Shown: piece by piece, positions 1 to 64,000 of the stretch | How the letters are laid out: each line of letters begins with the position of its first letter | Numbering within the stretch: the first letter of the stretch is position 1 | Origin: Collinsella sp. BG-O-102 | Lineage (GTDB): Bacteria > Actinomycetota > Coriobacteriia > Coriobacteriales > Coriobacteriaceae | DNA: 64,000 nt | Assembly: GCF_023656745.1 (NCBI RefSeq) | Contig: NZ_JAMOKO010000009.1 | Coordinates: 1 to 64,000 of the forward strand | Direction of reading: 5' to 3' | Translations under genes and position numbers: made by a program | Notes under the pieces: model-generated | Seen by the model: only the letters and a program-made list of their open reading frames with translations | What the model was told of the DNA's origin: nothing | Databases searched by the model: none

Positions 1-112
1 CCCGCAGGTGCGGTAAGGGCTACCGCACGGGCCGATACTCAAAGCCCATTGTGGCACCCCGAGCCCGCGGAAAGAAGCTGCGCCGCGGGGGAGGCGGCCC
101 CAATGGCTTTCT
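1..112 (+). ncRNA. Possible 3' part of an unidentified structured RNA, cut by window start
   Basis: The first 112 bases fold well. A perfect 8-bp hairpin (GTGCGGTA, loop AGGGC, TACCGCAC) spans about 8-28. It is followed by CCCGCGG...CCGCGGG, nested in a long-range pairing of AGCCCATTG with CAATGGCT. I do not recognise the family: tmRNA, SRP RNA and RNase P signatures are absent from the visible part. The codons open in the plus frames are unlike those of neighbouring genes, which argues against a protein C-terminus. It could also be ordinary intergenic DNA. Confidence 0.22.
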
Positions 113-234
113 CATATCGTCTTGTCTGCGATAAATCTCATTTTGGTTTTGTGTGCTGCGCGAAAGTTTGGGTAGTATAGCTATTCAACGCGGCGGGCCG
201 CCGCGTGTTAACCGCTACGTACCGGAGGTGTTCC

Positions 235-735
235 ATGGTTCGTGTCGACATAGAGACCATCGTCATGGCCGCCGGTCCCGTGCCATCGCTTATTGTGCTT
301 CGCGAGCGCTGCAGCAAGTCGGATTCCCCCGCGCCGCTGCGGTCCCTCTCCATCCAGACCGGCTCGTTTGAGGCTGCGGCAATCAGCCGCGGCATCGACA
401 GCGGACGCGCCGAGCGCCCGATTACCCATGACCTGCTGCTCGATACTGTTGGCGCCCTGGGTGCCAAGCTCGAGCGCGTCGAAATCGTCCGCGCCGAGCC
501 GCCCGTGTTCTACGCGACGGTTGTCGTGTTGGCCGATGGCAACGAGCATCGGATCGATGCGCGTCCGAGCGACGCCATCGCCCTTGCCGTACGCAGCAAT
601 GCCCCCATGTTCGTTGAAGACGACATCATGAATCGCTTGGGCACCGTATCGCCGCACGCCGAGGAAGTCGACGACGAGCAAGAGTTCGAAAAGTTCGACG
701 AGTTCGTCCATACGCTCTCCCCCGATGACTTTTAA
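235..735 (+). CDS. Bifunctional nuclease family (DUF151/BFN) protein
   Basis: A 166-residue protein with the conserved BFN core near the middle, including RPSDAIALAVR and a preceding strand ending in VVVLADGNEHRIDAR. Members of the family have been reported as dual RNase/DNase enzymes or stress-related proteins. The activity of this one is inferred from family only. The C-terminus is acidic (EEVDDEQEFEKFDEF), as is common in the family. The ATG at 235 is chosen because GGAGG lies eight bases upstream; an upstream in-frame start at 205 has no such site. The stop is directly followed by the next gene, suggesting co-transcription. Confidence 0.85.
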   Translation: MVRVDIETIVMAAGPVPSLIVLRERCSKSDSPAPLRSLSIQTGSFEAAAISRGIDSGRAERPITHDLLLDTVGALGAKLERVEIVRAEPPVFYATVVVLADGNEHRIDARPSDAIALAVRSNAPMFVEDDIMNRLGTVSPHAEEVDDEQEFEKFDEFVHTLSPDDF

Positions 736-1125
736 ATGCTCGACAAACACGCGACGGAGTGCGCGCTCATGAGTGCCGGAGTTTCTGGCGAGGCGGCGGC
801 CATTGCGCGCGAGGCCCAGATGCGCTCGGAGGCTTCTGAGGCGGCTCGCATTGCCTATGTGACGCAGGCCCGCACGCTTCGCGAACGCCGCGGCTCGTTT
901 ATCAAGATGGTTGTCGTCTCCGCCCTTGTCGCGGCAATCTGCTCGCGCCTTCGTGGTACAGTTGGTGCGCTTGGGTTTTCGATCTCTACGGGCCTCGTGA
1001 TCTGGGGTGTGGTCGATGCAGTCATGCTGACTAGCCAGATCAAGGTGCTCGACAAGCGTGCAGCGGATATGATGCGCGCCCGCGATGCCGCTGCTAAGAT
1101 CGCCGCCGAGGCGCAAGAACTGTAA
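736..1125 (+). CDS. Small membrane protein of unknown function
   Basis: A 129-residue protein beginning at the base after the previous stop codon, so translation is probably coupled. Residues 1-50 are helical and rich in Ala, Glu and Arg. Two hydrophobic segments follow (FIKMVVVSALVAAI, then GFSISTGLVIWGVVDAVML), and the tail is a charged helix rich in Ala, Lys and Arg. This suggests a helical hairpin in the membrane with cytoplasmic ends. I recognise no family. The ATG lacks its own strong ribosome binding site, consistent with coupling to the nuclease-family gene. Confidence 0.65.
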   Translation: MLDKHATECALMSAGVSGEAAAIAREAQMRSEASEAARIAYVTQARTLRERRGSFIKMVVVSALVAAICSRLRGTVGALGFSISTGLVIWGVVDAVMLTSQIKVLDKRAADMMRARDAAAKIAAEAQEL

Positions 1126-1155
1126 CGACGCCAGACTCGATGGGAAGGTCTAAAG

Positions 1156-1605
1156 ATGGCACAGGATATGCAGGACGCCGGTAACGTCTCCGCCGAGCTC
1201 GACGCCATGGTGTGTGACCTGATTGGTGCGTTCTTGGACGACCTTGCCGCCGGTGAGAATCCGGGCGTAGTTGTGGCGATCGAGGACGCTGCTTCCAACC
1301 GATATCTGGCGGCGCTTGACGAGGACGGCGAAGAGGCGTGCCTCGAGGCGGCCACCAACTTTATCTCCGAGCACAAGATGGGTCTTAAGGACGAGGGCCT
1401 GGGCCGCATTGCCCGCTATGCCATCGGCTACACCGGTTGTGTCGAGATTGACGGCGGCTATCACGATGCCCTGCTCGTAAGCTTCTTCGAAACCACGCTC
1501 GAGAGCGGTTTTTCGGCATATGTGCTGTATGAGGGCATGGGCGCCGGCGATGGTTTTATGTGGAGCGACCCTGAACCTGCAGGTGAGGAAACCCCTCTCA
1601 TCTAA
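1156..1605 (+). CDS. Conserved-looking hypothetical cytosolic protein
   Basis: A 149-residue acidic protein with no signal peptide or membrane segment. It begins MAQDMQDAGNVS and contains alternating helices and strands such as ARYAIGYTGCVEIDG and HDALLVSFFETTLESGFSAY. AAGGTCTAAAG precedes the ATG at a usable distance. Codon use matches neighbouring genes, so it is probably real and native. It lies in the same direction as the two upstream genes and may end that small operon before typA. I do not recognise the family. Confidence 0.65.
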   Translation: MAQDMQDAGNVSAELDAMVCDLIGAFLDDLAAGENPGVVVAIEDAASNRYLAALDEDGEEACLEAATNFISEHKMGLKDEGLGRIARYAIGYTGCVEIDGGYHDALLVSFFETTLESGFSAYVLYEGMGAGDGFMWSDPEPAGEETPLI

Positions 1606-1722
1606 AATCGCTAAAATAAACGAGTTTTCGGTAAAAGGCTCAATATTCCCGCCGAGCGTTGCATTGCTGGGTGGGTCGCATACGCGTGCCGGTTGTATAT
1701 AGATAGAAGATAGGGGAACTAC

Positions 1723-3561
<1,839 letters not shown>

Positions 3562-3591
3562 GTGCCGGGCTTTATAGCGTCTAACAAGAAA

Positions 3592-3623
3592 GGGCGTCGA
3601 CCGCAATGGTCGGCGCCCTTTTT
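3592..3623 (+). terminator. Intrinsic terminator after typA
   Basis: GGGCGTCGACC and GGTCGGCGCCC pair around a GCAA loop and are followed by TTTTT. It lies 30 bases after the typA stop codon. Confidence 0.85.
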
Positions 3624-3654
3624 GGTGCAAGGGGACAGGTTACTTTGCACCACG
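3624..3654. repeat. Dispersed GGGGACAGG-type palindromic repeat, copy A
   Basis: GGTGCAA and TTGCACC form inverted ends around the core GGGGACAGGTTAC. A near copy in reverse orientation lies at 9521-9547, on the far side of the two pilin genes. Related GGGACAG cores occur at 32904, 35486, 40659 and 41340. It may be a REP-like element. Confidence 0.7.
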
Positions 3655-3804
3655 GTGGAGGAGGTTATCCCCCGAGCGGCTTTCCAGCCAAAGTAAAGTT
3701 GTTTAAACATATACATAATTCCACAGGATATAACCGCTTTGATACAAAACCGTTAACAGATAAATATCAACTGGTATTACATTAAAAGACCTCTTTACCA
3801 GCGG

Positions 3805-3834
3805 TTTACATGACTGTTATCTATATTGTATTTT
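3805..3834 (+). promoter_or_regulatory. Candidate sigma-70 promoter for the pilin operon
   Basis: TTTACA (3805-3810) and TATTTT (3829-3834) are separated by 18 bases in an AT-rich stretch upstream of the first pilin gene. The leader would be about 140 bases. Apart from this and the repeat at 3624, I see nothing else in the 360-base gap. Confidence 0.35.
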
Positions 3835-3983
3835 ATGCATTGTGGCATAGACGAACCGTCTTAGAAGTTGCCCCCAATGGGTTCTTGCAATGCGCTAGGT
3901 AGGTTCTCGTAGATGTTGGGGCTTGTGTTCGATCCGACGATTCGCCGTATTCCACACTGTGTTGTAGGAATTAAGGGACAACT

Positions 3984-6900
3984 ATGGACGCACACCGCTC
4001 ACGGTCGCTGGGTATGGCGGCTCTGATTTTCATTTTGATTTGCCTCACCGCCGCAGTGTTTTACGGTGCGGCCCCCGTGCGCGCCGATGACGTTGCGAAG
4101 CCCGATCCGATTGCGATCGATGGGGATACGGCGACGGTTGATGTCAGGCTGTATACCGATGAGCACCATACTCAAAAGCTCGAGGATCCCGTAACGTCCA
4201 CTTCGACGCTCTATGGAGCTTTCTCGGCACAATTCAACGCCGGCAAGGCGCCTACGCCCGAGAAGAACATCGCTGTCTATAAGCTGCCCGACACCATTGT
4301 CGTTGACGACAACGACGGCGGCGACCTCATGGAGGGTTCGGAAGCCACTGCCGCCAAGGCTGGCACGTGGAAGATTAAGGACAATAAGGTCATCTTTGCG
4401 TTTGACAAAAACTGGCTTGCGTCAAACCCTGCGGAGATTTATGTCGGAGCCAATTTCTCGTTCGAGCTTGCAGACAAGGGCACCGGCTCAGGCGGCAACG
4501 CATCTGTCGTGTTCCCTGGTGTGGGAACGATCAAAATCCCTATCAAGGACGGCAAAGTCACGGGGACGAAGTCGGGGACCTTCTCCCAGGGCGCAGATGG
4601 CGTGGCCAAGGTTACCTGGACTGTTACGCTTACCGTAGAGTCGTATGCTACGGACGTTAGCTTCATTGATACGCTGGGCGACAACTTCGACTTTGTGAAC
4701 GACAGTTTCAAGCTCGACGGCAAGAAGCTTGACTCCCAGCCGATGATCGACGGCCAGGTCGTAACCCTCGACAGCCTGGGCAACCTTTCCCGGGGCAACC
4801 ACACGATCACGTACGATACGGTGCTGAAGAGCGGTGTTGCCGCGAACGGCGGCGATTTGATCAAAGCTGAGAATAAGGCAACGTGGAATTGGGCTGGCTC
4901 AAGCGACAGCGATAACAGAACAGCTACGGCTGAGCCTGTTACATTCGGCTATGACATGATCAAGAAGTCCAATGGCTCAGGCACGCCGTCGGACATCAAG
5001 TGGACGGTCAAGCTCAACCAAGGCAAGCTCAAGGCCGACATGAGCGGATACATGTTCACCGATAATCTGGACGGAAAACAGACGTATACGGGCAACTTTA
5101 CGGTTTACAAAGGCGACTCGGAGGCGAGCGGAGTCAAGATTTGTGAAAGAAAACTTGAACCTAAGGATAATTTCTTTTCCTATACGTTTCCGAACAACCT
5201 TGAGGATAAGTACGCCACCTACTGCATCGTTTATCACACCAAGATGAACGATACGAGCTCGTACGACACCGTGCGCAACAGCGCGACCATCGAGCGCAAA
5301 GGTTCCGTTTCCGGTACGGATGATGGCAGTTTCACGCCGCAGCTGACGGGTGTTGTGCCGATCACCAAGAGGCTCGTGAGATACGATGAGGCGGCGACGA
5401 CGGGCAGGGCGACGTGGGAGACGAAGGTCGCGCTGAAGGCGATCGTCAATGCGGCCCATCCAGGCGAGGTGACGGTGAAGGACACGTTTCAGTCGGCATG
5501 GTCGCAGAAACTTGGCGTCGACGAAAGCTCCATTACCATTAAAATCGGCAATACCGAGCTGGTTCCGGGCACCGACTGGAGACCAACGACCAGCTATCCG
5601 GGTAATGAAACAAAGAAAAACTACGACCTCAAAATCATCGTTACCGACAACGTGAAAGCCGCTCTCGAGAACGAGGACTACGCCGTTATCACCTACGACA
5701 CCACATCAGAAGCGCTGTCGGGCTGGTACTCAAACTTCGCAGCGGTCGAAGCACCGGGCCTGAGACTACAGTGGCCGTTCACCGAACCCATCAAGTACGT
5801 TGTCAACCGAGAAACGATGCCCGCGGTCGAGAAGCCGGAAGCGGAGTCGAAGGTGTCTTGGGTTGAGAACTTCGATTGGCATACCGTTGACGGCTCGGAT
5901 GAGAAGGGCGCCTGGATCGTCGACTGGACGGTGTATGCAAACCGCCAAAAGGGTAATAAGGGCGCAAATGGCGAGTTCGAATACTATGGAGCTGGAAAGC
6001 TGGGCGGGAAACCGCTGAATATCGTTGATAGCCTTCCGGATGGTATGAGCTATGTTGCGAATTCCGCAAAGTATACGCTCGTGCAGAACCCCTATGATAA
6101 ACATACGGGGCTTCATCGCGGAGGCGAGGCCAAGGAGGTCGTTACGGGTCGGACGCTCGCCGCCGACAACGTCAGCCGCAACGGCAATACGGTCACCTTC
6201 TCCATCCCCACGACTGAGCTTGAAAGCTATGCCGGCTACGCAAAGCTCACGTACAAGACGGCGGTCAAGCGCGGTGAGCTCGATACCTCCACAAACGAGG
6301 TGAAGTTCACCAACAAGGCCAGCGCGGGGTCAGGAGTTAAACAGTTCGATTCCGGTAAAGGTGACGTCATCATTAAGAACAACGTCATCAAAAAGTCCGG
6401 CGAGCAGGTTGCCAATAGCAATCGCATCAAATACACCATTCTTGTTAACGAGTCTGCCGTTGCCCTTAAAAATGGCACCGACTTCCTTGAGCTCGTCGAT
6501 ACCATGGATGCCAAGTGCGCGCTGGTGCCGTCGACGCTTAAGGTCTATGAGCAGGTGAATGGTGCCTGGTCACCGCTGGCTGATAAGGACTATTCGTCGA
6601 AGATGGAGCAAGTCAAGGATGAATCTGGCTCGTGTACGAAGTTGACTCTTGAGGTGCCCGACGGGAAATACCTCAAGGTCGAGTATGAGGTTATCCCGAC
6701 CGGAAACCCCGGCGAAGAGGTGTCCCTTTCCAACACCGCCGAGCTTGCGGGGGTGACGGAGGGTTCGGCGATCGACGAGCAAAAATGGAAGATTCAAAAT
6801 GCGTCCGCCAGCGCGGGCGGCAACGGCTACAGCATCACGATGACCAAGTACGACGCCCAGCAGGTCGGCGCGACGCTCGAGGGGGCGAAGTTCACACTCT

Positions 6901-7727
6901 ACAGCGTGGATATGGGCCAGGTTGCGGATGACGGAAATGTAGAGAACGCCAGAACGCCGTTTGACGAGGCCGCGATCGACGTCCCCACCGACGCCAACGG
7001 CAAAATCTCGTTCGGCACAAGCGACAAGAAGATGAGTAATTGCGTGCTCTATCAGCTCGTGGAGACCAAGGCGCCTGTTGGCTATGCCAAGGCCGATCCC
7101 ACGTGGATCATGCTCAAGGGCAGCGCGAGCGACAAGGATTATCAGGCTGCGCTAACTAAGGCAAAGGACATCGTCGACGGTGCGGAGATCATCGACGATA
7201 CAAAGAAGGACGAGATCTGGGTCTACGACAACCGCATGACGGGCAAGGCGGTTATTAACGCAGAGAAGGTGCTCGCAGGCGGAACGTTCAAGGAAGGTCA
7301 GTTCTCGTTCGCGCTCAAGGATGACAAGGACAGGGTGCTCCAAACGGTGACCAACGATGCCATGGGCAACGTCTCCTTCAACGTCGACTACAACAAGGCC
7401 GATACCTATACTTATACCATCTCTGAGGTCGTCCCCGAGGGCGCCGAGAACAACGTCAAGGACCACATCACCTACGACAGGACCCAGCACAAGGTTACGG
7501 TTAAGGTGGACAACGGTGAGAGGAATCTCGTCGCCACCGTCACCTATGACAATGGCTCTTCGACCCCGCCGACTTTTACCAACAGATACTCGACCACGCT
7601 TCCCGAGGCAGGCGGTGCCGGCTTGACTATGACGTATCTGGCTGGCGCTTCGCTGCTGTGCTTTGCCGCGACATGGATGCATGCTCACCGCCATCGCGAT
7701 CAAGATCGAGGTGGTCGCCGTGAGTAG
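3984..7727 (+). CDS. LPXTG-anchored multi-domain surface adhesin / pilin-like protein
   Basis: A 1247-residue secreted protein. The signal peptide (about residues 1-34) ends in APVRA. Several Ig-like adhesin modules follow, each opening with a KK- or KR- strand (KKSNGSG, KRLVRYDEA, KKSGEQV), as in domains with internal isopeptide bonds. A SpaA/Cna-B-like domain starts near residue 948 (ITMTKYDAQQ). A streptococcal-pilin FctA-like domain lies at about 1084-1200. The wall-sorting signal is LPEAG, then a hydrophobic helix and a basic tail (HRHRDQDRGGRRE). The role is inferred as adhesion or pilus tip. It overlaps the next gene by eight bases, so the two are coupled. Base composition is more AT-rich than in the flanking core genes. 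Confidence 0.88.
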   Translation: MDAHRSRSLGMAALIFILICLTAAVFYGAAPVRADDVAKPDPIAIDGDTATVDVRLYTDEHHTQKLEDPVTSTSTLYGAFSAQFNAGKAPTPEKNIAVYKLPDTIVVDDNDGGDLMEGSEATAAKAGTWKIKDNKVIFAFDKNWLASNPAEIYVGANFSFELADKGTGSGGNASVVFPGVGTIKIPIKDGKVTGTKSGTFSQGADGVAKVTWTVTLTVESYATDVSFIDTLGDNFDFVNDSFKLDGKKLDSQPMIDGQVVTLDSLGNLSRGNHTITYDTVLKSGVAANGGDLIKAENKATWNWAGSSDSDNRTATAEPVTFGYDMIKKSNGSGTPSDIKWTVKLNQGKLKADMSGYMFTDNLDGKQTYTGNFTVYKGDSEASGVKICERKLEPKDNFFSYTFPNNLEDKYATYCIVYHTKMNDTSSYDTVRNSATIERKGSVSGTDDGSFTPQLTGVVPITKRLVRYDEAATTGRATWETKVALKAIVNAAHPGEVTVKDTFQSAWSQKLGVDESSITIKIGNTELVPGTDWRPTTSYPGNETKKNYDLKIIVTDNVKAALENEDYAVITYDTTSEALSGWYSNFAAVEAPGLRLQWPFTEPIKYVVNRETMPAVEKPEAESKVSWVENFDWHTVDGSDEKGAWIVDWTVYANRQKGNKGANGEFEYYGAGKLGGKPLNIVDSLPDGMSYVANSAKYTLVQNPYDKHTGLHRGGEAKEVVTGRTLAADNVSRNGNTVTFSIPTTELESYAGYAKLTYKTAVKRGELDTSTNEVKFTNKASAGSGVKQFDSGKGDVIIKNNVIKKSGEQVANSNRIKYTILVNESAVALKNGTDFLELVDTMDAKCALVPSTLKVYEQVNGAWSPLADKDYSSKMEQVKDESGSCTKLTLEVPDGKYLKVEYEVIPTGNPGEEVSLSNTAELAGVTEGSAIDEQKWKIQNASASAGGNGYSITMTKYDAQQVGATLEGAKFTLYSVDMGQVADDGNVENARTPFDEAAIDVPTDANGKISFGTSDKKMSNCVLYQLVETKAPVGYAKADPTWIMLKGSASDKDYQAALTKAKDIVDGAEIIDDTKKDEIWVYDNRMTGKAVINAEKVLAGGTFKEGQFSFALKDDKDRVLQTVTNDAMGNVSFNVDYNKADTYTYTISEVVPEGAENNVKDHITYDRTQHKVTVKVDNGERNLVATVTYDNGSSTPPTFTNRYSTTLPEAGGAGLTMTYLAGASLLCFAATWMHAHRHRDQDRGGRRE

Positions 7728-9363
7728 GCTTTGGTGCCGCTTGTTGGCCGTCGCAACGATAGCTACGGTCGCTATGTTCTCTTTTGCGATGCTGCCCAGG
7801 ACGGCTCGTGCTGCCGACACCGGTGCCATTACGGTGGACGGTACAGTCGCGACGCGGTATGACGCGTACCAGCTCTTTTCGGCGACAGTTATCGATGATG
7901 ACGATGCTGGCCATAAAATTGCAACTGACGTAACGTGGGCGAATGGCGCGGTTCGTCAAGCCGTTCTTCCCGTGCTTCATGATGCGGGGCTTGATGGCTC
8001 GGCATCGGCGGCGCAAGAGACTGCCGAGTGGATGAATGCCGACGGGCATATGACGACCGCGCTGACGGCAAAGCTTGCCCGCGCGATTTGCAATGCCGAC
8101 GCAACTTCCGTGGCCCTTAACGCGGGCACGGCGGCCGAGCTGCCCTGCGGCTACTGGCTCATCGTCGCCGACGGCGACGCCATCGCCCAGGGCGAGGCCG
8201 GCACCGCGCCGATCATGACCCTGGTCGGCGGCAGCGCCGTCACCGTCAAGCCCAAGGCGGCGACCCCCAAGGTCCAAAAACACGTGCTGGAGGACAGCAC
8301 CGCCGCCTGGCAGAAGGCCGCCGACGCCACGGTTGCCGACGACCTGTACTGGCGCCTCTCGGCCACGGTCCCGGCGGGGCTCACGGCGTACGACACCTAT
8401 ACGGTACAGTTCGTCGACACCATGAGTGCGGGGCTCGACCCCTCCAAGGTGGCCGCGAGCGTGCGCGTGTACGTGGCGGCGGGCGCGGACGGCGGCTTCG
8501 ACGTCGTCGCATGTGAGGGTGGCAACACCAACTCGACGCCGGCTAAAGGGTGGACAGACATTACTTCACAGTGCAAGGTCTCGGTCGAGGGCAATGCCTT
8601 CACCGCGCGCACCGGCGACCTCATCGCCGCGCTCGGCGGGGCTGACGCCTTTGCCGCGGGCGCCCGCGTGGTTGCTGTCTACAATGCGCCGTTGGGGGCC
8701 AACTGCAATCGAGGCGCCACCAAGGGCAACCCCAACGAGGTCTACCTGCGTTACCCGCGCTCTCCCCTCGTCGACCAGTCCGGCGATGCCGGATTCACCC
8801 ATACGCCGAGTGATGACGCCACGGCCTATACCTGGGGACTCAGCCTCATCAAGCGCTCGAGCTCGGACGATAAACCGCTCGCGAGTGCCAAACTGCGCAT
8901 CATCGATGACCGCGGGCGCATCCTAACGACCGACGGCTCGTGGTCGACGGATGCTGACGCGTGCGTCATCACGGGCGCGGACGGCCACGCGGAATTGAGC
9001 GGTGTGGACGCGGGTGTCTACACCGTCGAGGAGGCCGCGGCTCCCAAGGGATACACCGCCTTTGAAGGCAAACGAACGGTAACGGTTACGTCTGAGGGAT
9101 TGGACGCTAAGCAGGTGGCGGCCGCGAAGCTCAAGGTGACCGTGTCGGTCAAAAGCCCTCTGCGGGTTGATACCGCCGATGCCGGGACGGGTTCGATTGA
9201 GCTGTCGGTGCTCAACACCCCGAGCAAAGAAGCAAGTCGTGGCTTTATACCCTCGACGGGAGATAGAACGTTGGTGCTGGTGGCGGCTTTGGCTGCCATC
9301 GGAGTGGCGGCTATTGTTGTCGGGCTCGTCATCAAGCGGGGAGGCGGTCGTCGTGAAAAATAA
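7720..9363 (+). CDS. SpaH/EbpB-type LPXTG major pilin-like protein
   Basis: A 547-residue surface protein. The GTG at 7720 is chosen because GAGGTGG lies six bases upstream and gives a compact signal peptide ending PRTARA; upstream in-frame ATGs would bury it. Next come a pilin-motif-like VKPKAATPK (a possible Lys for polymerisation), a fimbrial D2-type isopeptide domain (about 190-350), and a prealbumin/SpaA domain with an E-box-like YTVEEAAAPKGY. The sorting signal is IPSTG with a hydrophobic helix and KRGGGRREK. Family members form the pilus shaft when joined by a class C sortase. None is encoded here, so assembly must use an enzyme encoded elsewhere, or the protein is simply wall-anchored. 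Confidence 0.87.
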   Translation: MSRLWCRLLAVATIATVAMFSFAMLPRTARAADTGAITVDGTVATRYDAYQLFSATVIDDDDAGHKIATDVTWANGAVRQAVLPVLHDAGLDGSASAAQETAEWMNADGHMTTALTAKLARAICNADATSVALNAGTAAELPCGYWLIVADGDAIAQGEAGTAPIMTLVGGSAVTVKPKAATPKVQKHVLEDSTAAWQKAADATVADDLYWRLSATVPAGLTAYDTYTVQFVDTMSAGLDPSKVAASVRVYVAAGADGGFDVVACEGGNTNSTPAKGWTDITSQCKVSVEGNAFTARTGDLIAALGGADAFAAGARVVAVYNAPLGANCNRGATKGNPNEVYLRYPRSPLVDQSGDAGFTHTPSDDATAYTWGLSLIKRSSSDDKPLASAKLRIIDDRGRILTTDGSWSTDADACVITGADGHAELSGVDAGVYTVEEAAAPKGYTAFEGKRTVTVTSEGLDAKQVAAAKLKVTVSVKSPLRVDTADAGTGSIELSVLNTPSKEASRGFIPSTGDRTLVLVAALAAIGVAAIVVGLVIKRGGGRREK

Positions 9364-9472
9364 TTGCCTTTCATGCTCACTGGCGTACTGCCTCCGTAAT
9401 GAGTGACGCGCAGGCCTACCGACCTGATGATCATTGGTTTTGAAAAAGTTACTAGAGAACCCTCCAAGAAAA

Positions 9473-9516
9473 GCGGGGCACCCGGTCGATATGACCGAGT
9501 GCCCCGCCTCGTTTGT
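9473..9516. terminator. Intrinsic terminator after the pilin genes
   Basis: GCGGGGCAC and GTGCCCCGC with further pairing of CGGTC and GACCG form a strong stem, followed by a T-rich stretch. It lies between convergent genes. Confidence 0.75.
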
Positions 9517-9520
9517 TGTT

Positions 9521-9578
9521 GCAAAGTAACCTGACCCCTTTGCACCACCACAAAGGTACCTGGCCCCTTTGTGGTGGT
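9521..9578. repeat. Dispersed GGGGACAGG-type repeat, copy B, plus palindrome
   Basis: 9521-9547 reads in reverse complement as a near copy of the repeat at 3624, so the pilin operon is bracketed by inverted copies. It runs into ACCACCACAAAGG (9544-9556) and CCTTTGTGGTGGT (9566-9578), a perfect 13-base inverted repeat that could form a hairpin at the end of the minus-strand gene. Confidence 0.7.
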
Positions 9579-9584
9579 TAGCTG

Positions 9585-10733
9585 CTAAGCGGTGGGGAGT
9601 TCTGGCGTGTTAGCCGGCTGCTGCGGTTTGAGGTGGGCGTTGCGCCAGATGATCTGGATAACGTAGCCGAGCGTGAAGACAAAGGCTACGCCGCTGATGA
9701 AATCGCCTACGAGGGGGATTGCCGTAAGTGCACCTGCGATCACGCCGCCGGCGGCCGCCATGGCGTAGCGGTTCTGGCTGTGTCCGACCATGCGGGCGAT
9801 TGCGCACCCCGCAAAGGCACTCGACACCAATGCGATGCCGATAACGCCGCACAAGAGGGTTCCGGCAAGCGACAGGCCAGCGATAGAGATAATCAGCAGT
9901 AGGACGGCGGGGACGACAGCAATCGTACCCAGAAGACCGCTCACCCACAGGGGCGTGGGGCGCTGGTGGAGCATGCCAGCGGCGCTGGCGGTTGCACGCG
10001 GAAAGACGAGCTCGAGCAGCAGGGCGACAAAGCAGGTCGAGAGCGCCGCGGCGACGATGCCGCCGATGATGTTGTTAGCGGTCGTGGCCGCGCTCTCGTT
10101 CTCGGTGCGGTCGATCTTGAGTGCGCCTACCTCGGCTCCTGCGGCACGCTCGGGGTCCTCGGAGACGTGCGCGTTCACGGTGCCGGTAATACGGGCATTC
10201 TTGCCCAAGACGAGCTTATCGGCCCAAACCTCGACATCGCCCTCGACGGTGCCGTCGATGGTCACCGTATCGCCTGCAAGCGCTGCCGACTTGGCGGAGC
10301 CTCGCAGGGCAACCGTCTCGCCCATCGCGTAAAAACAGTTGGCGGCGCTGTCGGAATTGAGCACAACGTGCTGACCGGCCACCGTGACGCTGCCATTAAC
10401 CGTGGTTTTGGCGATATCGATAGTGCGTGCCGCCAGACGGACGGCGCCGCCCACCGTGCAGTCGCGGATCGAGAGGGTATCGCCCGCGGCGATGATATCG
10501 CGGTCGATGGACGCATCGTCCAAGTTGAGAGCCTGGCCTGCCCAGTACAGGTCACCCTCGACGCCGGACGGATTGGCGTCATTGTCGGTCGCAAGTATGT
10601 TTCCTGCGGTGTCCGTGCCGGCGAACGACGCCGTGGGAAGTGCGGTGAGCGCCAGCACGATGAGCGCGAATAGGATGGTGATGCGGCCCCACGCTTTATG
10701 GCGCTGGGTCGACGGGAATTGATTGCAGGGCAT
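9585..10733 (-). CDS. Bactofilin-like polymer-forming protein with C-terminal membrane domain
   Basis: A 382-residue protein. An N-terminal signal or anchor sequence (ITILFALIVLALTALPTASFA) is followed by a right-handed beta-helix-like run of short repeats (DCTVGGAVRLAARTIDI, TTVNGSVTVAGQHVVL, GTVEGDVEVWADKLVL, ARITGTVNAHV). Four hydrophobic helices follow in the C-terminal half. The repeats resemble polymer-forming cytoskeletal (bactofilin) domains, here probably outside the membrane. Function is not known; a cell-envelope scaffold is an inference. The ATG at 10733 has AAGGA seven bases upstream on its strand; a longer form from 10781 lacks one. Confidence 0.7.
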   Translation of the reverse strand: MPCNQFPSTQRHKAWGRITILFALIVLALTALPTASFAGTDTAGNILATDNDANPSGVEGDLYWAGQALNLDDASIDRDIIAAGDTLSIRDCTVGGAVRLAARTIDIAKTTVNGSVTVAGQHVVLNSDSAANCFYAMGETVALRGSAKSAALAGDTVTIDGTVEGDVEVWADKLVLGKNARITGTVNAHVSEDPERAAGAEVGALKIDRTENESAATTANNIIGGIVAAALSTCFVALLLELVFPRATASAAGMLHQRPTPLWVSGLLGTIAVVPAVLLLIISIAGLSLAGTLLCGVIGIALVSSAFAGCAIARMVGHSQNRYAMAAAGGVIAGALTAIPLVGDFISGVAFVFTLGYVIQIIWRNAHLKPQQPANTPELPTA

Positions 10734-10839
10734 AGTGAATCCTTCGTCAGATGCTCGACATGCACCTAACAGGGTACCCAACGCGTGGGCGCTCTAAAAG
10801 AACCTCTCGGTTGTATTTCGAAGGATGAGGCCGCGCAAT

Positions 10840-11529
10840 CTACTTTTTGCGGTGCAAAAAACGTGCGATGTCTTCCTCGGTGGGGCTTTTGATGTCGAAG
10901 CGCAGCGACAGCCAGCGCAGCCCCATGGTTATCGCAACGCATACGATTAACGCGGTGATGTTGCTGACGACGCCGCTCATGACAAGGCATACATAGCTTG
11001 CAGAGCCGGCAATGGCTGCGATGGCATAGAAGTTGGTGCGCTGGAAAATGCCCGGCACCACGCCCATAAAGCTGTCACGCAGCATGCCGCCGCCCACCGC
11101 GGTGAAAAAGCCCATCATGATGCACACCGCCGGCGCAAAGCCGTAGACCAGCGCCTTGTCTGCTCCAGTGGCGGCATAGATGCCGACCGAGATGATGTCG
11201 AGCAGGGGGATGAGTTTTTCGGGCTTGTCGACGATTGCCGGGAAAATGTAGATGATGGCTGCCGTGGCAATGGAAAGCGGGAGCGCCATCGGTTGGTTGA
11301 GGATGTAGACGTTGCCCACCTGCAGCGTCATATCGCGCAAAAGACCGCCGCCCAGGCCACAGACCACGGCGAGCGCGACGGCGCCCACCAGGTCGAGCTT
11401 GTGCTCGCGCGCAACCAGAACTCCTGAGATCGATGCCGCGACAACAGCGAACATCTCAAGCCAAAACGGAATAGCGACCATGGCATCCGAGGCATGTGAG
11501 GTAACGGTCATAGCGGCGACGATGGGCAA
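10840..11529 (-). CDS. Trimeric intracellular cation channel family (UPF0126/TRIC) membrane protein
   Basis: A 229-residue membrane protein with about seven hydrophobic helices. It shows the family's internal duplication: two glycine-rich turns ending in Arg-Asp (GLGGGLLRDM and AVGGGMLRDSFMG). Bacterial members have been described as potassium or other cation channels or as small-molecule transporters; the substrate here cannot be read from sequence. The TTG at 11529 is preferred because AGAAGGA lies seven bases upstream. It is transcribed in the same direction as the bactofilin-like gene, about 106 bases ahead of it. Confidence 0.88.
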   Translation of the reverse strand: MPIVAAMTVTSHASDAMVAIPFWLEMFAVVAASISGVLVAREHKLDLVGAVALAVVCGLGGGLLRDMTLQVGNVYILNQPMALPLSIATAAIIYIFPAIVDKPEKLIPLLDIISVGIYAATGADKALVYGFAPAVCIMMGFFTAVGGGMLRDSFMGVVPGIFQRTNFYAIAAIAGSASYVCLVMSGVVSNITALIVCVAITMGLRWLSLRFDIKSPTEEDIARFLHRKK

Positions 11530-11649
11530 GATAGGGTCCTTCTGATTGCGGGTTTAGATAATGCCCGTACATAGTACATGGTTGACGGGTCTGGCGACCC
11601 TATTGCTCGGTAAACGGTCGGGACTGGATGCGGGCGTAGGGCCAAACAT

Positions 11650-11701
11650 GTACGTCAGCCTCCAAAGATGTCAAAAATGTCGGTTTTGGAGGGTGATGTA
11701 C
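11650..11701. repeat. Imperfect intergenic inverted repeat
   Basis: GTACGTCAGCCTCCAAA pairs with the reverse complement of TTTTGGAGGGTGATGTAC with two mismatches, around a loop rich in A and T. There is no T-tract, so it is not a classical terminator. Confidence 0.65.
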
Positions 11702-11764
11702 GCGTTTGAGATTTGGGGCTGGGATCGACCGCGATGGGGGCGTGGCTGAATAGGAGGGATGTCC

Positions 11765-11845
11765 AAATTTTGAGCGAAGCTCAAAATTTATCCGGTCGGC
11801 TTACGCCGACCGCGCTGCGCTAAAAACGCGCCACAGGCGCGTTTT
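11765..11845. repeat. Array of three consecutive perfect hairpins
   Basis: Three adjacent hairpins: AAATTTTGAGC/GCTCAAAATTT (11765-11789), CGGTCGGC/GCCGACCG (11793-11812) and AAAACGCGCC/GGCGCGTTTT (about 11822-11845). All are perfectly paired with loops of three or four bases. They sit directly upstream of a displaced tRNA-Ser 3' end, suggesting a mobile-element remnant or an RNA. Confidence 0.7.
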
Positions 11846-11867
11846 CTTTACGCTCCGCGCCCTGGCG

Positions 11868-11891
11868 GGTTCGAATCCCTCCTCCTCCGCC
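11868..11891 (+). pseudogene. Displaced 3' end of tRNA-Ser (T-loop to acceptor)
   Basis: GGGTTCGAATCCC followed by TCCTCCTCCGCC is identical to the T-arm and acceptor 3' strand of the intact tRNA-Ser(CGA) at 11956-12046, but on the opposite strand. The first T-stem pair is broken and the terminal CCA reads CCG, so it cannot be a working tRNA end. GGAGGGA at 11753-11759 could be a remnant of a 5' acceptor strand. It may be an attachment-site scar or a tRNA pseudogene. Confidence 0.6.
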
Positions 11892-11916
11892 GTATTTGCT
11901 TGTTAGGGACTCAAAA

Positions 11917-11945
11917 CAAAAAAGCTCCCGTTGTTGGGAGCTTTT
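11917..11945 (-). terminator. Intrinsic terminator of the tRNA-Ser genes
   Basis: AGCTCCC and GGGAGCT pair, and a run of T follows on the minus strand (A on the plus). It lies just downstream of tRNA-Ser(CGA); the plus strand also has a T run, so it may act both ways. Confidence 0.75.
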
Positions 11946-11955
11946 TCAACCAAAA

Positions 11956-12046
11956 TGGCGGAGGAGGAGGGATTCGAACCCTCGTGACCTTATACAGGCC
12001 AAACGGTTTTCGAGACCGCCGCATTCAACCACTCTGCCACCCCTCC
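11956..12046 (-). tRNA. tRNA-Ser (anticodon CGA)
   Basis: A 91-base class II tRNA with a long variable arm. The acceptor starts GGAGGGG and ends CTCCTCC-G-CCA, with CCA encoded. The anticodon loop contains CGA within GGTCTCGAAAACC, reading UCG. The T-arm is GAGGG-TTCGAAT-CCCTC. It is the second tRNA of a two-gene serine cluster. Confidence 0.95.
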
Positions 12047-12054
12047 GCGTGGGG

Positions 12055-12085
12055 TAAAAACAAAGCAGGCTCAAAGGCCTGCTTT
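12055..12085 (-). terminator. Hairpin between the two tRNA-Ser genes
   Basis: AAAGCAGGC pairs with GCCTGCTTT, with GTTTTTACC following on the minus strand. It is a likely partial terminator or processing hairpin downstream of tRNA-Ser(GGA). Confidence 0.6.
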
Positions 12086-12094
12086 GGAATTAAC

Positions 12095-12185
12095 TGGCGG
12101 AGAGTCAGGGATTTGAACCCTGGAGACGCTTTTGACGCCTACACGATTTCCAATCGTGCTCCTTCGGCCACTCGGACAACTCTCC
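12095..12185 (-). tRNA. tRNA-Ser (anticodon GGA)
   Basis: A 91-base class II tRNA with long variable arm. The acceptor GGAGAGT pairs with ACTCTCC, then G discriminator and encoded CCA. The anticodon stem-loop CACGATTGGAAATCGTG carries GGA, reading UCC/UCU. It is first in the minus-strand serine tRNA pair, behind a good promoter. Confidence 0.95.
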
Positions 12186-12201
12186 GTTAAATGCGAAAGT
12201 C

Positions 12202-12229
12202 AGTATACACGAGGAATCGCAAAGTGCAA
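12202..12229 (-). promoter_or_regulatory. Sigma-70 promoter for the tRNA-Ser cluster
   Basis: On the minus strand TTGCAC (12229-12224) and TATACT (12207-12202) are spaced 16 bases apart. The -10 box ends 17 bases before the 5' end of tRNA-Ser(GGA). Confidence 0.7.
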
Positions 12230-12634
12230 ACAGAAAAGTTGGCATTTTTTAAAGCGCTTGACCGCGCTTGGCGTTGCAGTGGGGTTTGAGGTACCAAAAA
12301 ACGCCTTCCGACCAGCGTGGTTGATTAACTCAATTGTTCAAAAGGGGTATTCATAAGTGACTCGGCAATGAATTTAAAAATCTTTGGGTGGTGCTGTGGA
12401 CCACTGGTATGCATTTTGCGACCACAGCCTTGTGCCCGCTGACCTGCGGCTTGGCTCAGCTTGTCCCCACGGCACCGTATCTTGAACACAGATCCGTCAA
12501 GCATTTGGTCAGCATTTGGTTGGAATGCGCATGAAGTGCCGTGTGAGCATGGACATATGTGGAGGTCATGAGGTTGTAGCTGCATATTCTTGCGGCCTGG
12601 GAGGTTGAAAGATATTATTACCAAGTCTTTTCCT
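12230..12634. other. Gap between tRNA-Ser promoter and rpsF leader
   Basis: I see no convincing gene here; open frames on both strands have poor codon use and no ribosome binding site. TTAACT (12325-12330) and TATTCA (12348-12353), 17 bases apart, could be a weak promoter for the ribosomal operon. That would imply a leader of over 300 bases. Confidence 0.4.
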
Positions 12635-12663
12635 GCTTCAGGCGCACCTTCACGACCTGAAGC
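12635..12663 (+). promoter_or_regulatory. Leader hairpin upstream of rpsF (candidate S6:S18 autoregulatory site)
   Basis: GCTTCAGG (12635-12642) and CCTGAAGC (12656-12663) form a perfect 8-bp stem with a 13-base loop containing CACC and ACGA. It ends 13 bases before the AGAGGAGG ribosome binding site of rpsF. The S6:S18 complex is known to repress its own operon through leader RNAs. Assignment here is by position and shape only. Confidence 0.4.
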
Positions 12664-12689
12664 CACATTTGCCCAGAGGAGGTGACAAT

Positions 12690-12983
12690 ATGAAGGCTTA
12701 TGAACTGCTGTTCTTTGTTGACCCGTCGCTCGACCCCGAGACTCGTCTCGCTGTTATGAAGCGTATCGATACCACGATCGCTGAGGGCGCTGGCAAGGTC
12801 GACTCCGTTGACGAGTGGGGCAAGCGCAAGCTCGCCTACGAGATCAACGACCTCACCGATGGTGACTACACCCTCATCAACTTCCACGCAGATCCTACCC
12901 AGATCGCCGAGCTTGATCGCGTCCTGCGCATCACCGACGCTGTGGTCCGCCACATGATCGTCCGTCGTGACGACCAGGAGTAA
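12690..12983 (+). CDS. rpsF: 30S ribosomal protein S6
   Basis: A 97-residue S6 of normal length, starting MKAYELLFFVDPSLD and containing the family's WGKRKLAYEINDLTDGDYTL core. S6 binds 16S rRNA as a heterodimer with S18, whose gene lies two genes downstream. AGAGGAGGTGAC precedes the ATG. It is first gene of the conserved rpsF-ssb-rpsR-rplI-dnaB order. Confidence 0.97.
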   Translation: MKAYELLFFVDPSLDPETRLAVMKRIDTTIAEGAGKVDSVDEWGKRKLAYEINDLTDGDYTLINFHADPTQIAELDRVLRITDAVVRHMIVRRDDQE

Positions 12984-13031
12984 GACTGTCGTTTTGGACT
13001 GGGCTTGTGCCCCAAGAGGAAGTAGTGAGTT

Positions 13032-13484
13032 ATGAGCATCAATCGAGTGAACATCACCGGTAACCTCACCCGCGATCCCGAGCTGCGCGCCACCGCCGGC
13101 GGAACCCAGGTTCTGTCCTTTGGCGTCGCCGTGAACGATCGTCGCCGCAACGCGCAGACTGGCGAGTGGGAGGACTATCCCAACTTTGTCGACTGCACCA
13201 TGTTCGGCACCCGCGCCGAGGCCGTGAGCCGTTTCCTGGCAAAGGGAAATAAGGTCGCGATCGAGGGCAAGCTGCGCTACAGCTCTTGGGAGCGCGACGG
13301 TCAGCGCCGGAGCAAGCTTGAGGTTATCGTCGATGAGATCGAGTTTATGAGCTCCCGTGGTGGCCAGGGCGGCTACGATCAGGGCGGTTACGCCCCCGCA
13401 GCTCCCGCGCCCGCCGCACGTCCTGCCGCACCGGTGGCAACGCCGCCCGCGGTCGACGTCTACGATGAGGACATCCCGTTCTAA
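13032..13484 (+). CDS. ssb: Single-stranded DNA-binding protein
   Basis: A 150-residue SSB. The OB fold occupies about residues 1-110 (SINRVNITGNLTRDPELR, FVDCTMFGTRAEAVSRFL, KVAIEGKLRYSSWERDG). A Gly/Ala/Pro-rich flexible linker follows, with the acidic tip DEDIPF that recruits partner proteins in replication and repair. AGAGGAAG lies upstream of the ATG. Its place between rpsF and rpsR is the usual bacterial arrangement. Confidence 0.97.
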   Translation: MSINRVNITGNLTRDPELRATAGGTQVLSFGVAVNDRRRNAQTGEWEDYPNFVDCTMFGTRAEAVSRFLAKGNKVAIEGKLRYSSWERDGQRRSKLEVIVDEIEFMSSRGGQGGYDQGGYAPAAPAPAARPAAPVATPPAVDVYDEDIPF

Positions 13485-13556
13485 GGGTTGTTCACCTATT
13501 TTTGAGTGAGAGGCGGCTTCGGTTCGCCGAAGTTGCCAAATGAAAGGTATTTTGAC

Positions 13557-13823
13557 ATGGCTAATGATTTTTCTGCACGTCAGCCGCGTCGTAAGTACTG
13601 CCAGTTCTGCAAGGAGAACACTGAGTTCATCGACTATAAGGACACTCAGCTTCTCCGTAAGTACATGACCGACCGTGGCAAGATCAAGCCCCGTCGCGTC
13701 ACTGGCGCTTGCACGCAGCATCAGCATGACATCGCCAACGCCATCAAGCGCGCCCGCGAGATGGCCCTCCTGCCGTACACCGTCCCCGTGGTTTCCTCTC
13801 GTGGCAACCGCGACCGCGGCTAA
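13557..13823 (+). CDS. rpsR: 30S ribosomal protein S18
   Basis: An 88-residue S18 with the typical [16 protein letters not shown] motif (CxxC, a possible zinc-binding form) and the basic [17 protein letters not shown] region that contacts 16S rRNA. The ATG at 13557 is used because AAAGGT lies upstream and the upstream in-frame extension does not match the family. It is co-transcribed with ssb and rplI. Confidence 0.97.
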
Positions 13824-13838
13824 GAAGGGAGACGCATC

Positions 13839-14378
13839 ATGAAGGTTATTCTTCTCGATGAGATCAAGGGCAAGGGCGGCGAGGGTGACGTCGTAGAGGT
13901 CGCTCAGGGTTACGCTGAGAACTTCCTGTTCCCCAAGAAGCTCGCTGTTGCCGCCACCAAGGGCAACCTCAAGCAGCTTGACGAGCGTCGCAACAACATC
14001 GCCAAGCGCGAGGCCGTCCGTCTGGCTACCGCCAACGAGACCAAGGCTGCCTTCGAGGGCAAGACGGTCACCGTTGACGTCAAGGTCGGCGACGAGGGCA
14101 TCCTCTTTGGCTCCGTTACCGCCGCTATGATCGCTGACGCCATCAAGGCTCAGCTCGGTATGGACATCGACCGCAAGCGCGTCGAGCTCGGTAAGCCCAT
14201 CAAGGTTGCCGGTGCCCACACCGTTGCCATCTCGCTGTACCGCGAGATCAAGGCCGAGGTTGTCGTTCTCGTCGGCGTTACCGCCGAGGAGCTCGCTGCC
14301 GAGGCTGAGGTCGAGGAGGCCGCTGAGGTCGCCGAGGCCGAGACCGCCGAGGTCGAGACTGAGGCTGCTGCCGAGTAG
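13839..14378 (+). CDS. rplI: 50S ribosomal protein L9 with acidic C-terminal extension
   Basis: A 179-residue L9. The N-terminal rRNA-binding domain (MKVILLDEIKGKGGEGDVV, YAENFLFPKKLAV) and connecting helix are standard. The C-terminal domain continues to about residue 148. The last 30 or so residues are an added Ala/Glu-rich tail (AEVEEAAEVAEAETAEVETE) not found in the roughly 150-residue typical form. AAGGGAGACGC precedes the ATG, and a terminator follows. Confidence 0.96.
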   Translation: MKVILLDEIKGKGGEGDVVEVAQGYAENFLFPKKLAVAATKGNLKQLDERRNNIAKREAVRLATANETKAAFEGKTVTVDVKVGDEGILFGSVTAAMIADAIKAQLGMDIDRKRVELGKPIKVAGAHTVAISLYREIKAEVVVLVGVTAEELAAEAEVEEAAEVAEAETAEVETEAAAE

Positions 14379-14410
14379 CATTTGCTGCAACGCAACAATC
14401 TTGTTCTAAG

Positions 14411-14445
14411 AAGGGCGCTCTGGGAAACCAGAGCGCCCTTTTGTT
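14411..14445 (+). terminator. Intrinsic terminator after rplI
   Basis: AAGGGCGCTCTGG and CCAGAGCGCCCTT pair perfectly around GAAA, followed by TTGTTTTTT. This separates the ribosomal cluster from dnaB. Confidence 0.9.
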
Positions 14446-14602
14446 TTTTGCGCTCAGCGAGCGCCATGGCAGGCGTTGCGGTGAAGTCCCAAATGAGGGA
14501 CCGTTCATCCGTTTCGTTCGGTGATGATTGGCGGCGTGCGGCCCGTTTTGGGACCGTGGCTGATACTATGGATGCCCGCAAGCGATATGAATGAGGATGC
14601 TC

Positions 14603-15994
14603 ATGGCATACGACGATAGGGAGACAGGGCTGACGGTCGAGGACCGTGGCTCCAAGTTGGGTCTTCCCCAAAACCAAGATGCAGAGGCCAACGTACTGGC
14701 CGCTATGCTGCTATCGCCCGAGGTGGTCGAGGAGGCCCAGGTCGAGCTGCAGCCCGATGACTTCTACCGGCCTATTCATAAGACCATCTACACCGCGATG
14801 GTCGATATGTACAACAGCCGCATTCCCATCGACTCTATCTCGCTGATCGATTACCTGCGCAGCATCAACAAGCTTGATGCCGTGGGCGGCGAGGCCTACA
14901 TTTTGGAGCTGATGGGTCAGACCCTGTCGCTCGTGAACTGGCAGCACCATGCCGCCATCGTTCGCCGCGACTCGATGCTGCGCGAGCTGATCGGTGCCAC
15001 CAACGAGATCAACGCGCTGGCCTATAACGCCCCTACCGACACCAAAGAGGTCGTGGAGCTGGCCGAGAGCAAGCTGCTCAAGGTCACGGCGCGCGAGGTT
15101 AAGTCGAGCTATAAGACACTGACCGAGTTTATGGTCGAGGCCTATAACGAGGCCGAGGAAGTGTGTAAGGCCGGTGGACAGGCCGCGGGCGTGCCCACCG
15201 GCTTCCCGTCGCTCGACCGCATGCTTATGGGTTTCCGCGAGGGCCAGCTCATCATTATCGGCGCTCGCCCTGCCGTGGGTAAGACGTCATTCGCTCTGAA
15301 CCTGGCACTGAATGCCGCCGCTGCGGGCTATACCGTCGGCTTCTTTTCGCTAGAGATGTCGGGCAAGGAAATTGCCCAGCGCCTGATTTGCGCCTACGCC
15401 ATGATCTCGATCAGCGACTTCCGTACGGGCCGCATTAGCCCCGAGCAGTGGGCCAATATCAACGAGGCCACGCAGACCTTGTCTAAGCTCGACATCCTGA
15501 TTGACGATACGCCCGGCACCACGGTGACCGAGATCCGCGCCAAGAGCCGCCGCATGCTCCACAACAAGGAGAAGGCCATCATCATCCTGGACTACCTGCA
15601 GCTGGTGAGTCCTCCGCCGGGACGTCGCTCCGAGAGCCGCACCGTCGAGGTCTCCGAGATGTCGCGTGGTCTGAAAATTATGGCCAAGGAGCTCAAGATT
15701 CCGCTGATCGCGCTGTCACAGCTGTCGCGTCAGGTTGAATCCCGTACCGGCAAGCGCCCGCAGCTGTCCGACCTGCGTGAATCGGGTTCCATCGAGCAGG
15801 ACGCCGATATCGTCATGTTCTTGGACCGATCCGCCGATGAGGCCGAGGCCTCGCGTGACGATCGACCCGACGAGGGCGTTACGCGTATCGTCGTGGCCAA
15901 GAACCGTTCGGGCCCGATCGGTGACGTCGACCTGATGTTCCTGCCGGCATCCACCAAGTTCTATGAGCTTGATGGGGCGCATACCGAGGAGTAG
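14603..15994 (+). CDS. dnaB: Replicative DNA helicase DnaB
   Basis: A 463-residue hexameric helicase that unwinds DNA at the fork with primase and loader. The N-terminal DnaB domain (NQDAEANVLAAMLLSPEVV) is followed by the RecA-like C-terminal domain with Walker A (GARPAVGKTSFALN), Walker B (AIIILDYLQL) and the RQVESRTGKRPQLSDLRESG region. The ATG at 14603 has GAGGA at proper spacing, while the ATG four codons earlier does not. No intein is seen. It commonly follows rplI in bacteria. Confidence 0.97.
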   Translation: MAYDDRETGLTVEDRGSKLGLPQNQDAEANVLAAMLLSPEVVEEAQVELQPDDFYRPIHKTIYTAMVDMYNSRIPIDSISLIDYLRSINKLDAVGGEAYILELMGQTLSLVNWQHHAAIVRRDSMLRELIGATNEINALAYNAPTDTKEVVELAESKLLKVTAREVKSSYKTLTEFMVEAYNEAEEVCKAGGQAAGVPTGFPSLDRMLMGFREGQLIIIGARPAVGKTSFALNLALNAAAAGYTVGFFSLEMSGKEIAQRLICAYAMISISDFRTGRISPEQWANINEATQTLSKLDILIDDTPGTTVTEIRAKSRRMLHNKEKAIIILDYLQLVSPPPGRRSESRTVEVSEMSRGLKIMAKELKIPLIALSQLSRQVESRTGKRPQLSDLRESGSIEQDADIVMFLDRSADEAEASRDDRPDEGVTRIVVAKNRSGPIGDVDLMFLPASTKFYELDGAHTEE

Positions 15995-16021
15995 GACAGG
16001 CACCCGTTGCACGGGTATACT
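15993..16021 (+). promoter_or_regulatory. Candidate promoter for purA
   Basis: AGGACA (15993-15998) and TATACT (16016-16021) are separated by 17 bases. The first box overlaps the dnaB stop codon. A small hairpin ACCCGT/ACGGGT lies in the spacer. Confidence 0.45.
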
Positions 16022-16078
16022 GGGAATGTTTTGTGCTTCTGCGTGCCGGCGTGGCGCGTAGACAGTCCATGAATGTAA

Positions 16079-17374
<1,296 letters not shown>

Positions 17375-17398
17375 TCGGCACTATTCGGTTATTGCGAT

Positions 17399-17437
17399 AT
17401 ACCCCTTTGCAGCCCAAGCGGGCGGCCGAGGGGTATA
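17399..17437 (+). terminator. Hairpin after purA, probable terminator
   Basis: ATACCCC and GGGGTAT enclose an inner GCCC/GGGC stem, followed by ATTTGCTTG. The weak T-tract makes efficiency uncertain. Confidence 0.5.
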
Positions 17438-17492
17438 TTTGCTTGCAAAAGGCTCGCGCGGAGCGAGCCATTCATCCATAGAGGAGGCACCC

Positions 17493-18797
17493 TTGAAGGC
17501 GGACACTCAAACCATCGACATCCTGTTGTTGGGCAGCGGCGGCCGCGAGCACGCTTTGGCAGCTAAGCTCGCAGCATCACCGCGCGCCGGCAAGCTCTAC
17601 ATTGCGCCGGGTAACGGCGGCACCGCGAGCTGCGGCGAGAACGTGGTTCTCGACGATTGCGATCCTGCGGCCGTGGCGGCGTTTGCCCAGAGCCATGGAT
17701 GCGGACTCGTGGTGATTGGCCCCGAGGCTCCGCTCGTGGCGGGCGTGGCCGACGCCGTGCGCGCGGCGGGTATTCCCTGCTTTGGTCCGGGTGCCGAGGG
17801 TGCCCAGATGGAGGGCTCCAAGCTATTCTCCAAGCAGCTCATGGAGCGTGCCGGCATTCCGACGGCCGCCTACGGCTCGTTTACTGACGAGGCTTCGGCT
17901 CTTGCCTATGTGCGCGAGCAGGGTGCCCCGCTGGTCGTGAAGGCTGACGGCCTGGCCGCAGGCAAGGGCGTTATCGTGGCGACTGAGCTCGAGCAGGCCG
18001 AAGAGGCCGTGCGCGAGTGCTTTGGCGGTACCTTTGGTGATGCCGGCAACACCGTTGTCATTGAGGAGATGCTGGTTGGCCCCGAGTGTTCGCTGCTGGC
18101 CTTTACCGACGGCAAGACCGTGCGCCCCATGGCCACCTCGCAGGACCACAAGCGCGCGCTCGAGGGCGACCTTGGCCCCAACACCGGCGGCATGGGCGTT
18201 TACAGCCCGGTGCCCATCGTGACCGACGAGGAGCACGCCACCATGGTGGCGGTCATGGAGCAGACCGTGGCCGAGCTTGCTGCCGAGGGTATCGACTACC
18301 GCGGCTGCCTGTACGGTGGCTTTATGCTCACCCCCGCCGGCCCCAAGGTGCTGGAGTTCAATGCCCGCTTTGGCGACCCCGAGACGCAGGTCGTGCTGCC
18401 GCGCCTCAAGAACGACCTGGTCGAGGTTATGCTCGCCTGCGCCAACTGCGAGCTTGATCAGATTGAGCTCGATTGGCGTGACGAGTGGGCTGTGGCCGTT
18501 GTCCTGACGAGCGCGGGCTACCCCGGCAGCTACGAGAAAGGCAAGGTCATCACCGGTATCGCCGACGCCGAGGCCATGGAGAACGTGACCGTGTACCATG
18601 CCGGCACCGCCGTGGTGGATGGCCAGCTTGTGACCAACGGCGGCCGCGTGCTTGCCGTGACCGCGCTGGGCGATACGTTTGAGAACGCTCGCAACCTTGC
18701 CTACGAGGCTTGCGAGAAGATTGATTTTGAGGGCAAGACCCTGCGTCACGACATTGGCCTGCGTGCGCTGCGCGGCCGCGACGCCTGGGATGCCTAA
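17493..18797 (+). CDS. purD: Phosphoribosylamine-glycine ligase (GAR synthetase)
   Basis: A 434-residue ATP-grasp enzyme making glycinamide ribonucleotide from phosphoribosylamine, glycine and ATP. It shows DILLLGSGGREHALA at the N-terminus, the ATP-grasp loop VVKADGLAAGKGV, the DHKRALEGDLGPNTGGMG motif and LEFNARFGDPE near the metal site. The start is TTG at 17493 with GAGGAGG eight bases upstream; upstream in-frame codons run into the purA end and hairpin. It is followed closely by a Nudix gene. Confidence 0.96.
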   Translation: MKADTQTIDILLLGSGGREHALAAKLAASPRAGKLYIAPGNGGTASCGENVVLDDCDPAAVAAFAQSHGCGLVVIGPEAPLVAGVADAVRAAGIPCFGPGAEGAQMEGSKLFSKQLMERAGIPTAAYGSFTDEASALAYVREQGAPLVVKADGLAAGKGVIVATELEQAEEAVRECFGGTFGDAGNTVVIEEMLVGPECSLLAFTDGKTVRPMATSQDHKRALEGDLGPNTGGMGVYSPVPIVTDEEHATMVAVMEQTVAELAAEGIDYRGCLYGGFMLTPAGPKVLEFNARFGDPETQVVLPRLKNDLVEVMLACANCELDQIELDWRDEWAVAVVLTSAGYPGSYEKGKVITGIADAEAMENVTVYHAGTAVVDGQLVTNGGRVLAVTALGDTFENARNLAYEACEKIDFEGKTLRHDIGLRALRGRDAWDA

Positions 18798-18818
18798 AAT
18801 CCGAGAGGAATGAGACGG

Positions 18819-19514
18819 ATGGACGAGAAGAACGAAGAGCTCGTGGACGCGCAGATCGTCGAGGAGGACAGCCGCATGTATGGGCACGCCGAGGGCGAGC
18901 CTGGTGGCGAGGTCGCTGACGAGCCGGCGCTGGTGCTGGGCGACGACGACCCGCACGATGCCGAGCTGCACGAGAAGATTCTTTCGGAGGAGTGCGCCTG
19001 GAAGGGCAAGATCCTCGACGTCCACCGTCTTGAGGTTGAGCTGCCCAACGGTCGCCGCAGCGCCCGCGATATCGTTCGCCATCCGGGTGCGGCGGCCGTT
19101 GTGGCGCTGACCGAGAGCGGCAAGATCGTACTGGTGCGTCAGTACCGCACCGCCATCGACCGCGTGACGGTCGAGATTCCCGCCGGCAAGCTCGATCCAG
19201 GCGAGGACCCGCTCGATTGCGCCAAACGCGAGCTGCATGAGGAGACGGGCTTTAGGGCCGGTCGCATTCGCTTTTTGACGTCGATTGTCACGTCCTGCGG
19301 TTTTTGCGATGAGATCATTCATATCTACCTGGCCACCAAGCTCGAGTTTGATGCGCCCAACCCCGATGATGACGAGTTTGTCAACGTGGACCTGGTGCCG
19401 CTGCACGAGCTGATCGACGCCGTGCTCGACGGCAAGATCGAAGACGCCAAGACCGTCGTGGGCGCCTTGGCCTGCGATAGCATCGCGCACCGCCTTGGGG
19501 GCGCGGAGCTTTAA
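18819..19514 (+). CDS. Nudix hydrolase, ADP-ribose pyrophosphatase-like
   Basis: A 231-residue protein. An acidic, low-complexity N-terminal extension of about 50 residues precedes a Nudix domain of the ADP-ribose pyrophosphatase type. The Nudix box is G-x5-E-x7-RE-x2-EE-x-G, visible as GKLDPGEDPLDCAKRELHEE. VLVRQYRTAIDRVTVEIPAG upstream of it is typical of ADP-ribose/GDP-mannose hydrolases. Exact substrate is unknown. GAGAGG lies ten bases before the ATG at 18819. It is probably in an operon with purD, 21 bases away. Confidence 0.88.
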   Translation: MDEKNEELVDAQIVEEDSRMYGHAEGEPGGEVADEPALVLGDDDPHDAELHEKILSEECAWKGKILDVHRLEVELPNGRRSARDIVRHPGAAAVVALTESGKIVLVRQYRTAIDRVTVEIPAGKLDPGEDPLDCAKRELHEETGFRAGRIRFLTSIVTSCGFCDEIIHIYLATKLEFDAPNPDDDEFVNVDLVPLHELIDAVLDGKIEDAKTVVGALACDSIAHRLGGAEL

Positions 19515-19527
19515 CGAGTGGGGATAG

Positions 19528-19564
19528 CCCTGGGACAAGTACTGCTGATTGCTTTGTCCCAGGG
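19528..19564. repeat. Perfect inverted repeat between Nudix and ABC genes
   Basis: CCCTGGGACAA (19528-19538) and TTGTCCCAGGG (19554-19564) pair perfectly over 11 bases. No T-tract follows. It may be a weak terminator or another REP-like element with a GGGACA core. Confidence 0.65.
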
Positions 19565-19596
19565 CCTTACGTTGCTGATATTTCTTTGAGGATCAC

Positions 19597-21369
19597 ATGC
19601 TGAAGAGGTTTCTTTCTTACTACGAGCCCCAGATGGGGCTTTTTGTTGCTGATACTGTTTGCGCTCTGGTGCTTGCCGCCATTGACCTGGCGTTCCCCAT
19701 TATCCTGCGCAATTTGACCGGTGGGCTATTTACTCAGGGTCAGGCTGCCATTATGCAGGCGCTCGGTATGATCGCGGTGGGGCTGGTGCTGATGTATGCC
19801 GTCCGCTGCGCCTGCCGCTACTTTGTGAGCTATTGGGGCCACGTGATGGGCGCGCGTATGGAGTCCAAAATGCGCGAGGACCTGTTCGACCAGTATGAGC
19901 GCTTTAGCTTTGCGTACTTCGACCGCAACAGCTCGGGCGACATGATGAGCCGCGTGGTCAACGACCTGTTCGATATCTGCGAGGCGGCGCATCATGTGCC
20001 CGAGTGGATCATCATCTGCGGCATCGAGATTATCGGCTCGTTTGTGATCCTCTTTACCATCGCCCCGGTGCTGGCGCTCGCCATGGCCGTGGTGACGGCG
20101 GCGTTTGCGGTCATCATGTTTTGGCAGAACATGCGCATGCGCGAGGTCTTTAGCGACAACCGCAAAAAGATCAGCGGCATCAATGCTCAGCTGCAGGATT
20201 CGCTGGCGGGCATGCGCGTGGTCAAGAGCTTTGCCAATGAGGAGACCGAACGCTTCAAGTTCCGCGCCTCCAACAATCGCTATCTTTCGTCCAAGGAGAA
20301 CATGTATCACGCCATGGGCGTCTATACCGCGACGTATGGCCTGCTCTCGGGTGTGCTCTATGTGATCGTGGTGCTGCTGGGCGGTTGGCTGGTTGCCCAA
20401 GGCCAGCTGCAGGCGGTCGATATGGCGACCTTCGCGCTCTACATTTCGCTGTTCTGCACGCCGCTCGAGACACTCGTCAATTCGGCCGAAACGTATCAGA
20501 AGGCTATCGCCGGCTTTAAGCGTATGGACGAGGTGCTCTCGACCGCGCCGGATATCCAGGACAAGCCGGGCGCTACGGATCTGCAGGTGACTGCCGGCGC
20601 CGTGGAATATCACGACGTGTGCTTTAACTACGAGGATGTTGAGCTGGGCGAGGGCGATGCCGACGAGCGTCCCGTTATCGACCATATGGACCTGTCCATC
20701 AAGCCCGGGCAGACCATCGCTTTGGTTGGCCCTTCGGGCGGTGGCAAGTCCACGACCTGTTCGCTGCTGCCGCGCTTTTATGACGTGGCCGCCGGATCCA
20801 TTAGCATCGACGGCCAGGACGTGCGCGATGTGACGCAGCAGAGCCTGCGTCGTGCCATCGGCCTGGTGCAGCAGGATGTCTATCTGTTTGACGGCACGAT
20901 TGGCGAGAACATCGCCTACGGCAAGCCGGGCGCTACGGCAGGAGAGATCGCCGAGGCCGCCCGTCGCGCCAACATCGATGCCTTTATCGAGTCGCTTCCA
21001 CAGGGCTATGACACGGTCGTGGGCGAGCGCGGCAGCCGTCTTTCGGGTGGACAGAAACAGCGCGTTGCCATCGCGCGCGTGTTTCTCAAGAATCCCAAAA
21101 TCTTGATCTTGGACGAGGCGACGAGTGCTTTGGACAACGAGAGCGAGGAGGCGGTCCAGGAGTCGCTCGAAGAGCTGGCACGCGGCCGTACCACAATCAT
21201 CATCGCCCACCGTCTCTCGACCATTAAACACGCCGATGAGATTGCGACCGTTGAGCATGGTCGCGTTGTGGAGCGTGGCACGCATGAACAGCTTCTCGCC
21301 CGTGGCGGCACCTATGCCCGTTACTATCGAATGCAGTTCGAAGGTGCGCGTGCGCACGAGCTCGACTGA
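19597..21369 (+). CDS. ABC exporter with fused membrane and ATPase domains
   Basis: A 590-residue half-transporter. The N-terminal half holds six hydrophobic helices with the exporter coupling region (FDQYERFSFAYFDRNSSGDMMSRVVND). The C-terminal ATPase has Walker A (GPSGGGKST), Q-loop (LVQQDVYLFDGTI), signature LSGGQKQR, Walker B (ILILDEATSALD) and H-loop (IIAHRLSTI). Family members export lipids, peptides or drugs as dimers; the substrate here is unknown. TTGAGGATCAC precedes the ATG. The next gene follows by 20 bases. Confidence 0.93.
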   Translation: MLKRFLSYYEPQMGLFVADTVCALVLAAIDLAFPIILRNLTGGLFTQGQAAIMQALGMIAVGLVLMYAVRCACRYFVSYWGHVMGARMESKMREDLFDQYERFSFAYFDRNSSGDMMSRVVNDLFDICEAAHHVPEWIIICGIEIIGSFVILFTIAPVLALAMAVVTAAFAVIMFWQNMRMREVFSDNRKKISGINAQLQDSLAGMRVVKSFANEETERFKFRASNNRYLSSKENMYHAMGVYTATYGLLSGVLYVIVVLLGGWLVAQGQLQAVDMATFALYISLFCTPLETLVNSAETYQKAIAGFKRMDEVLSTAPDIQDKPGATDLQVTAGAVEYHDVCFNYEDVELGEGDADERPVIDHMDLSIKPGQTIALVGPSGGGKSTTCSLLPRFYDVAAGSISIDGQDVRDVTQQSLRRAIGLVQQDVYLFDGTIGENIAYGKPGATAGEIAEAARRANIDAFIESLPQGYDTVVGERGSRLSGGQKQRVAIARVFLKNPKILILDEATSALDNESEEAVQESLEELARGRTTIIIAHRLSTIKHADEIATVEHGRVVERGTHEQLLARGGTYARYYRMQFEGARAHELD

Positions 21370-21388
21370 TTGATATGACAGGAAGTTT

Positions 21389-22354
21389 ATGGCTGACAAG
21401 AACCCTTTGACTCCGGAAGAAGTGACGGAGTTATTCTCCGAAATCGATGCATCCGGTGTCTTGGATCCCACGCTTGCCAAAAAGCGAACCGAGCGCATGC
21501 GTGAGAAGGAGGCTGCGGCCAAGCGCGGTGACAAAGCTGCGCTAGCGCAGCTGCGCAGTGAGGACCGCGCGAGCCAGGCAAAACATATCGACCCGCTGTC
21601 CGAGGACGATCCTTCGGGTTCGCAGGTGAGTCATACCATTACGAAGACCGCGATGGCCGTGGTCATTGGTATTTTGGTGCTGATCGTGGGCATGCAGATT
21701 GGCTACGGCGTGATGCGTCGTCTGAACACCGCCAACCTGTCCGAGAGCGTTTCGGTCGATACCGTTTCGACGGCGCTGAAGGGCGGCCTCGAGTGGGGCA
21801 ACGGCTTTACGCAGTTCCCGCTCGACTTTACCGTCGATGAAGCCGATGAGCGCACGGGCACGGTCGAGGTGACGGTGTTGGACACATCGTCTGCCAACGA
21901 GCTCGAGCTGCTGTCCAACGGGCAGATTCAGGCCGCGGCGCTTGCGACCAACGCGTTGCTCAACGATAAGATCGACCGCGTGGTGTATAACGTGCATGCC
22001 TATATCGACGAGGATAGCAACATTCAGCACGATTCCTTCTTTGGCATGTTTCCCGCCCAGGGCCACCAGAGCGCCATTTTGACGTTCGTGTGGACCAAGA
22101 GCTCATTCAACGCCACGAGTATCGACTGGAAGATGCGCATCGTGAGTATGGATGACACCATCGCCGAGCGCATTCAGAAGCAGGTGAACTCGGTGTCGTC
22201 GTTGATTGAGGATCCGGTGGTGAGCCAGACCAAGATTGACGAGGAAAAGGCCGAACGTGACCTGGAGCATCGTCTGCGTGGTCGCGAGATTTTCCGCGGC
22301 GGCAAGCCCGACCGAACGCCGTCCGATCTGCTGGGACAGGACAAGAAAAAGTAA
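21389..22354 (+). CDS. Single-pass membrane protein of unknown function
   Basis: A 321-residue protein. A charged cytoplasmic N-terminus (about 85 residues, rich in Glu, Lys and Arg) is followed by one transmembrane helix (AMAVVIGILVLIVGMQIGYGV). A soluble, presumably external alpha/beta domain of about 190 residues follows, and a highly charged tail (DRTPSDLLGQDKKK). I do not recognise the family. AGGAAG precedes the ATG. The gene is directly downstream of the ABC exporter and shares its terminator, so a linked envelope function is plausible but unproven. Confidence 0.7.
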   Translation: MADKNPLTPEEVTELFSEIDASGVLDPTLAKKRTERMREKEAAAKRGDKAALAQLRSEDRASQAKHIDPLSEDDPSGSQVSHTITKTAMAVVIGILVLIVGMQIGYGVMRRLNTANLSESVSVDTVSTALKGGLEWGNGFTQFPLDFTVDEADERTGTVEVTVLDTSSANELELLSNGQIQAAALATNALLNDKIDRVVYNVHAYIDEDSNIQHDSFFGMFPAQGHQSAILTFVWTKSSFNATSIDWKMRIVSMDDTIAERIQKQVNSVSSLIEDPVVSQTKIDEEKAERDLEHRLRGREIFRGGKPDRTPSDLLGQDKKK

Positions 22355-22360
22355 GACGCC

Positions 22361-22401
22361 ATCATCCCGCGTGAGCCACAAGCCCCGCGGGATGATTTTT
22401 C
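22361..22401 (+). terminator. Intrinsic terminator before carA
   Basis: ATCATCCCGCG and CGCGGGATGAT pair, followed by TTTTT. Confidence 0.88.
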
Positions 22402-22497
22402 TGGGACGGGGATTAAAAAATCATTATGCATAGAAAGTCATAATTATCATTTCGTAAACATTTCGATGAAATTAACGCCATGAGGCATGCTTGCGGT

Positions 22498-22550
22498 TAC
22501 AATACCGCGAGGCCTAACTACACACCTTTAAGCCGGTCCTGTGAGACCGG
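22498..22550 (+). promoter_or_regulatory. carA leader: -10 box and PyrR-type RNA hairpin
   Basis: TACAAT at 22498-22503 is a likely -10 box. The hairpin CCGGTC-CTGTGA-GACCGG (22533-22550) contains GTCCTGTGAGACC, close to the PyrR RNA-binding consensus ARUCCNGNGAGGYU. The stem ends one base before the ribosome binding site GAAGGAG of carA (ATG at 22562). PyrR bound with UMP would be expected to block ribosome entry, giving pyrimidine control of carAB at translation. The site is seen in the sequence; its use is inferred. Confidence 0.65.
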
Positions 22551-22561
22551 GAAGGAGAACT

Positions 22562-24001
22562 ATGGCGAACAACCATACTGCGGGCGCTGCCGCCCGCACC
22601 TTCGCGCCCAGCGAGCTTTGCCAGCGTATGCTGGCCAAAACCAGCAAGGGCACCTGCGGTCCCTGCATCCTGTATCTTGAGGATGGGACCATTTTTTATG
22701 GACGTGCATGCGGCGCCGAGGGCACCGCGACCGGCGAAGTCTGCTTCAACACCTCGCTCGAGGGCTACTTTGAGGTCATGACCGACCCGAGTTATGCCGG
22801 CCAAATCGTAACCATGACCTATCCGCAGATCGGCAATTACGGTATCGACGAGACCGACGTCCAGTCGGCCTTCCCCGGCGACGCCGTGCGCCCTGCGAGC
22901 GCTCCGGCTATGCGCGGCATGATCGTTCGCGACATGTGCGCCACGCCTTCTAACTGGCGCTCGGCCGTCAGCGTGCCGGAGTACCTGCGCGCTCACGGCA
23001 TCGTCGCTATCGAGGGTGTCGACACCCGCGCCCTGGTGCGCCATCTGCGCGACAATGGTTCCAAGATGGGCATTATCTCGACCGAGATCTTCGACGTCGA
23101 CGAGCTTGCCGAGCGTCTGGCCGCAGCGCCCACGCTGGTAGGCGAGAACCTGGTCAAGACCGTAAGTTGCCCCGCGCCTCACGAGTTTGTGGCCGCCGAC
23201 CTGCCTGCCACGCATCACTTTGCGCTTGCGGCTGCCGCTCCTGCCCGTCACAAAGTGGTCGCCTACGACTGCGGTGTGAAGCGCGGCATTCTGGAGGGGC
23301 TGGTCCGCGCCGGCTGCGACCTTACCGTCGTGCCGTGGGATATGCCCGCGAGTGAGGTGCTCGACATGAATCCCGACGGCGTCTTTTTGTCCAACGGCCC
23401 CGGCGACCCCGACGCCGTGGTGGAGACCTACGAGCAGGTGCAGCAGCTGATCGGCAAGGTACCGGTCTTTGGTATTTGTCTTGGTCACCAGATGATCAGC
23501 TTGGCCTGCGGCGCCCAGATGGAAAAGCTTAAGTTCGGTCACCGCGGTGGCAACCAGCCGGTCATGAACCTGGTAAGCCGTCGCGTGGAGATCACCGCAC
23601 AAAACCATGGCTTTGGCCTGCTGTTCCCCAGCTTGGGCAAGCTTGTCCCCGAGCTTTCCGGCGGCGAGACCGAGCATGCGGCCGATGAAGATTTGCGCGT
23701 TTGGGTGCGCCGCGGAATCGCGCCGGTCGTGATGAACGAGCGCTTCGGCCGCATTCGCCTAACACATGTGAACCTCAACGACGGCACCGCCGAGGGCATC
23801 CAGCTGCTCGACGCCCCGTGCTTCTCGGTCCAGTACCACCCCGAGGCCTCGCCTGGCCCCACCGATGCCCACTATCTCTTTACCGCCTTTACGCGACTCA
23901 TGGACGGCGAGGAGAACTACCTGGACATCGACACCGCGAAGGACCGCCTGGCTGGCTGGAATTTCGCCGAGACCGCCGCGACCGAGACCGAGGAGAACTA
24001 A
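22562..24001 (+). CDS. carA: Carbamoyl phosphate synthase small (glutaminase) subunit
   Basis: A 479-residue class I glutamine amidotransferase subunit that supplies ammonia from glutamine to CarB. The CPSase N-terminal domain ([35 protein letters not shown]) is followed by the amidotransferase domain with SNGPGDPD, the nucleophile in GICLGHQM and the His/Glu pair in YHPEASPGP. It is somewhat longer than usual owing to N- and C-terminal extensions. The ATG at 22562 follows GAAGGAG. The stop codon is one base before carB. Confidence 0.97.
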
Positions 24002-24002
24002 C

Positions 24003-27317
<3,315 letters not shown>

Positions 27318-27382
27318 TGTGACCTGTCCGGCCGGGGCGGGAGGGGCTTTGCGCGATGACTAGGGCTGAATAAAAAGTGAGT

Positions 27383-27430
27383 GTGGGATCCGCCGTTCGT
27401 TCGAACGGCGGATCCCACGTTAATATTTCA
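27383..27430 (+). terminator. Long hairpin terminator after carB
   Basis: GTGGGATCCGCCGTTCG pairs perfectly with CGAACGGCGGATCCCAC (27383-27418), then TTAATATTT. The 17-bp stem is longer than most terminators in this window. Confidence 0.7.
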
Positions 27431-27459
27431 GCCAACGTATGTCATGGCAATTCCCGGTA

Positions 27460-27564
27460 GGTCCCCGGGTGCCCCGCGGCGGGCTGGGTTTATTGTCTGA
27501 GCGACTTTGCGAAGCAAGGGGAGCGAAGATAAAAACCCAGCCCGACGCGGGGCACCCGGGGACC
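27460..27564. repeat. 105-base near-perfect long hairpin upstream of purE
   Basis: GGTCCCCGGGTGCCCCGCG and CGCGGGGCACCCGGGGACC form the outer arms. Pairing continues inward through CGGGCTGGGTTT and AAACCCAGCCCG, broken by a single G/A mismatch, giving about 32 paired bases. The inner 40 bases hold a smaller CTTTGC/GCAAGG stem. It lies just upstream of a -10-like TATACT (27582-27587) for purE. It may be a MITE-like element or a regulatory RNA. Confidence 0.75.
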
Positions 27565-27650
27565 GCAGGGACGGGAGCAGCTATACTACTCTCAGTAGTT
27601 AAGGGTCGCGGATCCGCCGCGTCACCGCTCTCAACAGGAGGTCTTTGTTT

Positions 27651-28115
27651 ATGGCAGATCAAAAGCCGGTTGTCGGGATCATCATGGGCTCCAAGTCCGA
27701 TCTGGGTGTTATGGAAGGTTGCACCGCCGAGCTCGAGGCACTCGGTGTGCCCTATGAGCTCGTCATTGCGAGCGCACACCGCACGCCGGCGAAGGTCCAC
27801 GAGTGGGCCTCGACTGCCGCCGATCGCGGTATCAAAGTGATTATCGCCGCCGCCGGCAAGGCCGCTCACCTGGGTGGTGTCGTGGCTGCCTTTACGCCGC
27901 TGCCGGTCATCGGCGTGCCTATGAAGACGAGTGACCTGGGCGGCATGGATTCGCTGCTGTCGATGGTGCAGATGCCTTCGGGCGTGCCCGTGGCCTGCGT
28001 TGCCATCAACGGCGCCAAGAACGCCGCCATCTACGCCACACAGATTCTGGGCGCTTGCGACCCCGAGTACCGCAAGGTTATCGAGAAGATGAAGCAGGAG
28101 ATGGCCGACGCCTAG
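27651..28115 (+). CDS. purE: N5-carboxyaminoimidazole ribonucleotide mutase
   Basis: A 154-residue class I PurE that converts N5-CAIR to CAIR. The substrate loop GIIMGSKSDLGVMEG and the catalytic His in SAHRTPAKVHEW are present, with GKAAHLGGVVAAFTPLPVIGVP and GGMDSLLSMVQMPSGVPV after them. AGGAGG lies about ten bases before the ATG at 27651. PurK, its usual partner, is not in this window. Confidence 0.96.
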   Translation: MADQKPVVGIIMGSKSDLGVMEGCTAELEALGVPYELVIASAHRTPAKVHEWASTAADRGIKVIIAAAGKAAHLGGVVAAFTPLPVIGVPMKTSDLGGMDSLLSMVQMPSGVPVACVAINGAKNAAIYATQILGACDPEYRKVIEKMKQEMADA

Positions 28116-28150
28116 GCGTTCCGCCGTTTCACCGCAGTATAAGGAGAGCC

Positions 28151-29149
28151 ATGTCCGACTATCAGGGAAAACGATTCAAGGCTTCTCAGATTCCCGATCC
28201 GTCGAAGCCGGGTGCTGCCCATGCGGCACAGCAGGGTCGGACATCCTCTCCTCAGCAGCCGCGCGCGCCGCGCCCCGTGACGCCGGCGACGCATCGTCGA
28301 CAGGACGCGCCAGCCGCATATCGACCTTCATCTTATAGCAACGCTAAGAAGCCGCCCCGGTCTTCATCGCATGCCGCGCCGTCGGATTACACCGAGCCGC
28401 CGCGCAAAAAGCGCCGCTCCATTATTCCCATTCTGCTCATCATCATCGGCATCGGCCTGATTGTTGCCGCCGCTGCCATCTTTATCAATGCTCAGATTGG
28501 CTATAAACAGGCAAGCGATTCGTACCAGAAAATCGAGAAGCAATATGTAAGCGATAAGGACGCCAGCGGCGTGCCGATTATCGACTTCGATGCACTTGCC
28601 CAGACAAATCCCGAGGTTGTGGGTTGGATTTACGCGCCGGGAACCAACATCAACTATCCCGTGGTGCAGACCAACAACAACTCCAAATACCTCAACACGC
28701 TGTTCGACGGTACGGCCAATGCATCCGGGGCCATTTTCCTGGATAGCAATGACACCGCGCCGGGCATGGTGGATCAGCAGACCACGATCTACGGCCACCG
28801 CATGAACGACGGATCGATGTTCAATGTGATCTCGGACACGACCGATCAGGTGACGTTCGACAGCATAGAGTACGCGTATTACATCACGCGCGACGCCACC
28901 TATAAACTGCGACCACTGGCGACCAAAGTTGTCGAGGACACGTATGCCAAGGCGCGCACACCCAATTTTGAGGGCGACGACGGGCTCAAGAACTACCTGT
29001 CCGAGATGCTCGACGGTGCCTCTGCCGTGGCGAGCGATGCCACCGATCGTGCTGCTTCGGCAACCAAGGTCGTAACGCTTGTGACCTGTCGTTCGTTATC
29101 GCTGAGCAACACACGTGCCGTCATGGTGCTCACGCCGGTCGAGGAATAG
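28151..29149 (+). CDS. Class B-like sortase with long cytoplasmic N-terminus
   Basis: A 332-residue membrane transpeptidase. About 95 Pro/Ala/Arg-rich cytoplasmic residues precede one transmembrane helix (SIIPILLIIIGIGLIVAAAA). The sortase domain follows, with catalytic His216 in TIYGHRM, Cys313 in TLVTCRS and Arg322 in NTRAV. DFDALAQTNPEVVGWI is typical of class B-like enzymes. Such enzymes anchor proteins to the wall or to pili. AAGGAGAGCC precedes the ATG. It is the only sortase in the window and is 19 kb from the LPXTG proteins, so a link is possible but not shown. Confidence 0.9.
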   Translation: MSDYQGKRFKASQIPDPSKPGAAHAAQQGRTSSPQQPRAPRPVTPATHRRQDAPAAYRPSSYSNAKKPPRSSSHAAPSDYTEPPRKKRRSIIPILLIIIGIGLIVAAAAIFINAQIGYKQASDSYQKIEKQYVSDKDASGVPIIDFDALAQTNPEVVGWIYAPGTNINYPVVQTNNNSKYLNTLFDGTANASGAIFLDSNDTAPGMVDQQTTIYGHRMNDGSMFNVISDTTDQVTFDSIEYAYYITRDATYKLRPLATKVVEDTYAKARTPNFEGDDGLKNYLSEMLDGASAVASDATDRAASATKVVTLVTCRSLSLSNTRAVMVLTPVEE

Positions 29150-29185
29150 ATTATGGGCTACTCAATGACGGTGAAAGGAGAAATG

Positions 29186-29602
29186 ATGCTTGAGAATGGC
29201 AAAACGATGCCTTCGGTTGATGCTTGGCTGCGCGAGGCCAAGGCCGATTCGTCGGCACCTGCGTGCGGTATGTATCTGACACATAACGGTGTGGTGCGCG
29301 CGACGCCCAAGGCCGAGGCGCGCGGTGTCGAGACCGATGGCGTGGCGCCGGGCCACAAGGTGGGCGGCATGGTGTTCGGCTACGACGCCAGCAAGGTGCA
29401 GGCTGCTATCGAGGCCACGCGCGCGATGCCAGGTATCGGCTATGTGCGCGTGTGGCTGGCGAGCGGCGAGCTTACCGTGGGCGACGACATCATGCTCGTG
29501 CTCATTGGCGGAGACATTCGCCCGCATGTGGTCGATGCGCTGCAGTCGCTCGTCGGCACCATCAAGAACGAGTGCGTGAGCGAGGTCGAGCGCGAGGCGT
29601 AA
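29186..29602 (+). CDS. MoaE-like protein (molybdopterin synthase large-subunit family)
   Basis: A 138-residue protein whose second half resembles MoaE: a helix, then VRVWLASGELTVGDDIMLVLIGGDIRPHV matching the family's strand-GELxVG-strand-helix pattern. The usual MoaE lysine-rich active-site region is not evident, and no MoaD or other molybdopterin genes are nearby. It may be a diverged relative with another task. The ATG at 29186 (five bases after GAAAGGAG) is preferred, with 29183 possible. It is 36 bases downstream of the sortase. Confidence 0.6.
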   Translation: MLENGKTMPSVDAWLREAKADSSAPACGMYLTHNGVVRATPKAEARGVETDGVAPGHKVGGMVFGYDASKVQAAIEATRAMPGIGYVRVWLASGELTVGDDIMLVLIGGDIRPHVVDALQSLVGTIKNECVSEVEREA

Positions 29603-29635
29603 GGCCTCGTCGGCAATCCGAGTCTGTCTATAGCG

Positions 29636-29680
29636 AAAGCCCGCCGGCAGTTCATGTAGATCTGCCAGCGGGCTTTGATG
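29636..29680. terminator. Bidirectional terminator between convergent genes
   Basis: AAAGCCCGCCGGCAG and CTGCCAGCGGGCTTT pair with one mismatch around an 11-base loop. T-runs occur on both strands. Confidence 0.75.
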
Positions 29681-29708
29681 TGTTGGAGCTATTTTGCTCT
29701 GGCGTTTG

Positions 29709-30938
29709 CTACACGCGTGTGGCGTCCTTGGGGCTCATGGTCATACTCTGAAAACGGTTCTCCATATATTCGTTATCGAAATGCTTGTCATAGAACTGTG
29801 CGACGGGAATATTTCGAACGGTTCCGTTGACGCGCTGATACCAATAGTCGAGCGATTGCAACGTCATGACGCCGTCGATCAACATGACGGCGGTCAGGAT
29901 GACGGTAGCAGAGTAGCGGCGTTTCCATGGAATCATATTGATGAGCTTAAGCAGGCGCGGCAGCAAGACCTTGATCCAGATGAGGCCACCCAGGCCCCAC
30001 ATGCAGGCAAACGGCGTGCATGTGCGTCCCCCGGTCAATACCGCGATGGGATCGGGCATGCCGAATAGCCTAATGTGTGAATAGCTCCACGACACCACGC
30101 CAAATGAGGTCTGCATAAACCAGCCTACAAACACCTCGAAAGCGCCGCCGATCAGGGCACTTACCAGGAAAATGATCAGAGGATTCTTTTTATAGAAGCG
30201 GTTGAGCGCCATGGTCATGAGCACCGCGCCAAATCCGTAGATGGGGCTAAAGGGGCCAAATAGCATACCGGCACGGTCCTGATAGACGCCGGGATCGACG
30301 ACGACCATATGCCAGACTTCCTCGAGAATGAGACCTAACACGCTGCAGACGAAGAATACCCAGAACAGGTTGAAGTAGTTGAGCTTGATGTAGCCCTCGC
30401 CGGTTTCGTCGCGGCCGAGCATCCCCTCGGCGGCGGCATCGCGGTCGAGCATCTCTTGCAGACGGCGCTGCAGTTCGCGCTCCTGGCGTAGCGTGGGGTC
30501 GACGGTGGCCGACAGCGCAATGAGGATGACAAGCTGGACGGCGGGGCGCAGCAGGAAGGGTCCGATGCCCTGGAGCATCACGTCAACTAAAAGCTCCACG
30601 ACGGTAAATGCGATGAGGACGTAAGACAGGCGGGCGGCATTGCGCCGCTGGTCCTTGATGAGGTCCAGGCCAAAGACGATCAAGATGATCGCGCTTGCCG
30701 CCGAGAGCATAATGCCGGCGACGATAAGGCCAACCGCGACCAGGGTGTTATCACCGAGCTTAGCGGCGACGTTGCCGTTAATGAGTGCGGTGATGACCTG
30801 CCACATAAAGACGGCGACTGACGGGAGCGTGCCCACGCCAGATAGGGTGCACAGGACTGCGTAGACCTTGATGATAAGGGGGATCTTCTTGGCCTCCGTG
30901 GTGCTGGGGACACTGGGGTCGAGTTGATTTCGATCCAT
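29709..30938 (-). CDS. Multi-pass membrane protein, CmpB-like (putative ABC transporter type IV) family
   Basis: A 409-residue protein. The N-terminal part has four or so hydrophobic helices and a charged segment rich in Arg, Glu and Asp. The C-terminal half carries the CmpB/DUF1113-type domain (NLFWVFFVCSVLGLILEEVWH, GPFSPIYGFGAVLM, FEVFVGWFMQTSFGVVSWSYS). The family is annotated as a putative transporter subunit, but its role is not established. AAAGGTAGC precedes the ATG. It stands alone on the minus strand. Confidence 0.75.
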   Translation of the reverse strand: MDRNQLDPSVPSTTEAKKIPLIIKVYAVLCTLSGVGTLPSVAVFMWQVITALINGNVAAKLGDNTLVAVGLIVAGIMLSAASAIILIVFGLDLIKDQRRNAARLSYVLIAFTVVELLVDVMLQGIGPFLLRPAVQLVILIALSATVDPTLRQERELQRRLQEMLDRDAAAEGMLGRDETGEGYIKLNYFNLFWVFFVCSVLGLILEEVWHMVVVDPGVYQDRAGMLFGPFSPIYGFGAVLMTMALNRFYKKNPLIIFLVSALIGGAFEVFVGWFMQTSFGVVSWSYSHIRLFGMPDPIAVLTGGRTCTPFACMWGLGGLIWIKVLLPRLLKLINMIPWKRRYSATVILTAVMLIDGVMTLQSLDYWYQRVNGTVRNIPVAQFYDKHFDNEYMENRFQSMTMSPKDATRV

Positions 30939-31187
30939 ACGCTACCTTTCTCGTCTTGTAGTAGCCTACAAGGATACGCCGACGACCAGCTAAAAGACAG
31001 GACGAACGTCCCAATTGCAACAATGTAGCCCCTAGCGCGGGCGAGACACGGCGCACGGGAAGTCTTCGAGGCCGTTGCCCCTGAGAGTGGACTACCCAAT
31101 AAAATGTTTGGTCGCAAAACGGATAATAAGCTCGGTGGGCTTTTAAAAAGCGCTGCTCATGCGCGGGGGAGCGCGTCGCGCCGTGCG

Positions 31188-31193
31188 TATAAT
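31188..31193 (+). promoter_or_regulatory. Consensus -10 box upstream of purF
   Basis: TATAAT at 31188-31193, preceded by TGCG, lies 41 bases before the purF ATG. No good -35 box is visible at the usual distance. Confidence 0.4.
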
Positions 31194-31234
31194 AAGGCGG
31201 GTAACGCCAAAATACGAGGCTCTGAGGGGATGCC

Positions 31235-32905
31235 ATGTCTCAAGAAACCATCCGCGCGGCCGAGCGTGCCGCGGGACAGGTGAACGCCATGTCGACGTAT
31301 GATCCGGACTCTGACCAGCTGCATGAGGAATGCGGCGTTTTTGGTGTCTGGGCGCCCGATCGCGACGTGGCTCGACTGACGTACTTTGGCCTGCGTGCAC
31401 TGCAGCATCGCGGCCAAGAATCGGCGGGAATCGCCGTTGGTGACGGCGGTACGGTTATGGTCCGCAAGGATCTGGGCCTGCTCGACCGCGTGTTCTCCAA
31501 TGCCGACTTGTCGACGCTCTCCGGTCAGCTGGCCGTGGGTCATGTGCGCTACGGCACCGCCGGCGCCAAGAGCTGGGAAGCCTCTCAGCCGCACCTCTCT
31601 ACCATCAATAGCGTCATTATCGCGCTCGCGCACAACGGCACCCTCGTCAACACCGACGAGCTGCGTCGTCAGCTGATCGAGCTGGGCGTACCGTTCCTCT
31701 CCAACTCGGATTCCGAGGTCGCGACCAAACTCATCGGCTACTTTACTCAGCGTACTGGCCATCTGCGCGAGGGCATTCGCAAGACCATGGAGCTCGTGCG
31801 CGGCGGCTACGCCATGACGCTCATCAACGAGCAGGCGCTCTACGCATTCCGCGATCCGCACGGCATTCGCCCGCTCGTGCTGGGCAAGCTGGTGGATGAG
31901 GGCCTGGACCAGGCCGATGCTGCATCCGTTTCGCAGCTGCCGTCGCAGGACGGCGCCGCGACGGTCGACGCCACCACCCATGTCACGCGCGCCGGCGGCT
32001 GGGTCGTTGCCTCCGAGACCTGCGCGCTCGATATCGTGGGCGCCGAGTACGTCCGCGACGTCCGTCCCGGTGAGATTTTGCGCATCAGCGCCGAGGGCCT
32101 TGTGTCCGAGCAGGGCGTGCCTGCCGCCGAAGAGCCTGCTAACTGCATTTTTGAGCAGGTCTACTTTGCTCGCCCCGATTCCATCATGAACGGCAAGAGC
32201 GTCTACGCCTGCCGTTATGACATGGGTCGTCAGCTGGCACATGAGGAGCCCGTCGAGGCCGACCTGGTCATCGGCGTGCCCGACTCCGGCCTGCCGCCCG
32301 CGGAGGGCTATTCGCACGAGAGTGGCATTCCCTTTGGCGAGGGCCTCATCAAGAACCGCTATGTGGGCCGTACGTTTATCGAGCCTACGCAGGAGCTGCG
32401 TGCCATGGGCGTGCGCATGAAGCTCAACCCGCTGCGCGACAACATCGAGGGCAAGCGCCTGGTCGTCATCGACGACTCCATCGTGCGCGGCACCACCATG
32501 GTGCAGCTCGTCAAGATGCTGCGCAACGCCGGCGCCAAGGAGATTCACATCCGCATCAACTCGCCCGAGGTCATCTGGCCGTGCTTCTACGGTATCGATA
32601 CCGACGTACAGTCGCAGCTTATCAGCGCCAACAAGACGGTCGACGAGATTTGCGAGTACATTGGCGCCGATTCGCTGGCCTTCCTTTCGGTCGAGGGCCT
32701 GCTGAAGGTCATGCCCAAGGGCGGCTACTGCGATGCGTGCTTTACCGGCCGCTACCCCGTGGCGATTCCCGAGAGCTTTGGCCGCGATAAGTTCATGGAG
32801 GGCTTTAAGCCCCGCAACCTGGACAAGCCGCTGCACTTTGATGACGACGCCGTGGTCGAGAAATACGATGACCGCAGCTGGGAAGAGGAACACGGCGAGG
32901 CCTAA
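31235..32905 (+). CDS. purF: Amidophosphoribosyltransferase
   Basis: A 556-residue enzyme catalysing the first committed purine step, PRPP plus glutamine to phosphoribosylamine. The class II glutaminase nucleophile is the Cys in LHEECGVFGVW at about residue 33, implying propeptide removal. LRALQHRGQESAG and RYGTAGAKSWEASQP follow. The PRPP site is VVIDDSIVRGTTM. Cysteines near the C-terminus (GGYCDACFTGRYP) suit the iron-sulfur type. GAGGGGATGCC precedes the ATG. A repeat element begins inside its stop codon. Confidence 0.96.
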   Translation: MSQETIRAAERAAGQVNAMSTYDPDSDQLHEECGVFGVWAPDRDVARLTYFGLRALQHRGQESAGIAVGDGGTVMVRKDLGLLDRVFSNADLSTLSGQLAVGHVRYGTAGAKSWEASQPHLSTINSVIIALAHNGTLVNTDELRRQLIELGVPFLSNSDSEVATKLIGYFTQRTGHLREGIRKTMELVRGGYAMTLINEQALYAFRDPHGIRPLVLGKLVDEGLDQADAASVSQLPSQDGAATVDATTHVTRAGGWVVASETCALDIVGAEYVRDVRPGEILRISAEGLVSEQGVPAAEEPANCIFEQVYFARPDSIMNGKSVYACRYDMGRQLAHEEPVEADLVIGVPDSGLPPAEGYSHESGIPFGEGLIKNRYVGRTFIEPTQELRAMGVRMKLNPLRDNIEGKRLVVIDDSIVRGTTMVQLVKMLRNAGAKEIHIRINSPEVIWPCFYGIDTDVQSQLISANKTVDEICEYIGADSLAFLSVEGLLKVMPKGGYCDACFTGRYPVAIPESFGRDKFMEGFKPRNLDKPLHFDDDAVVEKYDDRSWEEEHGEA

Positions 32906-32944
32906 AACCTGCCAAAAAGGGACAGGTTTATTTTGGTAGGTTTT
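32904..32944. repeat. Dispersed AGGTTTATTTTGG-type repeat overlapping the purF end
   Basis: AAAACCTGCCAAAA and TTTTGGTAGGTTTT form inverted ends around AGGGACAGG. It shares the core with the inverted copies at 43884 and 44028. A second small hairpin (GCGCGC/GCGCGC) lies at about 32970-32990. Confidence 0.7.
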
Positions 32945-33062
32945 ACCTGCTGTTTTGTTGATTGAGCGGCGCGCGTTGTTATGGCGCGCGCCGAAATGAA
33001 CGCAACTATGAGCACCGTTTGGCGCCCGCGCGGCGCCACGGTAGTGGGAGAGGAAGGCTCAG

Positions 33063-34166
33063 ATGAGCGATAGCAAGCATGTGACGTATGAGGATGCCGG
33101 CGTCGATACCGCCGAGGGCGGCCGCGCCGTCGACGCTATTAAGCAAATGGTTAAGGACACCAACCGCCCCGAGGTCATCGGCGGTATCGGTGGCTTCGGT
33201 GGCCTGTTCTCGGCCGCCGCGCTTAAGGATATGGAAGACCCGATTCTGATTAGCGGTACCGACGGCGTGGGCACCAAGCTCGTGCTCGCCCAGATCATGG
33301 ACCGTCACGAGACGGTGGGCCAGGACCTGGTCGCTATGTGCGTCAACGACATTCTGGCTTCGGGCGCCGAGCCGCTGTTCTTCCTGGACTACGTTGCCAT
33401 CGGTCACATCGAGGCCGGGCACATGGCAAAGATCATCAAGGGCGTGGCCGATGGCTGTAAGCTCGCGGGCTGCGCGCTCGTGGGCGGTGAGATGGCCGAG
33501 CACCCCGGCGTCATGGCTCCGGCCGACTACGACCTTGCCGGCTTTACCGTGGGCGTCGTCGACCGTCCCAAGATGCTCGACCCCGCAAACGTCCGCCCGG
33601 GCGATGTGATCCTGGGCCTGCCTTCCACCGGCGTGCACTCCAACGGCTACTCGCTCGTGCGCAAGGTCATCGGCGTCGACGGCATTAAGCCGGGCACGCC
33701 CGAGGCCGCCGCTAAGGCGGAGGAGCTGAGCCGTCCGCTCGAGGAGCTCGGTGGCGCTTCGCTGGCTGACGCCCTGCTGGCCCCCACGCGCATCTACGTC
33801 AAGCCGGTTCTTGAGCTGCTCCGCGGCGGCGCCAACGTGCACGCCATCGCCCACATCACCGGTGGCGGCATCACCGAGAACCTCAACCGCGCGCTTGCCG
33901 ACGACGTCGACGCCGTGGTCACCCGTAACGGTGCCGAGATGGGCTGGGATGTTCCGCCCGTCATCACCTACGTGTCGCGCCAGGCCGAGCTCGCGCCCAA
34001 CGAGGCATGCAAGACCTTCAACATGGGCGTTGGCCTGTGCCTGATCGTCGCTCCCGAGGACGAGGCCGCGGTGACCGAGGCCCTGGTCGCGCTGGGCGAG
34101 AAGCCGTTTCGCGTGGGCGAGTGCGTCGAGGGTTCCGGTAAGGTCGTGTACTCCGATGAGCGCTAA
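33063..34166 (+). CDS. purM: Phosphoribosylformylglycinamidine cyclo-ligase (AIR synthetase)
   Basis: A 367-residue PurM that closes the imidazole ring to give AIR using ATP. It shows YEDAGVDTAEGG at the N-terminus, the GIGGFGGLF loop, ISGTDGVGTKLVLA, and VCVNDILASGAEPLFFLDY as MCVNDILASGAEPLFFLDY. The HITGGGITENLNRAL segment lies near the end. Its closing codons overlap purN by 11 bases, so the two are translationally coupled. GGAAGG lies upstream of the ATG. Confidence 0.97.
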   Translation: MSDSKHVTYEDAGVDTAEGGRAVDAIKQMVKDTNRPEVIGGIGGFGGLFSAAALKDMEDPILISGTDGVGTKLVLAQIMDRHETVGQDLVAMCVNDILASGAEPLFFLDYVAIGHIEAGHMAKIIKGVADGCKLAGCALVGGEMAEHPGVMAPADYDLAGFTVGVVDRPKMLDPANVRPGDVILGLPSTGVHSNGYSLVRKVIGVDGIKPGTPEAAAKAEELSRPLEELGGASLADALLAPTRIYVKPVLELLRGGANVHAIAHITGGGITENLNRALADDVDAVVTRNGAEMGWDVPPVITYVSRQAELAPNEACKTFNMGVGLCLIVAPEDEAAVTEALVALGEKPFRVGECVEGSGKVVYSDER

Positions 34167-34857
34167 CGAGCAGATGGCTGCCGCCAAGGGCCTGGACTTT
34201 GTGTCCTATACCCGTCCGACCGGCACCGATACGGCCGAGCCGCTCAAGATCGGTGTGCTCATCAGCGGTTCGGGTACCAACCTGCAGGCGTTGATCGACC
34301 TGATCGCCGCCGGCAAGCTCAACGCTTCGATTGAGCTTGTGGTGTCGAGCCGTCCTTCGGCTAAGGGTTTGCAGCGCGCTGAGCGCGCGGGCATCCAGAC
34401 GCTCACGCTGTCCAAGGATGTCTACGCCGACCCTATTGCCGCCGACGAGATCATCGCGCACGAGCTTCTCGAGCGCGGCTGCGAGTATGTGGTCATGGCC
34501 GGCTACATGCGCATGGTGCACACGCCGCTGCTGGCGGCGTTTCCCAACCGCGTGGTCAACTTGCATCCGGCGCTGCTGCCGAGCTTTACCGGTGCGCATG
34601 CGATTGATGATGCCTTTGCGCGCGGCGTCAAGGTAACTGGCGTGACCGTGCATTTTGCCAATGAGATCTACGACAACGGCCCCATCATCGCTCAGCGTGC
34701 GCTGGCTGTTGAGGAGGGCTGGGATGTCGACACGCTCGAGGAGCACATCCACGCGATTGAGCACGTGCTGTATCCCGAGGTTGTTCAGATGCTCGCCGAC
34801 GGCCGCGTCCACGTGCTGGAGAGCGGCAAGGTCGCAATTGACGCGCCTCGCGGCTAG
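34156..34857 (+). CDS. purN: Phosphoribosylglycinamide formyltransferase (GART)
   Basis: A 233-residue PurN. It transfers a formyl group from 10-formyl-THF to GAR. GVLISGSGTNLQALID binds the phosphate, YMRMVHTPLL and NLHPALLPSFTGAHAIDDA carry the catalytic Asn/His region, and the conserved Asp lies in EIYDNGPIIAQ. There are about 30 extra N-terminal residues before the core, forced by overlap with purM. A terminator follows, closing a purM-purN unit. Confidence 0.96.
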   Translation: MSANEQMAAAKGLDFVSYTRPTGTDTAEPLKIGVLISGSGTNLQALIDLIAAGKLNASIELVVSSRPSAKGLQRAERAGIQTLTLSKDVYADPIAADEIIAHELLERGCEYVVMAGYMRMVHTPLLAAFPNRVVNLHPALLPSFTGAHAIDDAFARGVKVTGVTVHFANEIYDNGPIIAQRALAVEEGWDVDTLEEHIHAIEHVLYPEVVQMLADGRVHVLESGKVAIDAPRG

Positions 34858-34889
34858 CGGCGCACAGTACAATTTAGCCGAGTAGTCAG

Positions 34890-34930
34890 GGTGGTCATTG
34901 GCGCCAAGGCGCGCGTGGCCACCTTTTGTT
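34890..34930 (+). terminator. Intrinsic terminator after purN
   Basis: GGTGGTCA and TGGCCACC pair with one wobble around an inner GGCGCC/GGCGCG region, followed by TTTTGTTTT. Confidence 0.75.
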
Positions 34931-35009
34931 TTGGGTAGTCATCGGGAACGGTCTTTAACGACTGGTCATTCAAGAACGTCGCAGGTGACTAGGTGAGAGA
35001 GGTGAGCGC

Positions 35010-35474
35010 ATGGCGGATAACGAAGCGCTGTTTACGCCTGAGTTGGTGTTTTTTGATTGGGAGTGTGCGACGCCGGATGAGGTGTTCGCGCGGCTTGAGG
35101 GCGAGCTTGCACCACGTGGCTACATTGCATCCGGTTGGCTCGATGCCGTCCGCACGCGCGAGGATGCCTATCCCACGGGTCTTGCCATGCCGGCGGCAAA
35201 CATTGCCATTCCGCATACCGATCCGGGGTTTGTGGCCAAGCCCTATATCGCGGTGGTGAAGCCCGCCGCGCCCGTGACATTTAACGCTATGGCTGGCATG
35301 GGCGCTCCGGTGTCGGCGCAGATCGTCATTAATCTGGGCATCGCCGAGCCGGGCGGCCAGGTCGAGGCCCTGCAGGCGCTCATGAATATCTTTATGGACG
35401 CCGATGCCGCAGCCGACGTGCTCGGCCAGACCACGTCCCAGGGCATGGTCGACGCCATCCGCCGTCACTTCTAA
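35010..35474 (+). CDS. PTS EIIA component, fructose/mannitol/galactitol type
   Basis: A 154-residue EIIA type-2 domain. The phosphorylated His69 lies in ANIAIPHTDPG, and the flanking GYIASGWLDAVRTREDAYPTGLAM is typical of galactitol-type (GatA) proteins. It accepts phosphate from HPr and passes it to an EIIB. No EIIB or EIIC gene is adjacent, so this is an orphan IIA that may serve a distant permease or act as a regulator. GAGAGGTGAGCGC precedes the ATG. Confidence 0.88.
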   Translation: MADNEALFTPELVFFDWECATPDEVFARLEGELAPRGYIASGWLDAVRTREDAYPTGLAMPAANIAIPHTDPGFVAKPYIAVVKPAAPVTFNAMAGMGAPVSAQIVINLGIAEPGGQVEALQALMNIFMDADAAADVLGQTTSQGMVDAIRRHF

Positions 35475-35485
35475 GGTGGGGCTGA

Positions 35486-35592
35486 GCCGGCACTTGGGAA
35501 GCCGGCACTTGGGGACTGTCCCTAACTGCCGGCTGCCAGAGCTGTCCCCTTTGCACCAAAATGGTGCAGATTAATCTGTCCCCAATGCACCA
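35486..35592. repeat. Cluster of dispersed GGGGACAG/GCACCA palindromes
   Basis: AGCCGGCA (35500-35507) and TGCCGGCT (35527-35534) enclose GGGGACTGTCCC. Further on, GCACCA-AAA-TGGTGC (35553-35567) and two CTGTCCCC cores follow. The block looks like several degenerate copies of the repeat family seen at 3624 and 9521. Confidence 0.65.
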
Positions 35593-35659
35593 AGCGTGCC
35601 GCGGGGGCCGCGTTGTGACACAATGGCGTTTGTTCGATTCGTTATGCGAAAGGCCAACT

Positions 35660-36880
35660 ATGGCAAATAAGAAAAAGAACCCTGCGCCCGAGCCGACGCC
35701 CGAGCAGCAGGCTCGCGCTGCCTCCAGCTCTCGCAAGAAGCAGCGCAAGACGTACGTGTCTAAGACCGTCAAGATCGTCCTGGTGGTCATCGGCGTGCTG
35801 GCGATGCTGCTTTCCGTCTCGGCGATGGCGTGCTCCGGCCTTATGTCGCAGGCCGAGGACGCCTCGGGCTACAAGCTGACCGGCGGTGTTGCTGCAACTA
35901 TCAACGGCACCAACCTCACCGAGGACACCGTGACCAAGCAGATCATGAGCATGCGCACGTCCTACGGCTACACCAAGGATAAGGATTGGGCGCAGTATCT
36001 GGTTGACAACGACCTCACGCCCAAGAAGTACCGCAAGCAACTCATCGACTCCTACACGCAGCAGATTCTGCTTCAACAGGCACAGAAGGAGAACGGCGTG
36101 ACGGTGTCTGACGAGGAGGTCGAGAAGGCTTGGAAGGACGCGTGCAAGAGCGCGGGCGGCGCCAAGGCCTTTAAGAAGACCCTCAAGACCTACGGCTATA
36201 CCGAGGACACCTACAAGGACTCACTCAAGGAGAGTCTGGCGCAGCAGAAACTCAAGGATGCCGTCGCGCCCACGAGCAAGCCCAAGGACAGCGAGATTGT
36301 CGATTACATCAACGAAAACCTGTCCAGCTACAACGACGCCCGCCGCTCGTCGAACATCCTGATCAAGGTTGATTCTGACGCTTCCGACGAGGACAAGGCT
36401 GCCGCCAAGGCCAAGGCGCAGGAGTGCCTGGACAAGATCAACTCCGGTGAGCTGAGCTTTGAGGACGCCGTTGAGCAGTACTCCGAGGACACCGGTTCCA
36501 AGGAGAAGAAGGGCGATGTGGGCTGGGATAAGCTCACCACTTTCGTCGACAGCTACCAGACGGCGCTCGAGGGACTCAACAAGGGCGACGTGAGCGAAGT
36601 CGTCGAGTCGACCTATGGCTACCACATCATCAAGTGCACCGACTACTTCCATGTCGATAATCAGGTTGATGACATCAACCAGGTGCCCAAGGACATCAAA
36701 AAGTACGTCTCCAACGTGGTGAAGACGCAAGCGGCCAGCACCGCGTACAGCGAGTGGCTGGAGCAGTACAAGAAGGATGCCGACATCACCGTCAACCCCA
36801 TGCCCAAGGACGTACCCTATAACGTGAGTCTGAAGGGTGTCACCAAGAGTTCGACCGACGATTCGTCGAAGACTGAGTAA
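35660..36880 (+). CDS. Membrane-anchored parvulin-type peptidyl-prolyl isomerase (PrsA/SurA-like)
   Basis: A 406-residue foldase. A charged cytoplasmic head (about 35 residues) is followed by a transmembrane segment (IVLVVIGVLAMLLSVSAMACS) whose end could act as a lipoprotein-like site. A SurA-N-like helical chaperone region follows, then a parvulin domain at about residues 225-345 (SSNILIKVDSDAS, ELSFEDAVEQYSEDTGS, KKGDVGWDK, SEVVESTYGYHIIKC). It probably assists folding of secreted proteins outside the membrane. The ATG at 35660 follows GCGAAAGG. It is 54 bases upstream of the YqeY gene. Confidence 0.9.
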   Translation: MANKKKNPAPEPTPEQQARAASSSRKKQRKTYVSKTVKIVLVVIGVLAMLLSVSAMACSGLMSQAEDASGYKLTGGVAATINGTNLTEDTVTKQIMSMRTSYGYTKDKDWAQYLVDNDLTPKKYRKQLIDSYTQQILLQQAQKENGVTVSDEEVEKAWKDACKSAGGAKAFKKTLKTYGYTEDTYKDSLKESLAQQKLKDAVAPTSKPKDSEIVDYINENLSSYNDARRSSNILIKVDSDASDEDKAAAKAKAQECLDKINSGELSFEDAVEQYSEDTGSKEKKGDVGWDKLTTFVDSYQTALEGLNKGDVSEVVESTYGYHIIKCTDYFHVDNQVDDINQVPKDIKKYVSNVVKTQAASTAYSEWLEQYKKDADITVNPMPKDVPYNVSLKGVTKSSTDDSSKTE

Positions 36881-36934
36881 CCATGGGGCGGTGCTCGCGT
36901 GAGTGCCGCCCACGCTATTAGAGAGGATTTGCAG

Positions 36935-37378
36935 ATGACCAACGAAGAGCTGCAGAAAGAAATGATCGCGGCCATGAAGGCCAAGGACAAGGTTCGCCTG
37001 TCCATCATTCGCCAGGTCAAGGCCGAGGTGAAGAATATCGAGGTTAACGAGCGCCGCGATGTGACCGAGGAAGACGTCAACAGCATGATCAAGCGTCTGA
37101 TCAAGCAGACGAGCGAGACGCTGGAGATGTCCATCAAGGCCGGCACCGACCAGGAGCGTACCGACAACCTGACCGAGCAGGTCAAGATTCTGGAGAGCCT
37201 GCTGCCCGCGCAGGTTTCGGGCGAGGAGCTCGAGGCCCTGATCGAGCAGGTCATCGCCGAGCTGGGCGCTACTTCCAAGAAGCAGATGGGCCAGGTCATG
37301 GGAGCACTCGGCAAGGCCACCGGCGGCAACTTCGATAAGCCTGCCGCGGCAAAGATCGTCGGAGCAAAGCTGGCTTAA
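36935..37378 (+). CDS. GatB/YqeY domain protein
   Basis: A 147-residue YqeY-family protein, resembling the tRNA-binding tail domain of GatB. Family-typical segments are KEMIAAMKAKDKVRLSIIR, the alpha-helical core and QMGQVMGALGKATGGNFDK near the C-terminus. Its exact role is unknown; a link to amidotransferase-type tRNA charging is assumed from homology. GAGAGGATTTGC precedes the ATG at 36935. A terminator follows. Confidence 0.92.
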   Translation: MTNEELQKEMIAAMKAKDKVRLSIIRQVKAEVKNIEVNERRDVTEEDVNSMIKRLIKQTSETLEMSIKAGTDQERTDNLTEQVKILESLLPAQVSGEELEALIEQVIAELGATSKKQMGQVMGALGKATGGNFDKPAAAKIVGAKLA

Positions 37379-37404
37379 GGGCCGAGCGGTACATAGTTGA
37401 TGTT

Positions 37405-37439
37405 AAGGGGACGTGACCATTGCGGTCGCGCCCCTTTTT
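37405..37439 (+). terminator. Intrinsic terminator after yqeY-like gene
   Basis: AGGGG-GTGACC and GGTCGC-CCCCT pair around ATTGC with short internal bulges, followed by TTTTT. Confidence 0.8.
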
Positions 37440-37454
37440 GCTGGGCTGGGCAAT

Positions 37455-37517
37455 CATTGGGGACGGGCTTAAATGAGTGCCCAATGAGCGGGTACTCATT
37501 TAAGCCCGTCCCCAATG
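37455..37517. repeat. Perfect 24-bp inverted repeat with GGGGACGGGC core
   Basis: The arms at 37455-37478 and 37494-37517 are perfectly complementary. Each contains CATTGGGGACGGGCTTAAAT, around a 15-base loop. No T-tract follows. It sits between a terminator and the amino-acid transporter operon and looks like a well-preserved REP-like element. Confidence 0.85.
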
Positions 37518-37625
37518 AGTGGGTTAAAGGTTGCGGGTTCTTTACGGGAATGTAGTGTGGGCTGCGGAAACGCGGTTCTTTCCGTACAATAGTTCAACTC
37601 GTGTAAACGCAGGGAAGGGACATTC

Positions 37626-38357
37626 ATGGCAGACATGATCGAGATCAAGCATCTCAACAAGTACTTTGGCGACCTGCATGTGCTCAAAGATATCAATCTC
37701 ACCGTCAAGCGCGGCGAGAAGCTCGTAATGATCGGGCCTTCCGGTTCGGGTAAGTCGACGCTCATCCGTTGCGTCGATTATCTGGAGGAGCCCACGTCGG
37801 GCGAGGTCGTCATCGACGGTACGCCGCTCACCAAAAAGAATCACCTGGAGATGGCTCGCAAGTATAGCTCTATGGTGTTTCAGCAGTTCAACCTGTATCC
37901 CAACATGACGGTGCTGGGCAACCTGACGCTCGCGCCCATCAAACTGCAAAAGAAGAGCAAGGAGGAGGCGACCGAGATCGCCATCGCTGCGCTCAAGCGC
38001 GTCGGCATGGCGCATAAGGCCGGCGAGTATCCGCAGAATCTCTCGGGTGGTCAGCAGCAGCGCATCGCCATCGCCCGTGCCCTGTGCACCAAGCAGCCCA
38101 TCATCCTGTTTGACGAACCGACCTCGGCACTCGACCCCGAGATGGTCCAGGAGGTTCTGGACGTTATGATCGAGCTTGCGCAGGAAGATATCACCATGAT
38201 CTGCGTGACGCACGAGATGGGCTTTGCACGCCAGGTGGCCGACCGCGTCATCTTTATGGAGGACGGCCGCATTTTGGAGGAGGGCACGCCCGAGCACTTC
38301 TTCGATAACCCCGAGAACCCGCGCTGCCGCGAGTTCCTGTCCAAGATTCTGCACTAG
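37626..38357 (+). CDS. Polar amino-acid ABC transporter, ATP-binding protein
   Basis: A 243-residue ATPase of the GlnQ/polar amino-acid type: Walker [11 protein letters not shown]-loop [17 protein letters not shown], signature LSGGQQQR, Walker [15 protein letters not shown] and the [19 protein letters not shown] switch region. It powers the two permeases encoded downstream. A TACAAT -10-like box lies at 37585-37590. It is the first gene of a four-gene operon in the order ATPase, binding protein, permease, permease. Confidence 0.94.
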
Positions 38358-38365
38358 GCGCGGTG

Positions 38366-39241
38366 ATGGACATGACGGATATGACGAGGGCGGCCGTGTC
38401 GCGCCGTCACTTTTTGCAGCTGGCGGGCGCCGGCATGCTCGCGTTGACGGGGACCGCGCTTACCGGTTGTGGCAACTCCACCAGTGGCGAGGGCTCCGAC
38501 AAGGGGTCCAAGCTTGCGGCCATTAAGTCGCGCGGCCATCTGAATGCCGGCGTTAAGAAGGATGTTCCCGGCTACGGCTATTACGACACCGCCAAGGGCC
38601 GCTTTGAGGGCATGGAAGTCGATTTGTGCTACCAGATCGCCGCTGCCGTCTTTGGCGTGAGCTACAAGGAGGCCCGCGCCCAGGAGCTTGTCGAGTTTAC
38701 CGACGTAACGCCCAAGACGCGCGGCCCACTGATCGATAACGGCCAGCTCGACGTGGTCGCGGCGACCTACACCATCACCGACGAGCGCAAGAAGAGCTGG
38801 GATTTCTCGACGCCGTACCGCACCGACTACGTGGGACTCATGGTCAAGAAGCGTTCGGGCTTTACCTCGATTGAGGACCTGGACGGCAAGGTCATTGGCG
38901 TAAGCCAGGGTGCCACCACGCAGGGCCTGATCGAGCAGATGATCAAGGACAACGGCTTTAGCTGCAAGCCCGAGTTTAGGGCCTTTAGCGGCTACCCCAT
39001 CATCAAGAGTTCGCTCGACGCCGGCAATATCGACGTCTTTGCCATGGACCGCTCCACGCTGGCCGGCTATATGAACGAGACCGTTGAGCTGCTGCAGCCC
39101 GAGGTCAAGTTTGGCGAGCAGGGCTACGGCGTGGCGACCAAGAAGGGCTGCGACCTTTCGGCCGTGGTCGATCGGGTGATTTGCAACCGCCTAGCCGACG
39201 GCTGGCTCGACCAAGAGGTCAAGACCTGGGGTCTTGTATAG
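38366..39241 (+). CDS. Amino-acid ABC transporter substrate-binding lipoprotein with Tat-like signal
   Basis: A 291-residue periplasmic-binding-fold protein. The N-terminus combines a twin-arginine motif (SRRHFLQLAG) with a lipobox (ALTGC), suggesting Tat export and lipid anchoring. The SBP family 3 core follows (GRFEGMEVDLCYQIAAAVFG, YTITDERKKSWDFSTPY, GKVIGVSQGATTQ). The ligand is probably a polar amino acid such as glutamate, glutamine or aspartate. The start is uncertain: GTG 38363, ATG 38366 or later ATGs, as no clear ribosome binding site exists. It is nearly contiguous with the ATPase gene. Confidence 0.9.
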   Translation: MDMTDMTRAAVSRRHFLQLAGAGMLALTGTALTGCGNSTSGEGSDKGSKLAAIKSRGHLNAGVKKDVPGYGYYDTAKGRFEGMEVDLCYQIAAAVFGVSYKEARAQELVEFTDVTPKTRGPLIDNGQLDVVAATYTITDERKKSWDFSTPYRTDYVGLMVKKRSGFTSIEDLDGKVIGVSQGATTQGLIEQMIKDNGFSCKPEFRAFSGYPIIKSSLDAGNIDVFAMDRSTLAGYMNETVELLQPEVKFGEQGYGVATKKGCDLSAVVDRVICNRLADGWLDQEVKTWGLV

Positions 39242-39266
39242 GCGCATCGTCCAAGGAAGGAATCAA

Positions 39267-40013
39267 ATGCTCGAAGGATTATTTGACGCCGACCGTTGGT
39301 CGACGACATTTCAAAACATGGGGCCCTTCTGGGAGGGCTTTGGCGTGACACTGCAGGTGGTCGTTGCCGGCCTGCTGTTGTCGCTGGTGCTGGGCACGCT
39401 GCTGGGCGTGTTCTCTACCACTCGCTCGCGCGTGCTGCGCGCCATAAGCCGCGTGTACGTGGAGTTTTACCAGAACACCCCGTTGCCCGTGCAGGTGCTC
39501 TTTATGTACATGGCCGGTCCGCAGTTTTTGCAGGCCATAACCGGTGCCGACCAGCCGGTGCGCATCGCGCCGTTCGTGCTGGGCTTCTTGGGTGTGGGTC
39601 TGTATCACGCGGCCTACATCTCGGAGGTCATCCGCACTGGTATCGAGGCGGTTCCGCGCGGTCAGATGGAGGCGGCCCAGAGCCAGGGCTTCACCCGTGC
39701 GCAGGCATACTGGTACATCGTGCTGCCCCAGACATTCAAGATTATTCTGCCGCCGCTGTGTAACCAGGCGCTCAACCTGGTCAAGAACACGTCGGTGCTG
39801 GCGCTTGTGGCCGGCGGCGACCTTATGTACCGTTCCGACAACTTTGTGAGTCTGTACGGTTACCTGCAGGGATACATCGTCTGCTGCCTTATGTACTTCA
39901 TCATCTGCTTTCCGCTCGCCATGCTGGTGCAGTGGCTCGAGCGCCGCTCCAAGGAGCGTCCGCGCGGCGTGAGCCTGGCCGAGCTGGGACTCGACAACGT
40001 AGAGGAGGCCTAG
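39267..40013 (+). CDS. Polar amino-acid ABC transporter permease (first)
   Basis: A 248-residue His/Glu/Gln/Arg-type permease with about five transmembrane helices. The family EAA-like loop is visible as EAVPRGQMEAAQSQGF. FYQNTPLPVQVLFMY is the typical second-helix motif. AAGGAATCAA precedes the ATG at 39267. It pairs with the next gene to form a heterodimeric channel. Confidence 0.93.
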   Translation: MLEGLFDADRWSTTFQNMGPFWEGFGVTLQVVVAGLLLSLVLGTLLGVFSTTRSRVLRAISRVYVEFYQNTPLPVQVLFMYMAGPQFLQAITGADQPVRIAPFVLGFLGVGLYHAAYISEVIRTGIEAVPRGQMEAAQSQGFTRAQAYWYIVLPQTFKIILPPLCNQALNLVKNTSVLALVAGGDLMYRSDNFVSLYGYLQGYIVCCLMYFIICFPLAMLVQWLERRSKERPRGVSLAELGLDNVEEA

Positions 40014-40016
40014 CGC

Positions 40017-40655
40017 ATGGAAATCTTCAACGCGACCAACCTGCTCTACATTTGGGGCGGCTTTGTTAAGACGATCGAGATCTCGGCGCTGTCGATCTTT
40101 TTCTCGCTCATCTTTGGCACGGTGCTGGCGCTCGTTAAAAGCTATGCGCCCCGCCCGTTCCGTATTTTGGTGAGCGCCTATATCGAGCTGTTCCGCTGTA
40201 CGCCAAACCTGCTGTGGATTCTGTTTATCTACTTTACGGTGCAGGGTTTGGACATTGTGATTTCGACCATCGCCTTTACGCTGTTTACCAGCGCTGTTAT
40301 GGCCGAGATTGTGCGTGGCGGCCTCAACTCGATTCCGCGCGGCCAGTTTGAGGCGGCGCAGAGCCAGGGCTTTGGCTTCTTTGCCACCATGTGCTACATC
40401 ATTCTGCCGCAGACGTTTAAGACGATCATTCCGGCGCTGTTTAGCCAGTGCACGACCGTCATTAAGGACAGCTCGTATCTTTCGGGCATTAACGTGGCCG
40501 AGCTCATGTACACGGCAAATGTCGTGATGGCCCACGCGATTGACCTGTCGCAGGTTCTTATGCTCTACGGCCTGGTGTTTGCGATGTACTTTGTGCTCAA
40601 CTTTGGCATCTCGTTGCTGGTTCGCGCATATCAGAGGCGAATGGTGGCAGCGTAG
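40017..40655 (+). CDS. Polar amino-acid ABC transporter permease (second)
   Basis: A 212-residue permease of the same family: IELFRCTPNLLWILFIYF, then the EAA-like loop SIPRGQFEAAQSQGFGF. It starts three bases after the first permease ends; its GAGGAGG ribosome binding site lies within the end of that gene, giving tight coupling. It is the last gene of the transporter operon and is followed at once by a small palindrome. Confidence 0.93.
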   Translation: MEIFNATNLLYIWGGFVKTIEISALSIFFSLIFGTVLALVKSYAPRPFRILVSAYIELFRCTPNLLWILFIYFTVQGLDIVISTIAFTLFTSAVMAEIVRGGLNSIPRGQFEAAQSQGFGFFATMCYIILPQTFKTIIPALFSQCTTVIKDSSYLSGINVAELMYTANVVMAHAIDLSQVLMLYGLVFAMYFVLNFGISLLVRAYQRRMVAA

Positions 40656-40658
40656 AAT

Positions 40659-40685
40659 GTGGCAAAGGGACAGCCCCTTTGTCAC
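40659..40685. repeat. Short GGGACAG palindrome after the permease genes
   Basis: GTGGCAAAGGG and CCCTTTGTCAC pair with one wobble around ACAGC. It sits in the 48-base gap between the second permease and the kinase-like gene, and belongs to the same repeat family as 3624. Confidence 0.65.
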
Positions 40686-40703
40686 ATAGAGAAAGGAATC
40701 GCG

Positions 40704-41327
40704 ATGAGCGATCTGGAGAATAAGAAGAATCCTGTGGTCATTACCATCGCGCGCGACTTTGGCGCCGAGGGCCACGAGATTGGCCGCATGCTTGCCGACG
40801 AGTTGGGGATTCCGCTGTACGATAACGAGCTGCTGGTACGTGCGTCGCTGCGCGCGGGCGAGTCGCTCGATAAGATGGCCGCCTATGATGAGCGTCTGGC
40901 CGTGGAGAACATGGCGTTTCTGCCCGACCGCTACGATGCGCGTTCGTACTCGGATAAGTTGTTCCAAAAGATGAGCCAGGTGATTTTGGATCTGGGCGAG
41001 ACCGAGAGCTGCATTATCGAAGGCCGTCTGTCCGATTACCTGCTGCGCAACAACCCCAACCACATTGCCGTGTTGGTGACCGCACCCTTTGAGGACCGCG
41101 TCGAGATTGTGCGCAAGAAGCGTGGCCTTAACAAAAAGAAGGGCGCCAAGCTGGTCAAACAGCAGCAGAAGGCGCGCGAGGCGTTCTATAAGCGCTATAG
41201 CGCCGGCAAGTGGAAGATGACGAGCGGTAAAGACATCGTCGTCAACCGCGCCAAGCTGGGCCGCGAAGGCTGCAAGGACGTCATCGCCGCAGCCTACCGC
41301 TACAAGGTGGCGCAGCTCGAAGGCTAA
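40704..41327 (+). CDS. Cytidylate kinase-like family protein
   Basis: A 207-residue P-loop-type protein of the AAK6/cytidylate-kinase-like family. The N-terminus reads VITIARDFGAEGHEIGRML, in place of a classical GxxGxGKS Walker A. DELGIPLYDNELL and CIIEGRLSDYLLRNNPNHIAVLVTAP follow, then a Lys/Arg-rich lid-like region. Such proteins are common beside transporters in Coriobacteriia and Clostridia, but their substrate is unknown. AGAAAGGAATCGCG precedes the ATG at 40704. Confidence 0.82.
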   Translation: MSDLENKKNPVVITIARDFGAEGHEIGRMLADELGIPLYDNELLVRASLRAGESLDKMAAYDERLAVENMAFLPDRYDARSYSDKLFQKMSQVILDLGETESCIIEGRLSDYLLRNNPNHIAVLVTAPFEDRVEIVRKKRGLNKKKGAKLVKQQQKAREAFYKRYSAGKWKMTSGKDIVVNRAKLGREGCKDVIAAAYRYKVAQLEG

Positions 41328-41339
41328 CCGACCAAAACC

Positions 41340-41370
41340 ATCACAAAGGTGCCTGTCCCCATCGTGGTGG
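41340..41370. repeat. Degenerate GGGGACAGG-type repeat
   Basis: CACAAAGGTGCCTGTCCCC followed by GTGGTGG resembles the repeat at 9521-9578 in reduced form. It lies between convergent genes. Confidence 0.5.
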
Positions 41371-41387
41371 TCGGGCGATCGGCATAG

Positions 41388-41425
41388 AAAAAGTCCCCGC
41401 CGGGCGTGTGCTCGACGGGAACTTT
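41388..41425 (-). terminator. Hairpin terminator of the Nfn-like operon
   Basis: AAAGTCCCCGCCG and CGACGGGAACTTT pair with two wobbles, with a T-run on the minus strand after the stem. Confidence 0.65.
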
Positions 41426-41453
41426 GCCGTTTGATGGCTAGCGTTGAGGGTGA

Positions 41454-42863
41454 TTACTCGCCCAGCAGGCTCTTGGTGATGGAAGCGGCGGCCTTCTTGC
41501 CGGCGCCCATCGCCAGAATGACCGTAGCGGCACCGGTGACGATGTCGCCGCCGGCCCAGATGCGGGGATCGGTGGTCTGGCCGGTCTCCTCGTCGGCGAT
41601 GATGTAGCCCCACTTGTTGAGCTCCATCTTGCCGCCGATCTTCTTTGCGAAGGGGTTGGCGTTGGTACCGATAGCCGAGATTGCGACGTCGCAGGGAATC
41701 TCCTCGATGGCGCCCTCGATGGGCACCGGGCGACGACGGCCGGACTCGTCGGGCTCGCCGAGCTCCATCTTCTGGACCTTGACGGCGCACACGGAGCCGT
41801 CCTCGCCAGCGACAAACTCGAGCGGGGAAACGAGCGGCAGAACCTCGATGCCCTCGGCCTTGGCATGGTGCAGCTCGGCGCGACGGCAGGGCATCTCGTC
41901 CTCGGTACGACGATAGGCGATGATGGCGTGCTCGGCGCCCAGGCGCTTGGCGGTACGGACGGCGTCCATAGCCACGTTGCCGCCACCAAAGACGACGACG
42001 TTCTTGCCGTGCTTGGTGGGGGTGTCGTACTCGGGGAACTTGTTGGCCTTCATCAGGTTCACGCGGGTGAGGTACTCGTTTGCGAAGAAGACGTTGGGCA
42101 GGTTCTCGCCGGGGACGTTGAGGAACTTGGGCAGGCCAGCGCCGGTCGCCACGTAGATGGCGTCGAAGCCCTGCTCGAACAGCTCCTCGGCCGTGGCCAT
42201 GTTGCCCACGACGGAGTTGTACTCAAACTTGACGCCCATGTCCTCCAGGCCGTCAATCTCGCGCTTGACGACCGCCTTGGGCAGACGGAACTCGGGGATG
42301 CCGTAGACCAGCACGCCGCCGCCGGTGAAGAAGGCCTCGAAGACGGTAACGTCAAAGCCGTTACGGGCGAGCTCGCCGGCGCAGGTGATGCCGGACGGGC
42401 CGGAGCCGACGACGGCGACCTTCTTGCCGTTCTTGGGGGCCATCTTGGGCGTGGAGGCGAGCTCGGGGCGATCACCCAGGAAGCGCTCGAGCTGGCCGAT
42501 GGCCACGGGCTCGGACTTTTTACCACGGATGCACTTGCCCTCGCACTGGTTCTCCTGCGGGCAGACACGGCCGCAGATGGCGGGAAGCATGGAGTCCTCG
42601 CGGATGGTATCGAGAGCGCCGCCGAAGTCCTTCGCGCGGATTTGCTCGATAAAGCGGGGGATGTTGATGTTGACGGGGCAGCCCTCAACACAGAACGGCT
42701 TCTTGCAGTTGAGGCAGCGCTCGGCCTCGGCCAGCGCCATCTCCTCGGTGAAGCCCTTGTCGACGGGGCGGAAGTCGCAGGCGCGCTCGGCAGCCGGCTC
42801 CTCGTTATCGGGGGTGCGGGGCGACTTCATATCGGCAACGAAACGACCGTTAACTAGTGGCAT
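41454..42863 (-). CDS. gltA: NADPH-dependent glutamate synthase small-chain type / NfnB-like subunit
   Basis: A 469-residue flavoprotein. N-terminal cysteine clusters for two [4Fe-4S] centres (CLNCKKPFCVEGCPVNI and CGRVCPQENQCEGKC) are followed by an FAD-binding domain (VAVVGSGPSGITCAGELARNG) and an NADPH-binding domain (VVVFGGGNVAMDAVRTAKRLG). This is the architecture of GltA in archaea and clostridia and of NfnB. Its neighbour encodes an NfnA-like subunit, which favours an electron-bifurcating ferredoxin:NADP oxidoreductase over glutamate synthase. The start overlaps the upstream gene by ten bases. Confidence 0.88.
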   Translation of the reverse strand: MPLVNGRFVADMKSPRTPDNEEPAAERACDFRPVDKGFTEEMALAEAERCLNCKKPFCVEGCPVNINIPRFIEQIRAKDFGGALDTIREDSMLPAICGRVCPQENQCEGKCIRGKKSEPVAIGQLERFLGDRPELASTPKMAPKNGKKVAVVGSGPSGITCAGELARNGFDVTVFEAFFTGGGVLVYGIPEFRLPKAVVKREIDGLEDMGVKFEYNSVVGNMATAEELFEQGFDAIYVATGAGLPKFLNVPGENLPNVFFANEYLTRVNLMKANKFPEYDTPTKHGKNVVVFGGGNVAMDAVRTAKRLGAEHAIIAYRRTEDEMPCRRAELHHAKAEGIEVLPLVSPLEFVAGEDGSVCAVKVQKMELGEPDESGRRRPVPIEGAIEEIPCDVAISAIGTNANPFAKKIGGKMELNKWGYIIADEETGQTTDPRIWAGGDIVTGAATVILAMGAGKKAAASITKSLLGE

Positions 42864-43693
42864 GCGCAGCTCTTTTCCTCATAGGCCTTGAGGGACTCGC
42901 CCTCTTCGGAACGGTAAGCGGCCTGGCGGGCACGAAGGTCATCCCAGTCGACCAGGGTGGCATCGAAGTCGGGGCCGTCGACGCAAGCGAACTTGGTCAC
43001 GCCGCCCACCTCGACGCGGCAGCAGCCGCACATACCGGTGCCGTCAACCATGATGGGGTTGAGGGACGCGGTGATGGGGGTGTCGTATTTCTGGGCGGTG
43101 AGGGTCGAGAACTTCATCATCGGAACGGGGCCGACGCAGAAGACCTGGCTCACGGCCTTGTCCTGCAGCAGGCGCTCCAACGGAGCGGTGACAACGCCCT
43201 GCTCGCCGTAGGAGCCGTCGTCAGTGGTGATGTGGATGTGGTCCTCGTCGAGGAGCTCGCGGAACTGGTCCTCCATGAGCAGGAGGTCCTTGGTGCGGGC
43301 GCCCATGATGGCGTGAACTTCGTGACCGGTCTCGACCAGGTGCTTGGCGACCGGGAAGGCAATTGCCAGGCCGACGCCGCCGCCAATGACGGCGCAGGGG
43401 CCCTCGGCCATCTCGGTGGGAACGCCCAGCGGGCCCACGACGTCGCGCAGCGACTCGCCGGCCTCGTAGGTGGAAAGCATCTCGGTGGTCTTGCCGATCA
43501 CCATGAAGATGAACTCGACCCAGCCCTCGTCACCGTTCCAGCCGGCCAGGGTAAACGGGACGCGTTCGCCCGTCTCGTTGGCGCGGACCATGAGGAACTG
43601 TCCAGCGTGCGCATGCTTGGCGATTGCGGGCGCCTCGATGCGGAACTTGAACACCTTCTCCGAGAACTGCGTCTTCTCCAGGATCTTATACAT
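42854..43693 (-). CDS. NfnA-like FAD/[2Fe-2S] NAD-binding oxidoreductase subunit
   Basis: A 279-residue protein of the dihydroorotate-dehydrogenase electron-transfer subunit (PyrK)/sulfide dehydrogenase type. It has an FAD-binding N-terminal barrel (FLMVRANETGERVPFTLAGW), an NAD-binding domain (AVIGGGVGLAIAFPVAKHL), and a C-terminal [2Fe-2S] cysteine cluster (GTGMCGCCRVEVGG, FACVDGPDFD). Together with the overlapping gltA-like gene it should form NfnAB, coupling NADH, NADPH and ferredoxin pools. Alternative: sulfide dehydrogenase SudAB. AGAGGGG precedes the ATG. Confidence 0.88.
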   Translation of the reverse strand: MYKILEKTQFSEKVFKFRIEAPAIAKHAHAGQFLMVRANETGERVPFTLAGWNGDEGWVEFIFMVIGKTTEMLSTYEAGESLRDVVGPLGVPTEMAEGPCAVIGGGVGLAIAFPVAKHLVETGHEVHAIMGARTKDLLLMEDQFRELLDEDHIHITTDDGSYGEQGVVTAPLERLLQDKAVSQVFCVGPVPMMKFSTLTAQKYDTPITASLNPIMVDGTGMCGCCRVEVGGVTKFACVDGPDFDATLVDWDDLRARQAAYRSEEGESLKAYEEKSCACH

Positions 43694-43883
43694 AGAACCC
43701 CTCTCTTGTTAGGGCCGCCGAACCGTGCCTCCACGGAAATGGACGGTAGCCCGAATAAAACCGTACGTGCACAGGCGTTGTGCAGACATACGGTGCAAAT
43801 TATACCCTCATGGACATGTCACTTACGTGTGTCTTCGGCGGTTGGGAGCAGGGTTTATCCACTTTGGCCTACCAAAGGGGGAG

Positions 43884-44048
43884 AGGTTTATTTTGGCAGG
43901 TTTTATCGGGTAAAACGGCAAAGGGGCCAGCCTCGGGTTGCAATGAGGTCGGCCCCCTTTGGGGTGCTATGTGTGTATGGCGGTGCGCGGTTTATTGCGA
44001 TGCGGCCGCTGCGGCGTTTCCGCAGTTAAAACCTGCCAAAATAAACCT
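43884..44048. repeat. Pair of inverted 21-bp AGGTTTATTTTGG repeats between pth and the Nfn-like genes
   Basis: AGGTTTATTTTGGCAGGTTT starts at 43884, and its exact reverse complement occupies 44028-44048 (21 bases each). The 120 bases between hold the probable pth terminator. A third copy lies at 32904-32944. The rest of this roughly 370-base gap shows no gene. Confidence 0.8.
43920..43960 (-). terminator. Possible terminator downstream of pth
   Basis: AAAGGGG-CCTC and GAGG-CCCCCTTT pair with small bulges. On the minus strand the stem ends in CCCCTTTGCCG, so the T-tract is short. Confidence 0.4.
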
Positions 44049-44066
44049 ATCCCTAAATGATAGGTT

Positions 44067-44696
44067 TTAGTGCTTGCCGTTGGCGGAGGCGGCGCCGTTG
44101 ACGTGGTCGCGGGCATAGATCACGCCGTGCACGATTGCCAGACCGGCGGCATCTGCGGCGCGGGCGCAGGTGTCCTGGAAATCCTCGGCCTCGCGGGCGC
44201 GCAGCTGCTTAAGCACGTAGTCGGCGACGGCCATCTTGCCGGGAGGGTTGCCGATGCCGGTGCGGATGCGGCTGAAGTCGCGGCTGCCCATCTTGTCGAT
44301 GATGGAGCGCAGGCCGTTGTGACCGGCGTGGCCACCGCCCACCTTAACACGTACGTCGCCGGCGGGAATGTCGAGCTCGTCGTGGATTACGAGCAGCTCC
44401 TCGGCCTTGATCTTGTACTCGCGGCAGAGCTTGGAGATGGGGCCACCCGAGGTATTCATATACGACTGCGGCTTGACCAGTACAATCTGGCGCTTACCGC
44501 CCTCTTCCTCGGGATCGTTGATGTTGATGAGCGCGACCTCGGCGCCGGCCTGGTTTTTCCAGTACGTGACGCCGGCCTGACGGGCCAACTCGTCGATCGC
44601 TTTGAAGCCAGCGTTGTGGCGGGTCTCGGCATACTCATCGCCAGGGTTGCCAAGTCCGGCAACCATGCGAATCTTAAGCGGCTGTGCAGCTGCCAT
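44067..44696 (-). CDS. pth: Peptidyl-tRNA hydrolase
   Basis: A 209-residue Pth that recycles peptidyl-tRNA released from stalled ribosomes. VAGLGNPGDEYAETRHNAGF holds the catalytic His, and LVKPQSYMNTSGGPI and HDELDIPAGDVRVKVGGGHAGHNGLRSI are family signatures. The start at 44696 is preferred as it lies six bases after AAAGG; an ATG two codons earlier abuts the site. It is transcribed alone. The usual neighbour is the prs/glmU group, found here 2 kb upstream with an insertion between. Confidence 0.96.
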   Translation of the reverse strand: MAAAQPLKIRMVAGLGNPGDEYAETRHNAGFKAIDELARQAGVTYWKNQAGAEVALININDPEEEGGKRQIVLVKPQSYMNTSGGPISKLCREYKIKAEELLVIHDELDIPAGDVRVKVGGGHAGHNGLRSIIDKMGSRDFSRIRTGIGNPPGKMAVADYVLKQLRAREAEDFQDTCARAADAAGLAIVHGVIYARDHVNGAASANGKH

Positions 44697-44810
44697 GTTC
44701 ATCCTTTCGTTGATTTGTCGCCTGCTATGGTGAGCGACCCTGTTGCCGCTGTCAAATGGAGGGCAATTGAGGTTATTTGAGGGCGTTTGGACGGCCGTCG
44801 AAATCGAGGT

Positions 44811-45012
44811 GGACAGTTAGTTCAGATACGTATAAGTTCTGAGGACTCGAAGTGCTCAATTCAATGCCGATACGTTGTTTTGGAGCTTTAGTTAGTCCAT
44901 ATGACGCTGTTTTGAAGTCTACCCTGCCTTCAAATCGGGCGAATGGTATAGAGATAACTGCAAAACAGCCTAATTCAATGTGTCCATTTATACGTATTTG
45001 AACTAACTGTCC
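44811..45012. mobile_element. MITE-like element 1 (about 202 bp)
   Basis: Terminal inverted repeats of 24 bp: GGACAGTTAGTTCAGATACG continuing ATA at the left, and its reverse complement (one mismatch) at 44989-45012. The interior is AT-richer than the genome and has no gene. The same ends enclose a second element of almost equal length at 46339-46538. No clear target-site duplication is seen. Confidence 0.75.
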
Positions 45013-45046
45013 AGCCCTGCTCGACGGTGCACGGGTGATTCGCCGT

Positions 45047-46174
45047 TTAGACCGGCGCAAGGCCGATTCCGGCCCGCAGGGCGTTGAGCCAAGCGGCCTG
45101 ACGCTTGCGATAGCCCTTGATACGGTATCGGAATCGGACTCCCGCGAGTCGATGCATCGTTTGGGCGAAGGCTTCGAGTGCAACAAGGTCTTTCATTTGG
45201 TCGCGATTGATAACCAGGACGTGGATGCCCATTGCCTTGAGGCCATTATTTCGATTGCCATCGTGGATGCGAGCGTTTTGAAGCTCATGCCCAATTCCGT
45301 TGTATTCGTTGTCGACTCCGGCGGCCGGGCAATATAGGTCGCAGATGGCGTAAGGGATGCCGGAGGACATGTTGACCGCAAGAGTGTCGAAGTCGATTCG
45401 ATAGTTGAGTAGCAGGCCTCCCATGGGCAGGCTGCAACATCCGAATCCGCCAAAGCGCATGGGCGCTCCGAGAACGGCAAACATTAGGGATTCGGCTGGG
45501 GATGCAGATCCGGGTCGGGCGAGCTTGACTGCCGTGCGAAACGAGGTGTATGAGCTGCTTTTGGCAAGCTGTGCAACAGTCTCGAGATCTTCGATGGTCG
45601 TGGCGGGCTCGCATTTGTAGTGTGCCTGTTCGTAGCGGGTTTCGTTCTGCTGTTCGGTCGCCGACTGGTCGCCCCGGCAATCGAGGTCGTCCATCGCTTC
45701 GTAGTCATCGCCCTTGGGCCAGATGTCGTCATAGGCAATGGGGTATGTTGCCCCGGGAGGAAGGGAGTAGGTTCCGAGCAGCTCCATAAGGAGCATCAAG
45801 GTTTTGGCGACTGATTCATTTTTGGAACAAAGCATGGCTGTCATGGCAGGAGACGTTGCGTAGATGTCGGCCTCGACGTGCATAATTGCACCTTCAGGAA
45901 GAGGAGTGGAGAGAATATGCTGAAGAAGTCGCTTGTCGGGGCGCCTGTTGTCTTCGTTTGAAACGAGAAGATCGAGCAGTTCGGAATCATCTTCATTCCA
46001 GGCGTCGAGTATCGAAAGTGCGCCAAAGTCTATCGCGTCATTGTTGGGAATGCAGCCAGCCAAGGCCTGTGCTTGCTGTTCGCTATCAACGGAGTCCCAG
46101 GGTAGGGCAGAGTACGCCCGTCGTGCGCGACGAATTGCGCGGAGGGCGGAGAGATGTGAAATCACGGTCGTCAT
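45047..46174 (-). CDS. Hypothetical protein with Vsr/DUF559-like nuclease-fold C-terminus
   Basis: A 375-residue protein. It opens VISHLSALRAIRRARRAY, resembling a Coriobacteriia paralogue group with a start of the form ISHxSAL. SASPAESLMFAVLGAPMRFGG lies near residue 224. The C-terminal region fits a PD-(D/E)xK pattern: Asp279 in ICDLYC, Glu290-Tyr-Asn-Gly, then DGNRNNGLKAMGIHVLVI (Asp305 to about 322). It could be a nuclease or a toxin-antitoxin-like regulator; activity is not shown. No Shine-Dalgarno site precedes the ATG, so it may be leaderless. Two MITE-like elements bracket it, suggesting acquisition. Confidence 0.65.
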   Translation of the reverse strand: MTTVISHLSALRAIRRARRAYSALPWDSVDSEQQAQALAGCIPNNDAIDFGALSILDAWNEDDSELLDLLVSNEDNRRPDKRLLQHILSTPLPEGAIMHVEADIYATSPAMTAMLCSKNESVAKTLMLLMELLGTYSLPPGATYPIAYDDIWPKGDDYEAMDDLDCRGDQSATEQQNETRYEQAHYKCEPATTIEDLETVAQLAKSSSYTSFRTAVKLARPGSASPAESLMFAVLGAPMRFGGFGCCSLPMGGLLLNYRIDFDTLAVNMSSGIPYAICDLYCPAAGVDNEYNGIGHELQNARIHDGNRNNGLKAMGIHVLVINRDQMKDLVALEAFAQTMHRLAGVRFRYRIKGYRKRQAAWLNALRAGIGLAPV

Positions 46175-46338
46175 AGCTATAACGTACTAAGTTGGCGGCA
46201 GAATGCGACCGCCATACCGTTCTTTTCGCTCAGCGGGGCGCTGCGCGCCATGAACGGCTGGGTGTTATGAAATCGGTGGAATCGGTTGAGGGGATTGCAG
46301 GAAATTGAGCTCTGCCGCGAAGGTTGACGATAGCTACT

Positions 46339-46538
46339 GGACAGTTAGTTCAGATACGTATAAGACGGCGGGCGTTCGAGGCGTTTCTAAGGGCTTTCGA
46401 GGGCGATTTGAGGGTAAATATGCGGCGGTCGTACTCGAAAGCGATGAGCTTTGGGCAGTATGGCGTTCGCCGGGGAGCTCAGAAGGCTCAGAACGGCCTT
46501 TGGAGCTTTAAAAAAATACGTATCTGAACTAATTGTCC
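46339..46538. mobile_element. MITE-like element 2 (about 200 bp)
   Basis: The left end is identical to that of element 1 over 24 bases (GGACAGTTAGTTCAGATACG and ATA). The right end TACGTATCTGAACTAATTGT and CC is its inverted copy with one mismatch. The interior is diverged from element 1 apart from short shared words such as CGATTTGA. With element 1 it flanks the nuclease-like gene at 45047. The rest of the 46175-46625 gap holds only the prs terminator. Confidence 0.75.
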
Positions 46539-46555
46539 AGGGAAGGTTGTCGAGG

Positions 46556-46593
46556 GGTAGAAAAAGGGTCGGAAGCGAGCTTCCGACCCTTTA
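46556..46593 (-). terminator. Intrinsic terminator of prs
   Basis: GGGTCGGAAGC and GCTTCCGACCC pair perfectly around two bases, followed by TTTTTC on the minus strand. Confidence 0.88.
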
Positions 46594-46625
46594 AAAACAC
46601 CAAAGATGATGAGATGCACGCTGGA

Positions 46626-47612
46626 TTACAGCGCGAAGTCGCCGCCGACGAGCGTGGAGACGGGCTCCTCGTGGTAAACGGCGGAGATGGCCTGAGCGAA
46701 CTCCTCGGCGACCGAGATGGTCTTGATTTTGCCGCCGACCTCGACGGGAATGGCGTCGGTGACGAGGCACTCGACGATCGGGGCGTCGTTCAGACGCTCG
46801 ATGGCCGGACCGGAGAAGATGCCGTGGGTGGCGCAGACGTAGATGTCGCCAGCGCCCATAGCCTTGAGCTCCTTGACGTTGGCGCACAGGGTGCCAGCGG
46901 TGTCGATCATGTCGTCGTTGATGATGCAGGTCTTGCCCTTGATGTCACCGATGATGCCCATGACCTCGGCGGCGTTGTGGCGCGGACGGCCCTTGTGGGC
47001 GATGGCCAGGTCGCAGCCGAGCATGTCGGACAGCTTCTTGGCGGCCTTGGCGCGGCCCACATCGGGGGAGACGACAACCAGGTTGTCGGTGTCGAAGTGC
47101 ATGTCGTTATAGTACTGGCCAAACAGCGGCAGCGCGGACAGGTGGTTAACCGGGATATCGAAGAAGCCCTGAATCTGGCCCTGGTGCAGGTCGAGGGTGA
47201 TGATGCGGTTGACGCCAGCGCGCTCGAGCAGGTTGGCGACGAGGCGGGCGGTGATGGGCTCGCGCGGGCCGGCCTTGCGGTCCTGGCGGGCATAGCCGTA
47301 GTGGGTGATGACGGCGGTGATGGAGCGGGCGGATGCGCGCTTGGCAGCGTCGGTGGCGATGAGCAGCTCCATGAGCATGTCGTTGACGTTGCCGCCGGCC
47401 ACGGACTGAATCAGGAAGACGTCGGCGCCGCGGACGGTCTCGTCGTAGCGGGCGTAAATCTCACCATTGGCGAACTGCTTTAGCGTAAGGCCCGAAAGCT
47501 CGACCCCAAGGTACTCAGCGATCTTCTGAGCGAGGGGACGGTTGGAGGAACCGGAATACACGCGGATGGACTTGCGCATATTCTCCGACTTCTCGGGATC
47601 ATTAATCGGCAT
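46626..47612 (-). CDS. prs: Ribose-phosphate pyrophosphokinase (PRPP synthetase)
   Basis: A 328-residue class I PRPP synthetase supplying PRPP to the purine, pyrimidine, histidine and NAD routes. Segments typical of the family are YSGSSNRPLAQKIAEYLG, ARYDETVRGADVFLIQS, THYGYARQDRKAGPREPI and the PRPP site INDDMIDTAGT. GGAGAAGGGTA precedes the ATG. It lies downstream of glmU on the same strand, the common glmU-prs arrangement, but a terminator hairpin separates them. Confidence 0.97.
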   Translation of the reverse strand: MPINDPEKSENMRKSIRVYSGSSNRPLAQKIAEYLGVELSGLTLKQFANGEIYARYDETVRGADVFLIQSVAGGNVNDMLMELLIATDAAKRASARSITAVITHYGYARQDRKAGPREPITARLVANLLERAGVNRIITLDLHQGQIQGFFDIPVNHLSALPLFGQYYNDMHFDTDNLVVVSPDVGRAKAAKKLSDMLGCDLAIAHKGRPRHNAAEVMGIIGDIKGKTCIINDDMIDTAGTLCANVKELKAMGAGDIYVCATHGIFSGPAIERLNDAPIVECLVTDAIPVEVGGKIKTISVAEEFAQAISAVYHEEPVSTLVGGDFAL

Positions 47613-47755
47613 TACCCTTCTCCTTTATACATCGAATGCCATATAGATGCCTTTTTGCATTGTAACCGTGCGGCGGGGTTAATCGGGTCTTGATAACGTC
47701 TTTACCGTCAACGGACACGAACCGACCACTCATCCGGTCGCGCAGGTCACGATAG

Positions 47756-47790
47756 AAAAAGGAGCCGTCCCCATGGAACAGCTCCTTTTG
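47756..47790 (-). terminator. Intrinsic terminator of glmU
   Basis: AAAAGGAGC and GCTCCTTTT pair with inner GT/AC, and TTTTTC follows on the minus strand. Confidence 0.8.
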
Positions 47791-47804
47791 TGCTTGGTGA
47801 AACG

Positions 47805-49217
47805 TTATGCCTCGTCGTCCTCGTGCAGACGACGGCGATAATCGGCGGCCCAGCCCTCAATATTTACCTGACGGGCGCGGCCCAGACCGAGTGCGTCGGC
47901 CGGGACCGGCTCGGTGATGACGGAGCCGGCGGCCACGAGCGCACCGTCGCCAATCTGGGCGGGCGCGACCATCATGGTGTCAGAACCGATGAAGGCATCC
48001 TTGCCGATGACGGTCTTGTGCTTGTGGACGCCGTCGTAGTTGCAGGTGATAGAGCCCGCGCCTACGTTGACGCCGGAGCCCATGGTGGTGTCGCCGATGT
48101 AGGACAGGTGGGGCACCTTGGAACCCTCGCCGATCGTGGACTTCTTGATTTCCACGTGCGTACCGGCCTTGGAGCCGTCGAGCATGTGGGTGCCCGGGCG
48201 CAGGTAGGCGCGCGGGCCGCAGTCGACGCCGTTCTCGATGACGGCCTCGATGGCGATGGTCTCATCGATGATGCAGCCGCTGCCGACGGTGGTGTCGGTG
48301 AGGCGGCTGTTGGGGCCGAGCTGGCACTCCTCGCCCACGGTGACGTGACCGATCAGATGCGTCTGCGGCCACACGACGGTGTCGCGGCCGATGGTGGCGT
48401 CGGGACCGATCCAGGCCTGCGTGGGGTCGATGAACGTGACGCCTTCTGCCATCCAGTGCTCGTTGATGCGGTCGCGCGCGATGGCGGTGAGCTGCGCGAG
48501 CTGGATGCGGCTGTTGACGCCCAGGCCGTCGCGGTAGTCGTCGCAGTGGAAGATGGAGACTGCCTGGCCGTGACCCTTGAGGATTTCGAGCATGTCGGGC
48601 AGGTAGTACTCGGACTGCGCGTTGTCGTTGCCGATCTCGTTAATGTGGGCGGCAAGCTGCGCGCCGTCGAAGGCGTAGCAGCCGGCGTTGCACTCCAGCA
48701 GCGTGGCGGCCTGCTCGGGCGTGCAGTCCTTCTGCTCGATGATGCGCTCGATCTGACCATCGGCGCCCAGCTTGATGCGGCCGTAGCCAAAAGGATCGGG
48801 CGGGGTCATGGTCATGACGGTGCAGGCGAGCTCGCCGGTGGCGACGGTCTGCGCGAACTTGGCGACGGTGTCGGCGGTGATGAGCGGCAGGTCGCCGTTG
48901 AGCACGACGACGGGGCCTTGCGCGATGCCGCAGGCCTCGAGCGCGACCTTGACGGCATGGCCGGTGCCCAGGCGCTCGGTCTGCTCGACGCACTCGACTT
49001 TGGTGGCGCTGTTGGCGTAGGCGCCATCGATGAGGGCGCGCATCTCGTCGGCGTGGCTGCCGATGACGACCACGACGCGGCTGCAGCCGGCCTTGATGGT
49101 GGCGTCGACGATCCACTGAACCATGGGCTTGCCTAGAATCTTGTGCGAAACCTTGCAGTGGTTCGACTTCATGCGGGTGCCCTCGCCGGCGGCGAGGATA
49201 ATTGCGGTTGCGTCCAT
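47805..49217 (-). CDS. glmU: Bifunctional GlmU: GlcN-1-P acetyltransferase / GlcNAc-1-P uridyltransferase
   Basis: A 470-residue enzyme making UDP-GlcNAc for peptidoglycan. The N-terminal uridyltransferase carries IILAAGEGTRMKSNHCKV, VLNGDLPLI and GYGRI. The C-terminal left-handed beta helix shows hexapeptide repeats and the acetyltransferase segment YLRPGTHMLDGSKAGTHVEI, with GAGSITCNYDG. The ATG at 49217 follows AGGAGATCAC; the upstream in-frame extension has atypical codons and was excluded. Confidence 0.97.
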   Translation of the reverse strand: MDATAIILAAGEGTRMKSNHCKVSHKILGKPMVQWIVDATIKAGCSRVVVVIGSHADEMRALIDGAYANSATKVECVEQTERLGTGHAVKVALEACGIAQGPVVVLNGDLPLITADTVAKFAQTVATGELACTVMTMTPPDPFGYGRIKLGADGQIERIIEQKDCTPEQAATLLECNAGCYAFDGAQLAAHINEIGNDNAQSEYYLPDMLEILKGHGQAVSIFHCDDYRDGLGVNSRIQLAQLTAIARDRINEHWMAEGVTFIDPTQAWIGPDATIGRDTVVWPQTHLIGHVTVGEECQLGPNSRLTDTTVGSGCIIDETIAIEAVIENGVDCGPRAYLRPGTHMLDGSKAGTHVEIKKSTIGEGSKVPHLSYIGDTTMGSGVNVGAGSITCNYDGVHKHKTVIGKDAFIGSDTMMVAPAQIGDGALVAAGSVITEPVPADALGLGRARQVNIEGWAADYRRRLHEDDEA

Positions 49218-49407
49218 GTGATCTCCTGTTACGTTATAGAGACGTGTGTTTGGAAACGATACACGGCGCAATATGATACCGCAGGCATATGATGAGCGCG
49301 TAACGATTGATGCGCGGCAGCTGAGGCTTGGGCCGGCGGTACGGCGTTTGCGCTGGTTGTGTATGGTGGCGGCGCTGCGGCGTTGACGTTTGAGCGAGGG
49401 GATGGGG

Positions 49408-50301
49408 ATGCCCGTGGACACCATGCGAGAGGAATCGGGCAACGAACCCGTCGCGGCATTTTCGATGTCGCATCCGGCGGTGCCGGCGCTCTACATGGTG
49501 CTGACGTTGGGGCTCACCATGTTCTCGATGCAACCGGTGCTGATTGCGCTATCGCTTGCGGGCGGGTTGGCGTACGGGCTTGCGACGCGCGGTGTTGCGC
49601 GCACGTTGGGCGCGCTTCGCTGGCAGCTGCCGGTGATTTTGATCATTGCGGTGCTCAATCCGCTGTTTAGTGCATCGGGCTCGACGGAGCTGTTTCGTAT
49701 TGGCATGCGTGCGGTGTATCTAGAGAGCATGGTTTACGGCCTGTGCATGGGCGGGCTGTTCGTGGCGAGCGTGCTGTGGTTTGAGGCCGCGGCGTCGATG
49801 CTCGAATACGACAAGGTACTTGCGCTTTTGGGCAACGCCGCGCCGGTGCTCGCGCTCATGATCTCGATGTGCATGCGGCTTATCCCGCAGTTTTTACGCC
49901 GCGGTCGTACGGTACTGGCGGTGCAGGATGCGATTGATGTGCCGGGTCGCGCGCCGGCCGATCCCGTGCGTTCGCGCCTACGGGCATCGAGCGTGTTGAT
50001 GGGCTGGGGCATGGAAGATTCGCTGGAGCGCGCGGACGCCATGCGCTCCCGTGGATGGGGCGCCGCGACACGTCGCACGACGTACGCGCGGTATCGGCTG
50101 GGTCGCGGCGATGTTGCCGCGCTGGTTGGGCTTGCGGTGTTTGGTGCCGCTGCGGTGGCGGTGGCATGGACCGCGACAACGCAGTATTCGTTTTACCCGC
50201 AACTATCGGTGCCGGCGCCGTGGCTGGGCTATGTCGTGTACGCTGCCTGGATGATGCTGCCCTGCGTGTTGCATGCGATCGATGAGAAGAGGTTCGGCTG
50301 A
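49408..50301 (+). CDS. ecfT: ECF transporter transmembrane (T) component
   Basis: A 297-residue membrane protein of the EcfT/CbiQ family with five or six helices. The coupling region has the two Ala-Arg-Gly-type motifs seen as LERADAMRSRGWG, plus a conserved MCMRLIPQFLRRGRTV stretch. It should link the fused ATPase and the S component encoded next. The ATG at 49408 is preferred, with GAGGGG six bases upstream. Its stop overlaps the ATPase start by one base. Confidence 0.88.
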   Translation: MPVDTMREESGNEPVAAFSMSHPAVPALYMVLTLGLTMFSMQPVLIALSLAGGLAYGLATRGVARTLGALRWQLPVILIIAVLNPLFSASGSTELFRIGMRAVYLESMVYGLCMGGLFVASVLWFEAAASMLEYDKVLALLGNAAPVLALMISMCMRLIPQFLRRGRTVLAVQDAIDVPGRAPADPVRSRLRASSVLMGWGMEDSLERADAMRSRGWGAATRRTTYARYRLGRGDVAALVGLAVFGAAAVAVAWTATTQYSFYPQLSVPAPWLGYVVYAAWMMLPCVLHAIDEKRFG

Positions 50302-51944
50302 TGGCTCGGTTGGATAGGGGACCGGTGTCGGGCGCGGCATACGGCCCGGATATGCCGGCGATTGAGGTGCGGAGCCTGAGCTTTGCCTACCCCGATGCGG
50401 ATGCTGCGGTGCTCGAGGGACTCGACTGGTCTGTTCCCCAAGGTGCATTTGCGCTGCTTGTCGGCGGTACCGGATCGGGTAAGTCGACGTTGCTGTCGCT
50501 ACTCAAGCCCGAGATCGCTCCGGCGGGCGAGCGCACTGGCGAACTGCTCGTGCTGGGCGAGAACGTCGCCGACATGGATGTGCGGGCATCGGCGGAGCGC
50601 GTGGGCTATGTGTTCCAGGATCCCGAGAACCAGATCGTGTGCGAAACCGTGTGGCACGAGATGGCGTTTGGCCTGGAAAACTTGGGGCTAGCGCGTGATG
50701 AGATGCGCCGTCGCGTAGCTGAGACCAGCTATTTCTTTGGGCTGGAAGATTGGCTTCACCGCGATACTGACACGCTTTCGGGCGGTCGCAAACAGTTGCT
50801 GTCGTTGGCGGCCGTTCTGACGCTGCGCCCGCGCGTGCTGCTGCTCGACGAGCCCACGTCTCAGCTTGATCCGGTTGCGGAGAAGAATTTCCTGCACGCG
50901 CTGTTTCGTGTGAATCGCGAGCTGGGCTGCACGGTTGTTGTGGCGACGCATCAGCCGCGCCCAATGCTCGAATACGCGACGTGTGCGTACCGGATTGAGG
51001 ACGGTCGCGTGCGCGAGGTGGCGGATATGGCTTCTTTGGGACGCCGAGAATCGCTGTTTTCCGATGACATGTTGGGGTGGGGTGCCATCCGATGTGCAAA
51101 TAAAGGAGTATTCAGCAGGCGCGAGGACAATTTGGGCTCTCTGGAGCCGCCCGGGGACGTATCGAGCGCGAAAAAAAGTTCAGAATTGGACAAATCGTCC
51201 GAATTTGTGGCGCAAACGTCGCTCGAGAACGGCTCGGAAGCCTTCCCGCGCACGGATGGAAGCAGAATACTCCAAAAAATGCACGGCGGGTCGGCTACCA
51301 CCCTGTCGGAAGGCTGGTTTCGCTACGATCGAGCGTCCGGCTGGGTGCTGCGCGGGCTCGATGCGTCGTTTTCGACTGGCGCGGTGCATGCGGTTGTGGG
51401 CGGTAACGGCTGCGGCAAGTCGACGATGCTTTCGGTGCTGGCCAAGACTGCCAAGCTGCAGCGTGGTCGTATGGTGCGCGGGGCGGCCTCGGCTGCGCTG
51501 CTGCCGCAGAACCCCAAGGCCCTGCTGGTTGCCGAGACGGTGCGCGACGAGCTGATGGAATGGGCCTCGACCTGCGGATATGACGAGAACTTGGCGCGGG
51601 AGCGTGCGGCGAGCTTGGGGTTGTCGGGTCTGGATGGACGCCATCCGTACGATCTTTCGGGCGGGCAGCGTCAACTGCTTGCATTGGCAAAACTGCTGCT
51701 AATCGGCCCCGAACTGCTATTGCTCGATGAGCCCACCAAGGGTCTAGACCTGTTCAGCCGCCGCATCATCGCCCGCGCCCTGCGTGACCATGCGAAGGCT
51801 GGCGGCACCGTCATCATGGCCACGCACGATCTGGATTTTGCCGAGCAGGTTGCCGATGACGTCGCCATGATGTTTGACGGTGAGATTGCCTGCATGGAGT
51901 CCCCGGCCGACTTCTTTGCCGACAACGTGTTCTATAGGGCGTGA
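50301..51944 (+). CDS. ECF transporter ATPase with two fused ATP-binding domains
   Basis: A 547-residue protein with two ABC ATPase domains in one chain. The first has Walker A GGTGSGKST, Q-loop VFQDPENQIV, LSGGRKQ and LLLDEPTSQLDP. The second has GGNGCGKST, LSGGQRQ and LLLDEPTKGLDL. The linker (about residues 264-328) differs from its surroundings: rich in Ser, Asp, Lys and Glu, with rare AGG, AGA and ATA codons. It is coded by a 191-base segment with inverted ends. The protein powers uptake through the EcfT and S partners on either side. Confidence 0.92.
   Translation: MARLDRGPVSGAAYGPDMPAIEVRSLSFAYPDADAAVLEGLDWSVPQGAFALLVGGTGSGKSTLLSLLKPEIAPAGERTGELLVLGENVADMDVRASAERVGYVFQDPENQIVCETVWHEMAFGLENLGLARDEMRRRVAETSYFFGLEDWLHRDTDTLSGGRKQLLSLAAVLTLRPRVLLLDEPTSQLDPVAEKNFLHALFRVNRELGCTVVVATHQPRPMLEYATCAYRIEDGRVREVADMASLGRRESLFSDDMLGWGAIRCANKGVFSRREDNLGSLEPPGDVSSAKKSSELDKSSEFVAQTSLENGSEAFPRTDGSRILQKMHGGSATTLSEGWFRYDRASGWVLRGLDASFSTGAVHAVVGGNGCGKSTMLSVLAKTAKLQRGRMVRGAASAALLPQNPKALLVAETVRDELMEWASTCGYDENLARERAASLGLSGLDGRHPYDLSGGQRQLLALAKLLLIGPELLLLDEPTKGLDLFSRRIIARALRDHAKAGGTVIMATHDLDFAEQVADDVAMMFDGEIACMESPADFFADNVFYRA
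51094..51284. mobile_element. MITE-like element inserted in frame in the ECF ATPase gene
   Basis: The ends read GTGCA-N6-GGAGTATTC-N-GC (from 51094) and the inverted equivalent ending at 51284: GGAGTATTC at 51105-51113 and GAATACTCC at 51265-51273 are perfect, and the outer GTGCA/TGCAC also match. A near-palindrome (AATTGGAC/GTCCGAATT) lies at its centre. The reading frame stays open through all 191 bases and encodes only the inter-domain linker. Confidence 0.6.
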
Positions 51945-51948
51945 TGGG

Positions 51949-52662
51949 ATGGCGGATTTTCGCGCCTCGCGCCTACTCACAAAACTTGAGATTCCGCTGT
52001 TGTTGGCGGTGCCGGCGGTAATGGCCGCAGCATTGCTGGCAGGCATTGAGCAGGCAGCGCTTGCCATGCTGGTTGTGGTGGCGCTCGTGCTCGCGCTGTT
52101 CTTTGCGGGTTACGAGGCATCTCGTCCGGGTTTGCGCCAGATTATGCCCACGTTGGTGCTGGCGGCGCTGGCGGCGGCGGGGCGCATCCTGTTTGGGCCC
52201 ATTCCCGACTTTAAACCGGTGAGTGCCATCGCCATTATCGCGGGGGCGACGTTGGGTCGACGCAACGGCTTCATGGTTGGTGCGCTGGCAGCGCTGACCA
52301 GCAATTTCTTTTTTGGACAGGGCATGTGGACGCCATGGCAGATGTATGCCTGGGGGCTCGTGGGATACGTTGGCGGTGCGCTGGCGCATGCCGGCGCTTT
52401 TGATCGCGCCGATGGCACCGTGCGTATGCCGGCGCTGCTGACCTACGGCTTTGCTTCGGGTTTGCTGTACGGCGTTGTGATCAACGCCTACGACATTATC
52501 GGTTTTGTTCAACCGCTCACGTGGGCGGGTGCCATGGCACGTCTTGCCACGGCAGTGCCGTTCGATATCACACACGGCCTCGCGACCTGCGTGTTCTTGG
52601 CTGCCTTGTACAAGCCTTGGTGCCGTCGCATTAACCGTGTCGTCGTGAAATACGGGCTGTAA
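51949..52662 (+). CDS. ECF transporter substrate-specific (S) component
   Basis: A 237-residue membrane protein with about six hydrophobic helices. It carries an S-component-like core (VLAALAAAGRILFGPIPDFK, GATLGRRNGFMVGALAALTS, FGQGMWTPWQMYAWGLVGYV). The GxWTPxQM-type segment occurs in S proteins for cobalamin-like or other vitamin-related substrates, but the ligand cannot be assigned. The ATG at 51949 lies four bases after the ATPase stop. T, A-A and S together form a complete group I-type ECF transporter. Confidence 0.85.
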   Translation: MADFRASRLLTKLEIPLLLAVPAVMAAALLAGIEQAALAMLVVVALVLALFFAGYEASRPGLRQIMPTLVLAALAAAGRILFGPIPDFKPVSAIAIIAGATLGRRNGFMVGALAALTSNFFFGQGMWTPWQMYAWGLVGYVGGALAHAGAFDRADGTVRMPALLTYGFASGLLYGVVINAYDIIGFVQPLTWAGAMARLATAVPFDITHGLATCVFLAALYKPWCRRINRVVVKYGL

Positions 52663-52687
52663 GGCATTTCGCGTTCCCTCACGAACT

Positions 52688-52748
52688 TGCGGTGGAATGG
52701 TTCTCGTTTTTGGCTATTTGCTGCCCAAACAGGAACTATTCCACCGCA
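52688..52748. repeat. Inverted repeat with GGTGGAAT arms
   Basis: TGCGGTGGAATGGTTC and GAACTATTCCACCGCA pair over 16 bases with one wobble around a 29-base loop. It may serve as a terminator-like element for the convergent ECF and xthA genes, though it lacks a T-tract. Confidence 0.65.
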
Positions 52749-52755
52749 CCTTATA

Positions 52756-52796
52756 GGGGGAGAGGGGCCACATAATCTGTTTTCCTCTGTCCCCCC
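52756..52796. repeat. Small GGGGGA/TCCCCC inverted repeat
   Basis: GGGGGAGAGG and CCTCTGTCCCCC pair with a bulge. It contains the CTGTCCCC core of the dispersed repeats and lies just beyond the xthA stop. Confidence 0.45.
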
Positions 52797-52811
52797 AGGA
52801 ATTACTTGGGG

Positions 52812-53630
52812 CTAGAGTTCTAGCGTGAGGGTGACGGGGCAGTGGTCGCTGCCGAAGATGTCGCCGCGGATGCCGGTGTCGCGTACGTTGTCGGCGATTG
52901 CGTCGCTTACCAGGAAGTAATCGATGCGCCAGCCGGCGTTGTTCTTGCGGGCATTAAAGCGGTAGCTCCACCAGCTGTAGACGCCCTCGACGTCGGGGTT
53001 TGCCGCGCGCCAGGTATCGGTAAACCCGGCGTTGAGCAGCTCGGTAAACTTGCCGCGTTCTTCGTCCGAAAAGCCTGCGTTGCCGCGGTTGGACTTGGGG
53101 TTCTTAAGGTCGATCTCCTCATGCGCCACGTTAAAGTCGCCGCAGGTTACGACGGGTTTGCCGGTCTCGCGCTCGAGTCCCGTCAAAAAGCCGCGATAGG
53201 CATCATCCCAGGCCATGCGCACATCGATGCGCGCGAGCTCATTTTGGGCGTTGGGCGTGTAGACGTCGACAAACCAAAACTTGTCGAACTCGAGCGCGCA
53301 GACGCGGCCCTCGGTTACGGCTTGGGCGACGAGTACGGCCGCCTCGCCCTCGCCGGCGTAGGGCAGCAGCGCGTCGGCGCGCAGCACGCGCAGCGGCTCC
53401 TGGCGGCTAAAGACCGCGGTGCCCGAGTAGCCCTTGCGCTCGGCGTAGCTCCAGGTTTGGTAATAACCGGGCAGGTCAATATCGACCTGGCCCCCTTGCA
53501 GCTTGGTCTCCTGCAGCGCCAAGATGTCGACGTCGAGTTCTTGCGCGATCTGGATAAAGCTCGGGTCCTTTTTGAGCACGGCGCGCAGGCCGTTAACGTT
53601 CCACGAGGCAAAGGTGTAAGTCTGAGGCAT
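52812..53630 (-). CDS. xthA: Exodeoxyribonuclease III
   Basis: A 272-residue AP endonuclease/3'-5' exonuclease for base excision repair. It contains SWNVNGLRAVLKKDPSF at the N-terminus, the metal-binding Glu in LALQETKLQ, YTPNAQNELARIDVR, CGDFNVAHEEIDL, WRIDYFLVSD and the catalytic GSDHCPVTL at the end. AAAGGACACC precedes the ATG. It is a single gene, divergent from the sirtuin gene. Confidence 0.97.
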   Translation of the reverse strand: MPQTYTFASWNVNGLRAVLKKDPSFIQIAQELDVDILALQETKLQGGQVDIDLPGYYQTWSYAERKGYSGTAVFSRQEPLRVLRADALLPYAGEGEAAVLVAQAVTEGRVCALEFDKFWFVDVYTPNAQNELARIDVRMAWDDAYRGFLTGLERETGKPVVTCGDFNVAHEEIDLKNPKSNRGNAGFSDEERGKFTELLNAGFTDTWRAANPDVEGVYSWWSYRFNARKNNAGWRIDYFLVSDAIADNVRDTGIRGDIFGSDHCPVTLTLEL

Positions 53631-53765
53631 GGTGTCCTTTCGACGGGGTTGGCAGGCTTAAGATTAGCGCAACAGGGGCGGGGTGGGCCCCGCGCATGCT
53701 GACTTAAAGGCCGCATGCTGGGACGTTGCCCAACGCTGCCCGACCAACAGGGACGGAGGACTCAT

Positions 53766-54518
53766 ATGACGCAGGCAATAACGGATCCCAAGCAGGCCTC
53801 CGCCGCGCTGGCGGAGCTGTTCGGCACCCATAAGCGCGTGGTCTTCTTTGGCGGCGCTGGTGTTTCCACGGCAAGTGGCATTCCCGATTTCCGCAGCGTG
53901 GACGGCCTGTATCACCAGCAGTTTGCCTATCCGCCCGAGACCATGCTGTCGCATAGCTTTTACGAGGCGCATCCTGCGGAGTTCTTCGACTTTTACCGCA
54001 CCAAGATGATCGCGCTCAACGCTAAACCCAACCGCTGCCACACCAAGCTGGCCGAGCTGGAGCGCGCCGGCAAGCTCGACGCCGTGGTGACGCAAAATAT
54101 CGACGGCCTGCATCAGATGGCCGGCTCACAGCGAGTGTTTGAGCTGCACGGATCGGTCCATCGCAACATTTGCCAGTCGTGCGGCGCGGTCTATAGCGCC
54201 GAGTGGATTTGCTCGCGCGAGCACGAGGATGCCGCGGGCGTGCCTGCGTGCCCCGCGTGCGGTGGCCGCATCAAGCCCGATGTAGTGCTCTACGAAGAGC
54301 CGCTCGACGAGCATGTGTTGACCGGTGCCGTTGCCGCCATCGCCGCGGCCGATGCCCTCATTGTGGGCGGGACCTCGCTCGTGGTGTATCCGGCGGCGGG
54401 CCTTACGCGTTACTTTACCGGCGATACGCTGGCCATTTGCAATCTTGCTCCCACCGATCAGGATGCAAATGCCGACCTGCTGATTTCTTGCGACATCGCG
54501 GCCGCGTTTGCGTTCTAG
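53766..54518 (+). CDS. cobB: NAD-dependent protein deacylase (sirtuin)
   Basis: A 250-residue class U/M-like sirtuin. NAD-binding motifs GGAGVSTASGIPDFRS and TQNIDGLHQMAG are present, with the catalytic His in FELHGSVH. The zinc ribbon has CQSCG and, after about 20 residues, CPACGG. It removes acyl groups from lysines using NAD. GGACGGAGGACTC precedes the ATG at 53766; longer in-frame starts reach into the xthA promoter region. Confidence 0.95.
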   Translation: MTQAITDPKQASAALAELFGTHKRVVFFGGAGVSTASGIPDFRSVDGLYHQQFAYPPETMLSHSFYEAHPAEFFDFYRTKMIALNAKPNRCHTKLAELERAGKLDAVVTQNIDGLHQMAGSQRVFELHGSVHRNICQSCGAVYSAEWICSREHEDAAGVPACPACGGRIKPDVVLYEEPLDEHVLTGAVAAIAAADALIVGGTSLVVYPAAGLTRYFTGDTLAICNLAPTDQDANADLLISCDIAAAFAF

Positions 54519-54612
54519 CCCGCGCGCGCGGATACAATAGAAAGACTGATTGCAAAGCGACCCCGCCGCCAGCGCCCAAGCGCGGCGGCGCGGGCATTTT
54601 AGGAGGATGTTC

Positions 54613-56361
54613 ATGGCGAACGATAGCAAGACATGGCGGTGCGGAAAGTACGAGCTCAGCTTTGACCGCCCGCGCATCATGGGCGTCCTCAACGTGACGC
54701 CCGATTCGTTTAGCGATGGCGGTGAGCACTTCGACCCGGATGCCGCCATCGAGTACGGCCTGGCGATGCTCGACGCCGGTGCCGACATCATCGACGTGGG
54801 CGGCGAGTCCACGCGTCCTGGCTTTACCCCGGTCAACCCCGACGAGGAGGCTCGCCGCGTGCTGCCCGTGGTACGCGCGCTGGCCAAGGAGGGCGCCATC
54901 GTCTCGATCGACACGCGTCATGTGGCGGTTGCCAAGGCGGCCGTGCGCTGCGGCGCCTCGATCGTCAACGACGTGACGGGCTTCACCGATCCCAAGATGG
55001 TCGAGTTTGTTAAGACGAGTACCTGCGGCGTCATCGTGATGCATGCCGGCGAGGTCGCCGCGCCCGCCCGCACGCACGCAACGGTGCAGCTCGATACCTC
55101 GGCTGCGGCGTTTGTTGCCGAGAAGGCACGCGAAGCGGCTGCCGAGGCCGCGCGCGAGGCCGAGAAGCCGGCCCGCCGCCGTCGCGGCAAGCTGCTGGGT
55201 GAGCCCAAGGTTGAGGCCAAGCTTCCGGGCGGCGTGGTGCAGCCCTCGTTGCCGTTTGGCGAACCGGAGCCCACGTCCGAGCCCGCAACCGAGCTGGGGC
55301 AGGAGACGCCGGCCGCCGAGCAGGTTGCTGCCGCCGAGACCGTCGCGCCCGCGCCCGAGGCCGCGCCCGCAGCCACCGAGGCCGCATCGGAGTCCAATGA
55401 CCGCCTGGCCGCCATGATGCGCCGCAGTGCCCGCCGTGAGGAGGCCTATGTGCCCACCTCGCAGCTCCGCCGCTTTACCCTGCCCGATTCGGCGCCCATC
55501 ATGCGCCGTGTCATGGGCTTTCTGTCCGACCAGGCCCGCACGCTCATCCATGCCGGCGTGTCGCGCGACCGCATCTGCATCGATCCCGGCCCGGGCTTTG
55601 GCAAGACGGCCAACGAGGATATCGTCATCCAGCGTGAGACCGCCAAGATGGCGTCGCTGGGCTATCCGCTCATGTGCGCCGTGTCGCGCAAGCGTTTTGT
55701 GGGCGCCGTCTCGGGCGTGACCGAGGCCGCCGCGCGCGATGCCGCCACGTTTGGCGTATGCCTGGGCGCTATCCAGGCCGGTGCCAACATCGTGCGCGTG
55801 CACGACGTCACTGGCTTTGCGCACTTCCTGAACGGCTACTGGGCTGTCGCCAAGCCGCAGCCGCGCCGTGCGTTTGTGGCCGTGGGCTCCAACCTGGGGC
55901 ATCGTTGCGACAACATCCGCGCCGCACGCGACATGATCGCCGAGATTCCGCTCACCTGCGTGTCCAACTGCTCGCGCATCTACGAGAGCGAGCCGGCCTA
56001 CGAGACGCGCCAAGATGCGTTTGCCAACGCCGTCATCGAGATCAAGACCGAGCTGGCGCCGCTGGTGCTGCTCGACGAGCTTATGAAGATCGAGGCTGAG
56101 CTGGGGCGCGACCGCTCCAAGAAGGCCAAGGTCAACGGTCCGCGCACCATCGACCTGGACCTGCTGTGGATGGACGGCGAGATCCATGGCGGCAAAAAGC
56201 TGCGCCTGCCGCATCCACTCATTGGCGAGCGCGACTTTGTACTGGTGCCGCTCGAGGATCTGATGCACGACCCGGCGCGGTTCTTCCGCTACAACGGTGT
56301 CGAGGTCAAGGAGCCCGAGGACCGCGTGGGCCATATCGTGGGCGAATTGGGGCGTATGTAG
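54613..56361 (+). CDS. folP: Bifunctional dihydropteroate synthase / HPPK (FolP-FolK fusion)
   Basis: A 582-residue fusion. The FolP part (residues 1 to about 410) has IMGVLNVTPDSFSDGG, DVGGESTRPG, IVNDVTGF, DPGPGFGKT, SRKRFVG and VRVHDV. FolK (from about 415) has AFVAVGSNLGHR, SRIYESEPAY and GPRTIDLDLLW. It would make 6-hydroxymethyl-dihydropterin pyrophosphate and join it to p-aminobenzoate. Inside the FolP barrel, about residues 150-275 are a Pro/Ala/Glu-rich insert absent from standard enzymes. The ATG at 54613 lies six bases after AGGAGG. TACAAT at 54533-54538 may be its -10 box. The next gene starts at the following base. Confidence 0.93.
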   Translation: MANDSKTWRCGKYELSFDRPRIMGVLNVTPDSFSDGGEHFDPDAAIEYGLAMLDAGADIIDVGGESTRPGFTPVNPDEEARRVLPVVRALAKEGAIVSIDTRHVAVAKAAVRCGASIVNDVTGFTDPKMVEFVKTSTCGVIVMHAGEVAAPARTHATVQLDTSAAAFVAEKAREAAAEAAREAEKPARRRRGKLLGEPKVEAKLPGGVVQPSLPFGEPEPTSEPATELGQETPAAEQVAAAETVAPAPEAAPAATEAASESNDRLAAMMRRSARREEAYVPTSQLRRFTLPDSAPIMRRVMGFLSDQARTLIHAGVSRDRICIDPGPGFGKTANEDIVIQRETAKMASLGYPLMCAVSRKRFVGAVSGVTEAAARDAATFGVCLGAIQAGANIVRVHDVTGFAHFLNGYWAVAKPQPRRAFVAVGSNLGHRCDNIRAARDMIAEIPLTCVSNCSRIYESEPAYETRQDAFANAVIEIKTELAPLVLLDELMKIEAELGRDRSKKAKVNGPRTIDLDLLWMDGEIHGGKKLRLPHPLIGERDFVLVPLEDLMHDPARFFRYNGVEVKEPEDRVGHIVGELGRM

Positions 56362-57063
56362 ATGATTGAGATGAATGTTGTAGCCGCCGGCACCGAGCTT
56401 GACGCCGCGCGCGACGCGGGTCGCGAGGGTGTGTCCGCGGGCTGGTGCGCTTGGAGCGCGGGCGAGGCGTCGTTGACGTTTTCGCTGGTCGTGCGCCCGG
56501 ACGTGAATATGCATGCCTTCCACGGCCTGCCGTTTGTGGCGGCGATGGGCATGATGGACGCGCTCGCGGGCACGGCGTCGACGCCGGGCCTGGGCCTTGC
56601 CGGCAAGGTGGGCATCCAGTGGCCGAGTGACATCGTGTGCGGTGCGCCTGTGTTTGAGACGTCGTTCGCGCGCGTCACCGTCAACGGCGGCGCCGGTGCT
56701 GCGGGCATGTTCGGTGCCGTGACGGTGGATATTGAGCGTTCGGCATTGAGCGAGCTCGGTGTGGATGCGGCCGACGAAGCGCTGGTCGAGGAGTTGTCTG
56801 CCGCCGTGCTGACCCGTGTGGACGCCTGGGCGGCTGTTGCCAATACGCCGCAGGGCGCCGCAGGTCCGCTGGCCCCCGTGTTGGGCGAGTACTTCGACAT
56901 GGTGCCGCTGCTGGGTCGCCAAGTTGCGGCGGTGTCGCCCAGCGGCTTGCCGCTTGCTGTTGGTGTATTTGCGGGCCTGGACATCTGGGGTCGTGCGACC
57001 ATCAAGACCGATGCCGGCGAGCAGGAGTTTCCGCCCGAGGCCGTACGCATTCGCGGGCTGTAG
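56362..57063 (+). CDS. Diverged biotin-protein ligase-like (BirA-fold) protein
   Basis: A 233-residue protein resembling the BirA catalytic domain: SLTFSLVVRPDVNMHAFHGL, PFVAAMGMMDAL and VGIQWPSDIVCG. The usual KWPND motif reads QWPSD, so the key Lys is missing. The GRGRxGR loop is not recognisable (the region reads GREGVSAGWCAWSAGE). The C-terminus has the small BirA-type barrel (GLDIWGRATIKTDAGEQEF). Activity is therefore doubtful. It directly abuts the FolP-FolK gene and is convergent with coaX, a common partner of birA. Confidence 0.65.
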   Translation: MIEMNVVAAGTELDAARDAGREGVSAGWCAWSAGEASLTFSLVVRPDVNMHAFHGLPFVAAMGMMDALAGTASTPGLGLAGKVGIQWPSDIVCGAPVFETSFARVTVNGGAGAAGMFGAVTVDIERSALSELGVDAADEALVEELSAAVLTRVDAWAAVANTPQGAAGPLAPVLGEYFDMVPLLGRQVAAVSPSGLPLAVGVFAGLDIWGRATIKTDAGEQEFPPEAVRIRGL

Positions 57064-57100
57064 CGCGAGGCGTCCGCGTCCATAGATAACAATGACAACG

Positions 57101-57137
57101 AAGCCCTCCTCGGCCTGCACCGGGGAGGGCTTTTGCG
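57101..57137 (+). terminator. Intrinsic terminator after the folate/BirA-like genes
   Basis: AAGCCCTCC and GGAGGGCTT pair with inner CGG/CCG, followed by TTGCG. Confidence 0.75.
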
Positions 57138-57160
57138 TGACTGTGGAGCGGCATCTCGGT

Positions 57161-57203
57161 CCTATTCCTCAAAATCGAAAAAATTTCGATTTTGAGGAAT
57201 AGG
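57161..57203. repeat. Perfect 20-bp palindrome
   Basis: CCTATTCCTCAAAATCGAAA (57161-57180) and its exact reverse complement (57184-57203) flank AAA. It is AT-rich in a GC-rich genome and lies between convergent genes, just past the coaX stop. Confidence 0.85.
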
Positions 57204-57258
57204 CTTGGCGAACGTTTGCGGGGCTGTGACATCGGGCGTGCTCGACTTAAGCCCCGTC

Positions 57259-58032
57259 TTACCCCAGCTCCTGCATGCGGCGGTAGATTTCGCAGATGCC
57301 CTTGATGGTGAGCTGTCCGTCGACCACGTCGAAGGCATCGGTCGAATCGGCGACGATGCCGGCGAGACCGCCCGTGGCGATAACGGTGGCGTCCTCGCGG
57401 CCCAGCTCGCGCTTCATGCGCGCGACCAAGCCCTCGGCCATGGCGGCGGCGCCCGTTACGGCGCCGACCTTGATGCACTCCTCGGTATCGCGGCCGATGG
57501 CGTGCTCCGGCGCCTCGAGCGGAACGCTGGCGAGCTTGGCGGCACGGGCGGCAAGCGCGTCCATGGAGATGCGGATGCCCGGCGCGATCGCTCCGCCAAT
57601 GTAATAACCGTCCTTATCGATGACGTCGATATTGGTCGCGGTGCCAAAGTCCACCACGATCGCCGGCGCGCCGTAGAAAGTCTCGGCCGCAACGGCGTTG
57701 GCGACGCGATCGGCACCTACGGCCTGGGGGCGCGCCGCGCGCAGCTTGGTTACGGCGGCCGTCTGCGGCCCGATGACGATGGCGTCCGCGGCAATGCGGT
57801 CGGCCACGGCGTGCCACTCGCGCGAGAGCTGCGGCACCACGCCCGCAAAGGCGATTGCGTCGACCGCGTCGAGCGAAAGGCCGTACATCTTAAAGAAACC
57901 CATCAGGCGCACATGGATCTCGTCGGCGGTATAGGAGCGGTCGGTGGGCATGCGCCACGACTGCACCAGCTCGTCTCCGTCAAACAGGCCCATGGCCGTC
58001 TGCGTGTTTCCCATATCGATAGCGAGCAGCAT
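57259..58032 (-). CDS. coaX: Type III pantothenate kinase
   Basis: A 257-residue CoaX, the ATP-dependent first step of CoA synthesis. MLLAIDMGNTQTAMGLFDG is the N-terminal phosphate loop, then GADRVANAVAA, the ATP site VDFGTATNIDVID, and the IAPGIRISMDAL and EAPEHAIGRDTEECIKVG stretches. Family members need potassium or ammonium and are not inhibited by CoA. The ATG at 58032 follows GGGAGTAGAC; the ATG seven codons upstream lacks a site. Confidence 0.95.
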   Translation of the reverse strand: MLLAIDMGNTQTAMGLFDGDELVQSWRMPTDRSYTADEIHVRLMGFFKMYGLSLDAVDAIAFAGVVPQLSREWHAVADRIAADAIVIGPQTAAVTKLRAARPQAVGADRVANAVAAETFYGAPAIVVDFGTATNIDVIDKDGYYIGGAIAPGIRISMDALAARAAKLASVPLEAPEHAIGRDTEECIKVGAVTGAAAMAEGLVARMKRELGREDATVIATGGLAGIVADSTDAFDVVDGQLTIKGICEIYRRMQELG

Positions 58033-58169
58033 GTCTACTCCCGGTGTTGGCATAAAAGGACGCGCACCATTGTATACGCGCCGTCGACGGCGCTCGGCCG
58101 CGATTCGTTTACAGTGATAGGGGCTGAGGGGTTTTAAATATGAAGGAATTATGCTCTACGAGATTTTCC

Positions 58170-58198
58170 TTGCCGTTTACCGAACTCCCGCGTAATAT
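58170..58198 (+). promoter_or_regulatory. Sigma-70 promoter for initiator tRNA
   Basis: TTGCCG (58170-58175) and TAATAT (58193-58198) are separated by exactly 17 bases, and the -10 box lies 31 bases before the tRNA. Confidence 0.65.
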
Positions 58199-58229
58199 TC
58201 TTTTTTGCGCACATGAGGCGCCCAGACAT

Positions 58230-58306
58230 TGCGGGGTGGAGCAGTCTGGTAGCTCGCCGGGCTCATAACCCGGAGGTCGTAGGTTCAAATCCTGCCCCCG
58301 CGACCA
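58230..58306 (+). tRNA. Initiator tRNA-fMet (anticodon CAT)
   Basis: A 77-base tRNA with CAT in CCGGGCTCATAACCCGG. The three G-C pairs GGG/CCC next to the anticodon loop mark an initiator. The acceptor TGCGGGG pairs with CCCCGCG leaving a weak T1-G72 pair, consistent with the unpaired first position of initiators. CCA is encoded. Confidence 0.95.
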
Positions 58307-58315
58307 AGAACTTGC

Positions 58316-58346
58316 AGCTCGTCGGCCTAGCCGGCGAGCTTTTTTG
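58316..58346 (+). terminator. Intrinsic terminator after tRNA-fMet
   Basis: AGCTCGTCGGC and GCCGGCGAGCT pair around CTA, followed by TTTTTT. Confidence 0.9.
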
Positions 58347-58394
58347 TTATTTCGGGACCGTGTTTTCGGTCCAATTCTCGGCCTCTCAAACAAA

Positions 58395-58616
58395 ATCTCG
58401 ATCTGTAACATCTAGACCCGATTTGGGCGGCTAGGTGTTACAGGTCGAGATATACCGGTGGGTTGGGTCGTGTTTGTCTAAATCTGTAACACGAGGGACG
58501 GATTTTGCCGAGTTGTTGTTATAGATTGAGATTTTCTAGCAGGCGGGTTTGGTTTGTCTCGATCTGTAACAGTAAGACCCAGTTTTACCGCGTAACTGTT
58601 ACAGATTGAGACAAAC
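58395..58616. repeat. Three tandem palindromic units with a period of about 80 bp
   Basis: Unit 1 (58395-58451), unit 2 (about 58475-58532) and unit 3 (58552-58616) each start with a form of GTCTCGATCTGTAACA and end with its inverted copy (TGTTACAGATTGAGAC). Unit 3 has 21-bp arms with one mismatch. The loops share a GACCC/GGACG...TTTTGCCG-like core. It is not a CRISPR: the repeats are themselves palindromes and are too few. No gene is seen in the 447 bases between the tRNA and the next CDS. Confidence 0.8.
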
Positions 58617-58753
58617 CGACGGGCCGCCCCGCCCCATCCACCTGTCGCTACCTGCTGTCTGCCGATTTCCGTTGCGCCGCTGTGCCCCCATGCCATATCC
58701 TCTAGACAACTACGCGGCACCATCGCCGCCGCGTCTACAAGAGAGGAATGTCC

Positions 58754-60784
58754 ATGACCGCACCTGCATCCAAGCTGCTCCAGCCCATTACGGTTGGCCC
58801 CCTTGAGCTCAAGAACCGCATTATGTTCCCGCCGCTGACCACCGGCTACGAGGAGCGCGACGGCTCCATTGGCGAGCGCAGCCTGGCTTTTTACGAGCGC
58901 CTGGCCCGTGGCGGCGTGAGCTACATCGTCATCGGCGACGTCGCTCCCGTTATGACCGCAAGCCCCACGCCCAAGCTGGCGACCGACGCCCAGATCCCCA
59001 CGTTTAAGGCGCTGGCCGACGCCGTCCACAAGCACGGTGCCAAGGTCGCGCTGCAGCTGTTCCACCCCGAGTACGACGTGCCCGGCGTCGGCCGCATGGT
59101 CATGGGATCCATGGCCGCCGCCAAGGCCGCGCAGGAAGCCAAGGCCGCCGGCGACGAGGAGACCTTTGCCGCCAAGATGGCCGAGTCCAACGAGATCCGC
59201 AAGCAGGCATATGCCAAACTGCACCACGACATGCAGCACTTTGTGAACGAGGCGAGCGTAGAGCAGCTTACCCAGATCAAGGAGGCCATCGCCGCCTCGG
59301 CCGCTCGCGCGCAGCAGGCCGGAATCGACGCCATCGAGGTCCACGGCGACCGCCTGGTGGGTTCGCTGTGCTCGGCCATCCTCAACAAGCGCACCGACGA
59401 GTACGGTGGCTCGTTTAAGAACCGCGTTCGCTATGCGCTCGAGGTCGTCGCTGCCATTAAGGAAGCCGCGCCGCAGCTGATGGTGGAGTACAAGCTCCCC
59501 GTGATCATGGAGAACCCCGACGGCACGCCGCGCGGCAAGGGTGGCCTGCAGCCCGACGAGGCCTGCGAGTTTGCCAAGCTGCTCGAGGGCGCGGGCATCG
59601 ACATGATCCAGGTCGCACAGGCCAACCACACCGGCAACATGGGCGACACTATTCCGCCCATGGGCGCCATGCCCTACAACTGGACGCTGCCGGTGGCCGA
59701 GCGCGTCAAGGCCCTGGTCTCCGTGCCGGTGGCAACCGTCGGCCGTGTTGTCTCGGTCGAGGCGGGCGAGAAGATCCTGGAAGACGGCTCGGCCGACATC
59801 ATCGCCTACGGCCGCTCGCTCATGTGCGACCCCGACATTGCGCTGAAGGCCGCCACGGGCGAGCCCATCCGCGAGTGCCTCAACTGCAACAAGGGCTGCG
59901 TCGATGCGATTCAAAACCGCAAGTACATCTCGTGCGTGCTCAATGCCGAGAACGGCGACGAGGCGACCATCGCCATCAAGCCGGGCGAGGGCGACAAGAA
60001 GATCGCCGTCGTGGGCGGCGGTATTGCCGGCCTGGAGGCCGCGCGCGTGGCGGCCAAGCGCGGTTACGACGTGACCGTCTACGAGGCGAGCGATCATCTG
60101 GGCGGCCAGATTGTGCTGGCGGCCGCGCCTCCGCGCAAGGACGAGATCATGCGCTCGGTCGAGTATTACGAGAAGATTCTGCCCGGCCTGGGCGTGAAGG
60201 TTGAGCTCAACCATGCCGCTACCGCTGAGGACCTCAACGCCGCCGACGCCGCGATTGTGGCCGTGGGCGCACATGACGTGGTCATCCCCGTTCCGGGCGC
60301 CGACTCGGAGAAGGTCGTCTCGAGCTGGGACGTGCTGGCCGGCAAGGTGGAGCTTACGGGCCGCGTCGTCGTCATTGGCGGCGGCCTGGTGGGCACCGAG
60401 ACTGCCGAGTACCTGCTGCAGCACGGCTGCGAGGTGGCGATTGTCGAGATGCTCGACAAGATTGCCGCGGGCGAGTCCGAGACCATTCTGCCGCTGATCA
60501 TGAGCGACTTTGCCGAGCACAACGTGGAGCAGCACGTGAAGACCCGCCTGACCGCCATTACCGATGAGGGCGTGGAGGCCATTCGCACCACCGAGGACGG
60601 CGCCGAGGAGCCGGTGAAGATCGCCTGCGATTACGTGGTGATGGCCGTGGGCTCCAAGGCCAACGCGTTTGACCTTGATGGCGTGACGGTGCCCGTGACC
60701 TGCGTGGGCGACTGCTCGGGCGAGCGCACCGCCGACATTGCGAGCGCCATTCGCACGGCATATCACGCGGCCAACGAGCTGTAG
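58754..60784 (+). CDS. NADH:flavin oxidoreductase / 2-enoate reductase family enzyme
   Basis: A 676-residue iron-sulfur flavoenzyme. The old-yellow-enzyme barrel (ITVGPLELKNRIMFPPLTTG, GIDAIEVHGDRLVGSLCSAILNKRTDEYGGSFKNR) spans residues 1-370. Cysteines for a [4Fe-4S] cluster lie in ECLNCNKGC and a later ISC. FAD/NAD-binding domains follow (IAVVGGGIAGLEAARVAAKRG, VVVIGGGLVGTETAEYLLQHG). Relatives reduce enoates, bile-acid intermediates or dienoyl-CoA; substrate here is unknown. The usual catalytic H-x-x-H of the barrel reads VHGD. The ATG at 58754 lies seven bases after GAGAGG. Confidence 0.9.
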   Translation: MTAPASKLLQPITVGPLELKNRIMFPPLTTGYEERDGSIGERSLAFYERLARGGVSYIVIGDVAPVMTASPTPKLATDAQIPTFKALADAVHKHGAKVALQLFHPEYDVPGVGRMVMGSMAAAKAAQEAKAAGDEETFAAKMAESNEIRKQAYAKLHHDMQHFVNEASVEQLTQIKEAIAASAARAQQAGIDAIEVHGDRLVGSLCSAILNKRTDEYGGSFKNRVRYALEVVAAIKEAAPQLMVEYKLPVIMENPDGTPRGKGGLQPDEACEFAKLLEGAGIDMIQVAQANHTGNMGDTIPPMGAMPYNWTLPVAERVKALVSVPVATVGRVVSVEAGEKILEDGSADIIAYGRSLMCDPDIALKAATGEPIRECLNCNKGCVDAIQNRKYISCVLNAENGDEATIAIKPGEGDKKIAVVGGGIAGLEAARVAAKRGYDVTVYEASDHLGGQIVLAAAPPRKDEIMRSVEYYEKILPGLGVKVELNHAATAEDLNAADAAIVAVGAHDVVIPVPGADSEKVVSSWDVLAGKVELTGRVVVIGGGLVGTETAEYLLQHGCEVAIVEMLDKIAAGESETILPLIMSDFAEHNVEQHVKTRLTAITDEGVEAIRTTEDGAEEPVKIACDYVVMAVGSKANAFDLDGVTVPVTCVGDCSGERTADIASAIRTAYHAANEL

Positions 60785-60859
60785 TTGAACATCGCGGCCA
60801 GGCGGGGCGGTAGCACGGATCCGTCTCGCCCGGCTGTGTCCCGTTGGGTGTCAACCGGT

Positions 60860-60896
60860 GCGGGGCCTGCAAGCGCAGCAGGTCCCGCCCTTTTTG
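60860..60896 (+). terminator. Intrinsic terminator after the flavoenzyme
   Basis: GCGGGGCCTGC and GCAGGTCCCGC pair with one wobble, followed by TTTTTGTTTT. Confidence 0.85.
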
Positions 60897-61233
60897 TTTT
60901 GCTCCGGTGGATGGCAATGCGCGGTAATCATGAGGAGTGAGGAGGTCTACTGTCCTGCAGATCACTCAAAATTATTGGGGGAGGGGTTAATAACTATATC
61001 CTCTATACCAAAGGACATAAAGAGATGCCAATTTTGTTGACAAGCGAATGACGATTAGCTGCGAGTCAGCTACCAGCGTAAATAATCGATAAAGAAATGT
61101 CGTAATTTGGTGCCAAATGCCCAGATAACGCCGCGTCTATTTTAATTAACTGCTTTGAGCAAACGCTAAAATGCTACTATCTAACTTGCACGTAAGAAAG
61201 CAGATTAACGGTTAAGGCTAAGAAGTGGCAGGT
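60897..61233. other. AT-rich intergenic stretch
   Basis: Clearly AT-richer than the surrounding sequence, including TTTTAATTAAC near 61140. It contains no supported gene. TACTAT near 61174 could be a -10 box for the HTH gene, but no -35 box at a good distance was found. Confidence 0.4.
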
Positions 61234-61629
61234 ATGTCGGAAGCAACTAGGACTCGCACGCATGCGCCCGAGGTTAGGCAGCGCGCCGTCGAGATCCTTC
61301 AAGAGGGGGTCGGTCATCGCGCCCTCGCCGCGGAGCTTGGCATTCCCCAGGCCACGGCTCGTCAGTGGGCCCGCGCGTATGCCGTGGGCGGTGCCGACGC
61401 CGTTCTCAATGCCGGTTCGCATCATCACACCTATTCGTACGACGTAAAGCTCGCTGTGGTTAAGGACCGTCTGGAAAACGGCTTGACGGTTCGCGAGGCC
61501 ATGATCAAGCACAAGATTCCCAGCGAGTCTTCGGTCAAGGCTTGGTGCCGTCAGTACCGCGAGAGCGGTGAGGCCGCACTGGTCGATAAGCCGCGCGGTC
61601 GCAAGCCGCGCGTTAAAAAGGCGGAATAG
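61234..61629 (+). CDS. Helix-turn-helix protein resembling an IS3-type transposase OrfA
   Basis: A 131-residue basic protein with two HTH units: APEVRQRAVEILQEGVGHRALAAELGIPQATARQW and YDVKLAVVKDRLENGLTVREAMIKHKIPSESSVKAW, as in IS3-family OrfA. It ends in an AT-hook-like KPRGRKPRVKK. No OrfB (integrase) gene or terminal repeats follow; instead an intrinsic terminator does, so it may be a solo or domesticated DNA-binding protein. The ATG at 61234 follows GGCAGGT; a GTG at 61225 is an alternative. Confidence 0.75.
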   Translation: MSEATRTRTHAPEVRQRAVEILQEGVGHRALAAELGIPQATARQWARAYAVGGADAVLNAGSHHHTYSYDVKLAVVKDRLENGLTVREAMIKHKIPSESSVKAWCRQYRESGEAALVDKPRGRKPRVKKAE

Positions 61630-61641
61630 CAAACGGGATGG

Positions 61642-61665
61642 TGCGCCCACAGGGGCGCATTTTTC
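61642..61665 (+). terminator. Intrinsic terminator after the HTH gene
   Basis: TGCGCCC and GGGCGCA pair around a four-base loop, followed by TTTTTC. The 250 bases from here to the next gene show no supported gene. Confidence 0.82.
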
Positions 61666-61916
61666 TTGCCGCGCCAACTTTTTGGACCGCCGCGAGCCTA
61701 TCGGGACATCCTCCAAAATGGCCAATAAACCGCGCGCAGTGGCCCGCGCGCCTGTCGCTGCGATAGGGGGAGCGTCGCCCCTTTGCTCCAATGCGGACAG
61801 ACTCCTTGCCCCGTACGCCTAAAACTCCCCAGTTGACCGAAAACCCGCTGCCGCTACTCATCAATTGAGCTATAACGTTAAACAATTGCAGCGTTTTTGC
61901 ATGGGGGAGTGATGGT

Positions 61917-64000
61917 ATGACGCTACTGTATTTCCTTACCCTGTTTCCGCTGGTACCGGCGCTGGGCATGCTGTTCGCGCGCGGCGACCGCGCCCGCGAT
62001 GCGGTGGGGCTCATAGGTTCCGGCATTATTATGGCGGTGACGGTTGTAGTCGCCGTCATGTTTTTTGGCACGGGTCCGCAGAGCTTTGAGGTTGCCCCCG
62101 GTACCTCGCATGTGCTCTCGATCATCAGCTCCGTCATCGACGTCATCCTGTGCGCCGTCATCCTATACAACGCGTACAAATATAGGAACGCGCTCACCAC
62201 GGTGCTCGGCATAGTCCAACTGGTGGGCTCGCTCGCCTTTGCAGCCATGACGCTGCCCGCGACCGAAGCCGTCACCGCAACCCCGCTCTACCTGGACTAC
62301 ATGAGTGTGATCATGGTGCTCGCCGTTGGCATTGTCGGCAGCCTTATCTGCGTGTATGCCCTGGGCTACATGAAGGACTTCCAGGCCCATGACGAGCACG
62401 AGGCCGCGCTGCGCGGGCAGACCGCGCCCGACCGTCGCCCGCAGTTCCTGGCGCTCATGTTCCTGTTCCTCTCGGCCATGTTCGTCATCGTGACGAGCGA
62501 CAACCTTGAGTGGCTGTTCTGCGGCTGGGAAATCACCACCGTGTGCTCGTTCCTCATGATTGGCTACACGCGCACGCCCGAGGCCATCAAAAACGCCTTC
62601 ACCCAGATCATCCTCAACATGCTGGGCGGCATCGCGTTTTTGGCGGGCCTTATGTTTCTGCACGTCAACGGCATGCCGCTGACCATCTCGGGCATGATCG
62701 AGCTTTCCGGCGCCGGTACCGCGCAGTCCGCACTGCTGGTGATGCCGGTCGTCCTGCTATCGCTCGCCGCCCTTACCAAGGCCGCACAGATGCCGTTCCA
62801 CACTTGGCTGCTGGGCGCCATGGTTGCCCCCACGCCCACGAGCGCCCTGCTGCACTCGTCAACCATGGTCAAAGCCGGCGTGTTCCTGATGGTCAAGCTG
62901 AGCCCGCTCTATGCCATCTATCCCGTGACCGGCTTTATGGTCACGAGTGTGGGTGCCATCACGTTTTTGCTCGCTGCCCTCATGGCCATCTCGCAGAGCA
63001 ACGCCAAGCGTGTGCTCGCGTACTCCACCATTTCCAACTTGGGCCTCATCAGTGCCTGCTTGGGTGTCGGCGCGCCCGAGGCCGTATGGGCGGCCATCTT
63101 CCTGATCCTGTTCCACACGGTGGCAAAGTCGTTGCTGTTCCTGTGCGTGGGCACGGCCGAGCATCATATCGGCAGCCGCAATATCGAGGACATGGACGGT
63201 ATGTTCAGCCGCATGCCGCACCTGACGCGCCTGATGATGCTGGGCATCATGGGCATGTTTGTGGCGCCGTTTGGCATGCTCGTGTCCAAGTGGGGCGCCC
63301 TGGTGGCGTTTGCCCAGACCGGCAACGTGCTCATGATCATGGTTCTGGCCTTTGGCTCGGCCGCGACGTTTTACTTCTGGGGCAAGTGGCTTGCCAAGCT
63401 TTCGGGCGTCGACCCCACGGCTCAAAACGTTGAGGTCAATGTTCATAAGACCGAATGGATGGCCCTCAACACCATCGCCGCGCTGCTGATTCTGTGCTGC
63501 GTGGCGTTCCCGGTTATCTCGAGTGGTCTGGTGTCGCCTTACTTGGCCATGGTGTTTGGCCGCGTGCCGTACGTTATCGGCAAGGACGCCATGTATCTGA
63601 TGGTGGTTATCGTGGCGTTTATCGCCGTGGTGCTGCTGACTTCATTCCGCGTGAGCAATAAGCCGCACGTCAACGTGTACCTTTCGGGCGTGGGAACCGA
63701 TAAATATCGCCATTTCCGCGGCTCGATGGGACACGAGGTAAAGGCTGAAAAGCGCAATTGGTACTCGGAGGACGCCCTTGGCGAGAAGCGTATTGGTCCC
63801 GCGGGTAGCGTCGTGTGCTGCAGTATTATCTTGTTTGCGCTGCTGTGTTGCGCGTGGATTGGGCCCGAGCGGCTTGCCATGAGTGCGCCCTCGGTGCTGC
63901 GCGGCAAGTATTTTGAAGGCTCGGGCGTCGTGGGCATATTTATTGGTACCGTGGTGTTTGCCCTGCTGGCGCCTTTGGTTGGTGGCCTGATCGACGGCGT
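61917..64000 (+). CDS. Proton-conducting membrane subunit, NuoL/HyfB/EchA family (incomplete)
   Basis: At least 694 residues, cut by the window end. It is a many-helix protein of the complex I/Mrp antiporter family. Characteristic segments are WLFCGWEITTVCSFLMIGY, the KAAQMPFHTWLLGAMVAPT loop with its conserved Lys, and SALLHSSTMVKAGVFLMVK. It could be NuoL, a hydrogenase subunit (HyfB or EchA) or an Mrp protein; later genes beyond the window would decide. GGGGGAG lies seven bases before the ATG. A charged loop (about residues 155-170) and a hydrophilic segment after residue 580 are unusual additions. Confidence 0.88.
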   Translation, partial: MTLLYFLTLFPLVPALGMLFARGDRARDAVGLIGSGIIMAVTVVVAVMFFGTGPQSFEVAPGTSHVLSIISSVIDVILCAVILYNAYKYRNALTTVLGIVQLVGSLAFAAMTLPATEAVTATPLYLDYMSVIMVLAVGIVGSLICVYALGYMKDFQAHDEHEAALRGQTAPDRRPQFLALMFLFLSAMFVIVTSDNLEWLFCGWEITTVCSFLMIGYTRTPEAIKNAFTQIILNMLGGIAFLAGLMFLHVNGMPLTISGMIELSGAGTAQSALLVMPVVLLSLAALTKAAQMPFHTWLLGAMVAPTPTSALLHSSTMVKAGVFLMVKLSPLYAIYPVTGFMVTSVGAITFLLAALMAISQSNAKRVLAYSTISNLGLISACLGVGAPEAVWAAIFLILFHTVAKSLLFLCVGTAEHHIGSRNIEDMDGMFSRMPHLTRLMMLGIMGMFVAPFGMLVSKWGALVAFAQTGNVLMIMVLAFGSAATFYFWGKWLAKLSGVDPTAQNVEVNVHKTEWMALNTIAALLILCCVAFPVISSGLVSPYLAMVFGRVPYVIGKDAMYLMVVIVAFIAVVLLTSFRVSNKPHVNVYLSGVGTDKYRHFRGSMGHEVKAEKRNWYSEDALGEKRIGPAGSVVCCSIILFALLCCAWIGPERLAMSAPSVLRGKYFEGSGVVGIFIGTVVFALLAPLVGGLIDG

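Follow-up and report, generated by a model that had tools for sequence, protein, structure and literature searches.

What the gene and the repeats between pth and prs in Collinsella sp. BG-O-102 are to each other is the question raised by this locus. The initial annotation of the window (the whole stretch of DNA that was analysed, 64,000 nucleotides) described two elements of 202 and 200 bp with shared inverted ends and diverged interiors, and a single open reading frame between them. Both descriptions were confirmed. The arms of both elements are inverted, 25-26 nt long and 96% complementary, the interiors of elements 1 and 2 are unlike each other, and one open reading frame of 375 aa is located on the minus strand at 45047-46174. 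The neighbours are pth (Pfam E 3e-61) and prs (Pfam E 4e-47). The locus is composed of the following parts.

44810-46539, no strand: whole composite unit (3' element, nuclease-like gene, 5' element), from outer TGG...CCA to TGG...CCA
44811-45012, no strand: element 1, 202 bp, on the 3' side of the gene, its near end 34 bp past the stop codon; interior variable
44811-44834, plus strand: outer end of element 1, GGACAGTTAGTTCAGATACGTATA
44989-45012, minus strand: inner end of element 1, the 20-mer with one mismatch
45047-46174, minus strand: nuclease-like gene, 375 aa, dN/dS 0.11-0.26 against relatives
45137-45511, minus strand: predicted EDxHD/Vsr-like nuclease domain, residues 222-346, from the structure match and invariant residues
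45749-46174, minus strand: N-terminal domain, residues 1-142, weak match to AbiEi antitoxin 6y8q (Z 4.9)
46339-46538, no strand: element 2, 200 bp, on the 5' side of the gene, its near end 164 bp upstream of the start codon
46339-46362, plus strand: inner end of element 2
46515-46538, minus strand: outer end of element 2, the 20-mer with one mismatch

Elements of the window type have inverted ends of ~24 bp and a free interior of ~150 bp. The end sequence TGGACAGTTAGTTCAGATACGTAT, read directly, is non-palindromic and is inverted only as a pair of ends. The 20-mer GGACAGTTAGTTCAGATACG was found in four copies in the 64-kb window (at most 3 mismatches) and in none of 100 shuffles, and these four copies are the only ones in the 2.27-Mb genome. 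Three other origins were tried and rejected. For a structured RNA there was no Rfam match, and the interiors have no consistent folding (z +1.35 to -4.1, mostly above -2). For a phage, the 17-bp end was absent from IMG/VR contigs and the protein from phage records. For a plasmid, the sole match in the plasmid collection was a 900-kb C. aerofaciens record holding the paralogue. A different inverted repeat, with arms GGTTTATTTTGGCAGGTTTTA / TAAAACCTGCCAAAATAAACC, is located just downstream of pth at 43885-44047 of the window and also at 32925 (+); its 20-mer has ~30 copies in 1.9 Mb of the relative G002, mostly as single arms. G002 also has, at about a dozen sites (e.g. 1186824, 1280276 and 1555361), GC-rich inverted repeats with differing outer arms that end inward in AAGGTTT/AAAGTTTG, the inner distance being an identical 109 bp in four of them.

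The 375-aa protein has no above-threshold match in Pfam, NCBIfam or PADLOC. The label "nuclease-like" was first given on a weak Pfam match to DUF559 that did not reach the cut-off (E 0.16), and the predicted structure backs it. In an AlphaFold2 model built from a 24-sequence alignment (pTM 0.81), the best matches of residues 222-346 are I-Bth0305I, an EDxHD homing endonuclease, in its catalytic domain (3r3p; VIA Z 9.6, with an rmsd of 3.0 for 95 residues), and NGO0050, a DUF559-like protein (3hrl; VIA Z 9.1), followed by mitoribosome chains (Z 8.1-8.4). The only sequence match in the PDB was 3r3p again (E 0.32, profile positions 281-328), in the same nuclease region. E228, D279, E290, H296, D305, R308 and N309 do not vary among 24 diverse members of the family; of these, E228, D279, H296 and D305 would be the active site, judging from the EDxHD pattern. 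By its predicted fold and conserved E, D, H and D, the protein belongs to the EDxHD/DUF559 superfamily, and its gene is under purifying selection. The only structural match of the N-terminal domain at Z of at least 2 is the AbiEi antitoxin 6y8q, and this match is weak, with no counterpart in NCBIfam or PADLOC. No gene for an AbiEii partner was seen beside the nuclease-like gene, which is the single gene between pth and prs.

The same site was compared in 45 genomes of the genus. The gene is present at pth-prs with both elements in 13 of them, G000 included, all of the aerofaciens type. The sole locus of a close relative showing a single element is that of G013, where a contig end truncates the second element. 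In ten close relatives pth and prs are adjacent, with neither gene nor elements; the gene without elements was not seen among close relatives. Presence of the unit among close relatives is patchy: a two-locus tree requires 8 changes, and shuffled labels do equally well. That gene presence tracks the species tree was therefore rejected, as far as a two-locus tree of a possibly recombining group can tell. In more distant Collinsella and in Enorma, a homologue (43-56% identity) occupies the same interval; because this holds in C. tanakaei, C. massiliensis and Enorma, the gene is no recent arrival there. In C. massiliensis and Enorma it is flipped relative to pth and prs (L214, L215, L217 and L225), an inversion that could be mediated by the flanking inverted elements. 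Protein distances correlate with those of prs overall (r 0.91) but not when only distant pairs are compared (r 0.13), and the data therefore do not show that inheritance was strictly vertical over long distances.

Two allele types exist at pth-prs, that of the window and that of L210, L211 and L213. Between them identity is 97-98% in prs, 90-95% in the strip beside element 2, 54-57% in element 2, 84-86% in the gene, 60-62% in element 1, 83-90% in the strip beside element 1 and 93-100% in pth. The drop lies at the outer end of each element, where identity is 83-95% immediately beyond the end and 54-62% immediately within it; towards pth, the ~40 bp of flank next to element 1 are likewise somewhat diverged. 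This drop indicates that the element-gene-element stretch is one unit of exchange and, together with the absence of the whole block from ten close relatives, that the unit is transmitted jointly. A clean joint against the empty allele cannot be drawn because the whole intergenic region differs.

A block that is polymorphic and patchy among strains (the 8 changes being as in shuffles on the two-locus tree), whose divergent alleles are swapped at one site and whose protein has a homing endonuclease as its closest structure, may recall homing-type allele drive. By that account a free-standing EDxHD endonuclease would cut unit-less alleles, repair would copy the block, and the elements would protect or mark the unit. 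The allele that carries such a gene should then be without the target, yet here the gene stands between matching ends, which are also present at many other loci, and filled and empty alleles differ in the intergenic region outside the unit as well. We consider this account very improbable.

The association of gene and elements extends over the family. An inverted-repeat element of ~175-227 bp adjoins the gene on its 3' and/or 5' side at 38 of 41 named homologous loci in Collinsella and Enorma, and two of the other three loci are cut by contig ends near the gene. Their usual distance is 24-87 bp from the stop codon on the 3' side and/or ~140-166 bp from the start codon on the 5' side. The background rate of such inverted repeats in a relative is ~1 per 46 kb (41 in 1.9 Mb). 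The end sequences are gene-specific across 14 divergent genes: end identity is 94% among elements of one gene versus 44% between genes, and when the surroundings of homologues were scanned for inverted repeats, paralogues proved to have elements of their own, with different ends. A common layout is kept, an outermost TGG followed ~13 bp further in by CAGATATG-like bases. In one clade the change ATACG to ATTTG is present at all four ends of the unit, and in G023 also at a solo element in hypF, an insertion common to ACG-type genomes.

Nearly all members of the family are accompanied by elements that have an end sequence specific to the gene, and for this reason the gene is more likely to be the cognate nuclease of the elements than their passenger. 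Thus the suggestion of a composite unit stands insofar as the unit is inherited as one block, with sharp allele edges and with no close relative having the gene without the elements, and the suggestion that paired MITEs move a passenger gene does not. Some observations speak against the cognate reading: in G007 and G036 the solo elements are of the ACG type and the genes of the TTG type, and the correlation between protein and end similarity is weak (Mantel r 0.25, p 0.10; without close pairs 0.43, p 0.03). As a separate observation, G002 has at C1:676821-678425 (L298-L299 being the neighbouring DNA) a DUF559-type gene followed by two 164-bp elements with identical arms, CCGCCACGAAACCGGCCCATCTACTACGTTT, a motif found again at 1408695; this is probably a third gene/element family in one genome.

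The elements are also dispersed away from the genes. With the ends of the pth-prs gene of each genome, ~16 elements were found in G037 and ~15 in C. tanakaei, and C. massiliensis has 16 and 13 ends of its own genes; control matches were 0 in each case. E. burkinafasonensis and others likewise have dispersed copies with their own ends. Paralogue 2, which is encoded elsewhere in the genome of the window and is 33% identical to the window protein, has 9-23 ends per aerofaciens-type genome (control matches 0). G023 lacks paralogue 2 and has no such ends; G002 lacks it and still has the elements. Elements persist without the gene in G001, G002, G005, G006, G008 and G021, which speaks against the cognate reading. 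Homologous interiors were found at different loci of one genome. Solo elements of the window type are present at ligA/degP, at ROK/purE, near carB and inside hypF, where in G013 (L077:6662-6865), G014, G023 and G036 the element leaves the reading frame open and adds ~70 residues. No identical recent copies were seen, so that present-day activity is no more than possible. No clean target-site duplication was found at hypF, ligA/degP or other sites, filled and empty sites differing by more than a clean insertion; flanks at the compared empty sites are diverged or deleted, and some of the "empty" sites retain part of an end, much as a deletion would leave it. The empty ligA/degP sites (L193 and others) have a palindrome, GATCGCGCGATC or a closely similar sequence, which is missing from the filled sites.

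Inverted ends, a variable interior and dispersed copies are MITE-like, and phase dependence of short transposons is known from Tn5/IS50. The elements might accordingly be ordinary MITEs of an as yet unseen transposon inserting near these genes, with the nuclease gene a bystander or passenger. We regard this as improbable. The ends are gene-specific across the 14 divergent genes, elements are present at 13 of the 14 genes outside the aerofaciens groups, and paralogue 2 and the third paralogue in G002 each have their own element set. No transposase with these ends and no target duplication were seen: a full-length, transposase-bearing relative was not found in the 45 genomes of the genus, where paired ends stand ~180 bp apart (20-mer start to start).

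The length of the elements carries further information. Among elements with the same ends in one genome, the lengths are 173, 183, 193-194, 203 and 213-215 bp in G037 and 172-173, 183, 192-195 and 203-204 bp in C. tanakaei; they were read from coordinates, and no choice of anchor is involved because the ends are the same within a genome. The Enorma-type set has lengths of 146-147, 157-158, 167-168 and 176-179 bp. The combined period is 10.42 bp (sum nR2 41.5 versus a null maximum of 14.5 in 3000 simulations). The periodicity was first seen in paralogue 2, whose elements are only 188-190 or 199-200 bp long (44 distinct sequences in 10 unrelated interior groups), and in data with one length per family (n=17, p about 7e-7, some anchors being hand-set); the searches in G037, C. 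tanakaei and the Enorma-type set are thus an independent test. Because common descent makes some copies partly dependent on each other, the p-values for length are approximate. In one relative, inverted repeats of other kinds had no 10.4-bp period in raw span (R 0.08, p 0.8); raw span is a crude measure, and some of these other repeat families have one fixed inner length. Chance is unlikely to account for the period given the many unrelated interiors and genomes. Steps of ~10.4 bp suggest that the two ends face the same side of the helix and are bridged by one complex, and the natural reading is that both ends are gripped by one complex across a DNA loop.

Orthologous elements keep their length within 2 bp while their interiors fall to 54-62% identity; because length and ends are kept despite such divergence, phase seems to matter after insertion. 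This is expected if an AbiEi-like protein loops phased pairs of operators at its own gene and at other loci for architecture or regulation, the elements having spread mainly by recombination and the nuclease fold being vestigial or unused for mobility. Purely architectural AbiEi-like looping is the main rival to a mobile nuclease, and it agrees with AbiEi as the only, weak, structural match of the N-terminal domain, with an element 164 bp upstream of the start of the gene, and with the ends at the shared hypF insertion in G023, which changed like those of its gene pair. Against it, element positions vary between close relatives, one element lies in frame inside the coding gene hypF, homologous copies are present at different loci of one genome, and E228, D279, H296 and D305 are invariant in the 24 diverse members. 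We consider architectural looping rather unlikely.

The observations to be explained are the family-wide association, the gene-specific ends, the dispersed copies, the helical quantisation of length, the block-wise divergence and absence, and the selective constraint on the gene. In Collinsella and allied bacteria of the gut, this little-known gene family and its matched ~200-bp repeats point to a repeat-moving or repeat-binding system. We think it probable that the locus is a small self-contained unit, an EDxHD/Vsr-like endonuclease gene with a copy of its own cognate element on either side, the element being spread in trans. The protein, probably as a dimer or tetramer, would bind both inverted ends of one element at once, and the ~14-20 helical turns between them would have to loop in such a way that the two ends expose the same face. 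Cutting or nicking by the nuclease at the element ends would follow, and the ~200-bp elements would thereby spread in trans to other loci, while strains would gain, lose or exchange the element-gene-element block as a single allele. We infer that the protein binds these ends, is catalytic and moves the elements. We know of no EDxHD fold that serves as a transposase. It is possible, at somewhat below even confidence, that an EDxHD nuclease which synapses inverted ends across a phased loop and mobilises ~200-bp elements defines a new class of mobile repeats, with many end codes across the Coriobacteriaceae.

The closest analogue would be RAYT/REPIN, whose enzyme is unrelated. In RAYT/REPIN (the TnpA-REP "REPtron") the spacing of the ends is fixed and each gene has one class of repeat (PMC3116915, PMC8266576). 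As there, a single-copy nuclease-like gene stands beside its own short inverted-pair elements, with a distinct repeat class per gene, dispersed non-autonomous copies, a fixed inter-end distance and ends that co-vary with the gene. However, RAYTs are HUH/Y1 enzymes acting on single-stranded palindromes, whereas the Collinsella protein is predicted to be EDxHD/Vsr-like, its ends are not palindromes, and its elements are ~175-230 bp long, fall into length classes 10.4 bp apart and number ~1-16 copies. Because Pfam gave no match to an HUH/Y1 domain in the 375-aa protein, whose fold matches EDxHD nucleases, and because the ends are not palindromic, the system is not filed as RAYT. With insertion-sequence MITEs the elements share terminal inverted repeats, a non-coding interior and dispersal, but here the ends go with a nuclease gene that has a complete element on either side. 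The protein shares its predicted fold and conserved E, D, H and D with EDxHD homing endonucleases (I-Bth0305I, PMC3943268) and DUF559 proteins (NGO0050); unlike the homing endonucleases, its gene is not in an intron and has paired repeat elements and an extra N-terminal domain. That domain has a weak structural likeness to AbiEi antitoxins of type IV toxin-antitoxin systems, but no AbiEii partner lies between pth and prs and a nuclease domain is attached. A literature search confined to papers available without subscription found none tying DUF559, EDxHD or Collinsella to such elements.

To our knowledge, RAYT/REPIN is the main case in bacteria in which a domesticated nuclease co-evolves with a population of repeats of its own. 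If an unrelated enzyme followed the same genomic logic, it would testify independently to the repeated origin of such partnerships. The pairing of a nuclease with repeats is in itself a known logic; mobility by an EDxHD enzyme, if shown, would be a new class. Footprints of a looped protein-DNA complex at genome scale are rare; the quantised length of the elements is one, and it opens the mechanism to direct testing. The many gene/end pairs are a natural library of protein-DNA specificities.
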